Made by a program: the position numbers and the translations under genes
Assembly (NCBI GenBank): GCA_902565895.1
Contig: CACFGV010000005.1
Span: 1-64,000, forward strand
Source of the DNA: K189A clade bacterium
Lineage (GTDB): Bacteria; Pseudomonadota; Gammaproteobacteria; Pseudomonadales; Azotimanducaceae
DNA length: 64,000 nt
Direction: 5' to 3'
Part shown: piece by piece, positions 1 to 64,000 of the stretch
Numbering within the stretch: the stretch's first letter is position 1
How the letters are laid out: each line of letters begins with the position of its first letter
The notes under the pieces: model-generated
What the model was told of the DNA's origin: nothing
Database searches by the model: none
The model's input: only the letters and a program-made list of their open reading frames with translations

Positions 1-1
1 T

Positions 2-376
2 AACGACTCGGTACTCGTGTTGTCCCAGGCGCCGTTGGTAGGCGACCTACGGCATTTTGTTGGTGATCTTATATTCAGCCAACAATGGCGGCAGGGTGCA
101 CAAGCAGCGGCGAAAACCGCCTTGAGCGAGTTCAGATGGCCACTCACCGATAATCCGGGGACGCCAGAGCGCGCCTTATTGGCATTTATGGATAAGTTCA
201 AAATCGGCGCGGACCAACCGCGGCTGTTGCTTTGTTCTGCAGCCGTCTCGGCTCAGCTGACCACTTGGATTGTGCTGCCAGAGGAAAGTTATCTCAGCAT
301 CCCGGAGCTGCCTGAGTTAATGGCCGATGCGGAGGCTAAAAAGGCGTTTTGGCAGCTTATCTGCGACCGTGAATGA
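2..376 (+). CDS. holD: DNA polymerase III psi subunit (HolD), 5' end cut by the window edge
   Basis: The reading frame is open from base 2, so the gene starts outside the window and only its last ~124 codons are visible. The C-terminal block ending [13 protein letters not shown] matches the end of HolD (psi), and a hydrophobic strand followed by an amphipathic helix precedes it, as in the family. Psi links the clamp loader to chi (HolC), and a holC gene lies at 22.7 kb here. The downstream order holD-rimI-prfC is the classical gammaproteobacterial one, which strongly supports the call for this weakly conserved protein. The stop codon overlaps the rimI start. The chi-binding N-terminus cannot be judged. 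Confidence 0.75.
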   Translation, partial: NDSVLVLSQAPLVGDLRHFVGDLIFSQQWRQGAQAAAKTALSEFRWPLTDNPGTPERALLAFMDKFKIGADQPRLLLCSAAVSAQLTTWIVLPEESYLSIPELPELMADAEAKKAFWQLICDRE

Positions 377-846
377 TGTGTTCCGACACCGTCTTGCGAC
401 AATTATTGCCTGAGCAAGTGGCTGCGGTGGTGATCCAAGAGGGCATTGCCACGCAATACCCCTGGACAGCGGGCATGTACAAGGACTGTTTAGAGGCCGG
501 TTATTGGGTCGGCGCGCTGATTGAACGAGACACCATACTGGGGCTGGCAGTGGTGACCAGTGCGGTAGGTGAGGCCCACCTATTGAATATGTGGGTCGAT
601 TTGCACAGGCAAGGGCGAGGTCTTGGCAGAACGTTGCTGCGCGCTGTAATTGCCCACGCGGAAGACACCGAGGCGAGCAGTCTTTTTCTGGAGGTGCGTC
701 TCGGTAACGGTCGGGCGCGTAATTTGTATGAGTCGGTAGGCTTTAGGGAAATCGGTTTGCGTAAAGACTATTACCCTGGCGTTGTAGGTCGCGAAGATGC
801 GGTGTGTATGGCGCTGAACTTAAAGCAAGCCATGCGTCAGGGTTAG
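373..846 (+). CDS. rimI: Ribosomal protein bS18 alanine N-acetyltransferase
   Basis: This is a GNAT-fold acetyltransferase of 157 residues, the usual RimI length. RimI transfers acetyl from acetyl-CoA to the N-terminal alanine of ribosomal protein bS18. The acetyl-CoA pyrophosphate-binding loop is visible as [11 protein letters not shown] (about residues 77-87), preceded by the beta-4 strand HLLNMWVD. The C-terminal signature [10 protein letters not shown] is typical of RimI-like enzymes. Two adjacent ATG codons (373 and 376) overlap the holD stop, so the two genes are translationally coupled. The position between holD and prfC is conserved. A related GNAT with another substrate cannot be excluded from sequence alone. 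Confidence 0.88.
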
Positions 847-902
847 TACCTCAGAGCAAAGCTCCGTATACTGCGCCGCTTTGCTGCCACAATCCGAAAT
901 CA

Positions 903-2474
903 GTGACCGAATCTGTAAGTGACAGGCGCACTTTCGCCATCATCTCGCACCCCGATGCGGGCAAAACCACCATGACAGAAAAGCTGCTGTTGTTCGGTGG
1001 CGCGATCAAGCTTGCGGGTACCGTTAAGTCGCGAAAGTCGGACCGCCATGCGACTTCGGATTGGATGACTATGGAGCAAGAGCGGGGTATATCGGTAACT
1101 ACATCGGTCATGCAGTTTCCCTATGATCAGCGCATGGTCAACTTGCTCGATACGCCCGGCCACGAGGATTTTTCCGAAGATACGTACCGCACCCTTACCG
1201 CTGTTGACTCTGCACTTATGGTCATTGACGGTGCAAAAGGAGTAGAGCCGAGAACCATTAAACTTATGGAAGTATGTCGTCTGCGCGATACGCCGATTAT
1301 TACCTTCATAAACAAACTGGATCGCGAAATACGCGATCCCATAGAGGTGTTGGACGAGATCGAAGACATCTTGCAGATTCAATGTGCACCTATGAATTGG
1401 CCCATTGACCGAGGGCAAAACTTCAAAGGCATATACGATTTCACGTCTGATCAAATCGTTTGTTATGAGCAGGGTCACGGCCACCATGTGCATAACTTTA
1501 AGGTCATAGAAGGGTTGCACAGTGATGCGGCGAAAACCTATTTAGGCCCGGGCTATCAGGATTTTCTTGACGAGATAGAGTTAGTGCAGGGTGCCAGTCA
1601 TAGCTTCGATCAACAAGACTTCAACTCAGCCACCCTGTCGCCAGTGTATTTTGGAACTGCGCTTGGCAACTTTGGCGTGAACCAAATGCTTGATGGATTT
1701 GTGGATTTGGCGCCGCCACCGCAACCTCGGGCAACTGAAAGTAGGGAAGTACTTCCCGATGAGTCCAAGTTCAGTGGCTTTGTGTTCAAGATCCAAGCCA
1801 ATATGGATCCCAATCATCGCGATCGCATCGCGTTTTTACGCATTTGTTCTGGCACCTACCGTCAGGGCATGAAGATGCGTCATTTAAGACTGGGTAAGGA
1901 CATCAAGGTTGCCGATGCCGTGACGTTTATGGCGGGCGACCGAGTGCAAACCGAGCAAGCTTTCGCGGGTGACATTATTGGTTTGCATAACCACGGAACC
2001 ATTCAAATTGGCGATGCCTTCTCCGAGGGTGAAGCCCATCGATTCATTGGTATTCCAAACTTTGCGCCTGAGCTGTTCCGGCGGGTGAGGGTCAAAGATC
2101 CTTTGCGGTCGAAACAACTCGAGAAGGGCATACAGCAGTTGGCTGAGGAAGGCGCGACCCAGGTCTTCAAACCGTTGAGCAAGAATGAAATTGTGGTCGG
2201 TGCAGTTGGGGTGCTGCAATTCGATCTGGTTGCGTTCCGGTTGCGTGACGAATACCGGGCTGAGTGTATTTGGGAAAACTCTTCTACCTATACGGCGCGC
2301 TGGGTGCGTTGTGAAGATGAAAAAATGCTCAACGATTTTCGCAACAAGAATCAAGACAACTTGGCCATAGACGGTGGCGGCTATCTAACTTATCTGGCGA
2401 CGAGTCGAGTTAATTTGCAGGTGGTAGAAGATCGATGGCCCGATATTATCTTCAGTAAAACACGCGAACACTAA
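903..2474 (+). CDS. prfC: Peptide chain release factor 3 (RF3)
   Basis: RF3 is the GTPase that recycles RF1 and RF2 from the ribosome after termination. The G1 motif [10 protein letters not shown] follows the start closely, with G2 around GISVTT, G3 DTPGHEDF and G4 NKLD all present. Domain II and the RF3-specific C-terminal domain continue to the family-typical ending FSKTREH. The frame is open further upstream to a GTG at 804, but that start would lie inside rimI and add about 33 unrelated residues. GTG at 903 gives 523 residues, close to the 529 of E. coli, and puts [11 protein letters not shown] at the usual place. The Shine-Dalgarno at this GTG is poor, so the exact start is uncertain. 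Confidence 0.95.
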
Positions 2475-2486
2475 GCGAGGATAAGT

Positions 2487-3275
2487 GTGCCAACAAGTGA
2501 TGACTTAAAGCAGCGTTTAAATTCGGCGGCGACTCAAGAGCACAGCGAATTTGCTATGGCGTTGTTGGTCAGCGAAGTGATTGACACGCATTTAGATGCG
2601 CAAGGAACAAAACAGCAGCTCGACGCGCTGATGACACCGCTGGCTAAGTTAAGCTCAGTAGGGGTTCAGGATCTGTTGGATTGCTTTTGTCGGGCGGGCT
2701 TTGGTGATCGAGCACTGGATCGTGTTGACTTGAGTCACAGCAATTTGCAATGGGTGTTAGCTCAACGCCAGGGCTTACCTATCGCCCTTGCGGCAATTGT
2801 CATTGAGGCGGCTCGGCGTTTCGGGTTAACTGCCTATGGCATTAACTTCCCAGGCCATTTCTTAGTATCGGTACAAGGCGACGTGGTAGATCCTCTGACT
2901 TTGCAAATTCTGCAACGTCAACAGTTTGCCCAGAAGCTCAGTGCGCATGAGTTTGACGCAGTGATGCAACCCACGCTGCCCCGTTTGTTTGGCTTAAGAA
3001 TGCTAAACAACGTCAAGATTCAATACGCTCAGGCCGAGAATTGGTCGGAGGTGCTGGATGTGCTGGCCTGCCAATTGTTGGTAGAAACCGTGGATTTGCA
3101 AACCCAAGCAGCGCTGCATTTTGAGCGAGGTGACTGCTTGCAGCAGATGTCTATGCCCAGCCAGGCTGAGCGTGCGTATAAAACCTGTTTAGAGATGTCG
3201 CCATCGGACGAAGTCCTATTGCAAGCCCAGCAACGGCTTCGGGATTTAGAATTCCAAGACAAGATTTTGCATTGA
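2487..3275 (+). CDS. SirB1-family transglutaminase-like/TPR protein
   Basis: The 262-residue protein has the SirB1 arrangement: an N-terminal helical region, a transglutaminase-like segment (RQGLPIALAAIVIEAARRFGL, with YGINFPGHFLV after it) and a C-terminal TPR-like helical repeat containing AERAYKTCLEMSP. Members occur widely in Gammaproteobacteria, often near prfA or hemK, and no enzymatic activity is firmly established. The start is GTG at 2487, supported by GAGG 7-8 bases upstream and by close spacing to the prfC stop, suggesting co-transcription. It converges on the ketosynthase gene with about 50 bases between them and no obvious terminator. Confidence 0.75.
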   Translation: MPTSDDLKQRLNSAATQEHSEFAMALLVSEVIDTHLDAQGTKQQLDALMTPLAKLSSVGVQDLLDCFCRAGFGDRALDRVDLSHSNLQWVLAQRQGLPIALAAIVIEAARRFGLTAYGINFPGHFLVSVQGDVVDPLTLQILQRQQFAQKLSAHEFDAVMQPTLPRLFGLRMLNNVKIQYAQAENWSEVLDVLACQLLVETVDLQTQAALHFERGDCLQQMSMPSQAERAYKTCLEMSPSDEVLLQAQQRLRDLEFQDKILH

Positions 3276-3324
3276 AAGTGTCAGAGGAATCAGAAAGTTC
3301 TGCTACAACGGTTTCATGATTTGG

Positions 3325-5196
3325 CTAGCTCATATCCTCATAGGGGTTGGTCAGCCGCAGGTTTACCGGATTAGGAAAGCCCGGAATAGCGAGCTCGTTA
3401 GGGTCAATATCTAAGTCCTCGCCATCAACGACTCCTTCACCAAACTGATAGATTGGTGCAATAGAGCCATTGTCTGCGTTGTTGTCGTAATCCTCGGCAT
3501 TGGCGATTACGGATTCTTGTTTGCGTTGCATCTCAGTCAAACGGGCTTTGCCCCAACGCTTTTCCAACATCGCCAGGGTTTGATTGGGCGATAAGAAAAG
3601 CCCCGTGGCGTTGTTGCCACCGAAGCCCTTAGAATTAACAAAGGCACCGGGCATAGCGGTGGGGTCAATTTCCACATGCTGCAAGGGCAGGTTGAGATGG
3701 TCGTGGTGGACGTCATCGGCAATATGGTCGATGGTGGTAATGCCAGGGACCCAGCCGTCTTGCCACGCGCCCAGAACAGCCGCCAACTGGTCACCCCCCG
3801 CGGGTGCCATAGAGTGACCGACGAAACACTTAACCGCGCCCACTAGCCACGGCGCCATACCAAATTTTTGTGCGATCTCATTGAGGATGTGGGATTCGGT
3901 TACTCGGTTCTGCGGCGTGCCAGTGCCATGGGCCTGCATATAAGTGCCGTGTTTCAACGCATCATCACCAAGAATTGCACGGGCCGAGGCTACGGCTTTA
4001 GCAACAGTCAAATAATTTCCGATGCCAGGACCGGGGATGGATTTTTTATAGCCGTCTGCATTAACAAAGACGTCACCTACAGAACCCATTATTTGCGCCC
4101 CCTGTTGCATCGCCAATTCGTCATCCATCAAGACAATCCAAACCGACGCCTCAGCAACTGTGAAGCCGGCGTTTGATGAGAATGGTCTGCAGGCTCGACG
4201 ATTGTCGCAATGATCAGTGCCGTCGAGCTTCTTCAGTGCCTCGTCTTCTGCCAGGGCGCCCATAACGCGATAACCTTCGATGACATGGGGTTGCACCGGT
4301 GCTTCTGAGTTACCCACCATAACAATACGTTTATCACCACGCCTGATGTCATCCATGCCGCGTTTGACGTTGTACAAAAACGTGGCGCAGGCGCCAATAA
4401 TGCCAGCGGTCTCACCCACTGAACCCAGCACATAGGCGTTAACAAAGTCCCCAGGCATCTCAGAGAGCCCAAGCGCACAGTGCTTAGAGGAGGGGCGTTT
4501 GCCGAGCAGTGGGTTTTGTAACAGACCAGCGTAGCCATCCGCATCAAGCTGCCCCATGGCTGAACCCGAATAAACCGCAAACTGGTCAGGTGCCACCATG
4601 CTTTTCAGTTGCTCAACACTGAAGCCAGTAGAGCCTAACGTGTCCGAAGCCCCGTACACCGCTAGTTGCAAACCCCGAGGGTGGTTGCGGCTCGGATACA
4701 GAGCCGCTGGATCAAATCCGCTAGGCAGTTGGCCTGCACTGGTGACTTTAGAAGGCCGCAACTCCGGAAGCATCGTTGTTAGAGGTGCTGTACACGCTAC
4801 CTGCACCTGGCCATCGGTTAACTCGGTAACTTTCCAGTCATCGGGAACGCTGTTGGGTAATTGACGTTTGCTGATCACAAAACTCAGAGGTTGTTCGTCA
4901 GCGCCTTGCATTTGTAACGTGGACTGCCAAAGCACGGCGTCTGGGTCGAAGTTTTCGATACGCCGAATGAGAGTGTTGTTACAAATTTGGCGTTTTTCGT
5001 CGCTGCTTAATCCAAGGGAATTGGTCATACCCATGAGCTCGGCAAGGCTTCGATAGGTACGGTCTTGTTTCGACACCGGCAGGGCATCCAATACCATACG
5101 CCGATAAGCGTGATGACCGCTGACGCGCCCTGCTGGATTGATGCCGCCGCAGCCAACAATAACGGGGAGTGGCGTAGTGTTACTGGCTTTACTCAA
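3325..5196 (-). CDS. fabY: FabY-like beta-ketoacyl synthase
   Basis: This is a long ketosynthase of 623 residues. The catalytic triad is intact: Cys270 in IIGACATFLYN, His423 in QAHGTGTPQNR and His461 in CFVGHSMAP. The N-terminal part, starting PVIVGCGGINPAGR with roughly 200 extra residues before the core, and the end NLRLTNPYEDMS resemble Pseudomonas FabY, which starts fatty acid synthesis by condensing acetyl-CoA with malonyl-ACP. The assignment comes from recalled family features. It is the last gene of a minus-strand run moaB-thiolase-ketosynthase, 56 bases after the thiolase and pointing away from the fused carboxylase that would make malonyl-CoA. A secondary-lipid ketosynthase of the same clade is the alternative. 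Confidence 0.78.
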   Translation of the reverse strand: MSKASNTTPLPVIVGCGGINPAGRVSGHHAYRRMVLDALPVSKQDRTYRSLAELMGMTNSLGLSSDEKRQICNNTLIRRIENFDPDAVLWQSTLQMQGADEQPLSFVISKRQLPNSVPDDWKVTELTDGQVQVACTAPLTTMLPELRPSKVTSAGQLPSGFDPAALYPSRNHPRGLQLAVYGASDTLGSTGFSVEQLKSMVAPDQFAVYSGSAMGQLDADGYAGLLQNPLLGKRPSSKHCALGLSEMPGDFVNAYVLGSVGETAGIIGACATFLYNVKRGMDDIRRGDKRIVMVGNSEAPVQPHVIEGYRVMGALAEDEALKKLDGTDHCDNRRACRPFSSNAGFTVAEASVWIVLMDDELAMQQGAQIMGSVGDVFVNADGYKKSIPGPGIGNYLTVAKAVASARAILGDDALKHGTYMQAHGTGTPQNRVTESHILNEIAQKFGMAPWLVGAVKCFVGHSMAPAGGDQLAAVLGAWQDGWVPGITTIDHIADDVHHDHLNLPLQHVEIDPTAMPGAFVNSKGFGGNNATGLFLSPNQTLAMLEKRWGKARLTEMQRKQESVIANAEDYDNNADNGSIAPIYQFGEGVVDGEDLDIDPNELAIPGFPNPVNLRLTNPYEDMS

Positions 5197-5252
5197 CGTA
5201 CGTCCTCAACAGAAATAGTTAATTACGGATTTTGTGTGATCTTGCGAAAGCG

Positions 5253-6410
5253 TTAACGCTCAAGAGCTATGGCGGTTGCCTCGCCGCCGCCGATGCACAA
5301 GGCGGCAATGCCGCGTTGTTTACCCTGATTTTTCATCGCATGAGCCAAGGTCACGATTAAGCGGCTGCCGGTAGAGCCAATCGGATGACCCTGAGCGCAG
5401 GCCCCACCAAATACGTTGACCCGCTTGGTATCTAAACCTAACTCTTGAACCGTAAGCATGGTCACCATGGCAAAGGCTTCGTTGATTTCAAATAGGTCCA
5501 CCGAATCGAGATCCCAGCCAATCTTGTCTGCCAGTTTTTGTATTGCACCTATGGGCGCCAAAGTGAATTCACTTGGATGAATGGAGTGGGTGGCATGACC
5601 AACGACTTTAGCTAACGGTTCGCGATCGCCCAGAGCGTCGGCGCTGGCGAGCACCATTGCTGAAGCGCCATCAGAAATCGAAGAGGCGTTGGCGGCCGTG
5701 ATCGTACCGTCTGCTTTAAAAGCGGGTCGCAAAGAAGGAATGCGATCGATTTTGGCGCGACCTGGTTGTTCATCGTCTTCTACTAAAGTGCCATTGATCT
5801 CCATCGGCGCGATCTCGCTGGCCAAAGAACGATTTTCAATCGCGTTGCGCGCGCGAGTTACGGATTCAATGGCGTAGGCGTCCATAGCCTCGCGGGTTAA
5901 TTGATGTTGGTCCGCGGTATTTTGTGCGAAGGAGCCCATGGAGCCACCTGTTTCGGCATCTTCTAAGCCGTCGGTAAACAGTGCGTCGAGCATTTGGGTA
6001 TGACCCATGCGCAGCCCGGAGCGTGCTTTGTCCAGTAGATAGGGTGCGTTGCTCATGCTTTCCATGCCCCCTGCTACCACAGTATCCGCGCTGCCCGCAC
6101 GAATCAGATCGGTGGCGATCATTGCAGCTTTCATTCCTGAGCCGCACACCTTATTGATGGTTGTGGCACCGCAGCTGTCGGGCAGTTTGGCCTGACGCAT
6201 GGCTTGGCGTGCTGGAGCCTGTTTTAGTCCTGCGCTGACCACGTTACCCATAACCACTTCGTCTACGTCAGATGCGTTGATATCTGCATGACTCAGTGCC
6301 GCAGCAATGGCATGAGCGCCGAGTTGAGGTGCCGTTTGACTGGCAAGAGTGCCTTGTAGACTACCCACTGGTGTGCGTGCTGCGCCGACAATAAAAACAT
6401 CTGAACTCAC
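5253..6410 (-). CDS. Acetyl-CoA C-acetyltransferase (thiolase II family)
   Basis: This 385-residue thiolase interconverts two acetyl-CoA with acetoacetyl-CoA or cleaves short 3-ketoacyl-CoA. The nucleophilic Cys89 lies in NKVCGSGMKAA, with NEAFA near 310, His342 in GGACAQGHPIGSTGSR and Cys372 in CIGGGEATA. Length and motifs fit biosynthetic AtoB/PhaA-type enzymes. It sits between moaB and the FabY-like gene on the same strand. No phaB or phaC lies nearby, so a role in polyhydroxybutyrate synthesis is not supported here. Acetoacetyl-CoA supply or acyl-CoA degradation are both possible. Confidence 0.9.
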   Translation of the reverse strand: MSSDVFIVGAARTPVGSLQGTLASQTAPQLGAHAIAAALSHADINASDVDEVVMGNVVSAGLKQAPARQAMRQAKLPDSCGATTINKVCGSGMKAAMIATDLIRAGSADTVVAGGMESMSNAPYLLDKARSGLRMGHTQMLDALFTDGLEDAETGGSMGSFAQNTADQHQLTREAMDAYAIESVTRARNAIENRSLASEIAPMEINGTLVEDDEQPGRAKIDRIPSLRPAFKADGTITAANASSISDGASAMVLASADALGDREPLAKVVGHATHSIHPSEFTLAPIGAIQKLADKIGWDLDSVDLFEINEAFAMVTMLTVQELGLDTKRVNVFGGACAQGHPIGSTGSRLIVTLAHAMKNQGKQRGIAALCIGGGEATAIALER

Positions 6411-6496
6411 AGTATTTGCTCCTCAAATTAAGAGGCGCAGATTACCACGGTAGGCCCTTAGTTGGGCAATGGTGTACTGGCGGCAGCGAGGGGTGT

Positions 6497-7000
6497 TTAA
6501 CGTTCTTTGAAACGCGGTATCAGCTCAGCAAAGTTGCAGGGTCGGAAGTTAATGTCTAACTGGTTATGTAAGATTTTTTGCCACCCTGTTGTCACGGCGC
6601 CGGAAGATCCAGGCAAGCTAAAGATCAAGGTACCGTTTGCTAATCCTCCGACCGCGCGAGATTGGATGGTTGAGGTGCCGATTTCCTCGTAAGAAAGCTG
6701 CCTGAAGATTTCCCCAAAACCCTCGATCTGTTTATCAAAGAGCGGCATCAACGCCTCCGGTGTGCTGTCTCGCCCAGTAAAACCGGTGCCGCCGGTGGTG
6801 ATCACTACGTTAATGGCGGTATCCGCAATCCAATTGGAAACCGCCGCACGAATCGCGTAGATGTCGTCTCGGACGAGATCACGTTCGGCAACTGTGTGGC
6901 CGTCAGCCAGCGCAAATTGCTGTAGCAGGTCGCCAGACTTGTCATCTTGAAGAGTTCGAGTGTCGGATATCGTGAGGATGGCACAGATCAAATTTGGCAT
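6497..7000 (-). CDS. moaB: Molybdenum cofactor biosynthesis protein MoaB
   Basis: This is a MoaB/MogA-fold protein of 167 residues. The nucleotide-binding motif TTGGTGFTGRDSTPEA, the segment SYEEIGTSTIQSRAV and the glycine-rich SLPGSSGAV match MoaB. The family adenylates molybdopterin or acts redundantly with MogA in cofactor maturation. I chose ATG at 7000 because it precedes PNLICAILTISDTR, the first conserved strand; a TTG at 7018 would add six residues. The gene is divergent from the giant carboxylase, with only about 66 bases between the starts. It precedes the thiolase by 86 bases. No other molybdopterin genes are nearby. Confidence 0.9.
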   Translation of the reverse strand: MPNLICAILTISDTRTLQDDKSGDLLQQFALADGHTVAERDLVRDDIYAIRAAVSNWIADTAINVVITTGGTGFTGRDSTPEALMPLFDKQIEGFGEIFRQLSYEEIGTSTIQSRAVGGLANGTLIFSLPGSSGAVTTGWQKILHNQLDINFRPCNFAELIPRFKER

Positions 7001-7066
7001 GGCTTTAATTGCGCTCAATTGGGCAAATGGCTAAAGTAGCGCCATTCTACACACAGTCAAAAACAC

Positions 7067-10000
7067 GTGGTCAAGCAGCTCATCGAAGGGGATCGGCTTT
7101 TTTTTATAGCCGAGAGTCTCGCTAAGGATTTTTCACTGTTCCCACAGGTCGCTCAAGAAGAGCAGCCAGTGCCCGGACTGCTGTCTGATCGCGACATCAA
7201 CCGTAGGCAAGAGGAGCTTCGTGAACTCAACATAGACGCCTACATTGAAGCGGTGGTCACGCCAGCGGAGGACCAAAGCCGAACAGCTGCACCTGCCATA
7301 ATTCGTCAGTTGGGCCGTGTACTCGAAGAACAGTCCTCTGGTCCTTACTACCAAGCTTTAGTTCTAATGAACTTTGGCGAAGGCGTTGAACGTGAGATTG
7401 GGTTTATCGCCCAGGATCGTACGGTTGAGCTCGGCAGCTGGATGCCAGAACATCATCTACGAGCAGCGGACTTCATTGATCGTTGTTCGTCCCGCGCCTT
7501 GCCCATTGTCAGCTTTATGGATACCCCCGGGGCGGATCCGCGCGAAGAAGCCAACATTAATAATCAGGCGCATAGTATTTCCCGTTTGATTGCGGAAATG
7601 AGCAATGTCGATGTCCCCAACGTAGGGCTGGTCTATGGCATTGGGTATTCTGGCGGCGCTATTCCGCTTGCGGCGAGTAACGTTATTCTTTCGTTGCGTG
7701 ACGGTATCTTCAGTACCATCCAGCCTGCGGGTCTGGCGAACATCGCCCGCCGTCTGAATCTGTCCTGGCAGGAGTGCGCAAAGTACGTAGGTGTGTCGCC
7801 TTACGAGTTGCATGCCCAGGGCAATATTGACGCGATAGTCGATTACAGCCCGACTGATGCGCCAGATAAGTTAGAGAATCTGCGACTTGCGTTGATCCAC
7901 AGTATTGTAAATGTTGAATCGCGAACGAAAGAGTTCGTCGCTGATAACCCCTACATTATGGATCACTATCGTCAGAGCTTGCTGCGCTATTTGAAGCCTT
8001 CGCAGCAGCTGCAGGCGATGCAAAGCTCGGCGTCTTTGGCGTTAACGCGCAACCCGACCGAATACCTGAATGTCTTTGGTGTGGCTTTTCGGTACCTGCG
8101 TTATCTGCAGGTACGCAAGCGCATTAAAGCCACCAGCACTCAGCAATATGGCCGCTTAGCAGAACAAGAGGTTCCCGCTGGTGAATTACACACTCGGGCA
8201 GATCGCGAGCGCCAACAAACCTTTTTGTATTGGCTGCAAGATCCTGACCGAGTGGTGTACGACGAGGCGTTGTCCAAGGCGTGGCGAAACTATCAGGATA
8301 AACGCCAGGCGATGAACGATGAGCGTGGTCGTATCGCGCAAATGATATTTGGTGAACCTAAACAGAATTACGAAAACGCGCGTGCAAATTTGCTCTCAAC
8401 CGTAGGGGTTTTTCTTTACAACCGGTGGAAGAAAGAAGCGCGGGGCAACTTGGAAGCGCTGCAGCAATACTTGCAAGACGATGTCGCAACTCGGCAGATT
8501 TTGCAGTTAAGTGAAGTCACTGACGCAGCTGCCTTGCTAAATGCCATCGTCAACGACACAGCGCTTAAAGAGCAACTCTACGATCAGTTCTCCCACGAAG
8601 GTCGCAAGCTGCTCGATGCCGGCGCGGTTGAGGGTTCAGTATCTGGATTTGTTGCCAAGCAACTGGTTGCTGAACTGAATATGTTGATCGCTAATGGCGC
8701 GCTAGATGGCGATAACTCGATGGCGGCAAATCGTCGCTTTCTCAATTCGCGCTTACCCGGTTTAATTCCGCCTCCGGTAGTCGGTGCCAAACCCGTCGTA
8801 TTGGCTGAGTTATCTGTCCTGGATATCTTGTTGAACGAAGAGCTAAGGGCTGACTTCATTCTAGAATGTAAGAACTTATTGCTGTTTGACTCGGTATACG
8901 ACCGAGTAATTGACAGTCTTGATTCCGTTGCGGCAGAAGCTCAAGCAAGTCAGGCGCTATCTCAGGCTTCGTTAGTACGTCTGCTTGATCAAACTTTGAC
9001 CCAGGTCATGGGTACGGATGAGCCGGTTTCGGCAGCACGTGAGCAATTGTTTGACTGGCACCAGCGGGTTATGAAAATGCCGAAGGGTGTGGAGTTTTTT
9101 CGCACTGTAGAGGAGTGGAAGAAGCTCAGCTTCGCGCATTTAGCCGATGCACTGTTTGTGGTGGTGACCCATGTTTTTGGTGTGTTGACACCGTCGCTGA
9201 TCGCCGCTGAGCGCGACGGCAAAACCTATCAAGGAAAAATTGCACCACGCAATATTGGCCGGCGGAAAGATTTTTGGAATCGCTTGGACATGGCGTACAA
9301 CGACCTGCAGATGCAGGACGTTCTGCGGCTTATTCGCAAAGACCACCAGTTCACTTATAACGACATTATTGAGCAGTTCTTTGATGATTGGGAGCCATGC
9401 TTTGATGATCTCTTAAGCTCCGATCCGTGCTCGTTTCCCGGGTTCAGAGTTTCGATAGAGAGCGCGCTGAATAAAGGTTTGCCACCCTGCGGTGTGGTCA
9501 CTGGCTTTGCCAATGTTAAAGCTATGCAAAACACCAAAGTCGGCGTGGTCATGTCTAATGTGCAGTTCCAGGCCGGAGCCTTTGACATGGCCAGTGCCGA
9601 GAAAGTTATTCGACTTTTATTAGAGTGTGCCGAACAGCACCTACCGGTAGTGTGTTTTATATCGTCGGGCGGAATGCAAACGAAAGAAGGCGCCGGAGCG
9701 CTGTTTTCGATGGCCGCAGTAAACGACCGCATAACACGGTTTGTGCGCGACCACGATTTGCCAATGATCGTATTCGGCTATGGCGATTGTACCGGTGGCG
9801 CCCAAGCGAGTTTTGTCACGCACCCATTAGTGCAGACCTACTACTGGTCCGGCACCAGCATGCCCTTCGCTGGACAAATTGTTGTGCCCTCTAATTTGCC
9901 GCTTCGCTCCATTATGTCGAATTATTTGTCGGCTAATGAAGGGGCTATGCAGGGACTGGTTAAACACCCCTTTTACCCGTCCATCGATGAATCTTTACGC

Positions 10001-11875
10001 GGCGTAGACGCCACCATTCCCGTGGCGGATGAGACCGTTGACGATGTCATGACTCGCATACTGCAAGGTCGTCTGGTGAATCAGCGGCCTGTAGTGGTGG
10101 CCCATCGTCCTGTCTACACCGATCAGGATCTGGTTCGGCCGGTGCGTAAGGTTCTGATTCATGCGCGTGGTTGTACTGCGGCGAAGTTAATTCGCATCGC
10201 TCAGCAGCAAAATATCCAAGTAGTTCTGGTGCAAAGTGATCCGGATATGGAATCAGCAGCCGTTGACCAGCTCACAGACAACGATACGTTGGTATGCATT
10301 GGCGGCAACACGCCTGACGAAAGTTATCTGAACGCACAGAGTGTGCTGAATGTTGCAGAGAATCAGGGCGCTGACAGTTTGCATCCGGGTATAGGTTTCC
10401 TATCGGAAAACTCAGGCTTTGCAGAATTGGTGCGCTCTCATGGCATTAATTTTATTGGGCCCCCTGTCGCCAGTATGGAGACCATGGGTAACAAATCTAA
10501 TGCCATCAATACTGCACTGCGCCTTAATGTACCGGTAGTGCCCGGCAGCCACGGCATTATGACGGACGTGGATCGGGCCTCAGAAGTGGCGGCAGAGATT
10601 GGCTATCCAATCCTAATAAAAGCCGTGCATGGAGGCGGTGGTAAGGGCATTCAGGTAGTGGAAAGTCCCTCTGAATTCCAGCAGTTGTTCCACCGTGTAG
10701 GCATCGAGGCTCGAAGCGCCTTCGGCAACGGCGATGTGTACTTAGAAAAGTATGTGACCTCGCTGCGGCATATCGAAGCACAGTTGTTACGAGATACCCA
10801 TGGCAATACCCATGTGTTGGGCATTCGTGATTGCAGTGTGCAGCGAGATAAACAAAAGGTAATCGAAGAATCAGCTTCGACTACGCTGCCCGAGGAATTG
10901 CTGCAACAGGTGATCCGATCCACTGCCGACATAGCCAATGAGGTCGGTTATGTTGGCGCGGGCACCGTTGAGTTTATCTACGACCTGGCGGCCAACGCGG
11001 TCTATTTCATGGAAATGAATACCCGGTTGCAGGTTGAACATCCGGTTACGGAATGGGTCAGCGGGATCGATATCGTAGCGCAGCAGTTCCGCATTGCCGC
11101 GGGCGAATCTATTGCCGATTTGACGGTACAAAATAATGGTTACGCGATGGAAGCGCGTATTAATGCTGAGCGCATACTCAAGCAAGGTGACGGCAGCTTG
11201 GCGTTCCGGCCGCATCCTGGCGAGGTAGAGACCTGCCATTTCCCTGAAGAAGAAGGTGTTGAAATTATTGCCGCGGTAGGGCCGGGCAAGTTTATCTCGC
11301 CTTACTACGACAGCATGGTCGCGCAGATCATCGTGCATGCCGAGTCCCGAGAAGCGGCAGCGGCCAAGCTCGCCGACTATTTAGGACGTATCGAGCTCAG
11401 TGGTATCTGCACGAACATTCCGCTGTTGCGCAAAGTTCTTGTGGATGAGGTGTTCTTAGCGGGTGTTTACGACACCAATTATCTGCCTGAACTGTTGCAA
11501 CGCCTAGACATAGACCAATTGATCGAAGCCATAGAACAGGGGTCTGGTGCGGCTAACGCAGGCATCGATCTAAACAGCCTGCGCATTGAAGCCAGCGATG
11601 AGCTTAAAGTTTTGGCCCCAGCAACAGCCATTTTCTACAGCACGCCATCGCCTTCCGAGCCTGAATACGTAAGTGTGGGCGATGAAATCGCGGTCGATCA
11701 TACGTTGTGTCAGTTAGAGGCAATGAAGATTTTTAGCCCGCTGAGCCTTGCCGACTTCAATACGGATGGTGATCTTTATGATCCTTCCAAACGCTATCAG
11801 GTCACGCGCATTAACATGAGCAACGGCCAACAAGTGAACGTAGGCGACTTGCTGTTCGTAGTGAAACCGGTCTAG
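7067..11875 (+). CDS. Single-chain acetyl/acyl-CoA carboxylase: CT-alpha, CT-beta, biotin carboxylase and biotinyl domains
   Basis: This 1602-residue protein appears to hold every function of acetyl-CoA carboxylase. Residues ~80-270 are AccA-like (oxyanion-type GIGYSGGAIPLA near 191). Residues ~300-750 are a helical linker I do not recognise. Residues ~760-1000 are AccD-like (SSGGMQTKEGAG near 865, GGAQASF near 911), with no C4 zinc finger visible. Residues ~1024-1480 are an ATP-grasp biotin carboxylase (HGGGGKG near 1188, MEMNTRLQVEH near 1315). The C-terminus has a biotinyl domain with LEAMKI at Lys1554. Family knowledge predicts ATP-dependent carboxylation of acetyl-CoA or another acyl-CoA. 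The order CT-alpha, CT-beta, BC, BCCP differs from the eukaryotic order. The start is GTG with no clear ribosome site. Confidence 0.88.
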   Translation: MVKQLIEGDRLFFIAESLAKDFSLFPQVAQEEQPVPGLLSDRDINRRQEELRELNIDAYIEAVVTPAEDQSRTAAPAIIRQLGRVLEEQSSGPYYQALVLMNFGEGVEREIGFIAQDRTVELGSWMPEHHLRAADFIDRCSSRALPIVSFMDTPGADPREEANINNQAHSISRLIAEMSNVDVPNVGLVYGIGYSGGAIPLAASNVILSLRDGIFSTIQPAGLANIARRLNLSWQECAKYVGVSPYELHAQGNIDAIVDYSPTDAPDKLENLRLALIHSIVNVESRTKEFVADNPYIMDHYRQSLLRYLKPSQQLQAMQSSASLALTRNPTEYLNVFGVAFRYLRYLQVRKRIKATSTQQYGRLAEQEVPAGELHTRADRERQQTFLYWLQDPDRVVYDEALSKAWRNYQDKRQAMNDERGRIAQMIFGEPKQNYENARANLLSTVGVFLYNRWKKEARGNLEALQQYLQDDVATRQILQLSEVTDAAALLNAIVNDTALKEQLYDQFSHEGRKLLDAGAVEGSVSGFVAKQLVAELNMLIANGALDGDNSMAANRRFLNSRLPGLIPPPVVGAKPVVLAELSVLDILLNEELRADFILECKNLLLFDSVYDRVIDSLDSVAAEAQASQALSQASLVRLLDQTLTQVMGTDEPVSAAREQLFDWHQRVMKMPKGVEFFRTVEEWKKLSFAHLADALFVVVTHVFGVLTPSLIAAERDGKTYQGKIAPRNIGRRKDFWNRLDMAYNDLQMQDVLRLIRKDHQFTYNDIIEQFFDDWEPCFDDLLSSDPCSFPGFRVSIESALNKGLPPCGVVTGFANVKAMQNTKVGVVMSNVQFQAGAFDMASAEKVIRLLLECAEQHLPVVCFISSGGMQTKEGAGALFSMAAVNDRITRFVRDHDLPMIVFGYGDCTGGAQASFVTHPLVQTYYWSGTSMPFAGQIVVPSNLPLRSIMSNYLSANEGAMQGLVKHPFYPSIDESLRGVDATIPVADETVDDVMTRILQGRLVNQRPVVVAHRPVYTDQDLVRPVRKVLIHARGCTAAKLIRIAQQQNIQVVLVQSDPDMESAAVDQLTDNDTLVCIGGNTPDESYLNAQSVLNVAENQGADSLHPGIGFLSENSGFAELVRSHGINFIGPPVASMETMGNKSNAINTALRLNVPVVPGSHGIMTDVDRASEVAAEIGYPILIKAVHGGGGKGIQVVESPSEFQQLFHRVGIEARSAFGNGDVYLEKYVTSLRHIEAQLLRDTHGNTHVLGIRDCSVQRDKQKVIEESASTTLPEELLQQVIRSTADIANEVGYVGAGTVEFIYDLAANAVYFMEMNTRLQVEHPVTEWVSGIDIVAQQFRIAAGESIADLTVQNNGYAMEARINAERILKQGDGSLAFRPHPGEVETCHFPEEEGVEIIAAVGPGKFISPYYDSMVAQIIVHAESREAAAAKLADYLGRIELSGICTNIPLLRKVLVDEVFLAGVYDTNYLPELLQRLDIDQLIEAIEQGSGAANAGIDLNSLRIEASDELKVLAPATAIFYSTPSPSEPEYVSVGDEIAVDHTLCQLEAMKIFSPLSLADFNTDGDLYDPSKRYQVTRINMSNGQQVNVGDLLFVVKPV

Positions 11876-11962
11876 TTATTACTCGTTCACATGACCCCGT
11901 CATTATCCTGTTGAAAGAGTACTAGGCAGCGTTCGCTGTCCGCGAAGCGACTTGTCAGACGC

Positions 11963-12706
11963 TTAGAACAACAGTGGTCGGAGTAACTGGTAGCTGCCCT
12001 GAATTATGCAGATCGTGCCAGTGCACAAAATAATAAGTCCGCTGATGTGCTGAAATCCTGCGTCGTCCCAGCGTGATAACAGCCAGGTGCCGATCCGGGT
12101 GCCGAGTACTGCGGTTACTGCGGCTGCAAGGAACAACCAGTTCGGCAGCAGGGTCTCAACGCTGATGATGGCGCCGTAATAAAGAATCCTTAACAGGTGA
12201 CCTAAGGTTTGAGTCATGGCCTTGTTGGCCACCACGGATTGTCGATCTAGGCCACTGTTTAAGTAAAACATGTCTAATAGCGGCCCCGCAGCGCCTGCCA
12301 GCAGCTGGGCTGATGTCACACTGAGTCCGCATAGTACGCTTGACAGTGGGCGAGTAATGTTGAGACCACTGAGTTTGGGCTTGAGTTTGGCCACCCACGG
12401 GAACAACCCTACTAGAATCAATACGACGCTGGCGTCGGGTACAAACAACAGTGCGCTGAAGCATGCCACAGCAAGAGCAGCGCCAAGCATATACCCAGGT
12501 AGTAGCTGCCATAGTAAAAAACGCCGAAGGATCAGAGTGCGTGATCCGTTAGCGGTGAATTGGGTAACGCCATGTAACACCATGGCGCTGCTCACCGGCA
12601 GAACGTTGATCAATATGGCCATAAGCACCACTCCGCCTGCCATACCGACCAAACCAGACAGCACGCTGGTGGCCAAAGCGCAGCTGATAATCAATGCATA
12701 CAACAT
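11963..12706 (-). CDS. TSUP (TauE/SafE-type) membrane permease
   Basis: The 247-residue protein is almost entirely hydrophobic, with about eight membrane segments in two halves, as in the TauE/SafE/YfcA family (PF01925). The first half contains the glycine-rich GLVGMAGGVVLM and the HGVTQFTANGSR loop characteristic of the family; the second half has LLAGAAGPLLDMFYL. Members export sulfite, sulfonates or organic acids; the substrate here cannot be read from sequence. It is divergent from a LysR-type gene across an 83-base gap, the usual sign that the regulator controls the permease. Confidence 0.82.
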   Translation of the reverse strand: MLYALIISCALATSVLSGLVGMAGGVVLMAILINVLPVSSAMVLHGVTQFTANGSRTLILRRFLLWQLLPGYMLGAALAVACFSALLFVPDASVVLILVGLFPWVAKLKPKLSGLNITRPLSSVLCGLSVTSAQLLAGAAGPLLDMFYLNSGLDRQSVVANKAMTQTLGHLLRILYYGAIISVETLLPNWLFLAAAVTAVLGTRIGTWLLSRWDDAGFQHISGLIILCTGTICIIQGSYQLLRPLLF

Positions 12707-12789
12707 GATCGCAAAGTATCTATCCGGGGTTGTCTAATAAAGCGATTATGGGGAATATGAATGATTCGAAAAGCGACTGATAAAACTGA

Positions 12790-13668
12790 ATGATTGAAAA
12801 TTTAGAAACATTGGTAACGTTGTCAAAGACCGGCACGATGATGGAAGCCAGTACCGCCATGCGAATTTCTCAGTCTGCGGTGAGTAAGCGCATTGCCGCG
12901 TTGGAGCGCTACTATGATCGAGAATTGATAGAGCGGCACGGTCGGCGGGTGGTGCTGACCCATCACGGCACCCGCTTGGTGGAGCGGGTTACACCCTTGT
13001 TATCGGAGTTACGCAGTGTGTTCTTAGAGGACAATGCACTGCGAAAAGGCAAGATTATCTTGGGCGTTTCAGAGGCGATTCTGGCCAGTTGGGGGCCGCA
13101 TTTCTTTGCGCAAATACGTGACCGGCTGCCCGAGGTGGAATTTGAATTTCACGCCCAGCGATCACCAGTGGTGCTGGATCGGCTGCGTTCCGGAGAATAT
13201 ATGGTCGGCATCTGTACCGGCAGTTCAGACGCGGATACGGATTTGGTATCGGAGGTGATCCGCCAAGAACCTATGGTAATCATCCCATCAGGATTGGAGC
13301 CATTGAAGTACAAGCTCGGTAAGCCGTTACAGGTTCTAACCATTGAGTCGCGCTCCGGTGCTTGGGGTTCGATAGAAGAAAATATGCAGCGCCTGAATCT
13401 TGATCGAGTGGTGTCGTTGGAGTCGTTCTTTGCAGTAGCGCAGATGGCATTGTCTGGATTCGGCCATGGCTTAGTGCCTATTGGCGTCGCCAATACATTG
13501 GGCATCGCCGATGGAGACTTGATTAAGTTGCCGCGCAGTCATGCATCGCGGCCAACGCTTACCCGCCCAGTGCGCTTTGTTGCGCGAAAGTCGATGTTTG
13601 CCCAAGCGTTAGTGCGCAGTTTTTACGCTGAGGCCTCGACTCATGCAGCAGCGATGGACGTCGACTAG
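12790..13668 (+). CDS. LysR-family transcriptional regulator
   Basis: This LysR-type regulator of 292 residues has an N-terminal winged helix-turn-helix (about residues 1-60, SQSAVSKRIAALERYYDREL being the recognition region) followed by a two-lobed effector-binding domain. The closest neighbour is the divergent TSUP permease, so autoregulation and control of that permease are the simple inference. The 83-base intergenic region holds an imperfect ATT...AAT dyad (around 12745-12762) of the T-N11-A type. The effector is unknown. The 3' end converges on hemH with a 23-base gap. Confidence 0.88.
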   Translation: MIENLETLVTLSKTGTMMEASTAMRISQSAVSKRIAALERYYDRELIERHGRRVVLTHHGTRLVERVTPLLSELRSVFLEDNALRKGKIILGVSEAILASWGPHFFAQIRDRLPEVEFEFHAQRSPVVLDRLRSGEYMVGICTGSSDADTDLVSEVIRQEPMVIIPSGLEPLKYKLGKPLQVLTIESRSGAWGSIEENMQRLNLDRVVSLESFFAVAQMALSGFGHGLVPIGVANTLGIADGDLIKLPRSHASRPTLTRPVRFVARKSMFAQALVRSFYAEASTHAAAMDVD

Positions 13669-13691
13669 GAGCCGCATCCCGGCGTCTCGAC

Positions 13692-14711
13692 TCATGCTGC
13701 ACCGCGGCAGAGTCTGGCGAGGCCACTTACCCACAAAGGATCTGCGTTCAGGCAAGGCACTAGATGAAAGCTTTCGCCACCGGCTTCAAGAAATGTTTCT
13801 TGGCCTTGCATGCCTATTTCTTCCAGAGTCTCCAGGTTATCCACTACAAAGGCCGGGGACGCCACCACAAGATTTTTTACACCCTGATCAGGAAGCTCTG
13901 CCAAAACTTTATCCGTGTATGGACTGAGCCAGGGCAAAGGGCCTAGACGGGACTGGAAGCTCACACTGTACTGGTCCTCGCTCAAGCCAATGTGCGCCGC
14001 GATATTGGCGGAAGTGGCATAAACCTGATGGCGGTAACACGTTTTATGCGCTGGCGATTGCTGGTAGCAGCAGTCCTCCTGTTGCAGACAGTGGTTCTTG
14101 GTTGGATCGGCTTTACGCAAATGCTGCTCGGGTAAGCCATGATAACTCAGCAACAGGTGGTCCCACTGCTCGGGCAGATGTTGTTTGATTAACTCGCCCC
14201 AGGCCTGACTGTGCTCGTCAGCCCCGTAAAACGGCGGTAATACTGAGTGCTGCATGGTGGCAGGCAGGGCTGCTTCCACCGCGCGTAAAGAAGTGGTCAC
14301 CGTGGAATCCGCGTGCTGGGCATAAAGGGGCACCACGATGACATGCTCCACGCCTTGGCCGGCCAGTTCCTCTATGCCAGCCTGAATGCTTGGATTGCCA
14401 TAGCGCATGCTTAGAACGACAGGCGCTTGTAGTTCCGCCGCCAGCTCGTCGGCGAGACGTTGACTGCCGGTTAACAAGGGTGAGCCCTCATCAGTCCAAA
14501 TGCTGGCGTACGCCTCGGCACTCTTGTTGGGGCGAAACGGTAATATAAAACCGTAAACGATTAACGCTCGAATGATCGTGGGCGCTGACAGCACAAAGGG
14601 ATCCATTAAAAACTGGCCCAAATAGCGACGGACGTCAGCAACATCGGCGGAATCCGGCGTACCTAAATTAATGAGCAAAATTCCGCTGTTGGGTTTGAGT
14701 TCGTGATTCAT
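13692..14711 (-). CDS. hemH: Ferrochelatase
   Basis: HemH inserts ferrous iron into protoporphyrin IX to form protoheme. The N-terminal GILLINLGTPDS and the active-site SYHGLPEQHLRK with His191 are clear, as is the C-terminal SPAFVVDNLETLEEI with its conserved Glu residues. ATG at 14711 gives 339 residues starting at the usual place; a frame extension to 14744 adds 11 residues with no family match. A four-cysteine stretch (C208, C214, C215, C225) is typical of a proteobacterial ferrochelatase group proposed to hold an internal [2Fe-2S] cluster. The gene is divergent from hisH. Confidence 0.95.
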   Translation of the reverse strand: MNHELKPNSGILLINLGTPDSADVADVRRYLGQFLMDPFVLSAPTIIRALIVYGFILPFRPNKSAEAYASIWTDEGSPLLTGSQRLADELAAELQAPVVLSMRYGNPSIQAGIEELAGQGVEHVIVVPLYAQHADSTVTTSLRAVEAALPATMQHSVLPPFYGADEHSQAWGELIKQHLPEQWDHLLLSYHGLPEQHLRKADPTKNHCLQQEDCCYQQSPAHKTCYRHQVYATSANIAAHIGLSEDQYSVSFQSRLGPLPWLSPYTDKVLAELPDQGVKNLVVASPAFVVDNLETLEEIGMQGQETFLEAGGESFHLVPCLNADPLWVSGLARLCRGAA

Positions 14712-14799
14712 GGATTGCCTGAAACTGCTGCGGCCGGGTTGCAACCGTGGCCTGATAGATGGAGACGCGATAGTATCCGCGCTCCGTTAGGCAAGCAAC

Positions 14800-15429
14800 T
14801 TGGACACAAACGTGACGCTTATTTTGGATTACGAAGCGGGTAACTTAGCCAGTGTCAGGCGCGCCTGCGCACACGTGGGTTTGCAGGCCCAATATTGTGC
14901 TGACCCTGATCAGCTGCTCCAGGCTGAGCGCATTATTTTTCCGGGCGTGGGTGCAGCAGGGAGTGCTATGCGCAGTCTCAAACAGCGCGGACTTGACCAG
15001 GCGCTGCGTGAAGTGATTCAACGTGGCACGCCGGTGCTTGGCATTTGTTTGGGTATGCAGGTGTCGCTGACTCATTCGCAAGAAAACGATACGCCCACCT
15101 TGAATATTATTCCCGGTCAGGTACGACGGTTCGCTTTCGATCGTAAGGATCTAAAAATTCCACATATGGGCTGGAACGAAGTTCGAGTACTGCAAGCCCA
15201 TCCGGTCTTGGCTGGGATCCAGCCAGGCGATGAGTTTTATTTCGTACACAGCTATTTTCCTCAACCCATATCAAATGATGCAGTGCTCGCGGTTACTGAT
15301 TACGAAGGTGAATTCGCGTGTGCTGTAGGTAAAGATAATTACATCGGTACTCAGTTCCACCCGGAAAAAAGTGCGCAAGTTGGTTTACGACTGCTGGCGA
15401 ATTTCGCAGCTTGGGATGGTCAATGTTAA
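14800..15429 (+). CDS. hisH: Imidazole glycerol phosphate synthase, glutamine amidotransferase subunit
   Basis: HisH supplies ammonia from glutamine to HisF in step five of histidine synthesis. The class I glutaminase nucleophile lies in GICLGMQV, and the His/Glu pair in QFHPEKSAQ. The first conserved strand, LILDYEAGNLASVRRA, begins just after the start. Two starts are possible: TTG at 14800 and GTG at 14812, neither with a strong ribosome site; the longer one is listed. The stop overlaps the hisF ATG by 7 bases, so the pair is translationally coupled. hisB and hisA, often found beside these genes in Pseudomonas-like genomes, are not here. Confidence 0.93.
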   Translation: MDTNVTLILDYEAGNLASVRRACAHVGLQAQYCADPDQLLQAERIIFPGVGAAGSAMRSLKQRGLDQALREVIQRGTPVLGICLGMQVSLTHSQENDTPTLNIIPGQVRRFAFDRKDLKIPHMGWNEVRVLQAHPVLAGIQPGDEFYFVHSYFPQPISNDAVLAVTDYEGEFACAVGKDNYIGTQFHPEKSAQVGLRLLANFAAWDGQC

Positions 15430-16199
15430 GCAAACGGGTGATTGCCTGCCTGGACGTACGGGACGGTAAGCTGGCAAAAAGCGTCAAGTTTGTCGACACC
15501 AAGGACATTGGTGACCCTGTGGCGAAAGCCCGGGAATATTATGAAGATGGCTTGGACGAGTTGGTGTTTTATGACATTACGGCCTCCAGCGATAAGCGCA
15601 ATATCATGCTCGATGTTGTAGAGGCGGTGGCAGATCAGGTCTTTATTCCATTGTCTGTGGGGGGAGGTGTACGCTCGGTTGTCGATGCCACTGACCTTCG
15701 TTTGGCCGGCGCAGAAAAGATCAATGTGAACTCTGCTGCGGTAGCACGACCGGAGTTGATTAATGAATGCGCTGAGGCCATCGGCAATCAGAACGTGGTC
15801 TTGTCTATGGACATTCAGCGCGTCGGCGTTAACCCCGAACAGCCCAGCGGCTATGAAATTGTCATAAACGGTGGTCGTACTGCGACAGGCAAAGACGCTT
15901 TGGCTTGGGCCATCGAAGGCGAGCGTCGCGGTGCTGGCGAATTGGTGATCAATTCCATTGATGCTGACGGCACTAAGGACGGGTACGAAATCGCGCTCAC
16001 GGCAATGATTGCCGAGGCGGTGAGGGTGCCGGTTATTGCGTCTGGTGGTGCCGGAGTGCCAGAACATCTATACGACGTGCTGACCCAGGGGAGTGCGGAT
16101 GCGGCACTGGTGGCGTCTATGGTGCATTACGGTGACTACAAGGTCAGTGAGCTAAAGCAGTATTTGCACGATGAAGGGCTGAAAATTCGCATCTGCTGA
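15423..16199 (+). CDS. hisF: Imidazole glycerol phosphate synthase, cyclase subunit
   Basis: HisF is the (beta/alpha)8 cyclase that turns PRFAR and ammonia into imidazole glycerol phosphate and AICAR. The catalytic Asp11 is in CLDVRDGK and the second catalytic Asp in VVLSMDIQRV; phosphate-binding loops SVGGGVRS and ASGGAGVPEH are intact. The length is 258 residues when started at ATG 15423, which overlaps the end of hisH. The end GLKIRIC is typical. The sequence is somewhat diverged from the E. coli type. HisHF paralogues also occur in surface-sugar clusters, but no such genes surround this pair. Confidence 0.92.
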   Translation: MLSKRVIACLDVRDGKLAKSVKFVDTKDIGDPVAKAREYYEDGLDELVFYDITASSDKRNIMLDVVEAVADQVFIPLSVGGGVRSVVDATDLRLAGAEKINVNSAAVARPELINECAEAIGNQNVVLSMDIQRVGVNPEQPSGYEIVINGGRTATGKDALAWAIEGERRGAGELVINSIDADGTKDGYEIALTAMIAEAVRVPVIASGGAGVPEHLYDVLTQGSADAALVASMVHYGDYKVSELKQYLHDEGLKIRIC

Positions 16200-16227
16200 G
16201 GGAATAAGCCAAAAACAAGGACTAGCG

Positions 16228-17196
16228 ATGAAAGCAATTCAGGTGGACGGTGAAAAGTTAATCTGGGCGGACGTGGCATCCGCGCAGTGTGGCGCAGGTG
16301 AAGTCAAAATCCGCGTACACGCCACCGCCATTAACCGAGCGGATTTGCTGCAGCGGGCAGGTGGCTATCCGCCGCCGCCAGGAGCGAGCCCGATTATGGG
16401 CCTGGAGTGCGCCGGCGAGGTGATTGAGATGGGCGAGGGCGTACAGCGCTGCAAGGTCGGCGACGCGGTTTGTGCATTGCTTGCTGGAGGCGGGTATGCA
16501 GAAGAGGTTGTAGTAGCTGCAGGACAAGTTTTGCCCGTGCCGAAAGGCTTGAGCATGGTCCAAGCAGCGGCTTTACCGGAGGTTTTTGCTACGGCGTATT
16601 TGAACCTTTACATGGAAGGTGCACTACAAACTACTGAAAAGACTATCGTGCATGCGGGTGCCAGTGGTGTTGGCACCGCGGCCATTCAATTGCTCAAGCA
16701 AAGCGGCAATCCAGTTTTTGTCACTGTAGGTTCCGATGAAAAGCTGCGCAGTTGTGTGGAATTGGGAGCTGATACGGGGTCTGTGCGCCACCAAGGTTCC
16801 TTTGCTGAGGCCGCTACCGCATGGGCCGGCGAACAAGGTGTTGATGTCATTCTCGATCCAGTGGGAGGGCTGTATCTGGCAGATAATCTTCATGTTCTTG
16901 GTCTGGGTGGACGATTAGTGTTAATCGGGCTGATGGGTGGCGCCGTGACCGAGGCTAACCTTGCGTTGTTAATGCTAAAAAGAGCCCGGGTAATTGGTTC
17001 AACCTTACGCGCGCGAGCCATAGGAGAAAAAGCGGCCGTTATGGATGCTTTGCAGCGCAACGTGTGGCCAGACATCGAGCGTGGTGCTATCCGACCGATT
17101 ATCGAAGCGGAAATGCCGATTCAGCAAACGCAAGATGCTCACGCTTTAATGGCGTCTAACGCTACCGTAGGGAAGATTGTCTTAACCGTTACCTAG
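16228..17196 (+). CDS. Zinc-independent NAD(P)H:quinone oxidoreductase (PIG3/QorA type)
   Basis: This MDR-superfamily enzyme of 322 residues has the GroES-like N-terminal half (INRADLLQRAGGYPPPPGA, typical of the TP53I3/PIG3 branch) and a Rossmann half with AGASGVGTAAIQL. The zinc-ligand residues of alcohol dehydrogenases are missing, as expected for quinone oxidoreductases. Such enzymes reduce quinones or conjugated carbonyls with NADPH. AAGGA seven bases before the ATG supports the start. It follows hisF by 28 bases and may share its transcript. The physiological substrate is unknown. Confidence 0.85.
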   Translation: MKAIQVDGEKLIWADVASAQCGAGEVKIRVHATAINRADLLQRAGGYPPPPGASPIMGLECAGEVIEMGEGVQRCKVGDAVCALLAGGGYAEEVVVAAGQVLPVPKGLSMVQAAALPEVFATAYLNLYMEGALQTTEKTIVHAGASGVGTAAIQLLKQSGNPVFVTVGSDEKLRSCVELGADTGSVRHQGSFAEAATAWAGEQGVDVILDPVGGLYLADNLHVLGLGGRLVLIGLMGGAVTEANLALLMLKRARVIGSTLRARAIGEKAAVMDALQRNVWPDIERGAIRPIIEAEMPIQQTQDAHALMASNATVGKIVLTVT

Positions 17197-17268
17197 CAAC
17201 AAAAACTTACCTAACGAAAAGCAATTGGCTTACCGACCCGAGGCCTTCGCTGTTGCAAACTCGGCTGC

Positions 17269-17757
17269 ATGCAGAGAACGACCCGCCCAGGTTTATTGCT
17301 TTATGTAGGCTTTACTCTAATCGAGCTGATGCTGGTACTTGCCGTTGTGGCAATACTGGCACTGTCTGCGCAACCTGCCTATCGAAGTTATGTTGAGCGT
17401 GGCCATCAAGCGCGGGCTCAGGCGGTCCTGCTCACTTGCGCTCAGCTCATACAGCGATTGTCGCTGCATCAATTTGACTATCTAGGCCACGCTGACAGTG
17501 ATCGCGATGGCCTAGGTGATACTGACCATGGGCCTGTTGCTGCCTCCGTTTGCCAGCAGGTGGCTGACCCAACCTTGCACTACAGTTTTAGCATCCGCGC
17601 TTTTGCCGATAGCTTCGAGCTTATGGCCACGCCGAATGTGAATGAGATGAATGCTGGCCGGGGGCGCCTGAGTTTGGACCATGTGGGACTGAGAAGATGG
17701 GATGCAAATGACAACGGCGAGTTTGAGGCGGATGAATTGCGATGGCCCACGGGATAG
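17269..17757 (+). CDS. pilE: Type IV pilin-like protein (PilE-like minor pilin) with calcium-loop motifs
   Basis: The N-terminus is a class III signal: cleavage is expected after Gly14, giving a mature end FTLIELMLVLAVVAIL with the conserved Glu5. The 162-residue protein then has a soluble domain with two cysteines. Two acidic loops stand out: DSDRDGLGD (residues 76-84) and DANDNGEFEADE (145-156). The second fits the EF-hand spacing, with acidic or Asn residues at positions 1, 3, 5, 9 and 12 and Gly at 6. It heads an operon with pilV-, pilW- and pilX-like genes, so it is probably a minor pilin. The ATG lacks a strong Shine-Dalgarno. Confidence 0.75.
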   Translation: MQRTTRPGLLLYVGFTLIELMLVLAVVAILALSAQPAYRSYVERGHQARAQAVLLTCAQLIQRLSLHQFDYLGHADSDRDGLGDTDHGPVAASVCQQVADPTLHYSFSIRAFADSFELMATPNVNEMNAGRGRLSLDHVGLRRWDANDNGEFEADELRWPTG

Positions 17758-18284
17758 CACGGCGCGGCTTGGCTCGCCAAGGAGGATTTTCGTTCATTGA
17801 ATTGCTGGTTGCATTGGCGCTATTGAGTGCCGCGGTGTTCGCGCATCTGGCCTTGTATGGCAGCCTCTTTGTAGAAGGCCAATTAGGTCAGCAATATTTA
17901 AGAGCGCATTGGTTTAGTACCTATTGGATCGCTCAGTCCCAAGCCAGCGCGCCGCCAGGTAGCGCACTAAAGTCTGGATTCGCCAAAATCACCTCTGCTC
18001 CGCCTTCGTCGTTCCAGCAGGGATGTATTAACGGCTACTGTGCGCAGGAATCCTTCGCCGAGTTTGCTCAGACATTGCTGAAATGCGAACTAGGGGACTA
18101 TGCGAGCGACTCAGTGTGCCAGAGTTTGCAGCGTCGAGAATTGTTGCCAACAAGTATTTCTAGTCCCAGCTTGCCTGCTGGCAATATGGTTTCGATCCAA
18201 TCACCAGGACATCCTAGTGCAGTAGTAACCTGGTGGTGCGACGAGACCCGGCGCTGGTCATTGCAAGTCGGTCGCGAATCATAG
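17742..18284 (+). CDS. pilV: Type IV pilus minor pilin PilV-like
   Basis: This 180-residue prepilin-like protein has the cleavage region GGFSFIELLVALALLSAAVFA (cut after GG), with Glu5 of the mature chain conserved. The rest is a weakly conserved periplasmic domain with six cysteines that may form disulfides, for example around QQGCINGYCAQ. Its start overlaps the end of the preceding pilin gene by 16 bases and its stop overlaps the next start by one base, showing a tightly coupled operon. PilV-like minor pilins help prime assembly of the type IV pilus. The name rests on operon position more than on similarity. Confidence 0.72.
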   Translation: MAHGIARRGLARQGGFSFIELLVALALLSAAVFAHLALYGSLFVEGQLGQQYLRAHWFSTYWIAQSQASAPPGSALKSGFAKITSAPPSSFQQGCINGYCAQESFAEFAQTLLKCELGDYASDSVCQSLQRRELLPTSISSPSLPAGNMVSIQSPGHPSAVVTWWCDETRRWSLQVGRES

Positions 18285-19375
18285 TGTTGCCCCGCGGTTA
18301 TACACTTATGGAAGTCCTGCTCGCACTGTCTTTGAGTTTGGCATTGGTGAGTGGTGTTTTGAGCCTATCTGTTGGCGCGCAATACAGTACCGCAGCATTG
18401 GCCGCCCGAGCCCGCGCTCAGGAGAACTTACAATTAGCCTTTGCATTAATCGAAAGGGTAGTTCAGCACGGCGGTAATTTTGCTTGCGCTCATCCGCAAC
18501 GGCCACGGGTGAGTTTTCTCAACGGCGAGTGGCCGCAAATTCCCGAATACGACCTTACTCGGCCGGTGCTCGGATATGAGGCCCTGGGCGGTGAGCAATT
18601 TGCACCCGACCCAGCTTTGACGTTGCCGCTTTCTGGCGCAGGAGGCGATCAACGAGTACACAAAGCAGGGCATGGCGTTGACTTAGGCGTTATCGAATCC
18701 AATTCAGATATATTGGTGATACGTAGATCAGGCCCGTCGGCGCCGTTAGCAGCGCCTGTTGTAGGCCGAGAATCTATTACCGTGCCAGAGGTTGTGGCCG
18801 ACTTTGTCGTTGACGATGTTGTGCTGATATCTGATTGCGAACAGGCAGCTTTGGTGAAGATAACCCATGTTACGGATACTGCTAACGGCCAATTGTTAGG
18901 ATGGGCAGCGGGCCCTGGGGTGTTTGATAACACAACAGTGGGTCGGGTACATGGGGCTGAGGCGACGACTGATAGCCTGGCTTTATTGGCTCGGGGGTTT
19001 GCCGCGGATGCCTCTGTCGCGGCGGTGACGTCGTCGATTTTTTATTTGGCTCCAAGTTTAGTGCGAAGTCGCCAAGGCCAAAGGGTCTCTGCTTTGTGGC
19101 TTAAATCGGAAGCAGATCCGAGCGCTGAAATGATTGCCGGTATTACCGATCTACAAGTTTGGTTTCTTGTAGTAGAGGACGCTAACCCGGATGCGCGTAT
19201 GGGTTACTTTCAGGCTGGGCAACTCACCCCAGATGCGCTAGTTGTTGGTCTTCGCATTATGCTGCGAAGCAGTAGCGTCGATGAGCTGACTGAAGTCGGG
19301 CAACGGCCGGTATCTATCAGCGCATCACGTACTTTCATGCTTCCGCGCTTTGGACGCTGGGGTCGCGCTTCGTGA
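18284..19375 (+). CDS. pilW: Type IV pilus minor pilin PilW-like
   Basis: A prepilin N-terminus, RGYTLMEVLLALSLSLALVSGVL, is followed by a large 300-residue domain, the size expected for PilW. I chose GTG at 18284 because it overlaps the pilV stop (TAGTG) and places the prepilin cleavage site a few residues in; the frame is open upstream to GTG 18233 but that would add an atypical leader inside pilV. Residue 5 of the mature protein is Glu (YTLME). PilW is normally a non-major component at the pilus tip, together with PilV, PilX and PilY1. Confidence 0.75.
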   Translation: MLPRGYTLMEVLLALSLSLALVSGVLSLSVGAQYSTAALAARARAQENLQLAFALIERVVQHGGNFACAHPQRPRVSFLNGEWPQIPEYDLTRPVLGYEALGGEQFAPDPALTLPLSGAGGDQRVHKAGHGVDLGVIESNSDILVIRRSGPSAPLAAPVVGRESITVPEVVADFVVDDVVLISDCEQAALVKITHVTDTANGQLLGWAAGPGVFDNTTVGRVHGAEATTDSLALLARGFAADASVAAVTSSIFYLAPSLVRSRQGQRVSALWLKSEADPSAEMIAGITDLQVWFLVVEDANPDARMGYFQAGQLTPDALVVGLRIMLRSSSVDELTEVGQRPVSISASRTFMLPRFGRWGRAS

Positions 19376-19839
19376 GGCGCCAGAATGGTATAGCACTGAT
19401 CCTCAGTCTTATGGTCATTGCAATGTTAGCAACATTGGGGTTTGCTGCAGTGCAGCAATCGACGTTGGCGTTTTCGATGTCGCGCGGTCAAATTGACTTG
19501 CGAATCGCCACTTTGTCTGCCCAAAACGCGCTAACCGCAGAGCTGTCGCTACTAGATGCCTTACAGGTTGCTGACTTTTCGCCCCAGGGCAATAACGGGC
19601 TCTACCGCACTGAAGCATTTGCTGCTTTGCCGTTGTGGCAGCAACAGTCAACGTGGCGGGCCGGTGCGTGCCGCCCGGCGCCCCACGCACTCATTGGCAG
19701 TGCAGCACCGGCTTGTGCCATTGTCGAGTTGCTGCGGCACGAGCCCGACAAAAACTATCGCGCGTTTCGCGTAACGGTCCGGGGCTATGGCTCAACAAGC
19801 CGCTCAACCGTTCTGTTACAAGCTTATGCGGTACTTTAA
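19372..19839 (+). CDS. pilX: Type IV pilus assembly protein PilX-like
   Basis: The 155-residue protein begins MRRQNGIALILSLMVIAMLATLGFAA, a PilX N-terminal hydrophobic helix in which the prepilin-type Glu5 is not obvious, as is common in PilX. The start GTG overlaps the pilW stop by four bases (GTGA). It closes the minor pilin operon. The gene that often follows, the large adhesin pilY1, is not here; instead valS converges on the operon with only 9 bases between the stop codons. The two cysteines in the C-terminal half could form a disulfide. Confidence 0.7.
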   Translation: MRRQNGIALILSLMVIAMLATLGFAAVQQSTLAFSMSRGQIDLRIATLSAQNALTAELSLLDALQVADFSPQGNNGLYRTEAFAALPLWQQQSTWRAGACRPAPHALIGSAAPACAIVELLRHEPDKNYRAFRVTVRGYGSTSRSTVLLQAYAVL

Positions 19840-19848
19840 CGTTAGTGG

Positions 19849-22632
19849 TTAAGCCAGTGCTGCTAACTGTTGCAGCTGGTCTGCCAATGTCGCAAGAGAG
19901 GCTTCGAGGTCTTTGGCCCGTTGTCGTTCTTTCTCCACGACCGCCGCCGGGGCTTTGCTTACAAACGCCTCATTGCCCAGTTTGCCAGCAAGTTTTTGTA
20001 GATCGCTTTCGCACCGCGCAACCTCTTTCGCCAGGCGGGCGCGCTCGGCTTCAACATCAATCAGCCCAGCCAGCGGTACCATAACTTTTAGATCACCCAC
20101 TAGGGCTAAGGCATTGGGAGGTGGCTCAACCCCGGATTCTAGCCACTCGATTGAAGTGACATTAGCCAGACGTTTAAGCATTTCCTCGGCGTTGCTTGCC
20201 TGAATACGATCGGACTGGTCACCATCTTGCAGCACTACGTCGATACCTTGACTCGGTTTGATCGAGGCCTCGCCGCGAATGTTACGCAATGCAGTAATAA
20301 CAGCCTTCAGCCACTCGATCTGCTGTTCCGCCTCTTCATCCGCCTTGCATGAAGCCGCTTCAGGAAAGCTCTGAGTCATGATGCTGGTGCCTTCTACGCC
20401 CAGACGTGGCGCCACCTGATGCCATAGAGTCTCCGTGATAAACGGCATGATCGGGTGGCTAATGCGCAGCAGCAATTCCAATACCTGCAACAACGTGCGT
20501 CGTGTTGCCGCTTGTTGTTCGACGCCGATGTTGTTGTCCCAAAAGATAGATTTGCTGAGTTCTAAGTACCAGTCGCAGTACTCATGCCAGACAAATTCGT
20601 AAATGGCATTAGCGCATAAGTCAAAGCGATAAGTCTCCAGTGCTAAATGACAGTCTTCGATCAATTGTCGGGCTTTGGCGACAATCCAGCGATCAATGAC
20701 ATGACTCGATGGCTGTTCTGTGAGCCTCAGGTCGGTGTGCTCGGTGTTCATGAGTACAAACTTGCTGGCGTTCCAAAGTTTGTTACAAAAGTTTCGGTAC
20801 CCCTCTACCCGACTCACATCAAAACGCACGTCCCGCCCAGTAGTCGCCAGGGCGCAAAAGGTAAATCTCAGTGCATCGGTCCCATAGGCGGCTATGCCGT
20901 CGGGAAAGTCTTTGCGCGTGAGTTTCTCAATCCGTTTAGCCATTTTGGGTTGGGTCAAATTGGCGGTGCGCTTGGCCACTAAAGATTCGCTGTCGATGCC
21001 GTCGATAAAGTCCAATGGATCCAGGCCGTTGCCCTTAGTCTTTGACATCTTCTGGCCTTCGCCATCTCGAACTAGGCCATGAATGTAAACCGTCTCGAAG
21101 GGGATCTTTTTCGTTAGGTGCAGTGTCATCATGATCATGCGTGCCACCCAAAAGAAGATGATGTCGTGCCCGGTGATGAGGGTACTGCTGGGCAGAAATT
21201 CGGCTAGAGATTCGGTGTCTTCCGGCCAACCCAGGGTCGCGAAGGGCCACAGTGACGAGGAGAACCAGGTTTCCAGGACATCCTGATCTTGTTGCAGCGC
21301 TACGCCATCAGCTAAACCGTATTTGCTTCGAGCAGTGGTTTCGTCAGCGGCTACATAAATGTTGCCGTCTGCATCATAGAATGCGGGTATTCGGTGTCCC
21401 CACCACTGTTGGCGACTGATACACCAGTCTTGGATGTCGCGCATCCAGGCAAAATAGGTGTTCTCATATTGCTTTGGTACAAAAGTTATGTCGCCTTTCT
21501 CTACTGCCTCAATGGCCGGTTTAGCCAGGGGTGCGATCTCCACAAACCATTGATCGGTCAACAGTGGCTCGATGATTGCGCCAGAACGGTCGCCTCTGGG
21601 CACCATCAACTTGTGATCATCAATGGCTGCAACCAAGCCAAGTTCTTGCAGATCGATGACAATTTTTGTGCGTGCGTCTTCGCGGCTTAAGCCCCGGTAA
21701 GCCTCAGGGGCGTTGTCGTTGATGCAGGCGTCGCTGGTGAGGATATTGATCTCCTCCAACTGATGGCGTTTGCCCATGGCATTGTCATTGAAGTCGTGGG
21801 CAGGCGTGATCTTGACACAGCCTGTTCCGAATTCCATGTCCACATAGCTGTCTGCGATAATCTCAATTTTGCGCCCGACCAGGGGCAATTCAATAAAACC
21901 GCCAATGAGGTTTTGATACCGCTCATCCTCAGGATGCACGGCAACAGCGGTATCCCCGAGCATGGTCTCCGGACGAGTAGTGGCAACGGTTAAGTAGTCC
22001 TCGCCGTCTGCGGTCTTTAAACCATCAGCGAGAGGGTAACGTAGATGCCAAAGGTGCCCCTGTTCCTCGGTATTTTCCACCTCTAGATCTGAGATCGCCG
22101 TGCCGAGTTCTGGGTCCCAGTTCACCAGTCTTTTGCCGCGATAGATCAATCCGTCGTCGTATAGTCTGATAAACGCGGTTTGCACAGCCGCAGCGTAGTC
22201 GTCGTCCATGGTGAAGCGATCGCGAGACCAGTCCAAACTGGAACCCATGCGGCGAATTTGCTTTGAAATGGTATCGCCGGACTCTTTTTTCCATTCCCAG
22301 ACTCGGTCAATAAAGGCATCGCGGCCAAGGTCATGGCGCGTCTTACCCTCGGCAGCGATTTGTCGTTCGACCAGCATTTGAGTGGCGATTCCTGCGTGGT
22401 CTGTGCCCATTTGCCACAGAGTGCGATCACCGCTCATACGGCGATAACGGATAAGGGTGTCCATAAGGGTTTGATTAAACGCATGACCCATATGCAGGGT
22501 GCCGGTGACATTAGGTGGCGGGATCAGAATGCAGTAGGGATTGCCGCTGCCTGTCGGCGCAAAAGAACCTGATGCTTCCCAGCGCGCGTACAACTCACGT
22601 TCAATCTGTTCTGGATTAAAACTGTTTTCCAT
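19849..22632 (-). CDS. valS: Valyl-tRNA synthetase
   Basis: This class I aminoacyl-tRNA synthetase of 927 residues charges tRNA-Val and edits mischarged threonine. The HIGH signature appears as GTLHMGHAF near residue 45 and KMSKS as [10 protein letters not shown] in the middle of the protein. The editing domain, the anticodon-binding helices and the C-terminal coiled coil ([21 protein letters not shown] region) are complete. It is the third gene of the conserved pepA-holC-valS run. A ~60-base gap separates it from holC. Confidence 0.97.
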
Positions 22633-22694
22633 AAGTTCAGACAGCTCTCTATCAGTCGGTTAGGCACAGGTGCCCGATGCATGGGTGTTGCGGT

Positions 22695-23129
22695 CTAGTC
22701 TTCCCAGTCGCTGAGTTCATGATGGTGTAGAGGGAAGCCGCGATCGCGATAGTACTTGTATCGAGTCCGGCCTTGATCGCGATTAGCCCCAACAATAATT
22801 TCCGCAACGCGATCAAAGCGACCAAAAAATCTTGGTATCTCGGTGGCCAAATTGATTAACAGGCCGGCTTGAAGTACCGGTTGACCAAATCCAACATGTA
22901 TCGGACTGGTGCTCACCTGATCATCAGACTGTATAAGTTGATGGGGCAGAAAACGATGTTGCGGATAGTCCCACATCAAGGTGTCCACTGCATTTGCTGT
23001 GGCTGCGTCATCGACTTGCACATGCACATCCATGCGGTTGTGCATGGCCTTTAAACTCAGTCGGCAGGCAAAACGCATTGCGGCATCAGCCCCCATATCT
23101 TGCAAGATGTAAAAATCAACTCGCGTCAC
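22695..23129 (-). CDS. holC: DNA polymerase III chi subunit
   Basis: The chi subunit binds single-stranded DNA-binding protein and, through psi (HolD), the clamp loader. The 144-residue length and motifs fit: MTRVDFYIL at the start, the conserved ACRLSLKAMHNRMDVHV helix-strand and the C-terminal tail with RTRYKYYRDRGFPLHHHEL. Position between pepA and valS is the standard gammaproteobacterial one, with 12 bases to the pepA stop. The psi partner gene lies at the left edge of this window. Confidence 0.92.
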   Translation of the reverse strand: MTRVDFYILQDMGADAAMRFACRLSLKAMHNRMDVHVQVDDAATANAVDTLMWDYPQHRFLPHQLIQSDDQVSTSPIHVGFGQPVLQAGLLINLATEIPRFFGRFDRVAEIIVGANRDQGRTRYKYYRDRGFPLHHHELSDWED

Positions 23130-23141
23130 TTGGTAAAAAAC

Positions 23142-24587
23142 TTAAGCCTGTCGTTGTAGGTAGTCGAATAGCATTGGCACGGGGCGGCCACTGGCACCTT
23201 TGCGCGCACCACCGTGGAAGGCGCTACCCGCAATATCCAAATGCGCCCAACTGACGTCTTCTACGAAGCGCGACAAGAAGCATGCGGCAGTGACACTACC
23301 AGCCTCGCGGCCACCTATGTTTGCCATGTCCGCAAAGTTAGAATTCAGCGAGGTTTGGTAATCGTCCCACAGCGGCATACGCCAGCTACGGTCATTGGCA
23401 TTTTCGCCTGCCGCAAGCAATTCGTTGGCAAGCTCGTCGTTATTGGCGTAAAGGCCGCTGGCGTGGGAACCCAGTGCCACGATGCAGGCTCCAGTTAGTG
23501 TGGCCACATCAACAATCGCCTTGGGCTTAAAGGTCAGTGCGTGGGTCAGCGCATCGCACAACACCAGACGACCCTCGGCATCGGTATTGAGAATTTCCAC
23601 GGTTTTGCCAGAGCAGGTTTGCACAATATCGCCAGGCCGAGTTGCGCGACCGCTGGGCATATTCTCAGCAGCCGCGACAATGGTCAGGAGGTTAATGGGT
23701 AGCGCCGCTTCAATAACAGCCTTGGTCGCGCCCAAAACGCTCGCGGCGCCACACATATCGAATTTCATCTCGTCCATGCCGGGCGGTGGCTTGAGGGAAA
23801 TACCACCGGTGTCAAAGGTGATGCCTTTACCTACCAAGGCGACCGGGGCGTCGCCTTTTTTGCCGCCAGAGTACTGAATAATGATCATGCGGCCGGGCTC
23901 GTCACTGCCCTGAGAAACGGCCATGAACGCGCCCATGCCTAGCTCGGTCATTTTCTTCTCATCAAGTTGGGAGACCTTTACGTTGCCAGCGCGGCCGAGT
24001 TTACGGGCCTGTGCTAGTAGGTAGTTAGGGTTGCAGATATTCGGTGGTTCGTTGCCCAGGTCTTTGGCGAGCTGCAATCCCGCGTCTAAAGCGTTACCCA
24101 TTTTTACTGCCACACGCACGGCTTTGCTGTCCGCATCGGTCGCATGCATCTTTATGCGTGTCAGTTGGTGTAATGGTTTGGGCTTGGACTTGTGATGACG
24201 GAACTGATAAGCGGCATGGCTGCAAGCCTGCATCAATGTACTGGCTTTCCATTGGGAATTCTTGCCTTTGACACGAGTATCGCTCAGAGCAATCACGGCT
24301 TGGCCGATGGGTAACTTGATCGCTTCTTGGGCTGCCAGATTTGCAGTCTTGGTAAAAACCGCTGCGCTGGGGTTGTCCATGCCACCGAGCACCAACATCC
24401 GTGCTATGGCGCCATCTAGGTGAACGCACAGGCTCTTGCCGGGTGCATCATCGAAATCTTTGCTGCTGCGGTTAAAGTGCTTCTGGTCGCCCAGTGCGCG
24501 GGCTATACGTTTAGCTGTTTTTAAGCCAGTGATAAGGCAGGGTGTTCGCAGCTGCTGGAGGTTTCCAGTGACGGTGGTGTACTTCAT
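23142..24587 (-). CDS. pepA: Leucyl aminopeptidase (M17 family)
   Basis: PepA is a hexameric two-metal aminopeptidase that removes N-terminal residues, and in some bacteria also binds DNA as an accessory factor in site-specific recombination and in carAB regulation. The M17 signature NTDAEGRL is present with metal-binding Lys and Asp in GKGITFDTGGISLK and FDMCGA. The length, 481 residues, is normal, with the variable N-terminal domain first. It starts the pepA-holC-valS run. In many relatives lptF-lptG lies divergently upstream; here the neighbour is an RDD protein on the same strand. Confidence 0.96.
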   Translation of the reverse strand: MKYTTVTGNLQQLRTPCLITGLKTAKRIARALGDQKHFNRSSKDFDDAPGKSLCVHLDGAIARMLVLGGMDNPSAAVFTKTANLAAQEAIKLPIGQAVIALSDTRVKGKNSQWKASTLMQACSHAAYQFRHHKSKPKPLHQLTRIKMHATDADSKAVRVAVKMGNALDAGLQLAKDLGNEPPNICNPNYLLAQARKLGRAGNVKVSQLDEKKMTELGMGAFMAVSQGSDEPGRMIIIQYSGGKKGDAPVALVGKGITFDTGGISLKPPPGMDEMKFDMCGAASVLGATKAVIEAALPINLLTIVAAAENMPSGRATRPGDIVQTCSGKTVEILNTDAEGRLVLCDALTHALTFKPKAIVDVATLTGACIVALGSHASGLYANNDELANELLAAGENANDRSWRMPLWDDYQTSLNSNFADMANIGGREAGSVTAACFLSRFVEDVSWAHLDIAGSAFHGGARKGASGRPVPMLFDYLQRQA

Positions 24588-24687
24588 GATTTATCAACCT
24601 GTGTGGGTGTGCGATGTAGCACGCAGTGCACGCAGTCTAGTCGATTTTGAAAATTGCCACAGCCCTTTAACCGGCCTCGATCCAGCT

Positions 24688-25107
24688 TCAGCGCGGTATA
24701 TGTACAACGTAAGTGTTGCTTGCGAGGTCGTGCCAGGTTTGGCGGGTTTTACCGATATAAAGCCATAGGTAACCAGCGCCGAAACAACCGAAAGAAGCGA
24801 AAGCGGTGAGGAGTCGTAGCGCGATTTGTTGCCAAGAAGGCGATATACCTTCCGTGCTAACTACTCTAAGACGCCAGGCGCGCATTCCCAGGGTTTCGCC
24901 AGTTCGGCGCCAGCAGTAAGCATAAAAAGCCAGGGTCTCGGCGGTGAGCACGCCGGTAAGAAGCGGCCCAGAGACTGCTGCGCCGTAGAGTGGAAACCAT
25001 ATCAGGCAAGTCACAATCCACATGGCCAACAGCAACAGACCATCGTAGAGCATTGCCGCCAAGCGCCGACCTAAATAGGCCGGTTCATATGCAGAGGATT
25101 GCGGCAT
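24688..25107 (-). CDS. RDD family membrane protein
   Basis: The 139-residue protein starts PAYLGRRLAAMLYDGLLLLAMW, where the R...D pair gives the RDD family its name (PF06271). Three to four membrane segments follow (residues ~20-45, ~50-70, ~105-125). The Arg-rich link RRTGETLGMRAWRLRVV between helices is typical. Function of the family is mostly unknown; some members are linked to Na+/H+ exchange. In Pseudomonas-type genomes such a gene sits near lptFG beside pepA, so its place here may be a leftover of that arrangement. Confidence 0.8.
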   Translation of the reverse strand: MPQSSAYEPAYLGRRLAAMLYDGLLLLAMWIVTCLIWFPLYGAAVSGPLLTGVLTAETLAFYAYCWRRTGETLGMRAWRLRVVSTEGISPSWQQIALRLLTAFASFGCFGAGYLWLYIGKTRQTWHDLASNTYVVHIPR

Positions 25108-25116
25108 AGTTTTGGA

Positions 25117-26574
25117 CTAAAAGGTCGCCACGTGATCTGCCAATTTAACGGAGCGTCCGCAGAACTCCTCGGTGGCCATGCTTTGCATGACACCCTCGTC
25201 CTGACAGACTCCCCAAGCGCGGCGTTCGTCCGCCAGTCTAGCTGCAACGAACGCTTTCTCCATACCATTAGGCCCGAAGACGATTGAGTAACCCTCGACA
25301 ATGCCCTCGCCACTGTGGCCGATGACGACTTCACGTTTAAGGGTCTGGTCTACCTCGGATTGTAGATCGGCGTGTTGGAAAGGTTGGCTGGGTGGTTCGG
25401 TGGAATAAATGCCGAAGGCGTGCTTTGTAATGTATCCGCCGTTGGCGGTGATAAGACCTTTCTGACCTTGGTTCTCGCGTAGCAATTCAGCCATACGCAC
25501 TATCGAGTTCATTACATAGTTGTTTAGCGGACCACCGGACCAGGTCAGCCCGCCGGTAACGGTAAGTGGCTTAGAGGTGTCCAGACGTAGTTCGCGACTG
25601 GCAATTTGCACGGCCACCGGAAAACAGCTGTATACATCCACCATGTCGAGATCGTGAGAATCAAGTCCAGCCATTTCTAAACATCGGTTGCCGGCAAAGC
25701 GAATGGCGGGCGAGCTGTAAAAATTATCGCGGTTAGACAGGTAATAGTGATCATGAGCATCGCTACCTGCCCAAGGGTAAATCCACTTGTCGCGAGAGAT
25801 TCCCAACGCTTGTGCTTTTTCCTCGGAACACATAATCAGTGCTGCCGCTTGATCGACATTGTCGTTCGAGTTCATGAACTTTGGATAGGGGAACGACACC
25901 GGGCGGTTGATTTGCGACGGTGTGCGAATTTCTTCAGCGGTTTTTGCTTCGCGAATCCAGGCGTTTGGATTGTCCACCGCAACTTGGTTAAAGTCAGCCC
26001 AAAGCTGGGAGATTTTGTTCAAGTGTTCCTCGACCCCCAGGCCCAGGTGATGGCGCAGGGCGATCTCCATGATGGGGTACACTGCGATAGGGCGGCCCAA
26101 GCGAATGGCACGCTCGGCGTCGTGGCGCATATCCTTGTCTTCGCCCAGTTGGCGGTCTGGTGTGCCAGGTAGGCTGCTCCAATCTAGATCTAGCTTTGCC
26201 TTCGCAGCCTTTGCTGCGGTGTAACCGCATTCAGCGCCGGTAATGATAATGACGTCGTGTAGACCGTTTTGAATATCCAGAGCGCTCTGATTGACCAGAG
26301 TTTGTACAAAGTTACCGCCAAAAGATGAAATTACGGATTCGGCATGAGGGCAGCCGATTGCCTCAGCGATGGCCTTGCCAGGATTCTGGTAGGGCCAAAT
26401 ACCTTTGCTGACCCGCACAGAATTGGTTTTCAATAGTTCTTCGCTGCCCGCGTCACGGGCGGCACCCTTGACCGCTTCGATCATCAATTGAATAGGTTCT
26501 TGAGCCACTTTGGGGTCGGACTGACGTTGCTCGAGATGTTTAATTCCGACGAGTACAGGGGTGGCTTGGGTCAT
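25117..26574 (-). CDS. Thiolase-like protein (TLP1/SCP-x-related) lacking the nucleophilic cysteine
   Basis: The 485-residue protein has a thiolase fold: PVLVGIKHLEQRQ at the start, a central SSFGGNFVQTLVN where active thiolases carry NxxCGSG, VDVYSCFPVAV in place of NEAF and TGGLTWSGGPLNNY in place of GGACAQGHPIG. The nucleophilic Cys is therefore replaced. The last ~90 residues (GHSGEGIVEGYSIVFGPNG onward) look like the additional OB-like C-terminal domain of mycobacterial TLP1-type proteins. Related SCP-x-like proteins often pair with a DUF35 partner in steroid side-chain pathways; none is adjacent. AAGGAAG before the ATG supports the start. Substrate and activity are unknown. Confidence 0.75.
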   Translation of the reverse strand: MTQATPVLVGIKHLEQRQSDPKVAQEPIQLMIEAVKGAARDAGSEELLKTNSVRVSKGIWPYQNPGKAIAEAIGCPHAESVISSFGGNFVQTLVNQSALDIQNGLHDVIIITGAECGYTAAKAAKAKLDLDWSSLPGTPDRQLGEDKDMRHDAERAIRLGRPIAVYPIMEIALRHHLGLGVEEHLNKISQLWADFNQVAVDNPNAWIREAKTAEEIRTPSQINRPVSFPYPKFMNSNDNVDQAAALIMCSEEKAQALGISRDKWIYPWAGSDAHDHYYLSNRDNFYSSPAIRFAGNRCLEMAGLDSHDLDMVDVYSCFPVAVQIASRELRLDTSKPLTVTGGLTWSGGPLNNYVMNSIVRMAELLRENQGQKGLITANGGYITKHAFGIYSTEPPSQPFQHADLQSEVDQTLKREVVIGHSGEGIVEGYSIVFGPNGMEKAFVAARLADERRAWGVCQDEGVMQSMATEEFCGRSVKLADHVATF

Positions 26575-26887
26575 AACTGCTTCCTTTCCAAGGCAGGTTG
26601 TAAACGAAGCACGCAGTGTACCTCAGAGAACTGCTGAGGAGCAGGTGGCGAAATCTAAGGGGAAAAATCTCGTTTTTTGAGAAGTTTTTATAGCGCATTG
26701 CAAGCTAATTTGTTACCTTTTTACACAGTTAGAGAAGGACACCAACGGTCCAAACCCACCCTGTCATCATCTAACCCACCAGTCCGTTGCGATCTACCAA
26801 GCCCGCTTCCAGAGTACTAAACACTGTGTATAAGCGCGTGGTTTATCCGCGGACCCATGTGCATCACCTTCAACCACATAAGGCAAA
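26575..26887. other. Divergent intergenic region, 313 bases
   Basis: This gap separates the minus-strand thiolase-like gene from the plus-strand TerB-like gene and must hold promoters for both. An A/T-rich stretch (26665-26725) and a TATAAG element at about 26826 are candidate promoter parts, but neither has a convincing partner box at 16-18 bases. No gene, tRNA or strong hairpin is visible. Confidence 0.4.
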
Positions 26888-27319
26888 ATGAAACTCATAT
26901 GCCCCCGCTCTTCGAGCAAGTCCCTCAAACAGTTCGCAAAAACCAAAAATACTGAAGCCCTGAAAACCTCACTGATGTTCGCAACGCTAGCGCGCACAGC
27001 GGCGGCCGACAGCAATGTTAAAGATGTCGAGGTGAAAAAGGTGCAGGAAATCATGCGTCGGGTAGCCTGTACCGAATGTTCTGCTGCGTCCATAAACGTG
27101 GCCGCCAAGTCGCATCTCTTTGAAAACATGCCACTGCAGCAATTTGTTTCCCGTGCAGCAAAGTGCTTATCGCTAGATGATCGCCGAGAAGTGGCGCAGG
27201 CCATTGCCGAGGTGTGTCACGCGGACGGCCGTGTCAGTGAAATGGAAGCTCAATACTTCAATGGCATGGTGGCGTCGCTGCAATTGTCGGCAGCGGAATT
27301 GATGTTACACGCTGCATAG
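26888..27319 (+). CDS. TerB-family (tellurite-resistance-like / DjlA N-terminal-like) protein
   Basis: This all-helical protein of 143 residues has the TerB/COG4103 signature: repeated acidic helix pairs, including ARTAAADSNVKDVEVKKVQEI in the first half and VCHADGRVSEMEAQYFNGMV in the second. Acidic residues in these loops may bind metal. The start is ATG 26888 with AAGG five bases before it. A later ATG (M30) would still keep the whole repeat. No ter operon genes accompany it, so a role in tellurite resistance is not implied. A strong hairpin follows the stop by 12 bases. Confidence 0.7.
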   Translation: MKLICPRSSSKSLKQFAKTKNTEALKTSLMFATLARTAAADSNVKDVEVKKVQEIMRRVACTECSAASINVAAKSHLFENMPLQQFVSRAAKCLSLDDRREVAQAIAEVCHADGRVSEMEAQYFNGMVASLQLSAAELMLHAA

Positions 27320-27331
27320 CGCTCGAGTTCG

Positions 27332-27359
27332 TGGCTTGGTCGTTGGATCGACCAAGCCA
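27332..27359 (+). other. Perfect 11-bp stem-loop after the TerB-like gene
   Basis: Bases 27332-27342 and 27349-27359 are exact inverted complements around a six-base loop. No T-run follows, so this is not a standard intrinsic terminator. It could stabilise the 3' end of the mRNA or open a separate structured RNA that ends at the 27.57-kb terminator. Confidence 0.6.
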
Positions 27360-27555
27360 TGCCCGCGTGTTGATGGGGTATCAATGGCGGCACCTCCTTT
27401 CTCCCAATAAAAACCCAACTAAGCCTTTGGTCGACCTGGTTTGGCGCTTAGCGCTATTGCGCAAGTAACAATTCGGCCGATCAGGCGATGCCGTAATAAC
27501 AGGTGCTCGTTGTCATGCTGTTGCTATTTCTAGTTTAGACCCTAATAGAGCAGTG

Positions 27556-27581
27556 AAAACGGGCTTCGGCCCGCTTTTTTT
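27556..27581. terminator. Bidirectional Rho-independent terminator
   Basis: A CGGGC/GCCCG stem with a TTCG tetraloop (27560-27573) is followed on the plus strand by seven T residues and on the minus strand by four. It separates the TerB-like transcript on the plus strand from the FG-GAP gene on the minus strand, whose stop is at 27592, and should serve both. Confidence 0.85.
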
Positions 27582-27591
27582 GTGTTGCAGG

Positions 27592-29022
27592 CTAAGGTAA
27601 CGGCATGCTGTCGCTGCCTTCAGTCCGTGCTGCTGTGAACGCCGGTCTGGCCTCCTTGCTGCGCACTTGCTCTAGCCAAAATACACCGTCTAGTTCGCCG
27701 CTGTTGCCGCGTGTGCTGACAAAATCGATGTCGCCGTCAGCGTCCATATCCCGCGCAATGAACTTATCGAACATGCCGCGTTTACGTCGCGAGATGTCGT
27801 GACGAATCCACTTACCCTCCGCGGACCCTGGATTCTCAAACCAACCCAGACGGCCCAGCGGATCGGTCACTTTGGCGTCTTGTTCTGCTGTCCGGGTGCC
27901 GCGACTGTAGCTGCCGGCAAGAATGTCCATGTGGCCGTCATTATTGATGTCAGCGGCGACTAATCCCGTGATGCTGTCAGGTAAGAAGGTGCCGATTTTG
28001 TGCGCCAACCAGGCGCTGTCAATTGGGCTGGGTTGTTGCAGCCAATAGAGACCGTCTTGGGAGGCGCCAATGATATCCAGCCGATTGTCCTGATTGATGT
28101 CAGCGTACGCCAGATTGAAGCCAGAAATTTGTGCGCCGACGATGCCGATGGCGTGTTCGGTAAACGCAACTTCTGGGTAGCCAACATTTTCAAACCAAGC
28201 GATACGTTGCTCTCCACGACTGCCCACCACAATGTCAGTATCGCCGTCTTGATCTAAGTCCACTGGTTCGGCGTTTTGCGGGATGCTGTAACGCCCGAGT
28301 TCATCCAGGCGCCAAGCATTAGGTGTTAACGGATCACCCTCTACACGCAATATATGGACTGGGGTTGAGCGCGCGTAATCTTCGGGTCCCGGTCGTTGCG
28401 CGCCTTTGTTTGCTGTAGTGGCCTCCACTTGGCCATCCTGATCGAAATCGGCAAAAAATACTCGCAAGTAAGAACCTTGACCTTGGGTCATGGGTAGGAT
28501 CAGCCGTTGCCAGGGTTCTAAGCGAGCCTTTGGGCCAGGGTTCTGTAGATAAATTAAGTGCGCCAATTCTGCCGCCACCAGCACATCTGGGTAGCCATCA
28601 CCGTTCACATCGGCAATGGCCACATCCTCTGGCGCCGCAACCTCAGCACCTTCAGCCAGCGTTATGTTCTGCCATTGCTGCGGGCTGCTGGACGCGAAGG
28701 CGATGCGCACATGACCCTCCAAAGGCACGACCAGTTCGTCGTCGTGACGTGCCGAGTCATAGCCGGAATCAGATTCATGAACGGATACGATGTCGATGAA
28801 CCCATCAAGATCAAGGTCAGCCATGGCCAGGCCATCACTGCCATTAAAAGGCACCTGAGCTGTGATGGGATCATCAACGAGGTGCTCGCGCCAACTGATG
28901 TATTCGCCGTTGCTGTTCTGAGCTTGAGAGAGGGTGTTATCTACTGTGAGATCTTGGGCGGTGAGATCGCCCGCCAGACATAGGTTTAGCCCCACAAGTG
29001 TGGCAAGGGTACGCAAAAACAT
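27592..29022 (-). CDS. Exported FG-GAP/VCBS repeat (integrin-like beta-propeller) protein
   Basis: A signal peptide (MFLRTLATLVGLNLCLAGDLTAQ) precedes a 450-residue domain with seven FG-GAP calcium loops of the form DxDxDGxxD: DLDLDGFID, DVNGDGYPD, DFDQDGQVE, DLDQDGDTD, DINQDNRLD, DINNDGHMD and DMDADGDID. Seven repeats match one integrin-alpha-like propeller. Such proteins are secreted or periplasmic, bind calcium and mediate protein contact or adhesion; no enzyme motif is visible. It stands alone between the TerB-like gene and DUF6356, with its own terminator. Confidence 0.82.
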   Translation of the reverse strand: MFLRTLATLVGLNLCLAGDLTAQDLTVDNTLSQAQNSNGEYISWREHLVDDPITAQVPFNGSDGLAMADLDLDGFIDIVSVHESDSGYDSARHDDELVVPLEGHVRIAFASSSPQQWQNITLAEGAEVAAPEDVAIADVNGDGYPDVLVAAELAHLIYLQNPGPKARLEPWQRLILPMTQGQGSYLRVFFADFDQDGQVEATTANKGAQRPGPEDYARSTPVHILRVEGDPLTPNAWRLDELGRYSIPQNAEPVDLDQDGDTDIVVGSRGEQRIAWFENVGYPEVAFTEHAIGIVGAQISGFNLAYADINQDNRLDIIGASQDGLYWLQQPSPIDSAWLAHKIGTFLPDSITGLVAADINNDGHMDILAGSYSRGTRTAEQDAKVTDPLGRLGWFENPGSAEGKWIRHDISRRKRGMFDKFIARDMDADGDIDFVSTRGNSGELDGVFWLEQVRSKEARPAFTAARTEGSDSMPLP

Positions 29023-29104
29023 AGGTGTAGGCCGATTTGCTGATGTTTTTAAGGAAGCAACATTAGCGCAAAGCCGCTCTGGGTGTGGCTTTGCTTTGAC
29101 CTGG

Positions 29105-29371
29105 TCAGTTGCTGGTTGGTGTAGTCGCTACGTTAAGGGACTGATCATCCAGTTTGGCGGCTCGATGAGTATGCATGTCGGTATGCAGACGATGCAGCAT
29201 GTCGGAGGCTTTGCGGGTAAAAAAGCACGGCACTAAGGCGTGAATAAGGCAAGCTGCGGCAGCCAGCGACAACCTAAGTGCAAAACGTGATGCCGCCAAA
29301 AGATGTTGAAAATAGGTTTCGTTGACCTCGGCGGGGTGTGCTAGCAGCGCGTTGTAAATCAATTTGTTCAT
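29105..29371 (-). CDS. DUF6356 family small membrane protein
   Basis: From ATG 29371 the protein has 88 residues. It contains HPAEVNETYFQHLLAASRF followed by a hydrophobic segment LSLAAAACLIHALVPCFF and a short basic tail, the layout of DUF6356 proteins (HPxxVxETYxEH...). The family has one or two membrane helices and no known function. An in-frame ATG at 29413 would add 14 residues without family match. The gene is divergent from the Lrp-type regulator, with 126 bases between starts. Confidence 0.7.
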   Translation of the reverse strand: MNKLIYNALLAHPAEVNETYFQHLLAASRFALRLSLAAAACLIHALVPCFFTRKASDMLHRLHTDMHTHRAAKLDDQSLNVATTPTSN

Positions 29372-29497
29372 GCTAAGGGGCCTCAAGCTGTGCAATGCAA
29401 TGCTGAAAAGCATAAGACGGTTGCAGGCTAAAAGGGTCCCAAAAATCGCACTAAGAGCGCATAATCACGCAATAAATTCACAATTTTTGATACATAT

Positions 29498-29953
29498 ATG
29501 CAGAAATTTGACGCAAAAGATTTGCGCATTCTACGAGCGTTGCAACGTGACAGCGGTACCGCGGTTGCGGATTTGGCGATGCAAATTGGTTTGTCGATAA
29601 ATGCGTGCTGGCGGCGGGTAAAGCGTTTGCAAGAAGAGGCTATTGACCGCCAGGTTGCCATTCTAGAGCCAGAACGGTTTGGCTTCGGGCTTACCGCCTT
29701 CGTGTCAGTGCGCACCAATGAGCACAATGAACAATGGCTACAAACTTTTTCTCGCGGCATTCATAAAATTGACGAGGTAGTCGAGTTTTATCGACTCAGC
29801 GGGCAATACGACTATCTGCTGAAAATTCTGGTCAAGGACGTGGCGGACTACGACAAGGTCTACAAGCGCATTATAAAAATCGCACCGTTGAGCGACGTTT
29901 CTTCGTCTTTTGCCATGGAGCGTATTAAGTCGACAACGGCGTTGCCTATATAA
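29498..29953 (+). CDS. Lrp/AsnC-family transcriptional regulator
   Basis: The 151-residue protein has an N-terminal helix-turn-helix (residues ~5-60; AKDLRILRALQRDSGTAVADLA, then GLSINACWRRVKRLQEE) and a C-terminal RAM ligand-binding domain (VVEFYRLSGQYDYLLKILVKD). Lrp/AsnC proteins form octamers and answer to amino acids or related small molecules. The divergent neighbour is the DUF6356 gene; the nearby acyl-CoA dehydrogenase is another possible target. No operator can be assigned. Confidence 0.92.
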   Translation: MQKFDAKDLRILRALQRDSGTAVADLAMQIGLSINACWRRVKRLQEEAIDRQVAILEPERFGFGLTAFVSVRTNEHNEQWLQTFSRGIHKIDEVVEFYRLSGQYDYLLKILVKDVADYDKVYKRIIKIAPLSDVSSSFAMERIKSTTALPI

Positions 29954-29955
29954 AG

Positions 29956-30237
29956 CTACTCTTTGTCGTAATTAATAAACTGCGGTGGTGGCGTGAACTT
30001 ACCCCATATTTCCATTTCCTCGCAGCTATTCAACTCAAGCTCTTTGCGTTGAAAGCCATCCACATGGGTGGTCGGATCCTGGCCGTTAAGAAACGCTCCG
30101 CAAGCCTTCTTTATGGCGCTGGCTGAAAGAAGCTCAGGAGACTGATCTTTTGCTTCTTCGTTGGTTCTTTGGCTGAGCGTTTCACTTATGAAATCGGCTT
30201 CGCGAAAAATTTCCAATATCAGTTCTTTAGCGTTCAT
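29956..30237 (-). CDS. Unknown small acidic protein
   Basis: I do not recognise this protein. From ATG 30237 it has 93 residues starting MNAKELILEIFREADFISETL; the frame is open to 30297, which would add 20 residues. It is hydrophilic, helix-rich in its first half and ends PPPQFINYDKE. Its stop is 2 bases from the stop of the Lrp-type gene on the opposite strand. It lies downstream of the acyl-CoA dehydrogenase on the same strand with a 110-base gap, so it may be in the same transcript. The coding call is moderate. Confidence 0.5.
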   Translation of the reverse strand: MNAKELILEIFREADFISETLSQRTNEEAKDQSPELLSASAIKKACGAFLNGQDPTTHVDGFQRKELELNSCEEMEIWGKFTPPPQFINYDKE

Positions 30238-30347
30238 GATGATTTGTTGCTGGGAAAATGTCCCAAGCAGTAAACGCATTTCGTGATCTCGTGGCAAGTC
30301 CTCGGTAAGGTAATTTGCTGCGCTGAATCCAAGACAAGTTCAGTCGT

Positions 30348-31559
30348 TCAAAGCGAAAGATCGCCTTTCTGCAGTCTTTGGGCGATGGTTTTTTTCAAAA
30401 TCTCATTAGTGCCGTCTGCCACGTTGACCACGCGCAGGGCCTGCCAGGCTTCGGTCAGGCCAAGCTCGTTAGTAAAGCCCATGGCGCCGTGGGTCTGAAT
30501 AGCACGATCCACGGCGGATAGACCCTTCTGCACTGAAAAAGCCTTGGTCATAGACAACTCTTTAACCGCAGGTTCCCCTGCATCCAGCAACATAGCCGCA
30601 TTGATGCCCATTAGATGGGCGGCATGAAGATCCATCGCAGAATCGGCAAGAGGGAAGGCGATGCCTTGGTATTCGGCTATTGGTTGGCCGAAGGCGTTGC
30701 GTATTTTGGAAAACTCCACCGCTGCTTCTAAGGCCCAGCGCCCATAGCCAACAGATCTTGCAGAGTTATAAATCCTACCTAGGGATACCCCATACAGTGC
30801 AGCGCTAAAGCCTTTGCCAATTTCACCCACCAGCTGCCAGGGCTCGACGTAAAGGTTATCAAGAGCAATTTCTGCCTCGTCTCCGCCAATGTGGCCGAAT
30901 AGTTTTATGACGCGCTGTATCTGGAAGCCTTCGCTATCTGTGGGCACCATAAAAGCGCTGATGCCTTCTTCCATCTTAGCGAACACAACACAGTAATCTG
31001 CGATTGGGGCATTTGTGGTCCATATCTTTCTACCGGATATTCGCCACCCTTGGCCATCTGGTACTGCCTTGGTTTGCAAACGACTGGCATCGGAACCGGC
31101 ATCAGGTTCGGTCAGGCCAAAGCACATGGATTTCCTGCCAGAGATGAGGTCGGGGAGAAACTCCGCCTTCGCGCGGTCGCTGACTTGTTCTAGCAATTTG
31201 CTTGGACCAAATGCCCAATGCGCCAAGGCATATAGCATGAGCCAATTTTTGGGGCCGCAGCGGTGAAATAGCGCTTCCCAAGCCACGTAGTAGGCAAGGT
31301 GACCTAGACCTGCACCGCCTAGAGCTTGGGGCACGCACATTGAGAAAAAGCCAGCCTGTGCCGATGCCATTCGGACTTCGGTAATCACGGCGATTAATTC
31401 TTTGGAGAATCGGCCGGTGTTGTCGTAGAGGCGGGTTGGATCTTCAAATAAGTCCGCCATTTTGGCATGCCGAGGCATCACCTCCTGTTCTGCGAAAGCG
31501 ATTATTCCATCGCTTGCGACTTGTACCTCCTCCGGCAGTTCAATGGCTATTGCTGTCAT
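30348..31559 (-). CDS. Acyl-CoA dehydrogenase, ACAD10/11-like
   Basis: This FAD-dependent dehydrogenase of 403 residues oxidises an acyl-CoA to the 2-enoyl-CoA and passes electrons to ETF. Typical motifs are FGLTEPDAGSDASRLQT (substrate and flavin contact), GRKIWTTNAP and the C-terminal QTHGAMGFTNELGL. Where medium-chain enzymes have YEGT with the catalytic Glu, this one reads VADGTNEI, with Asp at that position, as I recall for the ACAD10/11 branch. AAGGAG six bases before ATG supports the start. It is divergent from the GST gene and begins the catabolic block. Confidence 0.88.
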   Translation of the reverse strand: MTAIAIELPEEVQVASDGIIAFAEQEVMPRHAKMADLFEDPTRLYDNTGRFSKELIAVITEVRMASAQAGFFSMCVPQALGGAGLGHLAYYVAWEALFHRCGPKNWLMLYALAHWAFGPSKLLEQVSDRAKAEFLPDLISGRKSMCFGLTEPDAGSDASRLQTKAVPDGQGWRISGRKIWTTNAPIADYCVVFAKMEEGISAFMVPTDSEGFQIQRVIKLFGHIGGDEAEIALDNLYVEPWQLVGEIGKGFSAALYGVSLGRIYNSARSVGYGRWALEAAVEFSKIRNAFGQPIAEYQGIAFPLADSAMDLHAAHLMGINAAMLLDAGEPAVKELSMTKAFSVQKGLSAVDRAIQTHGAMGFTNELGLTEAWQALRVVNVADGTNEILKKTIAQRLQKGDLSL

Positions 31560-31913
31560 TCCCCACTCCTTCGCTCAGTTTTCTTATTCGAGAACGCTCT
31601 GATGAACAGATCCTAACTCACTACCCGCTGATCTTCTCGTGTCGCATTAGTCATAGGTTGGCTTGCAGTGGTGACTATAGCTGATGGGCATTATCTAACA
31701 ATATGATTAAGAAATGAGTTGTGGACGCATTGAGAGGCTATTCGCTGGGGATTGCTACTTATGAGTCAGGTAAGTATTGCCTGGGCCGTGCCCGCGCGCG
31801 AAATCAGTAGATGTTGTGTGTTGATGAGAAGGGACAACTGGGCGCTTTAAGGTTGTGCAAAAGCGCTGCTGAGTAATGTAGTGTCTGAAATGCACTTAGT
31901 AGTGGGAGCCGTC
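31560..31913. other. Divergent intergenic region between acyl-CoA dehydrogenase and GST, 354 bases
   Basis: Apart from the minus-strand promoter candidate listed separately, no gene or strong hairpin is visible. The right part (31840-31900) must hold the GST promoter, but no good -10/-35 pair stands out. Confidence 0.4.
31674..31701 (-). promoter_or_regulatory. Candidate sigma70 promoter of the acyl-CoA dehydrogenase gene
   Basis: Read on the minus strand, TTGTTA (31701-31696) and TATAGT (31679-31674) are separated by 16 bases. They match the consensus at 4/6 and 5/6 positions. The predicted transcript would have a leader of about 105 bases before the ATG at 31559. Confidence 0.4.
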
Positions 31914-32660
31914 ATGAAGCCGCCTATCATTTATGGATTGCCTTTTTCCCAACCCGTTCGCGCCGTGTTGTGGCTATTACTGAATAAACGGCAGCCGTTT
32001 GAATTCAGAATGGTGAATCCTGGGCATCCGGGTAAAAATGGCAGTCGACATCCTGAATTTTTAGCAAAGAATCCTGCGGGCACCATTCCCTGTCTAGAGG
32101 AGGCTGAGTCAGGTTTCTGCATTGGCGAAGCCCATGCGATCCTGACGTACTTGTGCAGATCGCGGGGCTGGAACGATCTCTATCCCGACAATGCTCAAGA
32201 GCAAGGACGTATTGATGCTTATCTGCATTTTCACCACCGCAATATCCGCGAAGCGTCGACGATGGTCGCAGCGCGGGTGCGCAAGGATCTGAATTTTTCC
32301 CCAGATATGCAGGCTAATTCTCGGCGATTGTTTTTACAGGCTGCGGCAATATTGGATTCACATTATCTACAGTCTTCTGAATTCTTACTTGGCGATAGCT
32401 TATCCATTGCGGATCTCGCGGCTTGTGTTGAGGTAGGACAACTGAGTAGCGACTACACAAATATTCTGGATCTCTCGGAGTTCCCCCGACTATCACAATG
32501 GTTGGAGCGCATGAAACAGGTGGCGGGCTATGCAGAGGTGCACTTCCCGCTGCAAGAGATTGGCGACATTAGAGACGAACCGCCAAGTATAGATACTCTG
32601 CGCAGTGCGAATGTGGGCGGATTAGAGATGTTGACCAAGGCGGTCGCGCAGTTCTCGTAG
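31914..32660 (+). CDS. Glutathione S-transferase family protein
   Basis: The protein has a thioredoxin-like N-terminal domain (PPIIYGLPFSQPVRAVLWLLL, then NPAGTIPCLEE with the cis-Pro for glutathione binding) and a helical C-terminal domain (LGDSLSIADLAACVEVGQL). The theta-like layout, with Ser in the FSQP position as probable catalytic residue, fits bacterial GSTs acting on electrophilic or dehalogenation substrates. ATG 31914 is preceded by GGGAG at five bases, so it is preferred over the upstream frame extension. Length is 248 residues. It is the first plus-strand gene of the catabolic block. Confidence 0.85.
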   Translation: MKPPIIYGLPFSQPVRAVLWLLLNKRQPFEFRMVNPGHPGKNGSRHPEFLAKNPAGTIPCLEEAESGFCIGEAHAILTYLCRSRGWNDLYPDNAQEQGRIDAYLHFHHRNIREASTMVAARVRKDLNFSPDMQANSRRLFLQAAAILDSHYLQSSEFLLGDSLSIADLAACVEVGQLSSDYTNILDLSEFPRLSQWLERMKQVAGYAEVHFPLQEIGDIRDEPPSIDTLRSANVGGLEMLTKAVAQFS

Positions 32661-32794
32661 ACCCCAGCAACTCGATTTAACGGCGGCTTACTGCCACAGA
32701 TTGTGGCATCAAAGACACGGGCCTTTTGTGATCGAATCTGCACGATAGATCGTTTTCAGGCACTATCCGCGCCTACTAAAACGCGAGGAAGAGC

Positions 32795-33814
32795 ATGAAT
32801 ACAAACCGCCAGTGGTTATTAGCGCAACGCCCTCAGGGCATGGTCGGCAAGGACAACTTTACCTATGCGGAGCAGCCAATTCCTGAACCCGGCGACGGTC
32901 AGGTCTTGGTTAGGAATTTGTATTTATCTTTTGATCCGACTCAGCGTGGCTGGATGGAAGATCGTGAAAGCTACTTGCCGCCTGTGGCCTTGGGTGAGCC
33001 GATGCGTGCGGGTTCTATCGGCCAGGTTGTCGAGTCTCATCATGCTGAATTTGCCGTGGGCGATATCGTGCAGACCACAGGCGGGTGGCAGGACTTTGTC
33101 GTTGCAGCGCCGGGCCAGGGGCCCATGGGACTGTCTAAGGTCCCAGATGGGGTGACGCCTGAAATGACGCTGTCAGTTTTGGGTATTACGGGTCTAACAG
33201 CGTATTTTGGTTTGCTGGATTTAGGTCAGCCCCAGGCGTCCGAAACCGTGTTGGTATCCGGTGCTGCTGGCGCCACAGGGTCGATTGCCGGACAAATTGC
33301 ACGCATTAGAGGTTGTCGGGTTGTGGGCATTGCAGGAGGTTCAGAAAAGTGCGCTTGGCTCAAAGATGAAGCCGGTTTTGATGACGTCATCGATTATAAA
33401 AACGAAGACGTTAACGCGCGGATCTCACAGACTTGCCCGAATAAATTAGACGTCTATTTTGACAATGTAGGCGGCGACATCTTAGAGGCCGCTTTGAATC
33501 ACCTTAACTTAAAAGCACGCATAGTGTTGTGCGGGGGCATTTCTGGCTATAACGCCACCCAGCCCATTCCAGGTCCTTCAAATCTTATGAATATCGTTGC
33601 CACGCGATCACGTATGGAGGGCTTTATTATTTTAGATTATATGGCGCGCGCGCCTGAAGCGATAAAGGAGTTATTGGGTTGGGTGGCCTCTGGAGACTTG
33701 AAATATCAAGTCGACGTACAAGAAGGGTTTGACAATATTCCTGATACCTTGCAGCGGTTGTTTACTGGAAAAAATCTTGGCAAACAATTGCTGAAGATCG
33801 CGGATCCGTCGTAG
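32795..33814 (+). CDS. NADP-dependent alkenal/one oxidoreductase (MDR family, CurA/LTB4 12-hydroxydehydrogenase type)
   Basis: The 339-residue enzyme belongs to the zinc-free MDR branch that reduces the C=C bond of alpha,beta-unsaturated ketones and aldehydes. It starts with NRQWLLAQRPQGMVGKDNF, typical of the CurA/YncB group, and has SFDPTQRGWM, SGAAGATGSIAGQIA for the dinucleotide and CGGISGYNA near the end. GAGGAAGAGC before ATG is a strong ribosome site. It follows the GST by 134 bases and precedes the lipoprotein esterase by 40. Its natural substrate is not determined. Confidence 0.87.
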   Translation: MNTNRQWLLAQRPQGMVGKDNFTYAEQPIPEPGDGQVLVRNLYLSFDPTQRGWMEDRESYLPPVALGEPMRAGSIGQVVESHHAEFAVGDIVQTTGGWQDFVVAAPGQGPMGLSKVPDGVTPEMTLSVLGITGLTAYFGLLDLGQPQASETVLVSGAAGATGSIAGQIARIRGCRVVGIAGGSEKCAWLKDEAGFDDVIDYKNEDVNARISQTCPNKLDVYFDNVGGDILEAALNHLNLKARIVLCGGISGYNATQPIPGPSNLMNIVATRSRMEGFIILDYMARAPEAIKELLGWVASGDLKYQVDVQEGFDNIPDTLQRLFTGKNLGKQLLKIADPS

Positions 33815-33853
33815 CACAACCAATCACCAGTATGGCTTGTAGGATAGACGCTT

Positions 33854-34891
33854 ATGTGGGCTGTTAGATTTCTGGGTATTGTGCTGACCCTTAGTCTGGC
33901 GGTGGCCTGTGAGTCGCCCCAGCAAGAACCGAAGGCGCACAATGATCCAAGTCGCTACAGCCTGGCGGAAGATGTGCTTTGGGCCTCACCTGGGGGTTTC
34001 GACCTGAGCATGGACGTGTATACGCCTGTGGGCGACAACGGCCCGTACCCAGTGTTGATGATATTCCACGGTGGCGGCTGGCTGATCAACGACAAATCCA
34101 TTATGGACCAAATGGCTCAATACATAGCCACTAATGGTGAGTATGTAGTTTGCAATGTCGACTACCGACTGCTTGCAGATCAGGCTAACACCGTCACCTT
34201 GGACCAAATAATAGGTGATGTAGTGGGTTCAGTGTTGTGGGTTAAGGAACGCATCAGTCAATACGGCGGCGATCCAACCCAGCTTGCAGTCACTGGCGAC
34301 AGCGCGGGTGCCCACCTTTCCGCCGCGGTTGTAAATCTGGGAAATCGGCTAAGCGCAGAACCTTATTCTGAAGAAAATCTAGCCTTCAAACCGTCGTATC
34401 TGCCTGCAGCAATGACCGCGCAACAAGCAGCTGACTCCCGTGGCGTAGAGGTACAAGCGGCATTGTTAAGTTACGGCGCATTTGATCTTTATGGTCTCGG
34501 CGAAGGCGATTTCGAGAGCTGGAAAAACCCCTTTTGGTATCTGGGGGGTGCGCTACCGCGAGGTATTTTTGGTGATGCTTATAACGCGCAAACACATCCT
34601 GGGCTATACAAGGGGGTATCGCCCCTGCACAACGTGCCGCTAAGTTCTGAGCGGTTGTTGCCACCACAGCTGCTGACCGTGGGGACGGATGACACGCTCA
34701 CTACGCCAGCTATGGTGCAGGCTTACTTGCAGAAGTTACGCGATGCGGGCCAGCGAGCGGAATACTGGGAGTACCAAGGTAAGGGCCATGCCTTTCTCGA
34801 CTCTCGCGACAGCTTTGCTGCGGATGCGCCGCCCGCGCTGGATGTCATGCTGAATTTCTTAGACAGGGTATTTTATCCTCAAACCGAGTAG
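33854..34891 (+). CDS. Alpha/beta hydrolase (HSL/esterase-like), predicted lipoprotein
   Basis: A signal sequence ending LSLAVAC (Cys19) suggests lipid attachment, although the lipobox is weak at -3. The enzyme part has the carboxylesterase oxyanion motif FHGGGWL, the nucleophile elbow TGDSAGAHL, a TDDTL acid region and GKGHAF for the catalytic His, so it should be an active esterase/lipase of the hormone-sensitive-lipase type. At 345 residues it is a normal size. Its last 13 bases overlap the end of the convergent PhyH gene. Confidence 0.85.
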   Translation: MWAVRFLGIVLTLSLAVACESPQQEPKAHNDPSRYSLAEDVLWASPGGFDLSMDVYTPVGDNGPYPVLMIFHGGGWLINDKSIMDQMAQYIATNGEYVVCNVDYRLLADQANTVTLDQIIGDVVGSVLWVKERISQYGGDPTQLAVTGDSAGAHLSAAVVNLGNRLSAEPYSEENLAFKPSYLPAAMTAQQAADSRGVEVQAALLSYGAFDLYGLGEGDFESWKNPFWYLGGALPRGIFGDAYNAQTHPGLYKGVSPLHNVPLSSERLLPPQLLTVGTDDTLTTPAMVQAYLQKLRDAGQRAEYWEYQGKGHAFLDSRDSFAADAPPALDVMLNFLDRVFYPQTE

Positions 34892-35736
34892 CGCTGCCGC
34901 CAGTAGAGGGCCGGGTGAGCATCAGGATTCACCACAATACCGTCCTCAAGCACATCAAGTGGATCGCGACCGTCGATACCGATACCAAAAGTGTGATAGC
35001 CCACTAAACGTTGCAGCTTTTGCGGCATGCTGCGTACGACCTCAGCAGGAATAGCCAACGGTTGCATTTCTTGCGGCCGCAGATAGCTTACTTGATGACT
35101 GATAAAGAAGCCCATGCGCTCTTGATCCGCGGTCACGTTGGCGCCCCCAGCGTGCCACATAGCACCGTCCCAAAACACCACGCTGCCCGAGGACATCTCG
35201 ATCTGCACTGAGTCGATGTCTTGATCCACCGGTCGGGTCCATTTGTGACTAAAGGGCACTAGATGGGTTGCGCCGTTTGCTTTTGTGAAGTCATCGAACG
35301 CAATCAATGCATTGCAGAGAAATGGCGGGTGAGGTCTGGGAATAGGCCAAAGGCCGTCATCCTGGTGGAAAAGCTGCTTTGTCTCCCCGGGTAAGGTATT
35401 AAACAGCGTGGTGACGTTGATCTGGTTGTATTTACCAATGACGCCTGCAACAACAGCGCGTAAACGCGGGTCTAGAAAAACATCGTCAGCGGCACGGGTT
35501 TTGGCGAGCAGGTTGTGCGCTCGCCAGGTACGGCCAGTTTTGGTGCCGATGGCGCGCATCTCAGTAATCGGCACTTGGCTGTTGAAAGCCTCGCGTATAT
35601 TTCCAAGCGATTTTAGGTCGAGGAAATTTTCTACCACCGCATAGCCTTGCTTGCGGATGGTGCTGACAACGGCGCCGATATCCAGGCCGTCGATTACAAG
35701 ACCAGTTTGATCTAAAGGCTCGTAAGGGTTCTGCAT
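34879..35736 (-). CDS. Phytanoyl-CoA dioxygenase (PhyH) family protein
   Basis: This is a non-haem Fe(II)/2-oxoglutarate dioxygenase. The metal triad is visible as His and Asp in FHQDDGLW and the distal His in AMWHAGG; an Arg after it in ADQERMGFF can bind 2-oxoglutarate. Length is 285 residues from ATG 35736; the frame is open to 35793. Family members hydroxylate acyl-CoA, ectoine or other small molecules, and the substrate is not predictable. The gene is convergent with the lipoprotein esterase (13-base overlap) and divergent from the acyl-CoA ligase, in line with a lipid-type substrate by context only. Confidence 0.83.
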   Translation of the reverse strand: MQNPYEPLDQTGLVIDGLDIGAVVSTIRKQGYAVVENFLDLKSLGNIREAFNSQVPITEMRAIGTKTGRTWRAHNLLAKTRAADDVFLDPRLRAVVAGVIGKYNQINVTTLFNTLPGETKQLFHQDDGLWPIPRPHPPFLCNALIAFDDFTKANGATHLVPFSHKWTRPVDQDIDSVQIEMSSGSVVFWDGAMWHAGGANVTADQERMGFFISHQVSYLRPQEMQPLAIPAEVVRSMPQKLQRLVGYHTFGIGIDGRDPLDVLEDGIVVNPDAHPALYWRQRYSV

Positions 35737-35914
35737 ATCATTTCTCGCTGTTGTTGCCTCCTCGGCGATAGCATACTTGCTAATGGGTTGCACAGCTAAA
35801 TCCGCGTCGGTAGGCCCGTCGTGAGGCTCTGAAGTGCGCCTGATGCGGCCCCAAACGCATAACCTAACGTAAGGCTAGCGGGACACGTGCTGGCGGCATA
35901 GACAGGGGATCAAA

Positions 35915-37453
35915 TTGAACGTAACAACACTCATGCGCCGCGCCGCGCAACACTACAGCACCCGTGAAGCAATCGTTTACAACGACCAACGCCTTACCTT
36001 TGCCGAGGCTTGGGCGCGTGGGGTGAAGTTAGCAAATGCTTTATTGGCCATGGGTTTACAACCAGGCGACCGTGTTGGCGTATTAGAAGACAACTCGGTG
36101 CAAGCGGCAGATTTCTTCCAGGCTGCGGCAATTGCGAATCTAGTACGGGTACCCTTGTACCCTCGCAATGGACGTTCTGCGCACCTGCATATGCTCGGCC
36201 ATACAGACTGTCGGGCGTTGCTGGTAAGTGCGGTGCACGCTCATGAAATTCAGGAGATCGGTGCTGACCTGCTGGGTTTAGAGCACGTTGTGGTGCGCGA
36301 CGACAGCTACGAAGAATGGCTTGCGCAGCAATCCGACGTTGATCCGGACGTTACGATTGAGCCCGACAACTATTTTATCATCCGCCACACCGGTGGCACC
36401 ACGGGGCTATCAAAAGGCGTCGCTTACACTCACAAAGCTTGGCTTGCCGCTGGGCGTGATTGGTTTTACACCTTCCCGCCGGTTGAACCTGGTGACAAGT
36501 GCCTGCACCTGGGTCCAATTTCACATGGCTCCGGATACCAGTACCTGCCGATCTGGTTGGCTGGGGGATGCAACGTCATGGTGGATCACTTTGAGACAAG
36601 TGAAACCTTGGCGCTGATGGAGCGTGAGCAGATCAACTTCTGTTTCATGGTGCCGACCATGGTGAATGCCGTGGTGCACGATGACCAGGCATGGGCTCGG
36701 GATTTTTCGGCATTGAAGTGTCTATTAGTTGCCGCAGCGCCAATACAAGATGCAACAGCACTGGCGGCACGCAAGCTATTTGGCGATGCCCTTTATCAGG
36801 GTTATGGCCAGACCGAGGTGCTGCCTATTTCGATGATGAATTCAGCACAGTGGTTTGCGTCGATCGAAGGGTCTAATCCCTTAAGAGCGTGTGGCTTAGC
36901 GTTGCCCTTTGCCGAAGTGCAAATCTGGGATGAGGAAAATAACCCGCTGCCAGCAAATGAGGTTGGCGAGATCGTTGCCCGCTCCGACGGCATGATGACG
37001 GAATTTTGGAACAATCCCGAGGCCACCGCAGAGCGTATGGTGGACGGTTGGATAAAAACCGGGGACCTCGGCAAGCTCGACGCCAATGGGTATCTGTATG
37101 TTGTAGATCGAGCGGACGACATGATTATTTCTGGCGGCTTTAATATTTGGCCGGCAGAACTGGAAAACGCACTTGCCGGACATCCGGATGTCATCGAAGT
37201 CGCAGTATTCGGCGTACCGCATGAGCATTGGGGTGAAACGCCTCACGCGGTTTGTGTCGTCAAAGCCGAGTCTGCGGTGACGGAAGACGAACTGATTGAC
37301 CTGGTGAGTAACGACCTAGGTTCATACAAGAAGCCAGGTAGCCTTGTACTGACCACTGAGCCGCTGCCCAAAAGTCCGGTTGGCAAAATCAAACGTAAGG
37401 ATTTGCGCGAACCGTTCTGGGCAGGTCGGGATCGGCGAGTGGCTGGAAGCTAA
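35915..37453 (+). CDS. AMP-forming acyl-CoA synthetase
   Basis: This ANL-superfamily ligase of 512 residues activates a carboxylic acid as its CoA ester through an acyl-adenylate. Motif A is RHTGGTTGLSKGV, the A5 region is YQGYGQTEVLP, A7 is KTGDLG, A8 is VDRADDMIISGGFNIWP and the C-terminal catalytic Lys lies in KSPVGKIKRKDLR. The first codon is TTG: AGGGGA stands five bases before it, supporting this start over ATG 35933. The gene is divergent from PhyH and shares the block with acyl-CoA dehydrogenase and Rieske oxygenase. Chain length or aromatic specificity is unknown. Confidence 0.9.
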   Translation: MNVTTLMRRAAQHYSTREAIVYNDQRLTFAEAWARGVKLANALLAMGLQPGDRVGVLEDNSVQAADFFQAAAIANLVRVPLYPRNGRSAHLHMLGHTDCRALLVSAVHAHEIQEIGADLLGLEHVVVRDDSYEEWLAQQSDVDPDVTIEPDNYFIIRHTGGTTGLSKGVAYTHKAWLAAGRDWFYTFPPVEPGDKCLHLGPISHGSGYQYLPIWLAGGCNVMVDHFETSETLALMEREQINFCFMVPTMVNAVVHDDQAWARDFSALKCLLVAAAPIQDATALAARKLFGDALYQGYGQTEVLPISMMNSAQWFASIEGSNPLRACGLALPFAEVQIWDEENNPLPANEVGEIVARSDGMMTEFWNNPEATAERMVDGWIKTGDLGKLDANGYLYVVDRADDMIISGGFNIWPAELENALAGHPDVIEVAVFGVPHEHWGETPHAVCVVKAESAVTEDELIDLVSNDLGSYKKPGSLVLTTEPLPKSPVGKIKRKDLREPFWAGRDRRVAGS

Positions 37454-37664
37454 TAATCTTTCTCAGGTCTTGCCTCGTCACCAGTTTGTGAGACTTACAG
37501 AACGACAAAAGAACTCATGTGCGTAACCAGATACTTGAGTAGCAGAGACAGTTCCAAAGGGTTTAAACCCCAGCGATCTCTAACATCACAGACTTGTAGA
37601 ATTTGCCCCATCGGGCGATATTTTCAGTGAGGGAAATACAGAGGCTTGATGCCAGAGGGAGCGG

Positions 37665-38321
37665 ATGAGAACGGTCTTAGGTTACGGCGTGCTTGGACTA
37701 TTCTTGATAATCATTGGCTTGTTGGTGTTTCTCACGCTCTGGCCGCGCCCAACAGATACGACAGAGCCGTGGGTATTCGGTAACGACGGTGCTGAGTTGA
37801 ACTACTGTGCGCCGGTTGAACTAGATGGCCAAGGTCCAGCTGCGGATGAGATCCCGAAGGCCTACACGCCAGATTGCGGTTTTTCGCAAATGCCCATGCC
37901 TATATTGCTCAATTGTCGGGAGCCAATCACGCCAGGCATCCCAGATATGCGAGGCCTGTGGCTCGCTAAGTCAGGATTTATCGGCCACATAGAAAGAATC
38001 GAACAGTGCGGCAATAGAATGGTCGTGACAACTGCTGGGTTAATCCATGACTTCCGCATTGATGGCACGCTAAAAAACGGGGCAAGAGACATACAAAGCT
38101 ACTGCACTAACCTAGCAAGTGCCATCAAAGTCGACGACGACGGCAAGATAATCTTTAGGCTATTCAATGTATTCGACACAGTAAGTCGGCATCTTGATCG
38201 CGGCGACCTAATCTTCACATTCGTCGATGGAAAACAAACTCGAATGCAGCGAGCCTGCACGCTGCCAGAGGAGTCCAGGGGTATGTATGAAGCAGGATTC
38301 GAATACACCCCAGCCTCGTAA
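37665..38321 (+). CDS. Unknown membrane-anchored periplasmic protein
   Basis: I do not recognise this 218-residue protein. It has one N-terminal membrane helix (residues 5-27, GYGVLGLFLIIIGLLVFLTLW) followed by a soluble domain with eight cysteines (in NYCAP, PDCGF, LNCREP, EQCGN, SYCTN, RACTL and others), consistent with disulfide bonds outside the cytoplasm. The segment PDMRGLWLAKSGFIGHIERIEQCGNRMVV suggests a small beta-barrel ligand fold. It lies 211 bases after the acyl-CoA ligase and before the Rieske gene. The coding call is supported by the clean helix and a full-length frame. Confidence 0.6.
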   Translation: MRTVLGYGVLGLFLIIIGLLVFLTLWPRPTDTTEPWVFGNDGAELNYCAPVELDGQGPAADEIPKAYTPDCGFSQMPMPILLNCREPITPGIPDMRGLWLAKSGFIGHIERIEQCGNRMVVTTAGLIHDFRIDGTLKNGARDIQSYCTNLASAIKVDDDGKIIFRLFNVFDTVSRHLDRGDLIFTFVDGKQTRMQRACTLPEESRGMYEAGFEYTPAS

Positions 38322-38634
38322 GAAACCTGTTGTAGAGCGCGCGCCTAGGTGTATTTGGATGGCGGTTTACTGGGCCGTGGACGTTAGGAAGGACTGGCGA
38401 AGAGATAAGCAGAGAAGGGTACGGAAAAGAGGGTGTGCTGCCGAGTGCCAAGCCGCTTGAGTCGAGGCCAAGTTAATCAAGCACTAGTCAAGGTGTCACT
38501 GTGGAGCTGCCTGCTATAGTGATCCGGAGGATCTATTAGAAAAACTAAAACGCCTTAAATTGGCTCACTGCAAAATTAAGGGAGCGCGATTGCTCTATAA
38601 ATACCCGCTGCCCAGAGACACAAGGTTGAACAAC
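38322..38634. other. Intergenic region, 313 bases
   Basis: No gene, RNA or strong hairpin is visible between the unknown membrane-anchored protein and the Rieske gene. The frame upstream of the Rieske ATG stays open to 38560, but that part has no family match. Confidence 0.35.
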
Positions 38635-39801
38635 ATGCGAAACGACGCTGAACTCCTAGACCACATACTTGCTCACATTGACAACGGCACTACAGATCTT
38701 GGCGAGGACGAGTGGTTGGAGCCAGTTGAGAATTATGCGTCACAGGCACGCTTCGATGCTGAGCGGTGCCTTCTGCGACGACTACCCGTACCGTTTTGTC
38801 CAGTTGCCGCGCTTCCAGAGACGGGATCTTATGTGGCGCGAAATTCGGCAGGGGTACCGATTGTTGTTGTTAGAGATGACAAAGGCACGATTCGCGCCTT
38901 TCGTAATGCTTGCCGGCATCGTGGTATGAAATTAGCCGATGGCAACGGATGTACGAAAATCTTTCGTTGTAACTATCATGGTTGGGCTTACCGACTTGAT
39001 GGTAGGCTGGAATATGTGCCTCATGAGCATGGGTTCCCAGAGCTTGATAAGGAAAGCAACGGTTTGGTGCCCGTGCACGCGGTCGAAGTCCAGAGCGGAT
39101 TGGTGTTCGTCACCCAGGACGAACCCATAGGTCTTGGTGCGTTAGAGTCCTTGCCGCATCTTTTAACCGATGATCAAGTGGTTTTTGACTCGAACGAAAG
39201 AGTGGAGGAGGTTAACTGGAAGTTGACAGCTGAGGCCACGCTTGAGGGCTATCACATTAAGCCTACTCATCCCGAGTCGTTTTTCCCCTACGGATACGAC
39301 AACTTGAACGTAGTTGAAATGCAGGGTCCAAATACTCGTATTTGTTTTCCCTTTAGGCGTATTGAAAAGTTACGAGATGCGCCCCGGGATCAGGTTTCGC
39401 TTGATCGAATGGTGACGTTGGTTAATCGCATTTTTCCGTTCACCTCAGTTACGCGTCTTTCCCAACACTACGCACTTAGCTTTGCGGAGCCTGAGTCGCC
39501 CACGCGCACCCGATACTTTAATTATCGGTTGACGATGCCAACTGTTGACGGCAAGGAGCCTTCAGCTGAGGCCTTAGCGCGAGCAAAAAAAGACGTAGCT
39601 TTTCTAGCTGATACTGGCGACAAAGAAGATGCAAAGGTCGTCAGCGATATTCAAGCGGCGATAAGCTCTGGTGCCAATACGCATTATCGGTTCGGTCGGT
39701 TCGAATCGGCGATTGGTCATCTACACAAGAATTTGGCTTTGTACTTGGCGCGGTTAGAAAAGCACGAAGGAAGCGTTGTCGAGCAAAACAATAGAACCTA
39801 G
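38635..39801 (+). CDS. Rieske [2Fe-2S] aromatic-ring-hydroxylating oxygenase, alpha subunit
   Basis: The 388-residue protein has an N-terminal Rieske domain with C93-x-H95 and C112-x2-H115 (ACRHRGMKL, RCNYHGWAY) and a catalytic domain whose mononuclear iron ligands include His207 and His212 (EGYHIKPTHPE) and probably a later acidic residue. Such alpha subunits hydroxylate or demethylate aromatic compounds, sterols, carnitine or betaines, using a separate reductase; no reductase or beta subunit gene lies nearby. ATG 38635 is chosen over an upstream extension because it starts the conserved helix region. Its closest substrate group cannot be inferred. Confidence 0.85.
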   Translation: MRNDAELLDHILAHIDNGTTDLGEDEWLEPVENYASQARFDAERCLLRRLPVPFCPVAALPETGSYVARNSAGVPIVVVRDDKGTIRAFRNACRHRGMKLADGNGCTKIFRCNYHGWAYRLDGRLEYVPHEHGFPELDKESNGLVPVHAVEVQSGLVFVTQDEPIGLGALESLPHLLTDDQVVFDSNERVEEVNWKLTAEATLEGYHIKPTHPESFFPYGYDNLNVVEMQGPNTRICFPFRRIEKLRDAPRDQVSLDRMVTLVNRIFPFTSVTRLSQHYALSFAEPESPTRTRYFNYRLTMPTVDGKEPSAEALARAKKDVAFLADTGDKEDAKVVSDIQAAISSGANTHYRFGRFESAIGHLHKNLALYLARLEKHEGSVVEQNNRT

Positions 39802-40036
39802 CTGCCAAAGAGCTCAACAGTTTTTCATCTTTCACGGCCTAACGAAGCAGTTTGACGCAGCCTTTGTCTCTTTTGAGGTATCAATTGGTCGTAGCTCCCT
39901 GCTATGCCAAGTGCACAACGTCTTATGTCGCCGGTAACCCACGAGTAACCCAGGTAGCGGAAGCGTCGAAGAGTTTGATTTGACCGGGCGGAGAGTTAGG
40001 TAAAGGGGTTGTTTTAAATAGATTAAAATCGATTCT
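39802..40036. other. Intergenic region between Rieske gene and repeats
   Basis: No supported gene is present. Together with the repeats it forms a gene-free stretch of 444 bases before the tRNA. No insertion sequence ends or integrase gene could be recognised. Confidence 0.35.
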
Positions 40037-40253
40037 CTGGATCGGACACGAAGCGACGCAGTGTTTCGGGGTGGCGTTGGTTTGTGAAGAACGAGACGTT
40101 AGTCGAGTTCTTCTAAAACGTCGCTTTAGCGACATAATGGTACGTGGGATCGGACACGAAGCGACGCAGTGTTTCGAGGTGGCGTTGGTTTGTGAAGAGC
40201 GAAACGTTAGTCGAGTTCTTCTAAAACGTCGCTTTAGCGACGTTATGGTACCC
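40037..40253 (-). repeat. Two 108-bp tandem copies derived from the tRNA-Leu 3' end
   Basis: Units begin at about 40039 and 40147, and the real tRNA continues the same register at about 40254, so the period is 108. The two copies differ at roughly seven positions. Each carries a decayed T-arm region of the tRNA (GTCGG changed so the T-stem no longer pairs), then unrelated filler, then the AACGTCGC hairpin; the junction of copies 1 and 2 still shows a CCA-like TGGTAC. They look like tandem duplications of tRNA 3' end plus terminator. The frames open across them are by-products of the repeats. Confidence 0.8.
40221..40244 (-). terminator. Intrinsic terminator of tRNA-Leu
   Basis: On the minus strand a perfect 8-bp stem (AACGTCGC with TAAA loop, 40244-40225) lies just after the encoded CCA and runs into TTTT. 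It is repeated in slightly mutated form about 108 bases further downstream, inside the other repeat copy. Confidence 0.75.
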
Positions 40254-40332
40254 GGGGTCGGACTCGAACCGACACAGTGTTTCCACCGGGGGATTTTGAA
40301 TCCCCTGCGTCTACCAATTTCGCCACCCGGGC
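40246..40332 (-). tRNA. tRNA-Leu (anticodon CAA)
   Basis: The minus strand folds as a class II tRNA of 87 nt. The acceptor stem pairs GCCCGGG with CCCGGGT (one G-U), the discriminator is A and CCA is encoded. The D-arm has GGTAGACG, the anticodon stem GGGGA/TCCCC holds loop TTCAAAA with CAA at 34-36, a variable arm GGTGGAAACACT follows, and the T-arm GTCGG-TTCGAGT-CCGAC is perfect. It reads UUG codons. The gene stands alone, divergent from queA. Confidence 0.96.
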
Positions 40333-40357
40333 AGGGTTCACTTTTGCGAAGGCGAGC

Positions 40358-40386
40358 ATTCTGCCGAAGCCCCCGACGAGTTACAA
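40358..40386 (-). promoter_or_regulatory. Candidate sigma70 promoter for tRNA-Leu
   Basis: On the minus strand TTGTAA (40386-40381) and CAGAAT (40363-40358) are separated by exactly 17 bases, each matching consensus at 4/6. A G/C-rich stretch (GCTCGCC) follows the -10 box, as in stringently controlled stable-RNA promoters. The leader to the mature 5' end would be about 18 bases. Confidence 0.5.
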
Positions 40387-40387
40387 T
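40382..40387 (+). promoter_or_regulatory. Candidate -10 box of the queA-secF operon
   Basis: TACAAT (5/6 match) on the plus strand overlaps the -35 box of the tRNA-Leu promoter on the other strand. The matching -35 region (TTCTGC, 17 bases upstream) is weak. Transcription would begin near 40394, about 26 bases before queA. Confidence 0.4.
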
Positions 40388-40419
40388 AGCGCCCTTCCTG
40401 CCTTTGGTCGGTAAAGCCA

Positions 40420-41466
40420 ATGCTATTGTCAGACTTTGATTACGAGTTACCGCAGCGACTCATTGCTCAGCATCCGTCGCAGGAGCGGTCAGCCTCGCGG
40501 CTAATGCATGTGCATTCCCAGGGGATCGAGCACCTCATGTTTTCTCAACTTAAGCAGTTATTCCTTCCTGGGGACTTATTGGTGCTCAACAACACAAAGG
40601 TCGTAAAGGCTCGCTTGCGCGGCGTTAAAGATACAGGTGGTGCTGCCGAGGTGTTGTTAGAGCGGGTTCTCGCAGACGAACCAGATCGCGCGAATCTGGC
40701 CTTGTGTCAGGTCAGGGTCAGTAAACCTTTGCAGTCCGGACGACGTTTGTTGTTCGCGCAGGCTTCAGTGCTTTGTTTAGGACGCGAGGGCGAGTTTTAC
40801 GTGTTGCAGTTCCCGCAACCCGTTTTTGAATTCTTAGAAAACTTTGGTGAGTTGCCGCTGCCGCCCTACATAGAGCGAGACGAAACCGCTGCTGATAACC
40901 TCCAGGACTTAGAGCGTTACCAAACTGTATTCGCGTCAGTGCCAGGCGCTGTGGCTGCGCCTACTGCGGGGCTGCACTTTACCGAAGATTTGATCGGACA
41001 ATTGCAGGCCCAAGGAGTGGCGTCTACTTACATTACCCTGCACATAGGGGCGGGTACTTTTCAGCCTGTCCGTGTAGATGATGTATCGCAACATCAGATG
41101 CATTTAGAGCATTATGAAATTCCTCACCAGACCATTGCCGAAGTGAAGAATACGCAACAAGAGGGTGGGCGAATTATTGCTGTGGGTACTACGGTTGTGC
41201 GGGCCCTTGAAAGTTCGGCTTTAGCAACCGGGCAGATTCAGGCCGGAGCAGGTGAGTCGCGATTGTTTATTACGCCGGGTTTTGAATTCAAAGTAGTGCA
41301 AGGACTGATTACAAACTTCCACTTGCCGCGTTCCACCTTGTTAATGTTAGTCAGTGCTTTTGCTGGCATAAAAACAATCCGCGATGCCTATGCTGCGGCG
41401 ATAGAACGGGAGTACCGCTTTTTTAGTTTCGGCGACGCTATGTTCATTGACAAACAGGGAGTCTAA
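40420..41466 (+). CDS. queA: S-adenosylmethionine:tRNA ribosyltransferase-isomerase
   Basis: QueA transfers the ribosyl part of SAM to 7-aminomethyl-7-deazaguanine in tRNA, forming epoxyqueuosine. The start LSDFDYELPQRLIAQHPSQERSASRL and the blocks AAPTAGLHFTEDL, HIGAGTFQPV and NFHLPRSTLLMLVSAFAG are all typical, and the 348-residue length matches. It heads the conserved queA-tgt-yajC-secD-secF operon, 32 bases before tgt. queG is not in the window. Confidence 0.97.
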   Translation: MLLSDFDYELPQRLIAQHPSQERSASRLMHVHSQGIEHLMFSQLKQLFLPGDLLVLNNTKVVKARLRGVKDTGGAAEVLLERVLADEPDRANLALCQVRVSKPLQSGRRLLFAQASVLCLGREGEFYVLQFPQPVFEFLENFGELPLPPYIERDETAADNLQDLERYQTVFASVPGAVAAPTAGLHFTEDLIGQLQAQGVASTYITLHIGAGTFQPVRVDDVSQHQMHLEHYEIPHQTIAEVKNTQQEGGRIIAVGTTVVRALESSALATGQIQAGAGESRLFITPGFEFKVVQGLITNFHLPRSTLLMLVSAFAGIKTIRDAYAAAIEREYRFFSFGDAMFIDKQGV

Positions 41467-41489
41467 GTAGTGCCTCATGTAATGACTAA

Positions 41490-42951
<1,462 letters not shown>

Positions 42952-43031
42952 GTTGTGCGCGCAGAGTCGGACGGCCCCAATCCCTGGGCAACGCGCTTCT
43001 CTTTTCTTCTTTGAATATCGGCGAATTGTAA

Positions 43032-44963
43032 ATGGCTGAACTTCCCCCAGACGGCACACCATTACTTGGCGTGCCTCGTCGTAGCAGCGCACCACTCAAT
43101 TCATTTGCGTCGTGGCAATATGTGTTGATATTCACAGTTTTGCTGATCGGTACTCTTTACGCCGCACCCAATGTCTTTCAGCCAGATCCTGCGATACAAG
43201 TTCGTAGTCTGGATCAGCGCGTAGATTTCGACCCTCAATCCAATGCGGCTGATCAGGCTTTATTGGCACGACTGCAAACGCTGCTCAATGAGTCAGGCAT
43301 TGCGATCAAGGGTGCTGACATTGAGGCTGATTCGCTGGTCATCCGCGTATATTCTGACGCGGCGCAACTGCGAGCGCAGCAGGTGGCGAACGCGGCGCTC
43401 AATGCTAACGGGTTGAATTACGTGGTGGCGTTAGCGAGCGCCAGTACTACGCCGGAGTGGTTGCAAAACATCGGTGGCGAACCGATGAACCTAGGCTTGG
43501 ACCTATTTGGTGGCTCGCATTTCCTGCTGCAAGTAAATATGGATGAGTACTTAGACCGGGTGATCAAAAATACCGCGCAGAGTATGCGCGATACCCTCAT
43601 CGATGAGCGTATTCGATTCTCGCCAGGTCGAGATTGGGTGGTCGATGACGCCATTGAAATCGCTTTTCGTGATGCCACCAGTCGCGATGAAGCGGAAGAC
43701 GCATTGAGTGATTTTCAAGACTTCCAGGTGTTTCGCAGCGATGTTGATAATAAGCCTGGGTTAAGATTCGTCTCGACCGATGAAAAAATTCGTGCACTCG
43801 AGGATCGAGCGATCAGTCAAAACCTGACCAGTTTGCGTAATCGCGTGAACGAACTCGGAGTCTCGGAACCCCAGGTGCAACGGTTGGGCCGGGCGCGCAT
43901 TGTAGTGGACTTGCCAGGCATCCAGGACAGCGCTCGCGCGAAAGAGATCCTCAACAAGTTTGCTAATCTGGAATTTCGCCTTGAGGCGCTGCCGAACGCG
44001 CGTCGCTCGCAGATAGAGACATACCCTTATAACGGCCGCAACCAAGACATCATGCGGCGCAATATCGTGACCGGCAATAATGTTCAGGACGCCAAACAGT
44101 CTTACGATCCTGAGACCGGGCAACCCCAGGTCAACATCGAATTGGATAATGATGGCGGTCGACGAATGAACGCTATCACCAAGGACAATGTGGGTCGCGC
44201 CATGGCGATTCTGTTCATTGAACAAAAGCCGCGAGTGCGCAAGACCGAGGTAGACGGCGAGACCGTAGAAGAGTTTTTTACCGAAGAAGATCGGCGCCTG
44301 ATCAGTGTCGCAACAATTCAGTCGGCATTAGGCTTTAGTTTTCGAATCACTGGTCTGAGTTTGCGCGAGGCACAAGACTTAGCGCTGTTGCTTCGCGCGG
44401 GAGCGTTAGCCGCACCTATGTATATCGTCGAGGAGCGTACCGTCGGTGCGCAACTGGGGGATGAAAACATTCAGCGTGGCTGGCAGTCGGTCAGCATCGG
44501 CTTTGTATTGGTGCTGATTTTTATGTTGGTGTACTACCGGTGGTTTGGGCTCGCGGCAAATGTGGCACTGACAACGAACTTAGTATTGCTGGTAGCCATC
44601 ATGTCGGTTTTGGGTGCTACCTTAACGCTACCGGGAATTGCCGGAATCGTTCTGACGGTGGGCATGGCGGTGGACGCCAACGTGTTGATTTTTTCCAGGA
44701 TACGCGAAGAACTTAAAATCCACCCACCCCAACGGGCAATTCAAGCCGGCTTCGACCGCGCGCTACTGACCATTACCGATGCCAACGTCACAACGTTCTT
44801 TGTTGCGATTATTTTGCTGTCCATTGGCAGTGGGCCAGTGCGAGGTTTCGCCGTGACCTTAGCTGTTGGCATTGTAACGTCGATGTTCACCGCGATTCTG
44901 GTAACCCGCGCTTTAGTTAACTTGATGTTCGGTGGCCGCAAGGTGGAGTCCTTGAAGATATGA
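43032..44963 (+). CDS. secD: Protein translocase subunit SecD
   Basis: SecD with SecF uses proton motive force to pull secreted proteins from the SecYEG channel. The 643-residue protein has an N-terminal membrane helix (WQYVLIFTVLLIGTLYAAPN), a large periplasmic P1 domain containing the motif GEPMNLGLDLFGGSHFLLQV and a C-terminal block of five membrane helices with VGMAVDANVLIFSRIREEL. Length is a little over that of E. coli SecD (615). The first ~25 residues before the helix are longer than usual. secF overlaps its stop by four bases. Confidence 0.96.
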   Translation: MAELPPDGTPLLGVPRRSSAPLNSFASWQYVLIFTVLLIGTLYAAPNVFQPDPAIQVRSLDQRVDFDPQSNAADQALLARLQTLLNESGIAIKGADIEADSLVIRVYSDAAQLRAQQVANAALNANGLNYVVALASASTTPEWLQNIGGEPMNLGLDLFGGSHFLLQVNMDEYLDRVIKNTAQSMRDTLIDERIRFSPGRDWVVDDAIEIAFRDATSRDEAEDALSDFQDFQVFRSDVDNKPGLRFVSTDEKIRALEDRAISQNLTSLRNRVNELGVSEPQVQRLGRARIVVDLPGIQDSARAKEILNKFANLEFRLEALPNARRSQIETYPYNGRNQDIMRRNIVTGNNVQDAKQSYDPETGQPQVNIELDNDGGRRMNAITKDNVGRAMAILFIEQKPRVRKTEVDGETVEEFFTEEDRRLISVATIQSALGFSFRITGLSLREAQDLALLLRAGALAAPMYIVEERTVGAQLGDENIQRGWQSVSIGFVLVLIFMLVYYRWFGLAANVALTTNLVLLVAIMSVLGATLTLPGIAGIVLTVGMAVDANVLIFSRIREELKIHPPQRAIQAGFDRALLTITDANVTTFFVAIILLSIGSGPVRGFAVTLAVGIVTSMFTAILVTRALVNLMFGGRKVESLKI

Positions 44964-45889
44964 AGGATCTGCAAATCGATTTTATGGGCAAGCGCAAATA
45001 CGCGCTGGTACTGTCGGCTGCCTTATTGGTAACGGCCCTTTTGTCTTTAGGATCCAAAGGACTAAACATGGGCCTAGACTTCACTGGCGGTTCGCTTTTA
45101 GAAGTCGGCTTTACTGAAGAAGTTGACCCCGAAGAAGTACGCAATTTTTTGCAAGGGGCGGGGTTCAATAACGGTACTGTGCAGTATTTTGGCACTAACC
45201 GTGATTTGTTGATTCGCATGCCTCCCCAACCTGATGCCAATCAGTCGAGCCTTGGTGATGAAATTTTTGCGGCACTTAAGAGCCAATACCCTGAGGGCGA
45301 ACTGCGCCAATCCAACTACGTAGGCCCGGCGGTGGGCGATGAGTTGACCGAAGACGGCGGCTTAGCACTGCTGACCGCGTTAATCGTGGTCATGATTTAC
45401 ATTTTGTTCCGCTTCACTAAGCAGTTTTCAGTTGGTGCGGTGGTGGCGCTGACTCACGACGTGCTGGTGGTCTTGGGGCTGTTCTCGATTTTTCAGTGGA
45501 CCTTTGATTTGACCGTGCTTGCGGCATTGCTGGCGGTTATTGGATATTCCCTCAACGATACTATCGTGGTGAGTGATCGTATTCGCGAGAACTTTCGCAA
45601 GCTCCGCAAGTCGTCACCGGTAGAAACCATCAACCAGTCTTTGAATCAAACTCTCGGGCGTACCTTGGTGACGTCATTAACCACATTGTTTGTCTTGTTG
45701 GCGCTGTTGTTTACCGGCGGTGAGGTAATTCGCGGTTTCGCTTTAGCGTTGTCGATCGGTGTACTGGTAGGTACCTATTCGTCGATCTATGTTGCCGCCA
45801 CCACGCTGTTGGCCATGAACATCAGCCGAGAAGATCTACTGGTGCCAGAGCCAGATGATGACGCAAACCCAGACGGCAGTTATCCATAA
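44960..45889 (+). CDS. secF: Protein translocase subunit SecF
   Basis: SecF is the partner of SecD. The 309-residue protein has one N-terminal helix, the conserved GLDFTGGSLLEVGF at the start of the small periplasmic domain and a five-helix C-terminal block with GYSLNDTIVVSDRIRENFR. The ATG overlaps the secD stop (ATGA), the usual coupling. It ends the operon and converges on suhB with only eight bases between stop codons. Confidence 0.96.
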   Translation: MKDLQIDFMGKRKYALVLSAALLVTALLSLGSKGLNMGLDFTGGSLLEVGFTEEVDPEEVRNFLQGAGFNNGTVQYFGTNRDLLIRMPPQPDANQSSLGDEIFAALKSQYPEGELRQSNYVGPAVGDELTEDGGLALLTALIVVMIYILFRFTKQFSVGAVVALTHDVLVVLGLFSIFQWTFDLTVLAALLAVIGYSLNDTIVVSDRIRENFRKLRKSSPVETINQSLNQTLGRTLVTSLTTLFVLLALLFTGGEVIRGFALALSIGVLVGTYSSIYVAATTLLAMNISREDLLVPEPDDDANPDGSYP

Positions 45890-45897
45890 CGGAAGAC

Positions 45898-46677
45898 TCA
45901 GCGGTTCAGAGTTTGCACTAGGGCGCGCCATGACTTTGGATTGGCTGCAATAATGTCACCGGTGGTCGAAAAGGACTCGCCACCCTGCAAGTCGCTGACG
46001 AACCCACCGGCTTCGCGCACCAGCACAATGCCTGCGGCTATGTCCCACTGGCGTAAGCCCATTTGCCAGAAACCATCGCTCCGACCGGCAGCGACGTAAG
46101 CCAGATCTAATGCTGCGCTGCCCGCTCGGCGGATGCCACGGCAAGTGCCGGTTAACGTCTTCAATCCCGCCATATATTCATCCAGGTGACTGGCTACCTT
46201 ACCTGGTGGTAGTCCGGTGGCAAGAACGCAGTCTTCGAGTTTACTGCGTGTGCTGACGCGAATGCGCTTACCGTTAAGTTGCGCACCAGAGCCCCGACTG
46301 GCGACAAATTCTTCGCCGCGCACAGGGTCGTAAATGACCCCATGCTCGTAATGTCGGCCTTTCAAAACGCCGATCGAAACGGCGAAGTGAGGAATGCCCT
46401 GCAGAAAGTTTAGAGTGCCGTCTAAAGGATCAATAATCCAAGTGTACTCACTGTTGCCGGACCGCTCGCCAGATTCTTCGCCAATAATGGCGTGATCCGG
46501 AAAGGTCTCAACAATTTGGTCGATAATAATCGCTTCCGCGGTTTTATCGATATTGGATACAAAGTCGTTGTGCGCCTTGGTTTCTATGTCGAATTCTTCT
46601 GGTCGATCCATCGCGCGCAGCATAAAGTCACCGGCCTTGCGGGCAGCGCGAAGGGCAATATTTGCCATGGGTTGCAT
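45898..46677 (-). CDS. suhB: Inositol-1-monophosphatase family protein (SuhB)
   Basis: SuhB is a Mg-dependent phosphatase that in Gammaproteobacteria also joins the rRNA transcription antitermination complex. The metal-binding motif EESGERSG (Glu) and WIIDPLDGTLNFLQGIPHFAV are intact, as is QWDIAAGIVLVREAGG. Length is 259 residues. It is divergent from trmJ, an arrangement preserved widely in Gammaproteobacteria. Confidence 0.95.
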   Translation of the reverse strand: MQPMANIALRAARKAGDFMLRAMDRPEEFDIETKAHNDFVSNIDKTAEAIIIDQIVETFPDHAIIGEESGERSGNSEYTWIIDPLDGTLNFLQGIPHFAVSIGVLKGRHYEHGVIYDPVRGEEFVASRGSGAQLNGKRIRVSTRSKLEDCVLATGLPPGKVASHLDEYMAGLKTLTGTCRGIRRAGSAALDLAYVAAGRSDGFWQMGLRQWDIAAGIVLVREAGGFVSDLQGGESFSTTGDIIAANPKSWRALVQTLNR

Positions 46678-46855
46678 AGAGGTATCCGGCTCGGAAGTGG
46701 AGGCGCGGTAATGCTAATGCCTATAGCCGCGTAAACCAAACCAGAAATGTAGAATAGCCGCTTTAGTTAACTGGGCGGTGTCCTGATTCGATGGCCGTGA
46801 CAGCAGTTCATAGTGAAATGTAGGTTATGCAAAGAGCAGGTTGGAAACGCGTAAT

Positions 46856-47617
46856 ATGCTAGATCGAATCCGTATTGTATTGGTTGAACCCAGGCATCCC
46901 GGCAACATTGGCAGCGCAGCGCGGGCGATGAAAACGATGGGCATTGAGCAATTGGTGCTCGTAGCCCCAGCGCGTTTTCCAGACCCCCAAGCGGATTGGC
47001 GGGCGGCGGGTGCCGTGGATGTGTTGGATGGCGTCATCGTGGTTAGCAGCGTTGCTGAGGCCATCGCAGAATGTCACTTTGTGGTGGGCACTAGTACTCG
47101 TTCGCGGCACATTCCTTGGCCGGTGGTAATGGCTAAGGACATCGCCAGTTGTCTGGCAGAGCAGCCCGCCGAGGCGTCGATTGCCATTCTGTTTGGTCGA
47201 GAAGACAGCGGCTTAACCAATGAAGAATTGCAAATGTGCCAATGTCATTTACAGATTCCATCATCACCGATTTATGGCTCGTTAAATCTGGCGATGGCGG
47301 TACAGGTGGTTTGTTATGAGCTGTATCAGTTTACTGAGGCGCTACAACAGAACGAGGAGGCAGTCGTTACCCCATCTGCTAATAGCACTCGTCGAATTTG
47401 GGATCGGCCACCCGCCACGCAACAGCAATTCGAATCACTCATAGGTCATCTGCAAGAAACCCTGTTGAATAGCGGCTTTGTTGATCCAGATGCGCCAGGT
47501 CATACTCTGACGCGGTTGCGGCGCTTATTGGCAAGACATCAGCTCGACGAGACCGAGGTACAGATATTACGCGGGGTGCTGAAACACCTTAACTCGGGGT
47601 TAAATAGCAAAAAATAA
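46856..47617 (+). CDS. trmJ: tRNA (cytidine/uridine-2'-O-)-methyltransferase TrmJ
   Basis: TrmJ is a SPOUT methyltransferase that modifies the 2'-O of nucleotide 32 in several tRNAs. The N-terminal block DRIRIVLVEPRHPGNIGSAARAMKTMG, the middle LFGREDSGLTNEEL and the knot motif SSPIYGSLNLAMAVQVVCYEL are diagnostic. ATG 46856 gives 253 residues and the usual N-terminus; a TTG at 46841 would add five. In related genomes it is followed by cysE and/or iscR; here a ParA-like gene follows. Confidence 0.95.
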   Translation: MLDRIRIVLVEPRHPGNIGSAARAMKTMGIEQLVLVAPARFPDPQADWRAAGAVDVLDGVIVVSSVAEAIAECHFVVGTSTRSRHIPWPVVMAKDIASCLAEQPAEASIAILFGREDSGLTNEELQMCQCHLQIPSSPIYGSLNLAMAVQVVCYELYQFTEALQQNEEAVVTPSANSTRRIWDRPPATQQQFESLIGHLQETLLNSGFVDPDAPGHTLTRLRRLLARHQLDETEVQILRGVLKHLNSGLNSKK

Positions 47618-47698
47618 CGACACCGTGACCTAAATGACGGTTTTCAGGGCGATCCGGTTCCACTTGTTTGAGATTGAAATTTAGGTAAACATCGGCAA

Positions 47699-48394
47699 AT
47701 GCAAAAAATTGTTGTTCTCAATTCGAAAGGGGGATCAGGAAAAACGACCCTCACCACGAACTTAGTGTCATCCCTCGTATGCAATGGCACCAAGCCAGCG
47801 TTGATCGATTTGGACCCTCAGGGGTCCAGCACTCGTTGGCTGGATAACCGACCCGCGAGTTTGCCGAGGATTGAAGGAGTCGAGGGATATGCGCAATCGC
47901 CGCAGGTCACTAAGACCTGGTTGCTGCGAACCCCAGAAGATTGCGATCTAGCGGTAATCGATACGCCCGCGGCGTTGTCACGTGCAGACTTAATCAGCGC
48001 CACACGTGGAGCGGATGCCATTCTAATTCCCGTGATGCCCTCAGATATCGATATTCATGCAGCTATGAAGTGCATTTCAGACTTATTATTGGTGGCGAAG
48101 ATTCGTCGACCAGACCGAAAAATTGGCATTGTCGCCAACCGCGTACGCACCAACACACGGGTGTATTTTAAATTGCAGAAATTCTTGGCGAGTCTCGACA
48201 TACCTCTTATCGCGACGCTACGAGACTCTCAGAATTACATCCGAGCATTTGAATTTGGCATAGGCATTCACGAAATGCCGTATTCCCAAGTAAAGAAAGA
48301 TATCGACGCTTGGGAAGACATCACGGCCTGGCTGCAAGAGCTGCGCGAGCAGAACCGCAATCGTCCTGCAGCTATACATCTTTTACGAAGCTAA
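47699..48394 (+). CDS. ParA/MinD-family ATPase, orphan
   Basis: The 231-residue protein has the deviant Walker A KGGSGKTT (residues ~10-17), the A' motif LIDLDPQGSSTRW and the Walker B-like LAVIDTPAAL. These make it a ParA-type ATPase that would dimerise with ATP and bind nucleoid DNA or membranes. No parB, parS-like repeats or cargo gene is adjacent, so it resembles orphan ParA proteins that place protein complexes. It occupies the place between trmJ and the isc locus, where Pseudomonas-like genomes have cysE. About 80 bases separate it from trmJ. Confidence 0.85.
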   Translation: MQKIVVLNSKGGSGKTTLTTNLVSSLVCNGTKPALIDLDPQGSSTRWLDNRPASLPRIEGVEGYAQSPQVTKTWLLRTPEDCDLAVIDTPAALSRADLISATRGADAILIPVMPSDIDIHAAMKCISDLLLVAKIRRPDRKIGIVANRVRTNTRVYFKLQKFLASLDIPLIATLRDSQNYIRAFEFGIGIHEMPYSQVKKDIDAWEDITAWLQELREQNRNRPAAIHLLRS

Positions 48395-49136
48395 ACGAAT
48401 TGCCGTGTCAGCCTGTTTGAAAAAGCCACTCTTTTCCAACAACCTCTGACCTTTCCCTGATACCGGCACATTGTACCCAGGGTGCAGCAGCAGTCTTAGG
48501 CGCTTGTCTCGCATTTACCTATAAGGGACGGCATCGGCTGCTCTCCAATAAGATCAGCGCTATGCAGTTTTCCAAGTTTTCAGACTACGGCTTATTAAAC
48601 TGTTAAAAGTTTTTGTTTATCCGTAATTTGTTGCGGTGTTACTTCTAGGCGCCAATGTGGTGACATGCGCGCCTACAGCTTTCGTGGGTGTGCGGGATAC
48701 GGAGGCTATTTGATTGCTGGCTCCATTGTGGAAAGGTTCTATCATTGCAGCCGTCATTTATGCGCGACGTGGGCAATTTGCAGCGCAGCGGCAATAGATA
48801 ATGCATTCCTACGCTCTAGTGTTTGCCACAGCAATGTTGCGGTCACAGCTAGGATTTTTGGCTACCAACGGTTTATCGTTACAGCAAGCTTATTTTTTAG
48901 TGCCCTGGTCTTCATAGATTATTAATCTGGTTATTGTGGAGCAGTGGCTGTTGTTAAAGAAGGCCGCTTTGCTGAGGCGACGCCCTGATTGGGATCTGCG
49001 CTGAAGGCGAGGACCCTGGACCTTGAGTTTGCGAGCTTCATGGCCCGTCTAAGCGTTGCTCTGTCGTCCCACCTATGTCTATCGCGCGAGTGCCTAAGGT
49101 TTATATACTGTGTCGCTCTGTAATTGGGCATGTTCG
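48395..49136. other. Gene-poor region of 742 bases at the iscR position
   Basis: Only short open frames lie here and none shows a recognisable family beyond the Rrf2-like start listed separately. The A/T-rich centre (48590-48920) and the many stops in all frames look like decayed sequence. A TATACT box at 49104-49109 may be part of the iscS promoter. Confidence 0.45.
48562..48606 (+). pseudogene. Possible remnant of an Rrf2-family regulator N-terminus
   Basis: ATG 48562 opens MQFSKFSDYGLLNC and then meets TAA. The first twelve residues match the start of Rrf2/NsrR-type regulators (MQLTxFTDYGLR) at about seven positions. It stands where iscR normally precedes iscS, roughly 530 bases upstream of iscS. 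No continuation of the winged helix is seen in any frame. With so few residues chance similarity cannot be ruled out. Confidence 0.4.
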
Positions 49137-50282
49137 ATGGTCGCATCCATATATTTAGATTACGCTGCCACCACGCCAGTGGACCAACGGGTCATTGAGC
49201 GTATGGTGGCGCACATGTCGGTAGATGCTGACTTTGGCAACCCCGCTTCGCGCTCCCACGCCTATGGCTGGCAGGCGGAAGAGTCCGTGGAGACGGCGCG
49301 GGTACATGTAGCCGAAGCGATTAATGCTGATCCGCGCGAAATCATTTGGACTTCTGGAGCCACTGAGTCTGACAACTTAGCTCTAAAAGGCGCGGCGTTT
49401 GGCTCGGCGCGACGACATATCATCACCAGCTCCATAGAGCATAAAGCGGTACTAGATTGTTGTAGTTTTCTTGAGCAACAAGGCAATGAGGTGACTTACC
49501 TTGCTCCGGACGCCTGGGGCCGGACCTCGGTGGAGCAGGTGCGCGAGGCGCTTCGCGAGGACACGTTGATGGTGTCGATCATGCAAGTAAACAACGAACT
49601 GGGCACGGTGAACGATCTGGCACCCATAGGTGCTCTATGTCGTTCTAAGGGCGTGTTATTCCATACCGATGCCGCCCAAAGCTTCGGTAAATTGCCGATC
49701 GACGTTGAGGCGCTGCAAGTCGACTTGTTGTCTATTTCTGCGCACAAAATTTATGGTCCTAAGGGCATTGGTGCGCTGTACGTGCGAAGAGCCAATGGGC
49801 TGCGGTTAGCACCGCAAATGCATGGTGGTGGGCATGAAATGGGTATGCGTTCGGGTACCTTGCCGGCTCAACAGATTGTTGGTCTGGGTACTGCCGCGCA
49901 ATTGATGGTAGACAACGTCGACGCTGAACGCGCGCATCTTAGTGGTTTGCGTGAGCGTTTCTTAAGCCATGTGCGACAGATTCCGGATACGGTGGTACAT
50001 ACCCACCCGGAAGATCATGTGCCTGGCATCGTGAACGTTGGATTTGCCGGGGTGGACGGCGAAACCTTGTTGTTGGCCTTGCCCGAGCTTGCGGTATCCA
50101 GCGGCTCTGCTTGTACTTCGGCCAGTGTTGAGCCGTCTTTTGTATTGCGTGGCATTGGGGTAGCCGATGAACTGGCTCATGCGTCTTTGCGATTCAGCTT
50201 TGGGCGTTTTACTGAGCCTGGGGATGTGGACACCGCAGGTCACCGGCTTGCTGCCACTGTGGCTCGATTGCGCGGCTCTTAG
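49137..50282 (+). CDS. iscS: Cysteine desulfurase IscS, lacking the C-terminal IscU-docking tail
   Basis: IscS is the PLP enzyme that takes sulfur from cysteine. The sequence is clearly IscS-type: IYLDYAATTPVD, GNPASRSHAYGWQAEE, TSGATESDNLALKGAA, the PLP Lys in SAHKIYGPKG and the mobile-loop Cys in SSGSACTSASVEPS. ATG 49137 gives 381 residues with the normal start; GTG at 49110 (AAGG ten bases upstream) would add nine. The chain ends ARLRGS, where E. coli IscS continues for about 23 more residues that bind IscU. iscU, iscA, hscBA and fdx are absent; ndk follows directly. The enzyme may serve tRNA thiolation or other sulfur uses. Confidence 0.9.
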   Translation: MVASIYLDYAATTPVDQRVIERMVAHMSVDADFGNPASRSHAYGWQAEESVETARVHVAEAINADPREIIWTSGATESDNLALKGAAFGSARRHIITSSIEHKAVLDCCSFLEQQGNEVTYLAPDAWGRTSVEQVREALREDTLMVSIMQVNNELGTVNDLAPIGALCRSKGVLFHTDAAQSFGKLPIDVEALQVDLLSISAHKIYGPKGIGALYVRRANGLRLAPQMHGGGHEMGMRSGTLPAQQIVGLGTAAQLMVDNVDAERAHLSGLRERFLSHVRQIPDTVVHTHPEDHVPGIVNVGFAGVDGETLLLALPELAVSSGSACTSASVEPSFVLRGIGVADELAHASLRFSFGRFTEPGDVDTAGHRLAATVARLRGS

Positions 50283-50295
50283 GCATGCGTATAAT
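50268..50295 (+). promoter_or_regulatory. Candidate sigma70 promoter for ndk
   Basis: TTGCGC (50268-50273) and a perfect TATAAT (50290-50295) are 16 bases apart, overlapping the iscS stop. A G/C-rich stretch follows. Transcription near 50302 would give a leader of about 100 bases before ndk, with a small CGCTC/GAGCG hairpin in its second half. Confidence 0.55.
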
Positions 50296-50403
50296 GTGCG
50301 CGCTCTGAAGCTGCCGAATAGCCGATTTTCGTCAGTTTTTTCCTAAAAATTAACCACATAGCTCGCTCCGAGAGCGCGTGGTCTAGGCTCGCTGGAGATT
50401 TCT

Positions 50404-50835
50404 ATGGCTGTTGAACGTACCTTTTCAATCGTAAAACCGGATGCGGTTGCGCGTAATCTCATTGGCGAGATCTACTCGCGCTTCGAAAAAGGCGGGTTGC
50501 GCATTGTGGCATCGAAAATGCTGCGGCTGAGCGAGGAACAAGCTGCTGGCTTTTATGCCGAGCACGACGGCAAACCCTTTTTCAACGATCTATGCAGTTA
50601 CATGCGTTCCGGCCCGGTAATGGTGCAAGTCCTTGAGGGCGAAGATGCCATCGCGACGAATCGTCGTCTGATGGGCGCAACGAATCCTGCCGAGGCTGCA
50701 CCAGGCACCATTCGTGCTGATTTTGCTGAGTCGATTGATGCTAATGCGGTTCATGGCTCGGATGCTCCTGAGTCCGCCGCTCGAGAAATCGCTTTTTTCT
50801 TTAGCCCTGAAGAACTGCACGACCGCGACGCTTAA
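50404..50835 (+). CDS. ndk: Nucleoside diphosphate kinase
   Basis: Ndk balances nucleoside triphosphate pools by phosphate transfer through a phospho-histidine. The 143-residue protein begins [21 protein letters not shown] and has [20 protein letters not shown] with the catalytic His. It is complete and of normal length. It lies between iscS and rlmN, as in many Gammaproteobacteria, though the intervening isc genes are missing. rlmN starts 5 bases after its stop. Confidence 0.97.
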
Positions 50836-50840
50836 CCAAT

Positions 50841-51953
50841 ATGGCAAGCCTGCAGAACCTCTACGGTTTTGATCGTGCCCAGCTCGAGCAGTTGTTTGTT
50901 GAGCAGGGCTTGCAGGCGTTTCGCGGTCGGCAGTTAATGAAGTGGGTGTACCACCAGGGTAAAACGAATTTCGCCGATATGACGGATTTACCTCTGGCTA
51001 TGCGCGAATGGTTAGGGGCCAACTGCCACTTTTCGCTGCCCGAGATCGAGCGCCAGCTTACGTCGAAGGACGGTACGGTGAAGTGGTTGCTGCGGGTTGG
51101 GAACGGCGATCTTATAGAGATGGTGCTTATTCCTGAAAAAGGCCGCAACACCCTGTGCGTGTCTTCACAAATTGGTTGTGTATTAGATTGCAGCTTTTGT
51201 TCAACCGGTAAGCAAGGGTTTAATGGCAATTTGACCTCGGCGGATATCGTTGGGCAAGTGGTATTAGCGAATCAGATGCTCGCGACCCGCGAGGAAAGTG
51301 TGACCAATGTAGTGCTTATGGGCATGGGTGAGCCGTTATTGAACTTCGACGCGGTTATTGCAGCGACGAATGTCATGAAGGACGACCATGCTTTTGGTCT
51401 GAGTAAGCGCCGCGTCACCATCAGTACCGCAGGCGTTGTGCCGGCTATTGATAAACTTCGAGAGATCACCGATGTCGCCTTGGCTATTTCATTGCACGCG
51501 CCTAACGACGAGTTGCGTAATGAACTGGTGCCGATTAACCGCAAGTATCCAATCGAAGATTTGATGCGAGCTTGCAAGGCGTATGTTGACGCCTTGGGTC
51601 CGGCACGAAAACTAGTGATTGAGTACACCCTGATGCGAGGGGTCAATGATCAGCCGGAGCATGCCAAAGCTTTGGCGGTTTTACTCAGACCGCTGCGTTG
51701 CAAGGTCAATCTTATACCCTTTAACCCTTTTCCCGGTTCAGGTTACGAGCGGCCGCACCGTAAAGACATAGAGCATTTCCAAACAGTAATGATTCGCAGC
51801 GGCTTTACTGCTATGTTGCGAACAACCCGTGGAGAGGACATTGACGCCGCGTGCGGCCAGTTGGTGGGCCAGGTACAGGATCGCACCCGCCGCCAGAGCA
51901 GATATAAAGCGCGCTTGGAAGTGGCAACGCCGCAACCGGTGGTTGTGCAATAA
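50841..51953 (+). CDS. rlmN: Dual-specificity 23S rRNA/tRNA adenine-C2 methyltransferase RlmN
   Basis: RlmN is a radical SAM enzyme that methylates C2 of A2503 in 23S rRNA and A37 in some tRNAs. The [4Fe-4S] motif is CVLDCSFCSTGKQG, with GMGEPLLNFD and STAGVVPAIDKL in the SAM barrel. The methyl-accepting Cys near the C-terminus lies in EDIDAACGQLVG. Length is 370 residues. It normally precedes pilF; here rodZ follows directly. Confidence 0.96.
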   Translation: MASLQNLYGFDRAQLEQLFVEQGLQAFRGRQLMKWVYHQGKTNFADMTDLPLAMREWLGANCHFSLPEIERQLTSKDGTVKWLLRVGNGDLIEMVLIPEKGRNTLCVSSQIGCVLDCSFCSTGKQGFNGNLTSADIVGQVVLANQMLATREESVTNVVLMGMGEPLLNFDAVIAATNVMKDDHAFGLSKRRVTISTAGVVPAIDKLREITDVALAISLHAPNDELRNELVPINRKYPIEDLMRACKAYVDALGPARKLVIEYTLMRGVNDQPEHAKALAVLLRPLRCKVNLIPFNPFPGSGYERPHRKDIEHFQTVMIRSGFTAMLRTTRGEDIDAACGQLVGQVQDRTRRQSRYKARLEVATPQPVVVQ

Positions 51954-52065
51954 TTCGAGCTCGGCCGGGCGGTGATGCTGTAAAACGTTAGAATCGAATA
52001 CGTAAAGGACTAACCCTGGGATTGCTGCGATAGCAAACTTGGCTAAAGCGATGAGAGTCAGTTAA

Positions 52066-53217
52066 GTGGAAATAGATGACGAACAACAGACCACTGTCGG
52101 CGCTACTCTAGCAGCAGGCCGGGAGGCACTGGGTATCACACAGACAGAGGCGGCTGATGTGCTGAATTTGACCCAGGGTACCATCGTAGCCTTAGAAGCA
52201 GATGATTACGACAACTTGCCTGCTTGGGTCTACGCCAGTGGTTACATCAGAGCGTACGCCCGAATGTTGGGGCTGGATGCCGACGATTTGGTCGCACGCT
52301 CAAGCGCTATGCGTCAAGAATCGGCCAATGCGGTGCCAAAGACGGAGGAAGCAACATCTGCGGCCCGTCGCCGTGTCAACAAAATGCCGATCCAACTTAC
52401 CCTAAGACAGTGGGGTTACTTGGTATTTGGTGTGTTGGCGTTGGTTGTCTTGGTCAGTTTTTTCGATGAGATTCCACGGCCTGAGGAATATCAAAGGGTT
52501 GCGCAACAGTCGCTTAGTGAAACGCCGGCTGCCGCATCGGAGTTGGCAGCGACAGTAGAGGATGACTTAGATGAAGCTCTTGCCGATGATGCCGCGACCG
52601 TCGCGACAACAACGGAGGACACTGAGGTTAGTGGGACTGCAACGCTCGACGCGGTGGCTCCAATGGCGGCCCAAGAAACGATAGAAACGACAGAAATAGT
52701 AGAAACAATAGATTTAGCTCCGCGCGACAGCGAGGAGCTTGAATTCGTGCTCGCTGACGGCGCCGATGAAGAAGAAACACTTGCGGTGGCCGCCGGCTTA
52801 GATCAGCAGCTAGGGGATCCAGAGGGCTTGTCAGCAGCAGAAGAACCAGAACCAACAGCAACGAATTTGCTGGCCTCCAGCACGCAAGAGTCACCAGACC
52901 TCGAAATCGCGAACGAATACCAGGTACCTTATTTCGGTGAAGACGCGTCGGGGGCTCGGAAGTTGTCGCCTGAAGGTGACCAGCAGCTGCGTTTTGAATT
53001 TGCAGCGGATTGTTGGATTGAAATCAGGGATTCTGCCGACAACCTGGTGTACGCCGATCTCGGCCGCGCCGGAGAAGTACGCAGATTCGTTGGAGCGGGT
53101 CCTTTTGCGTTGAAACTTGGCTTTGCCGATGGCGTGCAAGTCTTCTTCGATGCTCAAGAGATCGATCTAGCACCTTTTACGCGTAACCAGATGGCGCGTC
53201 TGGAACTAGGTCAATGA
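52066..53217 (+). CDS. rodZ: RodZ-like cytoskeletal/HTH membrane protein
   Basis: RodZ links MreB to the cell-wall elongation machine. The 383-residue protein has a cytoplasmic helix-turn-helix of the Xre type (TVGATLAAGREALGITQTEAA, residues ~8-75), a basic stretch and one membrane helix (LRQWGYLVFGVLALVVLVSFF, ~110-130). A long acidic, Thr- and Glu-rich periplasmic linker and a C-terminal DUF4115 beta domain (FEFAADCWIEIRDSADNLVY) follow. The start codon is GTG at 52066. It is between rlmN and hisS; pilF and ispG, often here, are not. Confidence 0.85.
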   Translation: MEIDDEQQTTVGATLAAGREALGITQTEAADVLNLTQGTIVALEADDYDNLPAWVYASGYIRAYARMLGLDADDLVARSSAMRQESANAVPKTEEATSAARRRVNKMPIQLTLRQWGYLVFGVLALVVLVSFFDEIPRPEEYQRVAQQSLSETPAAASELAATVEDDLDEALADDAATVATTTEDTEVSGTATLDAVAPMAAQETIETTEIVETIDLAPRDSEELEFVLADGADEEETLAVAAGLDQQLGDPEGLSAAEEPEPTATNLLASSTQESPDLEIANEYQVPYFGEDASGARKLSPEGDQQLRFEFAADCWIEIRDSADNLVYADLGRAGEVRRFVGAGPFALKLGFADGVQVFFDAQEIDLAPFTRNQMARLELGQ

Positions 53218-53235
53218 CTATGCGAGTCGTGGGCG

Positions 53236-54495
53236 ATGGTTAAAGCGGTGCGCGGCATGCGCGACATTTTGCCCGCAGACAGTGGTCGTTGGCACGCTGT
53301 TGAGGCAGAGATTATCCAGGTATTGCGAAATTACAGTTATGCCGAAATCAGATTGCCGATGATGGAGTATACGGATCTGTTTGCGCGTGGCGTTGGCGAA
53401 GCAACGGACATCGTAGAAAAAGAAATGTATACCCTGGCTGATCGTGACGGTGATTCGTTGAGTCTTCGGCCCGAGGGAACGGCAAGTTGTGTCCGCGCGT
53501 TGGAGGAACACGGTCTACTATATAACCAGACGCAGCGGGTTTTTTATAACGGCCCAATGTTTCGTTATGAAAAACCACAAAAAGGCCGGTATCGCCAATT
53601 TAGCCAAATTGGTGCTGAAGCCTATGGCTTTGCAGGTCCGGATCTTGATGCTGAGTTAATTCAACTGGGATACGACTGCTGGCAACAGCTAGGCATCAGC
53701 GACCGAGTGCAATTGCAACTGAATACTCTAGGGTCTGGCGCAGCTCGAGGTGCGTTTAGAGCAGCATTGCTGGATTATCTGCGGCCACTTGTAAACGACC
53801 TAGATGAGGACAGCCAACGGCGTTTGGAGACAAACCCGCTGCGGATTCTAGACAGCAAGGTCGCCGCAACCCAGACGCTGTTAGAAGACGCTCCGCAACT
53901 GTTGGAGTTTGTCGATGCAGAAGGATTGGCGCATTTTCAGCAGCTTCAAGACCTGCTCAGTCAGTTAAAAATTCCGTTTGAACTTAACCCAAATCTGGTT
54001 CGAGGCCTTGATTACTACACTCATACGGTTTTTGAATGGGTAACAACGGATTTGGGTTCTCAGGGCGCGATTTGTGCCGGCGGTCGCTACGACGGCCTGG
54101 TCGAGCGGCTTGGCGGCCGTGCAACCCCAGCCGTTGGTTTTGCAATTGGTGTTGACCGTGTTGTGCTATTGCATGAACTCGCGCGGCCCCAGCCCGTGGA
54201 AAACGCAGCGCAGATCTACGTATGCGTGACCGCACCAGAGATATTAGGTGGTGCCATGCAAATGGCACAGCGCCTTCGTCAAGCACTGCCGGGTGTGGGT
54301 GTGCGGGTACACATGGGTGGCGGCCAGTTAAAAAAACAGTTTAAACGTGCTGATGCCAGCGGCGCTACATGGGCGGTGCTTTTCGGTGCACAAACCACTG
54401 AGACTGATTTGGTTGTCAAACACTTGCGCGATGCCAGCATCGGCCAACAACAGTTACCTTTTGAACACGCCATCACTCAACTAGGGCAGATTTAA
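53236..54495 (+). CDS. hisS: Histidyl-tRNA synthetase
   Basis: This class II synthetase of 419 residues charges tRNA-His. Motif 1 and the start KAVRGMRDILPADSGRW, motif 2 around FRYEKPQKGRYRQFSQIG, the histidine-specific LVRGLDYYTHTVFEW and motif 3 GGRYDGLVERLGG, with GFAIGVDRVVLL, are all in place, followed by the anticodon-binding domain. It begins 18 bases after rodZ and ends 100 bases before yfgM. Confidence 0.97.
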   Translation: MVKAVRGMRDILPADSGRWHAVEAEIIQVLRNYSYAEIRLPMMEYTDLFARGVGEATDIVEKEMYTLADRDGDSLSLRPEGTASCVRALEEHGLLYNQTQRVFYNGPMFRYEKPQKGRYRQFSQIGAEAYGFAGPDLDAELIQLGYDCWQQLGISDRVQLQLNTLGSGAARGAFRAALLDYLRPLVNDLDEDSQRRLETNPLRILDSKVAATQTLLEDAPQLLEFVDAEGLAHFQQLQDLLSQLKIPFELNPNLVRGLDYYTHTVFEWVTTDLGSQGAICAGGRYDGLVERLGGRATPAVGFAIGVDRVVLLHELARPQPVENAAQIYVCVTAPEILGGAMQMAQRLRQALPGVGVRVHMGGGQLKKQFKRADASGATWAVLFGAQTTETDLVVKHLRDASIGQQQLPFEHAITQLGQI

Positions 54496-54595
54496 CGGAC
54501 ATGCCAAACCTGAGTTATGACAGAATGCGCGGCCAGAGCCCTGGCTGGTCAGGACAATTGGCAACAAATATTGAACATTAGTGGAGACGTGACGA

Positions 54596-55306
54596 GTGTC
54601 AGATTATCTCAGCGATGAAGAACAAGCAGCGCGACTGCGCTCTTGGTGGGCAACTAACGGCATTTCGGTATTGATCGCTGCGGTGGTGGCTGGCGGCGGG
54701 TATTTTGGCTACCAGCACATGACGTCTGCTGCCCAGCAAAAAGCCGAGGCAAGCACTGCGGCGTTCATAGCCTATCGCGAGGCTGAAGGTGACAAGCAAG
54801 AGGCGCTGGGCAACGAGCTGATACAACAGTTTCCGGGAACGACCCAGCACGCACTGGTGCTATTGCGGCGCGCTGCATTGGCGACAGAAGAAGCCCGTCT
54901 GGGAGATGCTGCGGAGGTACTAAGCGAAGCAATCGAGATGGTTAACGACGCCCTGTTGGCGGACTTAGCACGCATTCGCCTCGCCAGAGTGCTACAGGAG
55001 CTCGACCGCAGCGACGATGCCTTGGCTCAACTAGCTCTGGTAAAAAATACCGGCTATCGGTCTTGGGCATTAGAAGTGCAAGGGGACATTTATCTCGCTA
55101 CCGATCAGATTGAGTCAGCCCACGAAGCTTACAGTGCTGCCTTCGAAGCACTCGCAGACGGAGAGCGGCGGCCAATCCTCGAAGTAAAGCGCGACAACAC
55201 AGCGCCCTCAAATGGAGCGTACGTGGCGTTCCAAGACACCCTGGACGACGCTCTGCGTAAAGCTGAACAAACTCTGAATGAAGGACAGGACGCTGATAAT
55301 GAATGA
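54596..55306 (+). CDS. yfgM: YfgM family periplasmic TPR protein (SecYEG-associated)
   Basis: YfgM is a membrane-anchored protein that in E. coli binds SecYEG and works with PpiD. The 236-residue protein starts with a short cytoplasmic segment SDYLSDEEQAARLRSWW, has one membrane helix (GISVLIAAVVAGGGYFGYQHM) and a periplasmic TPR-like region. The start is GTG 54596 with GGAG upstream. The family signature region and the position between hisS and bamB make the call safe. Confidence 0.9.
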   Translation: MSDYLSDEEQAARLRSWWATNGISVLIAAVVAGGGYFGYQHMTSAAQQKAEASTAAFIAYREAEGDKQEALGNELIQQFPGTTQHALVLLRRAALATEEARLGDAAEVLSEAIEMVNDALLADLARIRLARVLQELDRSDDALAQLALVKNTGYRSWALEVQGDIYLATDQIESAHEAYSAAFEALADGERRPILEVKRDNTAPSNGAYVAFQDTLDDALRKAEQTLNEGQDADNE

Positions 55307-56552
55307 CATCGGCTACGCGCATGGCGTCCTAAAGCGACTGTTCGCTGCAATAGTCATCTTAACCCTTGGTGGTTGCAGTTGGTTCAGTTGGCTGCCTTGG
55401 GTAGACGACGATACGACAGAGGATGCAACCGAGCCTGCTAAGTTGCAGCCCTTTGATGCTGAAGTGGATGTATCTGTGCAGTGGAAACGCCAGGTCGGCG
55501 ATGGCTTAGGCAAGAAATACATCCGACTTATGCCCGGAGTGGTAGCGGATCGAATCATTGCAGCCGACGGCTACGGCTTATTGGTGGCATATGATCGCTT
55601 TACCGGCAAACCTGTATGGCAGCAGCAGTTTGATGCTGTTGAGCACTCAGGCTTTAGCATTGCTGGACTGTTAGATCGTAAGGATCCGGCGTTTGTCAGC
55701 GGTGGTGTTGGGATCGGCGCGGGTATGGTTCTGGTAGGTACCACTCATGGTGAGGTAATTGCGTTAGATGTAGCAGATGGGTCTGAGCGTTGGCGCTCTA
55801 GAGTTGGCACGGAAGTCGGTGCAGCACCTACGGCGGGTGCAGGCAAAGTGTTTGTGCAGACCATTGACGATCGTGTCAGTGCATTAGATGCCGACAGCGG
55901 TGATTTGGTATGGACTTATGACAGTCAAATGCCGCTACTTACACTTCGTGGAACCAGTGCGCCAGTCTTTGATCAAGGTGTGCTGTATACCGGTTTCGCC
56001 AACGGCAAGGTCGTGGCGTTACGCGGTGAAAATGGTGAGCCGATTTGGGAACAACGCGTGATGCTGCCGGAAGGCCGCTCGGAATTGGATCGTATTGTCG
56101 ACGTAGACGCGCGGGTTTTGCTGGATGGCGGGTCGATGTATGCCCTGGCTTACCAAGGGCGGGTGGCGGCGATCAGCCGCCGCGAGGGACGGCCCATGTG
56201 GGAGCAGGAACTGTCTGGTCATTTGGATATGGCTCAAGGCTACGGTCAGGTTTATGTGGTTGATGCGGATGACACGATATCTGCAATAGACAAAAGCAAT
56301 GGCGAGATTAACTGGCAACAGGAAGCTTTTGCTCGGCGTAAGCTTTCTGCCCCTTTGGCGTTTTCTAATTACGTAGTCGCCGGAGATGATGAGGGTTATC
56401 TGCATGTTCTAGCCCAGCGCGACGGCCGTTTGGTCGGGCGGCGCAAACTTGGCGGTAAGGGTGTGCGCACACAAACCGTGATTGCCGACGATATGCTTTA
56501 CACGCTTACGAACTCTGGAACGCTGACCGCGCTTAAGGTCGCGCTGAACTAA
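55299..56552 (+). CDS. bamB: Outer membrane protein assembly factor BamB
   Basis: BamB is the lipoprotein beta-propeller of the BAM complex that inserts outer membrane proteins. From ATG 55299, preceded by AGGA, the chain has a signal with lipobox LTLGGC and then eight-bladed PQQ-like repeats (for example GKPVWQQQF, GSERWRSRVG, GDLVWTYDS, GEPIWEQRV, GRPMWEQEL, GEINWQQEA). The start overlaps the end of yfgM by eight bases. Length is 417 residues. der follows 3 bases after the stop. Confidence 0.95.
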   Translation: MNDIGYAHGVLKRLFAAIVILTLGGCSWFSWLPWVDDDTTEDATEPAKLQPFDAEVDVSVQWKRQVGDGLGKKYIRLMPGVVADRIIAADGYGLLVAYDRFTGKPVWQQQFDAVEHSGFSIAGLLDRKDPAFVSGGVGIGAGMVLVGTTHGEVIALDVADGSERWRSRVGTEVGAAPTAGAGKVFVQTIDDRVSALDADSGDLVWTYDSQMPLLTLRGTSAPVFDQGVLYTGFANGKVVALRGENGEPIWEQRVMLPEGRSELDRIVDVDARVLLDGGSMYALAYQGRVAAISRREGRPMWEQELSGHLDMAQGYGQVYVVDADDTISAIDKSNGEINWQQEAFARRKLSAPLAFSNYVVAGDDEGYLHVLAQRDGRLVGRRKLGGKGVRTQTVIADDMLYTLTNSGTLTALKVALN

Positions 56553-56555
56553 CCC

Positions 56556-57968
56556 ATGCTGCCGAGCATTGCGCTGGTGGGTCGACCCAATGTAGGTAAA
56601 TCGACCCTTTTTAACAAACTCACACGCAGTCGTGATGCCTTAGTAGCCGATGTGCCTGGTCTAACCCGGGATCGTCGTTATGGGCGCATGGAGTTTGACG
56701 GTGGCACCGCAACACTCATTGACACGGGTGGTCTGTTTGGTGATGACGTCTTGTCTGACGCCCTGACCCAACAAACCCGGTTAGCTGTTAACGAAGCGGA
56801 TATCGTACTGCTGATGTTCGACGGCCGTGACGGCGTTACTGCGGCAGATGAGGACGTAGTGGACTATCTACGTAAGTCGAATGTGGCATTCATTCCGGTT
56901 ATCAACAAGATCGACGGACTGCCAGAGCACGAAATCACCGCAGAATTCGGCCGCTTTGGCTTTGCTGATTTTTTGCTGATTTCGGCGAGTCATAGTCGTG
57001 GACTCAAGCAATTGCGCACTCAATTGGTAAGTCGTCTTGAGACGATGCAAACGGAACCGATAGACGGTTTAGCCTTTGTCGATGCGGCTACATATAAAGG
57101 TATTCGTGTTGCGGTGGTGGGGCGGCCGAATGTCGGTAAGTCAACTTTGGTTAATCGCTTGTTGGGCGAAGAACGCCAAGTGGTGTTTGATATGCCAGGC
57201 ACAACCAAGGACGCCATTGACATTCCATTTTCCAAAGACGGCGTGGACTTTGTGCTGATTGACACGGCAGGGGTGCGGCGTAAGGGGCGGGTGTCCGAAA
57301 TTACTGAAAAATTTTCGGTGGTCAAGGCACTACAGGCCATGGAACGCGCCCACGTGGTGGTTTTGGTGTTGGATGCTCAAGAAGGTGTGGTTGAACAGGA
57401 TCTGCATGTTCTTAACTACGCACTTGAGGCCGGGGCCGGCATGGTTGTGGCGGTAAATAAGTGGGACGGCCTAGCAGCAGATCACCGAGCCCAAGTGAAA
57501 AAGACCTTAGACCGTCGATTGGCTTTCATCCCTTGGGTGCCCTTGCAAATGATTTCAGCCCTGCACGGTACCGGCGTTGGTCATTTGTTAGAGCAAGTGG
57601 AGAAGATCCACAGCATTGGTGCCTTCGATGTCTCTACCTCGCTGCTCACTAGGTTGCTACAGAATCTAGTGTCTTCGCATCCGGCACCTGCGGTTCGAGG
57701 GCGTCCTATAAAGCTGAAGGTGGCGACTCGGGGCGGCGCTCATCCGCCAAAAATAGTAGTGCACGGTAATCAGCTCAGTGCGCTACCAGCGAGTTACCGT
57801 CGTTTTTTGGAAAACGGTTTTCGCGAGGCGCTGAACCTGTTAGGCAATCCGGTCAAGATAGAACTGCGTGATTCCGAAAACCCATACGCTGGCCGTAAGA
57901 ATCAGCTGACCCAACGACAACTCGATCGGCGCAAACGGGTCATAAAACATCGTAAATCCAAACGTTAG
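56556..57968 (+). CDS. der: Ribosome biogenesis GTPase Der (EngA)
   Basis: Der has two tandem GTPase domains and a KH-like C-terminal domain and is essential for 50S assembly. Both P-loops read GRPNVGKST. G3 motifs DTGG and DTAG and G4 motifs NKID and NKWD are present. The end is strongly basic (RRKRVIKHRKSKR). Length is 470 residues. It converges on the M23 peptidase gene, the stops overlapping by four bases. Confidence 0.97.
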   Translation: MLPSIALVGRPNVGKSTLFNKLTRSRDALVADVPGLTRDRRYGRMEFDGGTATLIDTGGLFGDDVLSDALTQQTRLAVNEADIVLLMFDGRDGVTAADEDVVDYLRKSNVAFIPVINKIDGLPEHEITAEFGRFGFADFLLISASHSRGLKQLRTQLVSRLETMQTEPIDGLAFVDAATYKGIRVAVVGRPNVGKSTLVNRLLGEERQVVFDMPGTTKDAIDIPFSKDGVDFVLIDTAGVRRKGRVSEITEKFSVVKALQAMERAHVVVLVLDAQEGVVEQDLHVLNYALEAGAGMVVAVNKWDGLAADHRAQVKKTLDRRLAFIPWVPLQMISALHGTGVGHLLEQVEKIHSIGAFDVSTSLLTRLLQNLVSSHPAPAVRGRPIKLKVATRGGAHPPKIVVHGNQLSALPASYRRFLENGFREALNLLGNPVKIELRDSENPYAGRKNQLTQRQLDRRKRVIKHRKSKR

Positions 57969-58816
57969 GGGTTCACGCTTGTGGCAATAGCCAAGGCTTC
58001 GCGAAATGCCAGGGGATCAATGCGATAACCGTTGAGGCTCACCGACCAGTGCAGATGCGGGCCGGTTACTCTTCCTGTAGCGCCAACCAAGCCAATGACT
58101 TGATCCTGTTGCACGAGTTCACCCGTGCTGACCGTTTGCTCACTCAAGTGACAATACATTGTGATCAGACCTTGACCATGATCTAGAAACACAGACTTGC
58201 CGTTGTAGTAGAGATCATCTACCAAGGCTACCCTTGCCTGTGCTGGAGCAATAATGGGCGTGCCCGTGGGTGCTGCAATATCTAGCCCACTGTGCGGGCT
58301 ACGAGGTTGGTCGTTAAAGAATCGCCGATGACCATACAGGCTGGTCGTAATGCCTTCGAGGGGCATGCTAAAACCCGTGCTCAGGTCCATTGGCGCAGAT
58401 ACCGTTGCGTAAATGGCGCGTTGGCGTTTGCTCTCGGCGCGTATTCTTTCCAGTTGTTTAGGATTGGGCGACACCATCTCTTTGTTCTGTAACGTGATGC
58501 GTTGCTCGGTGTAGCGCTTATCAACAATCTCGAAGGTATGAGTCTGATCTTGGCCCCCGTAAACGAAGGTAATTTGTGCTGGTCCTAGAGCTTGTCTGAT
58601 GGGTATGCCGACCAGAGCGGTTTGACCGACCACAAAGACCGGATTGTTTTGAAAACGGATATCGCTCGCACCTGCCGGTACGGACCACGCATAAACCCCA
58701 CCCGGAACGCTGGTTGCGTTGGCGAAGACAGTCGTTGCAGGCAGCGCCAACCCGATCAACAGCGCGAAGCTGATCACCAAACTCATAAGCGATTGAGGTT
58801 TAACGATTTGTGTCAT
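57965..58816 (-). CDS. M23 family (LytM-type) metallopeptidase
   Basis: The protein has a signal peptide (SLVISFALLIGLALPATTVFA) and a C-terminal peptidase domain with the zinc ligands HSGLD and HLHW plus the catalytic FLDHGQGLITMYCHL, so it is likely an active cell-wall endopeptidase. The N-terminal half matches the all-beta domain found in such periplasmic peptidases. ATG 58816 is preferred over an upstream extension because it gives a clean signal peptide. Length is 283 residues. The start overlaps the xseA end by 17 bases, so the two are co-expressed. Confidence 0.88.
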   Translation of the reverse strand: MTQIVKPQSLMSLVISFALLIGLALPATTVFANATSVPGGVYAWSVPAGASDIRFQNNPVFVVGQTALVGIPIRQALGPAQITFVYGGQDQTHTFEIVDKRYTEQRITLQNKEMVSPNPKQLERIRAESKRQRAIYATVSAPMDLSTGFSMPLEGITTSLYGHRRFFNDQPRSPHSGLDIAAPTGTPIIAPAQARVALVDDLYYNGKSVFLDHGQGLITMYCHLSEQTVSTGELVQQDQVIGLVGATGRVTGPHLHWSVSLNGYRIDPLAFREALAIATSVNP

Positions 58817-60194
58817 GATCAGAGTCCGAGTTAATGGGTTGCAGTGAAGCATCTGGTGCTATGTGGGTCACACTCGCAGTTATCGCTCCCTTGGCCAATT
58901 GGGCCGTCACCTGGTCACCGACAGCCACATCTTTGGTGTTCTCGATAACCCTGCCGGTGGTATCGCTAACAATGGCGTAACCACGGGCCAAGGTGGGGAG
59001 TGGACTGACGCCCTCGAGCATACGGGCTAGATTGGCAAGTTTCGCTTGTTGTTGATCCAGTGTCTGCGTCCACTGTAGCCCGAGGGTACGTCCCAGCGCA
59101 TGCAATTGTTGCTGCGCCAGCTTCAGCCTTTGACCTGGGCCCACAGCGCGCAGCCGCGAGTGGTTGTCGCTCACGCAGCGACGCTTGTCTGCCAGTATTT
59201 GCTGTGCGCCGGCGCCTAAACGACGTCGGTGATCGTCTAAACGTTGCCAGTTTTGCTGAATATGGGTTTTTGGACTGACCAGTTGCAGCGTCGTGTTGCG
59301 CAGTTGCAGGTGCTGCTGGCGCAGGGAGTATTGCATTAGATTACGTAACTGACGGAACGTTGATTCGACAGTGTCCTGTAAGTCATCAGTATCCGGCACC
59401 ATGATTTCAGCCGCGGCCGACGGTGTCGGTGCACGAACGTCAGCGACAAAATCGGCAATGGTCACATCAATTTCATGGCCGATCGCTGAAACCACAGGGA
59501 TCTCTAAGGCGTAGATCGCGCGCGCGACGGATTCCAAGTTAAAGCACCACAGATCCTCCAAAGAGCCGCCGCCGCGAGTGACGAGGACAACATCAGGCGC
59601 CAAACGTTGTGCCTGGGCTAAGGCCTGTAAAATCTGCGGTTCAGCTTCAGCGCCTTGCACTGCGCTTGGGATCAGTGTGACGCGCAGACGTGGATAACGC
59701 CGCCGCCAGACCGCCAACACGTCGTGCAGTGCGGCACCGGACGCAGAGGACACCACCACCGCGGAAGTGGGTTGTTGTGGCAGTGGTCGTTTGTGTTCAG
59801 TGGCGAACAGTCCTTCAGCGGCGAGTTTTAGCTTGAGCGCGTCGAAGGCCTGGCGTAACGCGCCTTCGCCAGCGGGTTCCATCTGCTCAACAATAATTTG
59901 AAAGTCGCCACGGCCTTCATACAAGCTGACTTTGCCGCGAATCAACACCTGTTGACCATCGCCGGGTTGCATCTGTACCGCGCGGTTGCGGTTAGCAAAC
60001 ATGGCGCAACGCACCTGAGCCTTGTCGTCTTTCAGGGTGAAATACCAATGGCCTGAGCGGGGTCTGGCAAAGTTCGACAGTTCGCCGCTGACCCAGACCT
60101 GGTTGAAGCGCTGTTCAATGGTCACTCGAGCTTGGCGGTTGAGTTGACTCACCGTGACCACACTGCGTTGTTCTTGTTGAGATTTTTCTTGCAT
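58800..60194 (-). CDS. xseA: Exodeoxyribonuclease VII large subunit
   Basis: XseA with XseB degrades single-stranded DNA from both ends. The 464-residue protein has the N-terminal OB fold (TIEQRFNQVWVSGELSNFARPRSGHWYF), the conserved GGGSLEDLWCFN and PVVSAIGHEIDVTIADFVADVRAPTPSAAAE of the catalytic core and a long coiled-coil C-terminal part. The end is unusually acidic (SDSDHDTNR). It is divergent from guaB, an arrangement common in Gammaproteobacteria. xseB is not in the window. Confidence 0.96.
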   Translation of the reverse strand: MQEKSQQEQRSVVTVSQLNRQARVTIEQRFNQVWVSGELSNFARPRSGHWYFTLKDDKAQVRCAMFANRNRAVQMQPGDGQQVLIRGKVSLYEGRGDFQIIVEQMEPAGEGALRQAFDALKLKLAAEGLFATEHKRPLPQQPTSAVVVSSASGAALHDVLAVWRRRYPRLRVTLIPSAVQGAEAEPQILQALAQAQRLAPDVVLVTRGGGSLEDLWCFNLESVARAIYALEIPVVSAIGHEIDVTIADFVADVRAPTPSAAAEIMVPDTDDLQDTVESTFRQLRNLMQYSLRQQHLQLRNTTLQLVSPKTHIQQNWQRLDDHRRRLGAGAQQILADKRRCVSDNHSRLRAVGPGQRLKLAQQQLHALGRTLGLQWTQTLDQQQAKLANLARMLEGVSPLPTLARGYAIVSDTTGRVIENTKDVAVGDQVTAQLAKGAITASVTHIAPDASLQPINSDSDHDTNR

Positions 60195-60308
60195 GTCTGT
60201 TTCGCGCCAAGGCTGGCTAAAGTGTAGGCCTAACTAACGCCAAAGCCCACGATAACACTACACAAGCGTCGGCAACTGATGTCTTGTCGGAGCTACGACG
60301 TGGCGACA

Positions 60309-60337
60309 TTTACTTATCGTGACGGCGTCGCTAAACT
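60309..60337 (+). promoter_or_regulatory. Candidate sigma70 promoter for guaBA
   Basis: TTTACT (60309-60314) and TAAACT (60332-60337) are 17 bases apart, each matching consensus at 4/6 positions. Transcription near 60344 would leave a leader of about 15 bases, with GGGG in front of the guaB ATG as the ribosome site. No purine-box operator was recognised. Confidence 0.45.
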
Positions 60338-60358
60338 CTTGCTTTTGCGGGGTCTTCA

Positions 60359-61831
60359 ATGTTGCGTATTGCCACCGACGCGCTCACCTTCGACGACGTT
60401 TTACTCCTGCCTGCTTACTCCCAAATCTTGCCATCAGAGGTGACACTTAGCTCCCAAGTGTCGCGCAACATCAAGGTCAACATACCCATGGTGTCATCCG
60501 CCATGGACACGGTGACAGAAGCAAGGCTTGCCATAGCCATAGCCCAAGAAGGCGGAATAGGCGTGGTACATAAAAACATGCATTTGGAACAGCAAGCCAA
60601 AGAGGTTCGAGCGGTAAAGAAGTTTGAATCAGGCATCATTCGTGATCCCGTCACCATATCGCCAACGGCGTCCGTAGAGACGTTATTTAACCTTACACGT
60701 GACCATGGCATTTCAGGTGTTCCCGTTGTTGATGGCAACGAATTGGTCGGCATCATCACCAGTCGTGACGTGCGTTTTGAACAGCGTACCGGGGTATCTG
60801 TGCGTGACATCATGACCCCACGAGAGCGTTTGGTGACCGCTCAGGAAGGCACTGACTTTTCTGATATCCGCCAGCTGTTGCACGAGCATCGAATCGAGAA
60901 AGTGTTGCTTGTTGATGCTGAAGGCAAGCTCACCGGCATGGTCACCGTAAAGGACATTGCTAAAGCAGAAGCGTTCCCAATGGCGTGCAAAGATGAGCAG
61001 GGTCAATTACGGGTGGCTGCAAGTGTCGGCATTAGCGCTGATACCGATGACCGAGTGGCGGCTCTGGTGGATGCCGGTGTGGACTTAGTGGTTGTAGACA
61101 CCGCCCATGGACACACTAAGGGTGTTTTGGATCGGATTAGCTGGATAAAACAAAAGTACCCAAATCTTGATGTCATGGGTGGCAATGTAGCCACGGCTGA
61201 CGGCGCACGGGCACTTATTGATGCAGGCGCGGACAGCGTTAAAGTGGGAATAGGCCCTGGTTCCATTTGCACCACGCGCATTGTCGCGGGTATTGGTGTG
61301 CCACAAGTTACTGCGGTGGCCGCGGCTGCTGATGTTGGTGCAGAAGCCGGCGTACCGATCATTGCGGATGGGGGTATTCGTTATTCGGGGGACATTGCCA
61401 AGGCCATTGCCGCAGGTGCAAGTGCGGTGATGATTGGAAGTCTGCTGGCAGGTACCGATGAGGCACCTGGCGAAGTGGAGTTGTATCAGGGCCGAACTTA
61501 TAAGTCCTACCGAGGTATGGGTTCTATGGGGGCAATGGCGCAATCCCACGGTTCCAGCGATCGTTACTTCCAGGAAAGCGATGGCGATTCGCGTAAATTA
61601 GTGCCGGAAGGAGTCGAAGGCCGGGTCGCTTATCGCGGGCCGGTCAGTCCAATAGTGCATCAGCTTATGGGTGGCTTGAGAGCGTCTATGGGTTATACCG
61701 GTAGTGGCGATATCCAAACCATGCGCACAGTGCCAGAATTTGTGCAGGTCAGCGCCGCCAGTATGGCTGAGTCGCACGTGCACGATGTGGCAATCACCAA
61801 AGAAGCCCCTAACTATCCCAGTCCGCGATAG
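60359..61831 (+). CDS. guaB: IMP dehydrogenase
   Basis: GuaB oxidises IMP to XMP, the first committed step to GMP. The chain has the barrel start [22 protein letters not shown], two CBS domains (~residues 95-205) and the catalytic loop [13 protein letters not shown] with Cys304. The flap SSDRYFQ and the K+ site are also present. Length is 490 residues, as usual. guaA follows after 83 bases and is likely in the same transcript. Confidence 0.97.
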
Positions 61832-61914
61832 GACCAGCGCAATTTTGGCTTGCGAGTAGCGTCTGAATTAGAGGGTACGGAGACAAGGCTGTCGTAATCT
61901 ACAGCTGATATGAG

Positions 61915-63501
61915 ATGGCACAACAAAGCGACATTCATTCCCAACGATTGCTTATCGTAGACTTTGGTTCCCAGTACACTCAACTCATTGCCCGTCGGGT
62001 GCGCGAATGCGGGGTTTACTGTGAAATTTATCCGTTTGACATAAGCGCTGCGGCAGTCAACGAATTCGCGCCCCGGGGTGTCATTCTGTCTGGCGGCCCT
62101 GAAAGTGTTACGGGTGATGAAACGCCACGAATTGATCAGAGTATTTTTGCATTGAATGTGCCGGTACTAGGCATCTGTTATGGCATGCAGGCTATGGCGC
62201 AACAGTTTGGTGGCCAGGTCAGTGGTTCGGATAAACGCGAGTTTGGCCACGCCCGTATTCAGGCAGAATCAAGCAGCTCGTTTATAGAGACCTTGCTTAA
62301 GGTGAGCGAGGGTTATGATGTGTGGATGAGCCATGGCGATAAAGTCACGGAGCTACCCCCGGGCTTCGTTTGTACCGCCAGTTCGGGTAGCGCGCCGATC
62401 GCTGCGATGGAAAACGCAGAAAAGCGGTTGTTTGGTGTGCAGTTTCACCCGGAGGTCACCCATACAAAAGCCGGTTTCGAGTTGCTGAGTGAGTTTGCGC
62501 ATAACATCTGTGGCTGTGACGGTACGTGGACAGCGGCAAATATAGTTGAAGACGCCATTGCGCGAGTCCGAGAACAGGTAGGTAGCGATAAAGTTGTATT
62601 GGGCCTGTCTGGCGGTGTGGACTCTTCGGTAGTAGCGGCATTGCTGGCGCGCGCAATCGGCCCCCAACTGACCTGTATATTTGTTGATAATGGGCTGTTG
62701 CGCAAAGACGAAAAAGGCGAAGTCGAGTCGGCGTTTAACATCGCAATTAACGACGGTGATATGCCGCCGTTGGATATTTTGACCATTGACGCAGAAGAAG
62801 AGTTTTTGGGCAATCTCCAAGGCATGGACGACCCAGAAGCCAAGCGTAAGGTCATAGGCAGTACGTTTATAGAGGTCTTTGACCGTGAGGCAAAGCGTCT
62901 TGAAGGTGTTAAGTGGTTGGCCCAAGGCACCATCTACCCAGACGTCATAGAATCCGCAGCCTCAAAGTACGGCAAAGCCCATGTCATTAAATCGCACCAT
63001 AATGTTGGTGGCCTGCCAGAGCGCATGGCCATGCAATTAGTAGAGCCACTGCGGGAATTGTTTAAGGATGAGGTGCGCAAAATAGGGCTGCATCTTGGTT
63101 TGCCAGAGTCATTGATAATGCGGCACCCATTCCCAGGCCCAGGCCTAGGCGTACGTATTCTGGGACAGATCCAAAAAGACTACGCCGATGTGCTACGCGA
63201 GGCCGACGCGATTTTCATCGAAGAACTACGTCGAGCAGATCTTTATCGTCAGGTATCTCAGGCTTTTGCAGTCTATCTGCCGGTTAAATCCGTTGGGGTT
63301 GTTGGCGATGCACGACGTTACGAGCACGTGATCGCGCTGCGCGCGGTAGAAACCATAGACTTTATGACCGCACGCTGGGCGCATTTGCCTTATGAGTTTA
63401 TCGAACATGTTTCTAACCGTATCATCAACGAAATCGCCGCCGTATCAAGGGTGGTATACGACGTATCCAGCAAGCCGCCGGCAACGATTGAGTGGGAGTA
63501 G
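61915..63501 (+). CDS. guaA: GMP synthase (glutamine-hydrolysing)
   Basis: GuaA aminates XMP to GMP. The N-terminal class I amidotransferase carries Cys88 in [15 protein letters not shown] and QFHPEVTHT. The ATP pyrophosphatase domain has the P-loop [14 protein letters not shown], and the C-terminal dimerisation domain contains [15 protein letters not shown]. The chain ends normally at PATIEWE, with 528 residues. The bases encoding this end are a known attachment site of genomic islands, and an integrase gene starts 230 bases further on. Confidence 0.97.
63481..63501 (+). other. Probable island attachment site (attL/attB core) in the guaA 3' end
   Basis: The bases for TIEWE and the stop are the recognised target for tyrosine-recombinase islands at guaA. 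They are followed at once by DNA richer in A/T and an integrase gene facing away from guaA. The second copy, which would fix the core, must lie beyond the window. Confidence 0.6.
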
Positions 63502-63513
63502 AAGGGTAGGCGC

Positions 63514-63537
63514 AAAGCCCCATTCTATAAGGGTTTT
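63514..63537 (+). terminator. Weak hairpin after guaA
   Basis: AAAGCCC and GGGTTTT pair (one G-U) across a ten-base loop, 12 bases after the guaA stop. Only the stem's own T residues follow, so it is at best a weak terminator. Confidence 0.35.
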
Positions 63538-63540
63538 GTA

Positions 63541-63613
63541 GTTACAAACTCGTTACAAACTTCCGCTACAGACTCCATTCCTACGTTCGCAGTTACAAGA
63601 ATTCCTACAAACT
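63541..63613 (+). repeat. Cluster of short direct repeats, consensus G(T/C)TACAAACT
   Basis: Copies begin at 63541 and 63552 (both GTTACAAACT), 63565 (GCTACAGACT), 63592 (GTTACAAGAA) and 63604 (CCTACAAACT). Three of the four steps are 11-13 bases and the other is 27, so they lie on about the same DNA face. Placed between the guaA end and the integrase gene, they resemble arm-type binding sites of a recombinase or its directionality factor. Confidence 0.6.
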
Positions 63614-63696
63614 AGCTCGTCTGTTGCGATTCATAATGGTATCAAGTTAAACTGCTATCACTATATGAACGTGATACCCATAATTTGGACTGTATC

Positions 63697-63721
63697 CTTA
63701 AAGTTCCAAAGAAACTTTAAG
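63697..63721 (+). promoter_or_regulatory. Perfect 9-bp inverted repeat upstream of the integrase
   Basis: CTTAAAGTT and AACTTTAAG flank a seven-base spacer and end 10 bases before the integrase ATG, touching its GAGGG ribosome site. It could be an operator or an RNA hairpin limiting translation. A shorter dyad, TATCAC...GTGATA, lies just upstream (about 63656-63676). Confidence 0.5.
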
Positions 63722-63731
63722 AGGGCAGATT

Positions 63732-64000
63732 ATGAGAACAGTGAATTTGAGAGTTGTGGTAGACAACACGCAGAAAGAGTTTGATGAGAAGAACAAGTGG
63801 GTTGTCACAAGACACGATATTTTTGGTGGACGAGCAGAAATCCATCAAACAGTTACAAGCGGTGGCTTTTGGCACTTTAGGATGTGGGTGGCAGAAGAAA
63901 GGAAGTATGTAAGGAAGTCGTTAAGAACGAAGCATTTGGACACAGCGATGCTCAGAGCAGAGGATGAGTATCACAACATTAAAAGTCAGTTAAAGAACAG
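63732..64000 (+). CDS. Tyrosine recombinase/integrase, 5' part (runs off the window)
   Basis: The first 89 codons are visible from ATG 63732, with GAGGG seven bases upstream. The peptide WHFRMWVAEERKYVRKSLRT followed by LDTAMLRAEDEY is the arm- and core-binding N-terminal region seen in many phage/island tyrosine integrases; the catalytic RHRY part lies beyond the edge. Codon use (AAG, AGA, AGG and GAA rich) differs from its neighbours, a sign of transfer. It faces away from guaA, the usual layout for an element integrated at the guaA 3' end. Confidence 0.75.
   Translation, partial: MRTVNLRVVVDNTQKEFDEKNKWVVTRHDIFGGRAEIHQTVTSGGFWHFRMWVAEERKYVRKSLRTKHLDTAMLRAEDEYHNIKSQLKN

Follow-up and report, generated by a model that had tools for sequence, protein, structure and literature searches.

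The window analysed here, a 64,000-nucleotide stretch of DNA from a K189A clade bacterium, contains one long gene with motifs of all four functions of acetyl-CoA carboxylase (ACC), the enzyme for the first step towards fatty acids. This raises the question of what enzyme it encodes, whether that enzyme is of a known kind, and what has become of the separate subunits in its lineage. Our analysis indicates that the gene very probably encodes the organism's acetyl-CoA carboxylase, a member of the single-chain AccS (AccADCB) family. The domain architecture is already known from AccS, and the window protein adds a member to a family already described; what makes the locus interesting is the spread of the AccS type, gene replacement and, above all, a retained stand-alone AccB.

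Domain organization of the fused protein

The gene is one uninterrupted frame (Table 1), and Pfam and NCBIfam searches assign its parts in the order carboxyltransferase (CT)-alpha, helical linker, CT-beta, biotin carboxylase (BC) and biotin carboxyl carrier protein (BCCP), bearing out the original prediction of four ACC functions in one chain and in an unusual order. In Pfam, ACCA matches residues 121-270 (1.6e-25), the BC part comprises Biotin_carb_N (1026-1137), CPSase_L_D2 (1143-1349) and Biotin_carb_C (1362-1474), and Biotin_lipoyl at 1518-1557 scores slightly below its cut-off (E 0.00014; 22.0 bits versus 22.1). Two NCBIfam matches also lie below cut-off, namely accD (TIGR00515) at residues 773-918 (5.3e-10; 39.1 bits, far below) and BCCP (TIGR00531) at 1511-1600 (1.4e-10). 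AccA families are the best match of the CT-alpha part, and 2f9i_A (AccA) matches the structure model of this part with Z 26.4 over 247 residues (rmsd 2.8). The CT-beta part is matched at profile positions 796-941 by 2f9i_B (AccD), with 59 bits the top hit among subunit structures. The biotinyl lysine K1554 lies within an EAMKI motif (codon 11726-11728); by homology, the BC domain would use ATP and bicarbonate to carboxylate biotin on this residue of the C-terminal BCCP.

Table 1. Features of the fused carboxylase gene and its neighbours in the window
Feature	Position	Strand	Residues and basis
FabY-type beta-ketoacyl synthase	3325..5196	-	Best PDB match 4cw4; two genes between it and the ACC gene
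Acetyl-CoA acetyltransferase-type thiolase	5253..6410	-	NCBIfam
MoaB	6497..7018	-	TIGR02667 over cut-off; transcribed away from the ACC gene
AccS-type single-chain acetyl-CoA carboxylase gene	7067..11875	+	1602 aa, GTG start; family searches and 9kkm match
CT-alpha (AccA-like) part	7199..7936	+	Residues ~45-290; GYSGGA motif; Pfam ACCA; TIGR00513 at 7445-7936
Helical linker	7937..9391	+	Residues ~291-775; mostly alignable to the same region of 9kkm
Extra linker block	8480..8764	+	Residues 472-566; without sequence alignment to 9kkm
CT-beta (AccD-like) part, no zinc finger	9392..10069	+	Residues ~776-1001; G910, G911; TIGR00515 at 9377-9820
Biotin carboxylase	10142..11500	+	Residues 1026-1478; Pfam, NCBIfam, alignment, BC tree
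BCCP	11597..11872	+	TIGR00531; AccB-type thumb (by eye against AccB); biotinyl lysine K1554
LysR-type regulator	12790..13668	+	Pfam; co-oriented with the ACC gene; candidate regulator

Relationship to AccS

Among solved structures, 9kkm (1517 aa; 'Acetyl-CoA carboxylase multifunctional enzyme AccADCB') is the best match; it aligns with residues 8-471 and 567-1602 of the window protein at 1686 bits, leaving residues 1-7 and 472-566 without a counterpart by sequence. The model of residues 1-1020 matches 9kkm_A with Z 44.8 over 843 residues (rmsd 4.0, 49% identity), and the next structural matches are AccA chains at Z 26. According to its title, 9kkm is an acetyl-CoA carboxyltransferase holoenzyme dimer from Shewanella oneidensis; it carries the mutation E1238A and was released on 2025-11-19. 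No paper describing the entry was found in the literature searched. Because the organism, the length (1517 aa) and the name (multifunctional enzyme) agree, 9kkm appears to be the S. oneidensis AccS (SO_0840).

AccS, a protein of 1517 aa, has been named as the replacement of AccABCD in S. oneidensis (PMC4793157) and shown to serve as the ACCase of this organism (PMC11602165, PMC4793157). According to PMC11602165, accS is activated by the LysR-type regulator AccR, the growth defect of an accR mutant is caused by low AccS and cured by E. coli accA, accD and accBC, and the differing domain order of AccS is itself remarked on. The original prediction, sound as to functions, order, helical linker, missing zinc finger and a marine setting, knew of no described function for such proteins; this part does not stand, since AccS has the same architecture and acts as ACCase. 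In PMC9803151, 'accADCB' occurs within a gene list only. For the window protein itself, we infer enzyme activity, substrate, dimer state, linker role and regulation.

Linker and conserved positions

The linker, initially regarded as unassigned, is for the most part covered by the 9kkm alignment. In the structure model, obtained from one job on residues 1-1020 (mean pLDDT 76.0, pTM 0.66; some parts, including CT-beta loops, below pLDDT 50), zero strands of at least 3 residues lie between residues ~259 and ~771, in keeping with the helical character first proposed. The window protein carries ~95 additional linker residues. Across 75 aligned fused proteins, the block at 472-566 measures 93-121 aa in 70 long-form rows and 10-13 aa in 5 short-form rows. 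The linker would probably hold the CT halves and BC in position.

The same alignment agrees with the predicted lack of a zinc finger in CT-beta: neither a zinc finger nor a CxxC pair was found in its conserved columns at residues 540-839, where only columns 601, 788 and 808 have cysteine in 50% or more of the rows. The positions regarded as catalytic are those known from work on E. coli. The CT-site glycines G193, G196, G197, G910 and G911 are invariant in 43/43 rows of another alignment; the 75-row alignment was selected by a motif containing G910 and G911 and is no test of those two. No variation is seen at any of the eleven BC positions checked (75/75 rows), and the biotinylation site has K in each of the 48 rows reaching it, the other 27 being gapped there. 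An unusual biotinylation motif, EAFK in place of EAMK, is found in eight fused proteins (L109, L117, L120, L121, L132, L134, L136 and L138).

Distribution of the fused gene and loss of separate subunits

Relatives were searched in 38 genomes: 25 belong to the window's genus, among them its own, and 13 to other families of the order. Full-length copies are present in 19 of the 25 genus genomes, counting the window's own, and pieces in a further 5, mostly at contig edges; the fused gene was not found in the remaining genus member, G007, itself 70% complete. Identity to the window protein is 71-92% for the other full-length copies and 60-78% for the pieces. Named contigs encode the protein too, among them one from a TMED92 MAG (91% identical) and one from a MAG under the name marine gamma proteobacterium HTCC2089 (70% identical), over the first 1020 residues. 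NCBI lists HTCC2089 within the OMG group as part of the K189A clade; the early hint at marine Gammaproteobacteria was correct. Two genus members carry additional copies: G006 has a second fused protein, 58% identical (L010, G006:C57), without the fabY-moaB neighbourhood, and G009 has a second piece, 64% identical.

Whether separate subunit genes exist elsewhere in the genome was a point raised at the outset. Stand-alone accA, accD and accC over the NCBI cut-off are each found in 0/25 genomes of the genus, and full-length stand-alone AccB over cut-off in 21/25. The window's own genome is 68.8% complete, and the case for absence of the subunits rests on the relatives. Among the 13 genomes of other families, accD, accC and accB are over cut-off in 13/13 and accA in 12/13; the thirteenth (G036) has a partial accA close to a contig start that scores 318.6 against a cut-off of 319.3. 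Thus, in the genus, the fused protein appears to have replaced three of the four usual separate subunits.

An order-wide survey of 390 genomes, with the best 5 candidates per genome scored for accA, found 47 genomes with the fused protein and 339 with canonical accA (E 1e-60). In the cross-table, made by hand comparison of genome handles, 44 of the 47 fused-positive genomes are without canonical accA and three have it (G030, G073 and G287), while 336 of 343 fused-negative genomes have accA and seven have neither at these thresholds (G094, G148, G197, G308, G344, G361 and G379). Fused-positive genomes cluster in eight families (f1, f6, f7, f17, f22, f25, f39 and f47), so that they represent few independent events. 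In a class-wide sample, 6 of 369 genomes are fused-positive, including the window's own; the other five belong to three families outside the order.

Two fused-positive genomes of the order show arrangements of their own. G030, with accA, accB, accC and accD all over cut-off, has a divergent fused copy (L009, G030:C8) behind a ketosynthase-like frame and others that by eye resemble fatty acid genes; the copy is perhaps for a special lipid. In family f47, G277 (contamination 6%) has a short-form fused gene (L220, G277:C39), no accA match and a kept accB, and nine other sampled genomes of the family have accA listed and the fused gene in none, so that G277 is possibly a recent replacement.

Gene neighbourhood and regulation

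Gene context was read from the best 80 of 504 relatives (511 stretches, E 1e-3), with counts based on loci that have enough flank. In these loci, moaB (70/72), the FabY-type gene (57/59) and the thiolase (55/70) lie upstream of the fused gene, the LysR gene lies downstream in 34/44, and a TauE-family gene (38/46) and a hemH-like gene (27/42) lie nearby. Beyond the group of these 80 loci the arrangement is not conserved: in the 12 loci examined, 11 of them in other families and one the second copy L010 of G006, searches at E 1e-5 gave no moaB, thiolase or LysR, and the FabY query hit nothing but different ketosynthase-like frames (24-27% identity; L215, L216 and L009). The FabY-type protein of the window is homologous over its full length (residues 8-621 of 623, E 3.6e-181) to 4cw4, the structure of Pseudomonas aeruginosa FabY. 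In P. aeruginosa, FabY initiates fatty acid synthesis. Since fabH is rarely over cut-off (1/25 genomes of the genus, 2/13 others), FabY probably starts fatty acid synthesis in the window's lineage as well.

No divergent accR stands beside the ACC gene in the window, where the divergent neighbour is moaB. For AccS organisms, arrangements with and without a divergent accR are both reported, and in many of them another LysR gene is located near accS in the same direction (PMC11602165). The LysR gene of the window fits the latter arrangement: in relatives keeping the gene, its protein is 60-97% identical to that of the window and its direction is always that of the ACC gene. For the window LysR protein, the PDB search gave 11 matches, all weak (best E 9.7e-09) and not one of them annotated as AccR, and a promoter and terminator scan of positions 6900-7200 found nothing.

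The retained stand-alone AccB

The retention of stand-alone AccB is the most unexpected result. In the window's own genome, 68.8% complete as noted, no stand-alone AccB was found. The accB loci of 19 of the 21 AccB-bearing genus genomes (L171-L189) and of 6 of the 8 in related genera (L195-L200) were fetched, and a frame with an ESMKMM motif is present in all 25. In 19/19 genus loci a prmA-like frame lies directly behind accB, with no accC between them, and in 18/19 an aroQ-like frame lies ahead of it (both names by eye); at a canonical locus (L190, G034), by comparison, ~1.3 kb separates accB from prmA, and accC sits there. The closest accB pairs are under purifying selection, with dN/dS of 0.05-0.17 in the 8 closest pairs (simple Nei-Gojobori; pairs share members, and one dS exceeds 1.5), which raises the question of the role of a biotin carrier without partners. 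Elsewhere in the family, AccB over cut-off occurs in 8/14 genomes outside the genus; it is also present in the three genomes keeping accA and in G277.

One possible addition to the main reading, which we put forward tentatively and consider rather less probable than its opposite, is that the fused enzyme works with the stand-alone AccB, either as a shuttle in trans or as a regulator of the enzyme or of its biotinylation. The frequent retention of AccB, the loci with no accC between accB and prmA, the frames with the ESMKMM motif and the low dN/dS values speak for it, as does the same combination in S. oneidensis, for which an additional stand-alone AccB, SO_0511, is listed (PMC4793157). On the other hand, the fused protein already has its own BCCP, none of the 25 fused-positive genomes of f22, f39, f17 and f25 has AccB over cut-off, so that it is not generally needed, and in PMC11602165 the biotinylated bands of S. 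oneidensis are AccS and LiuD only. Speculatively, and with similarly modest likelihood, the leftover AccB of bacteria with AccS-type enzymes may be a working part and not a relic, acting either as an additional biotin carrier or by sensing biotin and acetyl-CoA status and so tuning the fused carboxylase in trans. On this view the HTCC2089/K189A-like lineage would have retained it once accBC had lost accC, and S. oneidensis would have retained it as well.

Substrate and other alternative readings

A more distant alternative, which we regard as improbable, is that the single-chain enzyme acts mainly on propionyl-CoA or a longer acyl-CoA and that malonyl-CoA is supplied by a PCC-type enzyme, the situation in Actinobacteria. 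The PCC-type enzymes of the genus could in principle carboxylate acetyl-CoA instead: PCC-type CT frames (~510-620 aa) reach 61-69 bits with the accD model in G003, G006, G008, G009, G010 and G019, above the fused CT-beta, and acyl-CoA carboxylase alpha-like frames reach up to 619 bits with the accC model (cut-off 626.5), above the ~450-468 bits of the fused BC. Moreover, the single-chain enzyme of Saccharopolyspora erythraea accepts both acetyl- and propionyl-CoA (PMC6491548). As these frames outscore the fused parts, it is the AccS relationship and the gene losses that carry the ACC identity, not the accD or accC model scores. Against another substrate stand the nearest solved relative, which comes from S. 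oneidensis, where AccS is the ACC; the preference of CT-alpha for AccA families and of CT-beta for AccD among subunit structures; the AccB-type thumb in BCCP (by eye); and, in the genus, the lack of any accA, accC or accD over cut-off, with FabY nearby. The window gene is accordingly read as an acetyl-CoA carboxylase of the AccS type.

Membership in crotonase-like or decarboxylase families, considered from the start as a possible pitfall, is rejected, as the protein has a BC part and its CT halves hit carboxyltransferase families in Pfam and NCBIfam. An assembly or frame artefact, the other early concern, has a negligible probability and is rejected: G011 and G024 have one internal stop each, but 17 other members of the genus and the named contigs have stop-free full-length copies, relatives in other assemblies reach 89-92% identity, and a solved homologue exists.

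Origin of the fusion

In a tree of 38 BC domains, a 100/100 branch sets all 24 fused rows apart from the rest, the 9 AccC rows (100/99) included. This one tree, in which the fused branch is long and its placement unsure, allows a single origin of the fusion. It gives no support for the fused BC having arisen from the order's own AccC, the fused rows lying outside the AccC rows, again with unsure placement. The long and short linker forms are not cleanly split in the tree, each with 3 changes.

Comparison with known systems

The window protein shares with the E. coli-type AccABCD system its CT halves, which match AccA and AccD, its BCCP, which matches AccB, and its BC, which matches AccC models, whereas the E. 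coli-type enzyme consists of four separate proteins. Canonical AccD bears an N-terminal four-cysteine zinc finger, unlike the CT-beta part of the window protein. The single-chain long-chain acyl-CoA carboxylase 4rcn is likewise biotin-dependent and a single chain, but it matches the window protein with only 28 bits (profile positions 105-200), and its domain order is BC first, then BT and CT. SACE_4237 of S. erythraea and eukaryotic ACC also combine every function in one chain; SACE_4237 supplies malonyl-CoA and is homologous end to end with eukaryotic ACC (PMC6491548), for which the order BC-BCCP-CT is given (PMC3199775). Pfam and NCBIfam place the domains of the window protein in a different order.

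AccS of S. oneidensis (SO_0840; PDB 9kkm, 9w4a) is the same in domains and order and is homologous nearly end to end, most of the linker included; in both lineages the four-subunit enzyme is absent and an extra stand-alone AccB is present. The two proteins differ in sequence (45-49% identity over the modelled first 1020 residues) and in length, 1517 aa for AccS versus 1602 aa for the window protein, with the extra block 472-566 on the window side. Their loci differ as well: AccS is accompanied by a divergent accR, and the window gene instead by moaB, a thiolase gene and fabY.
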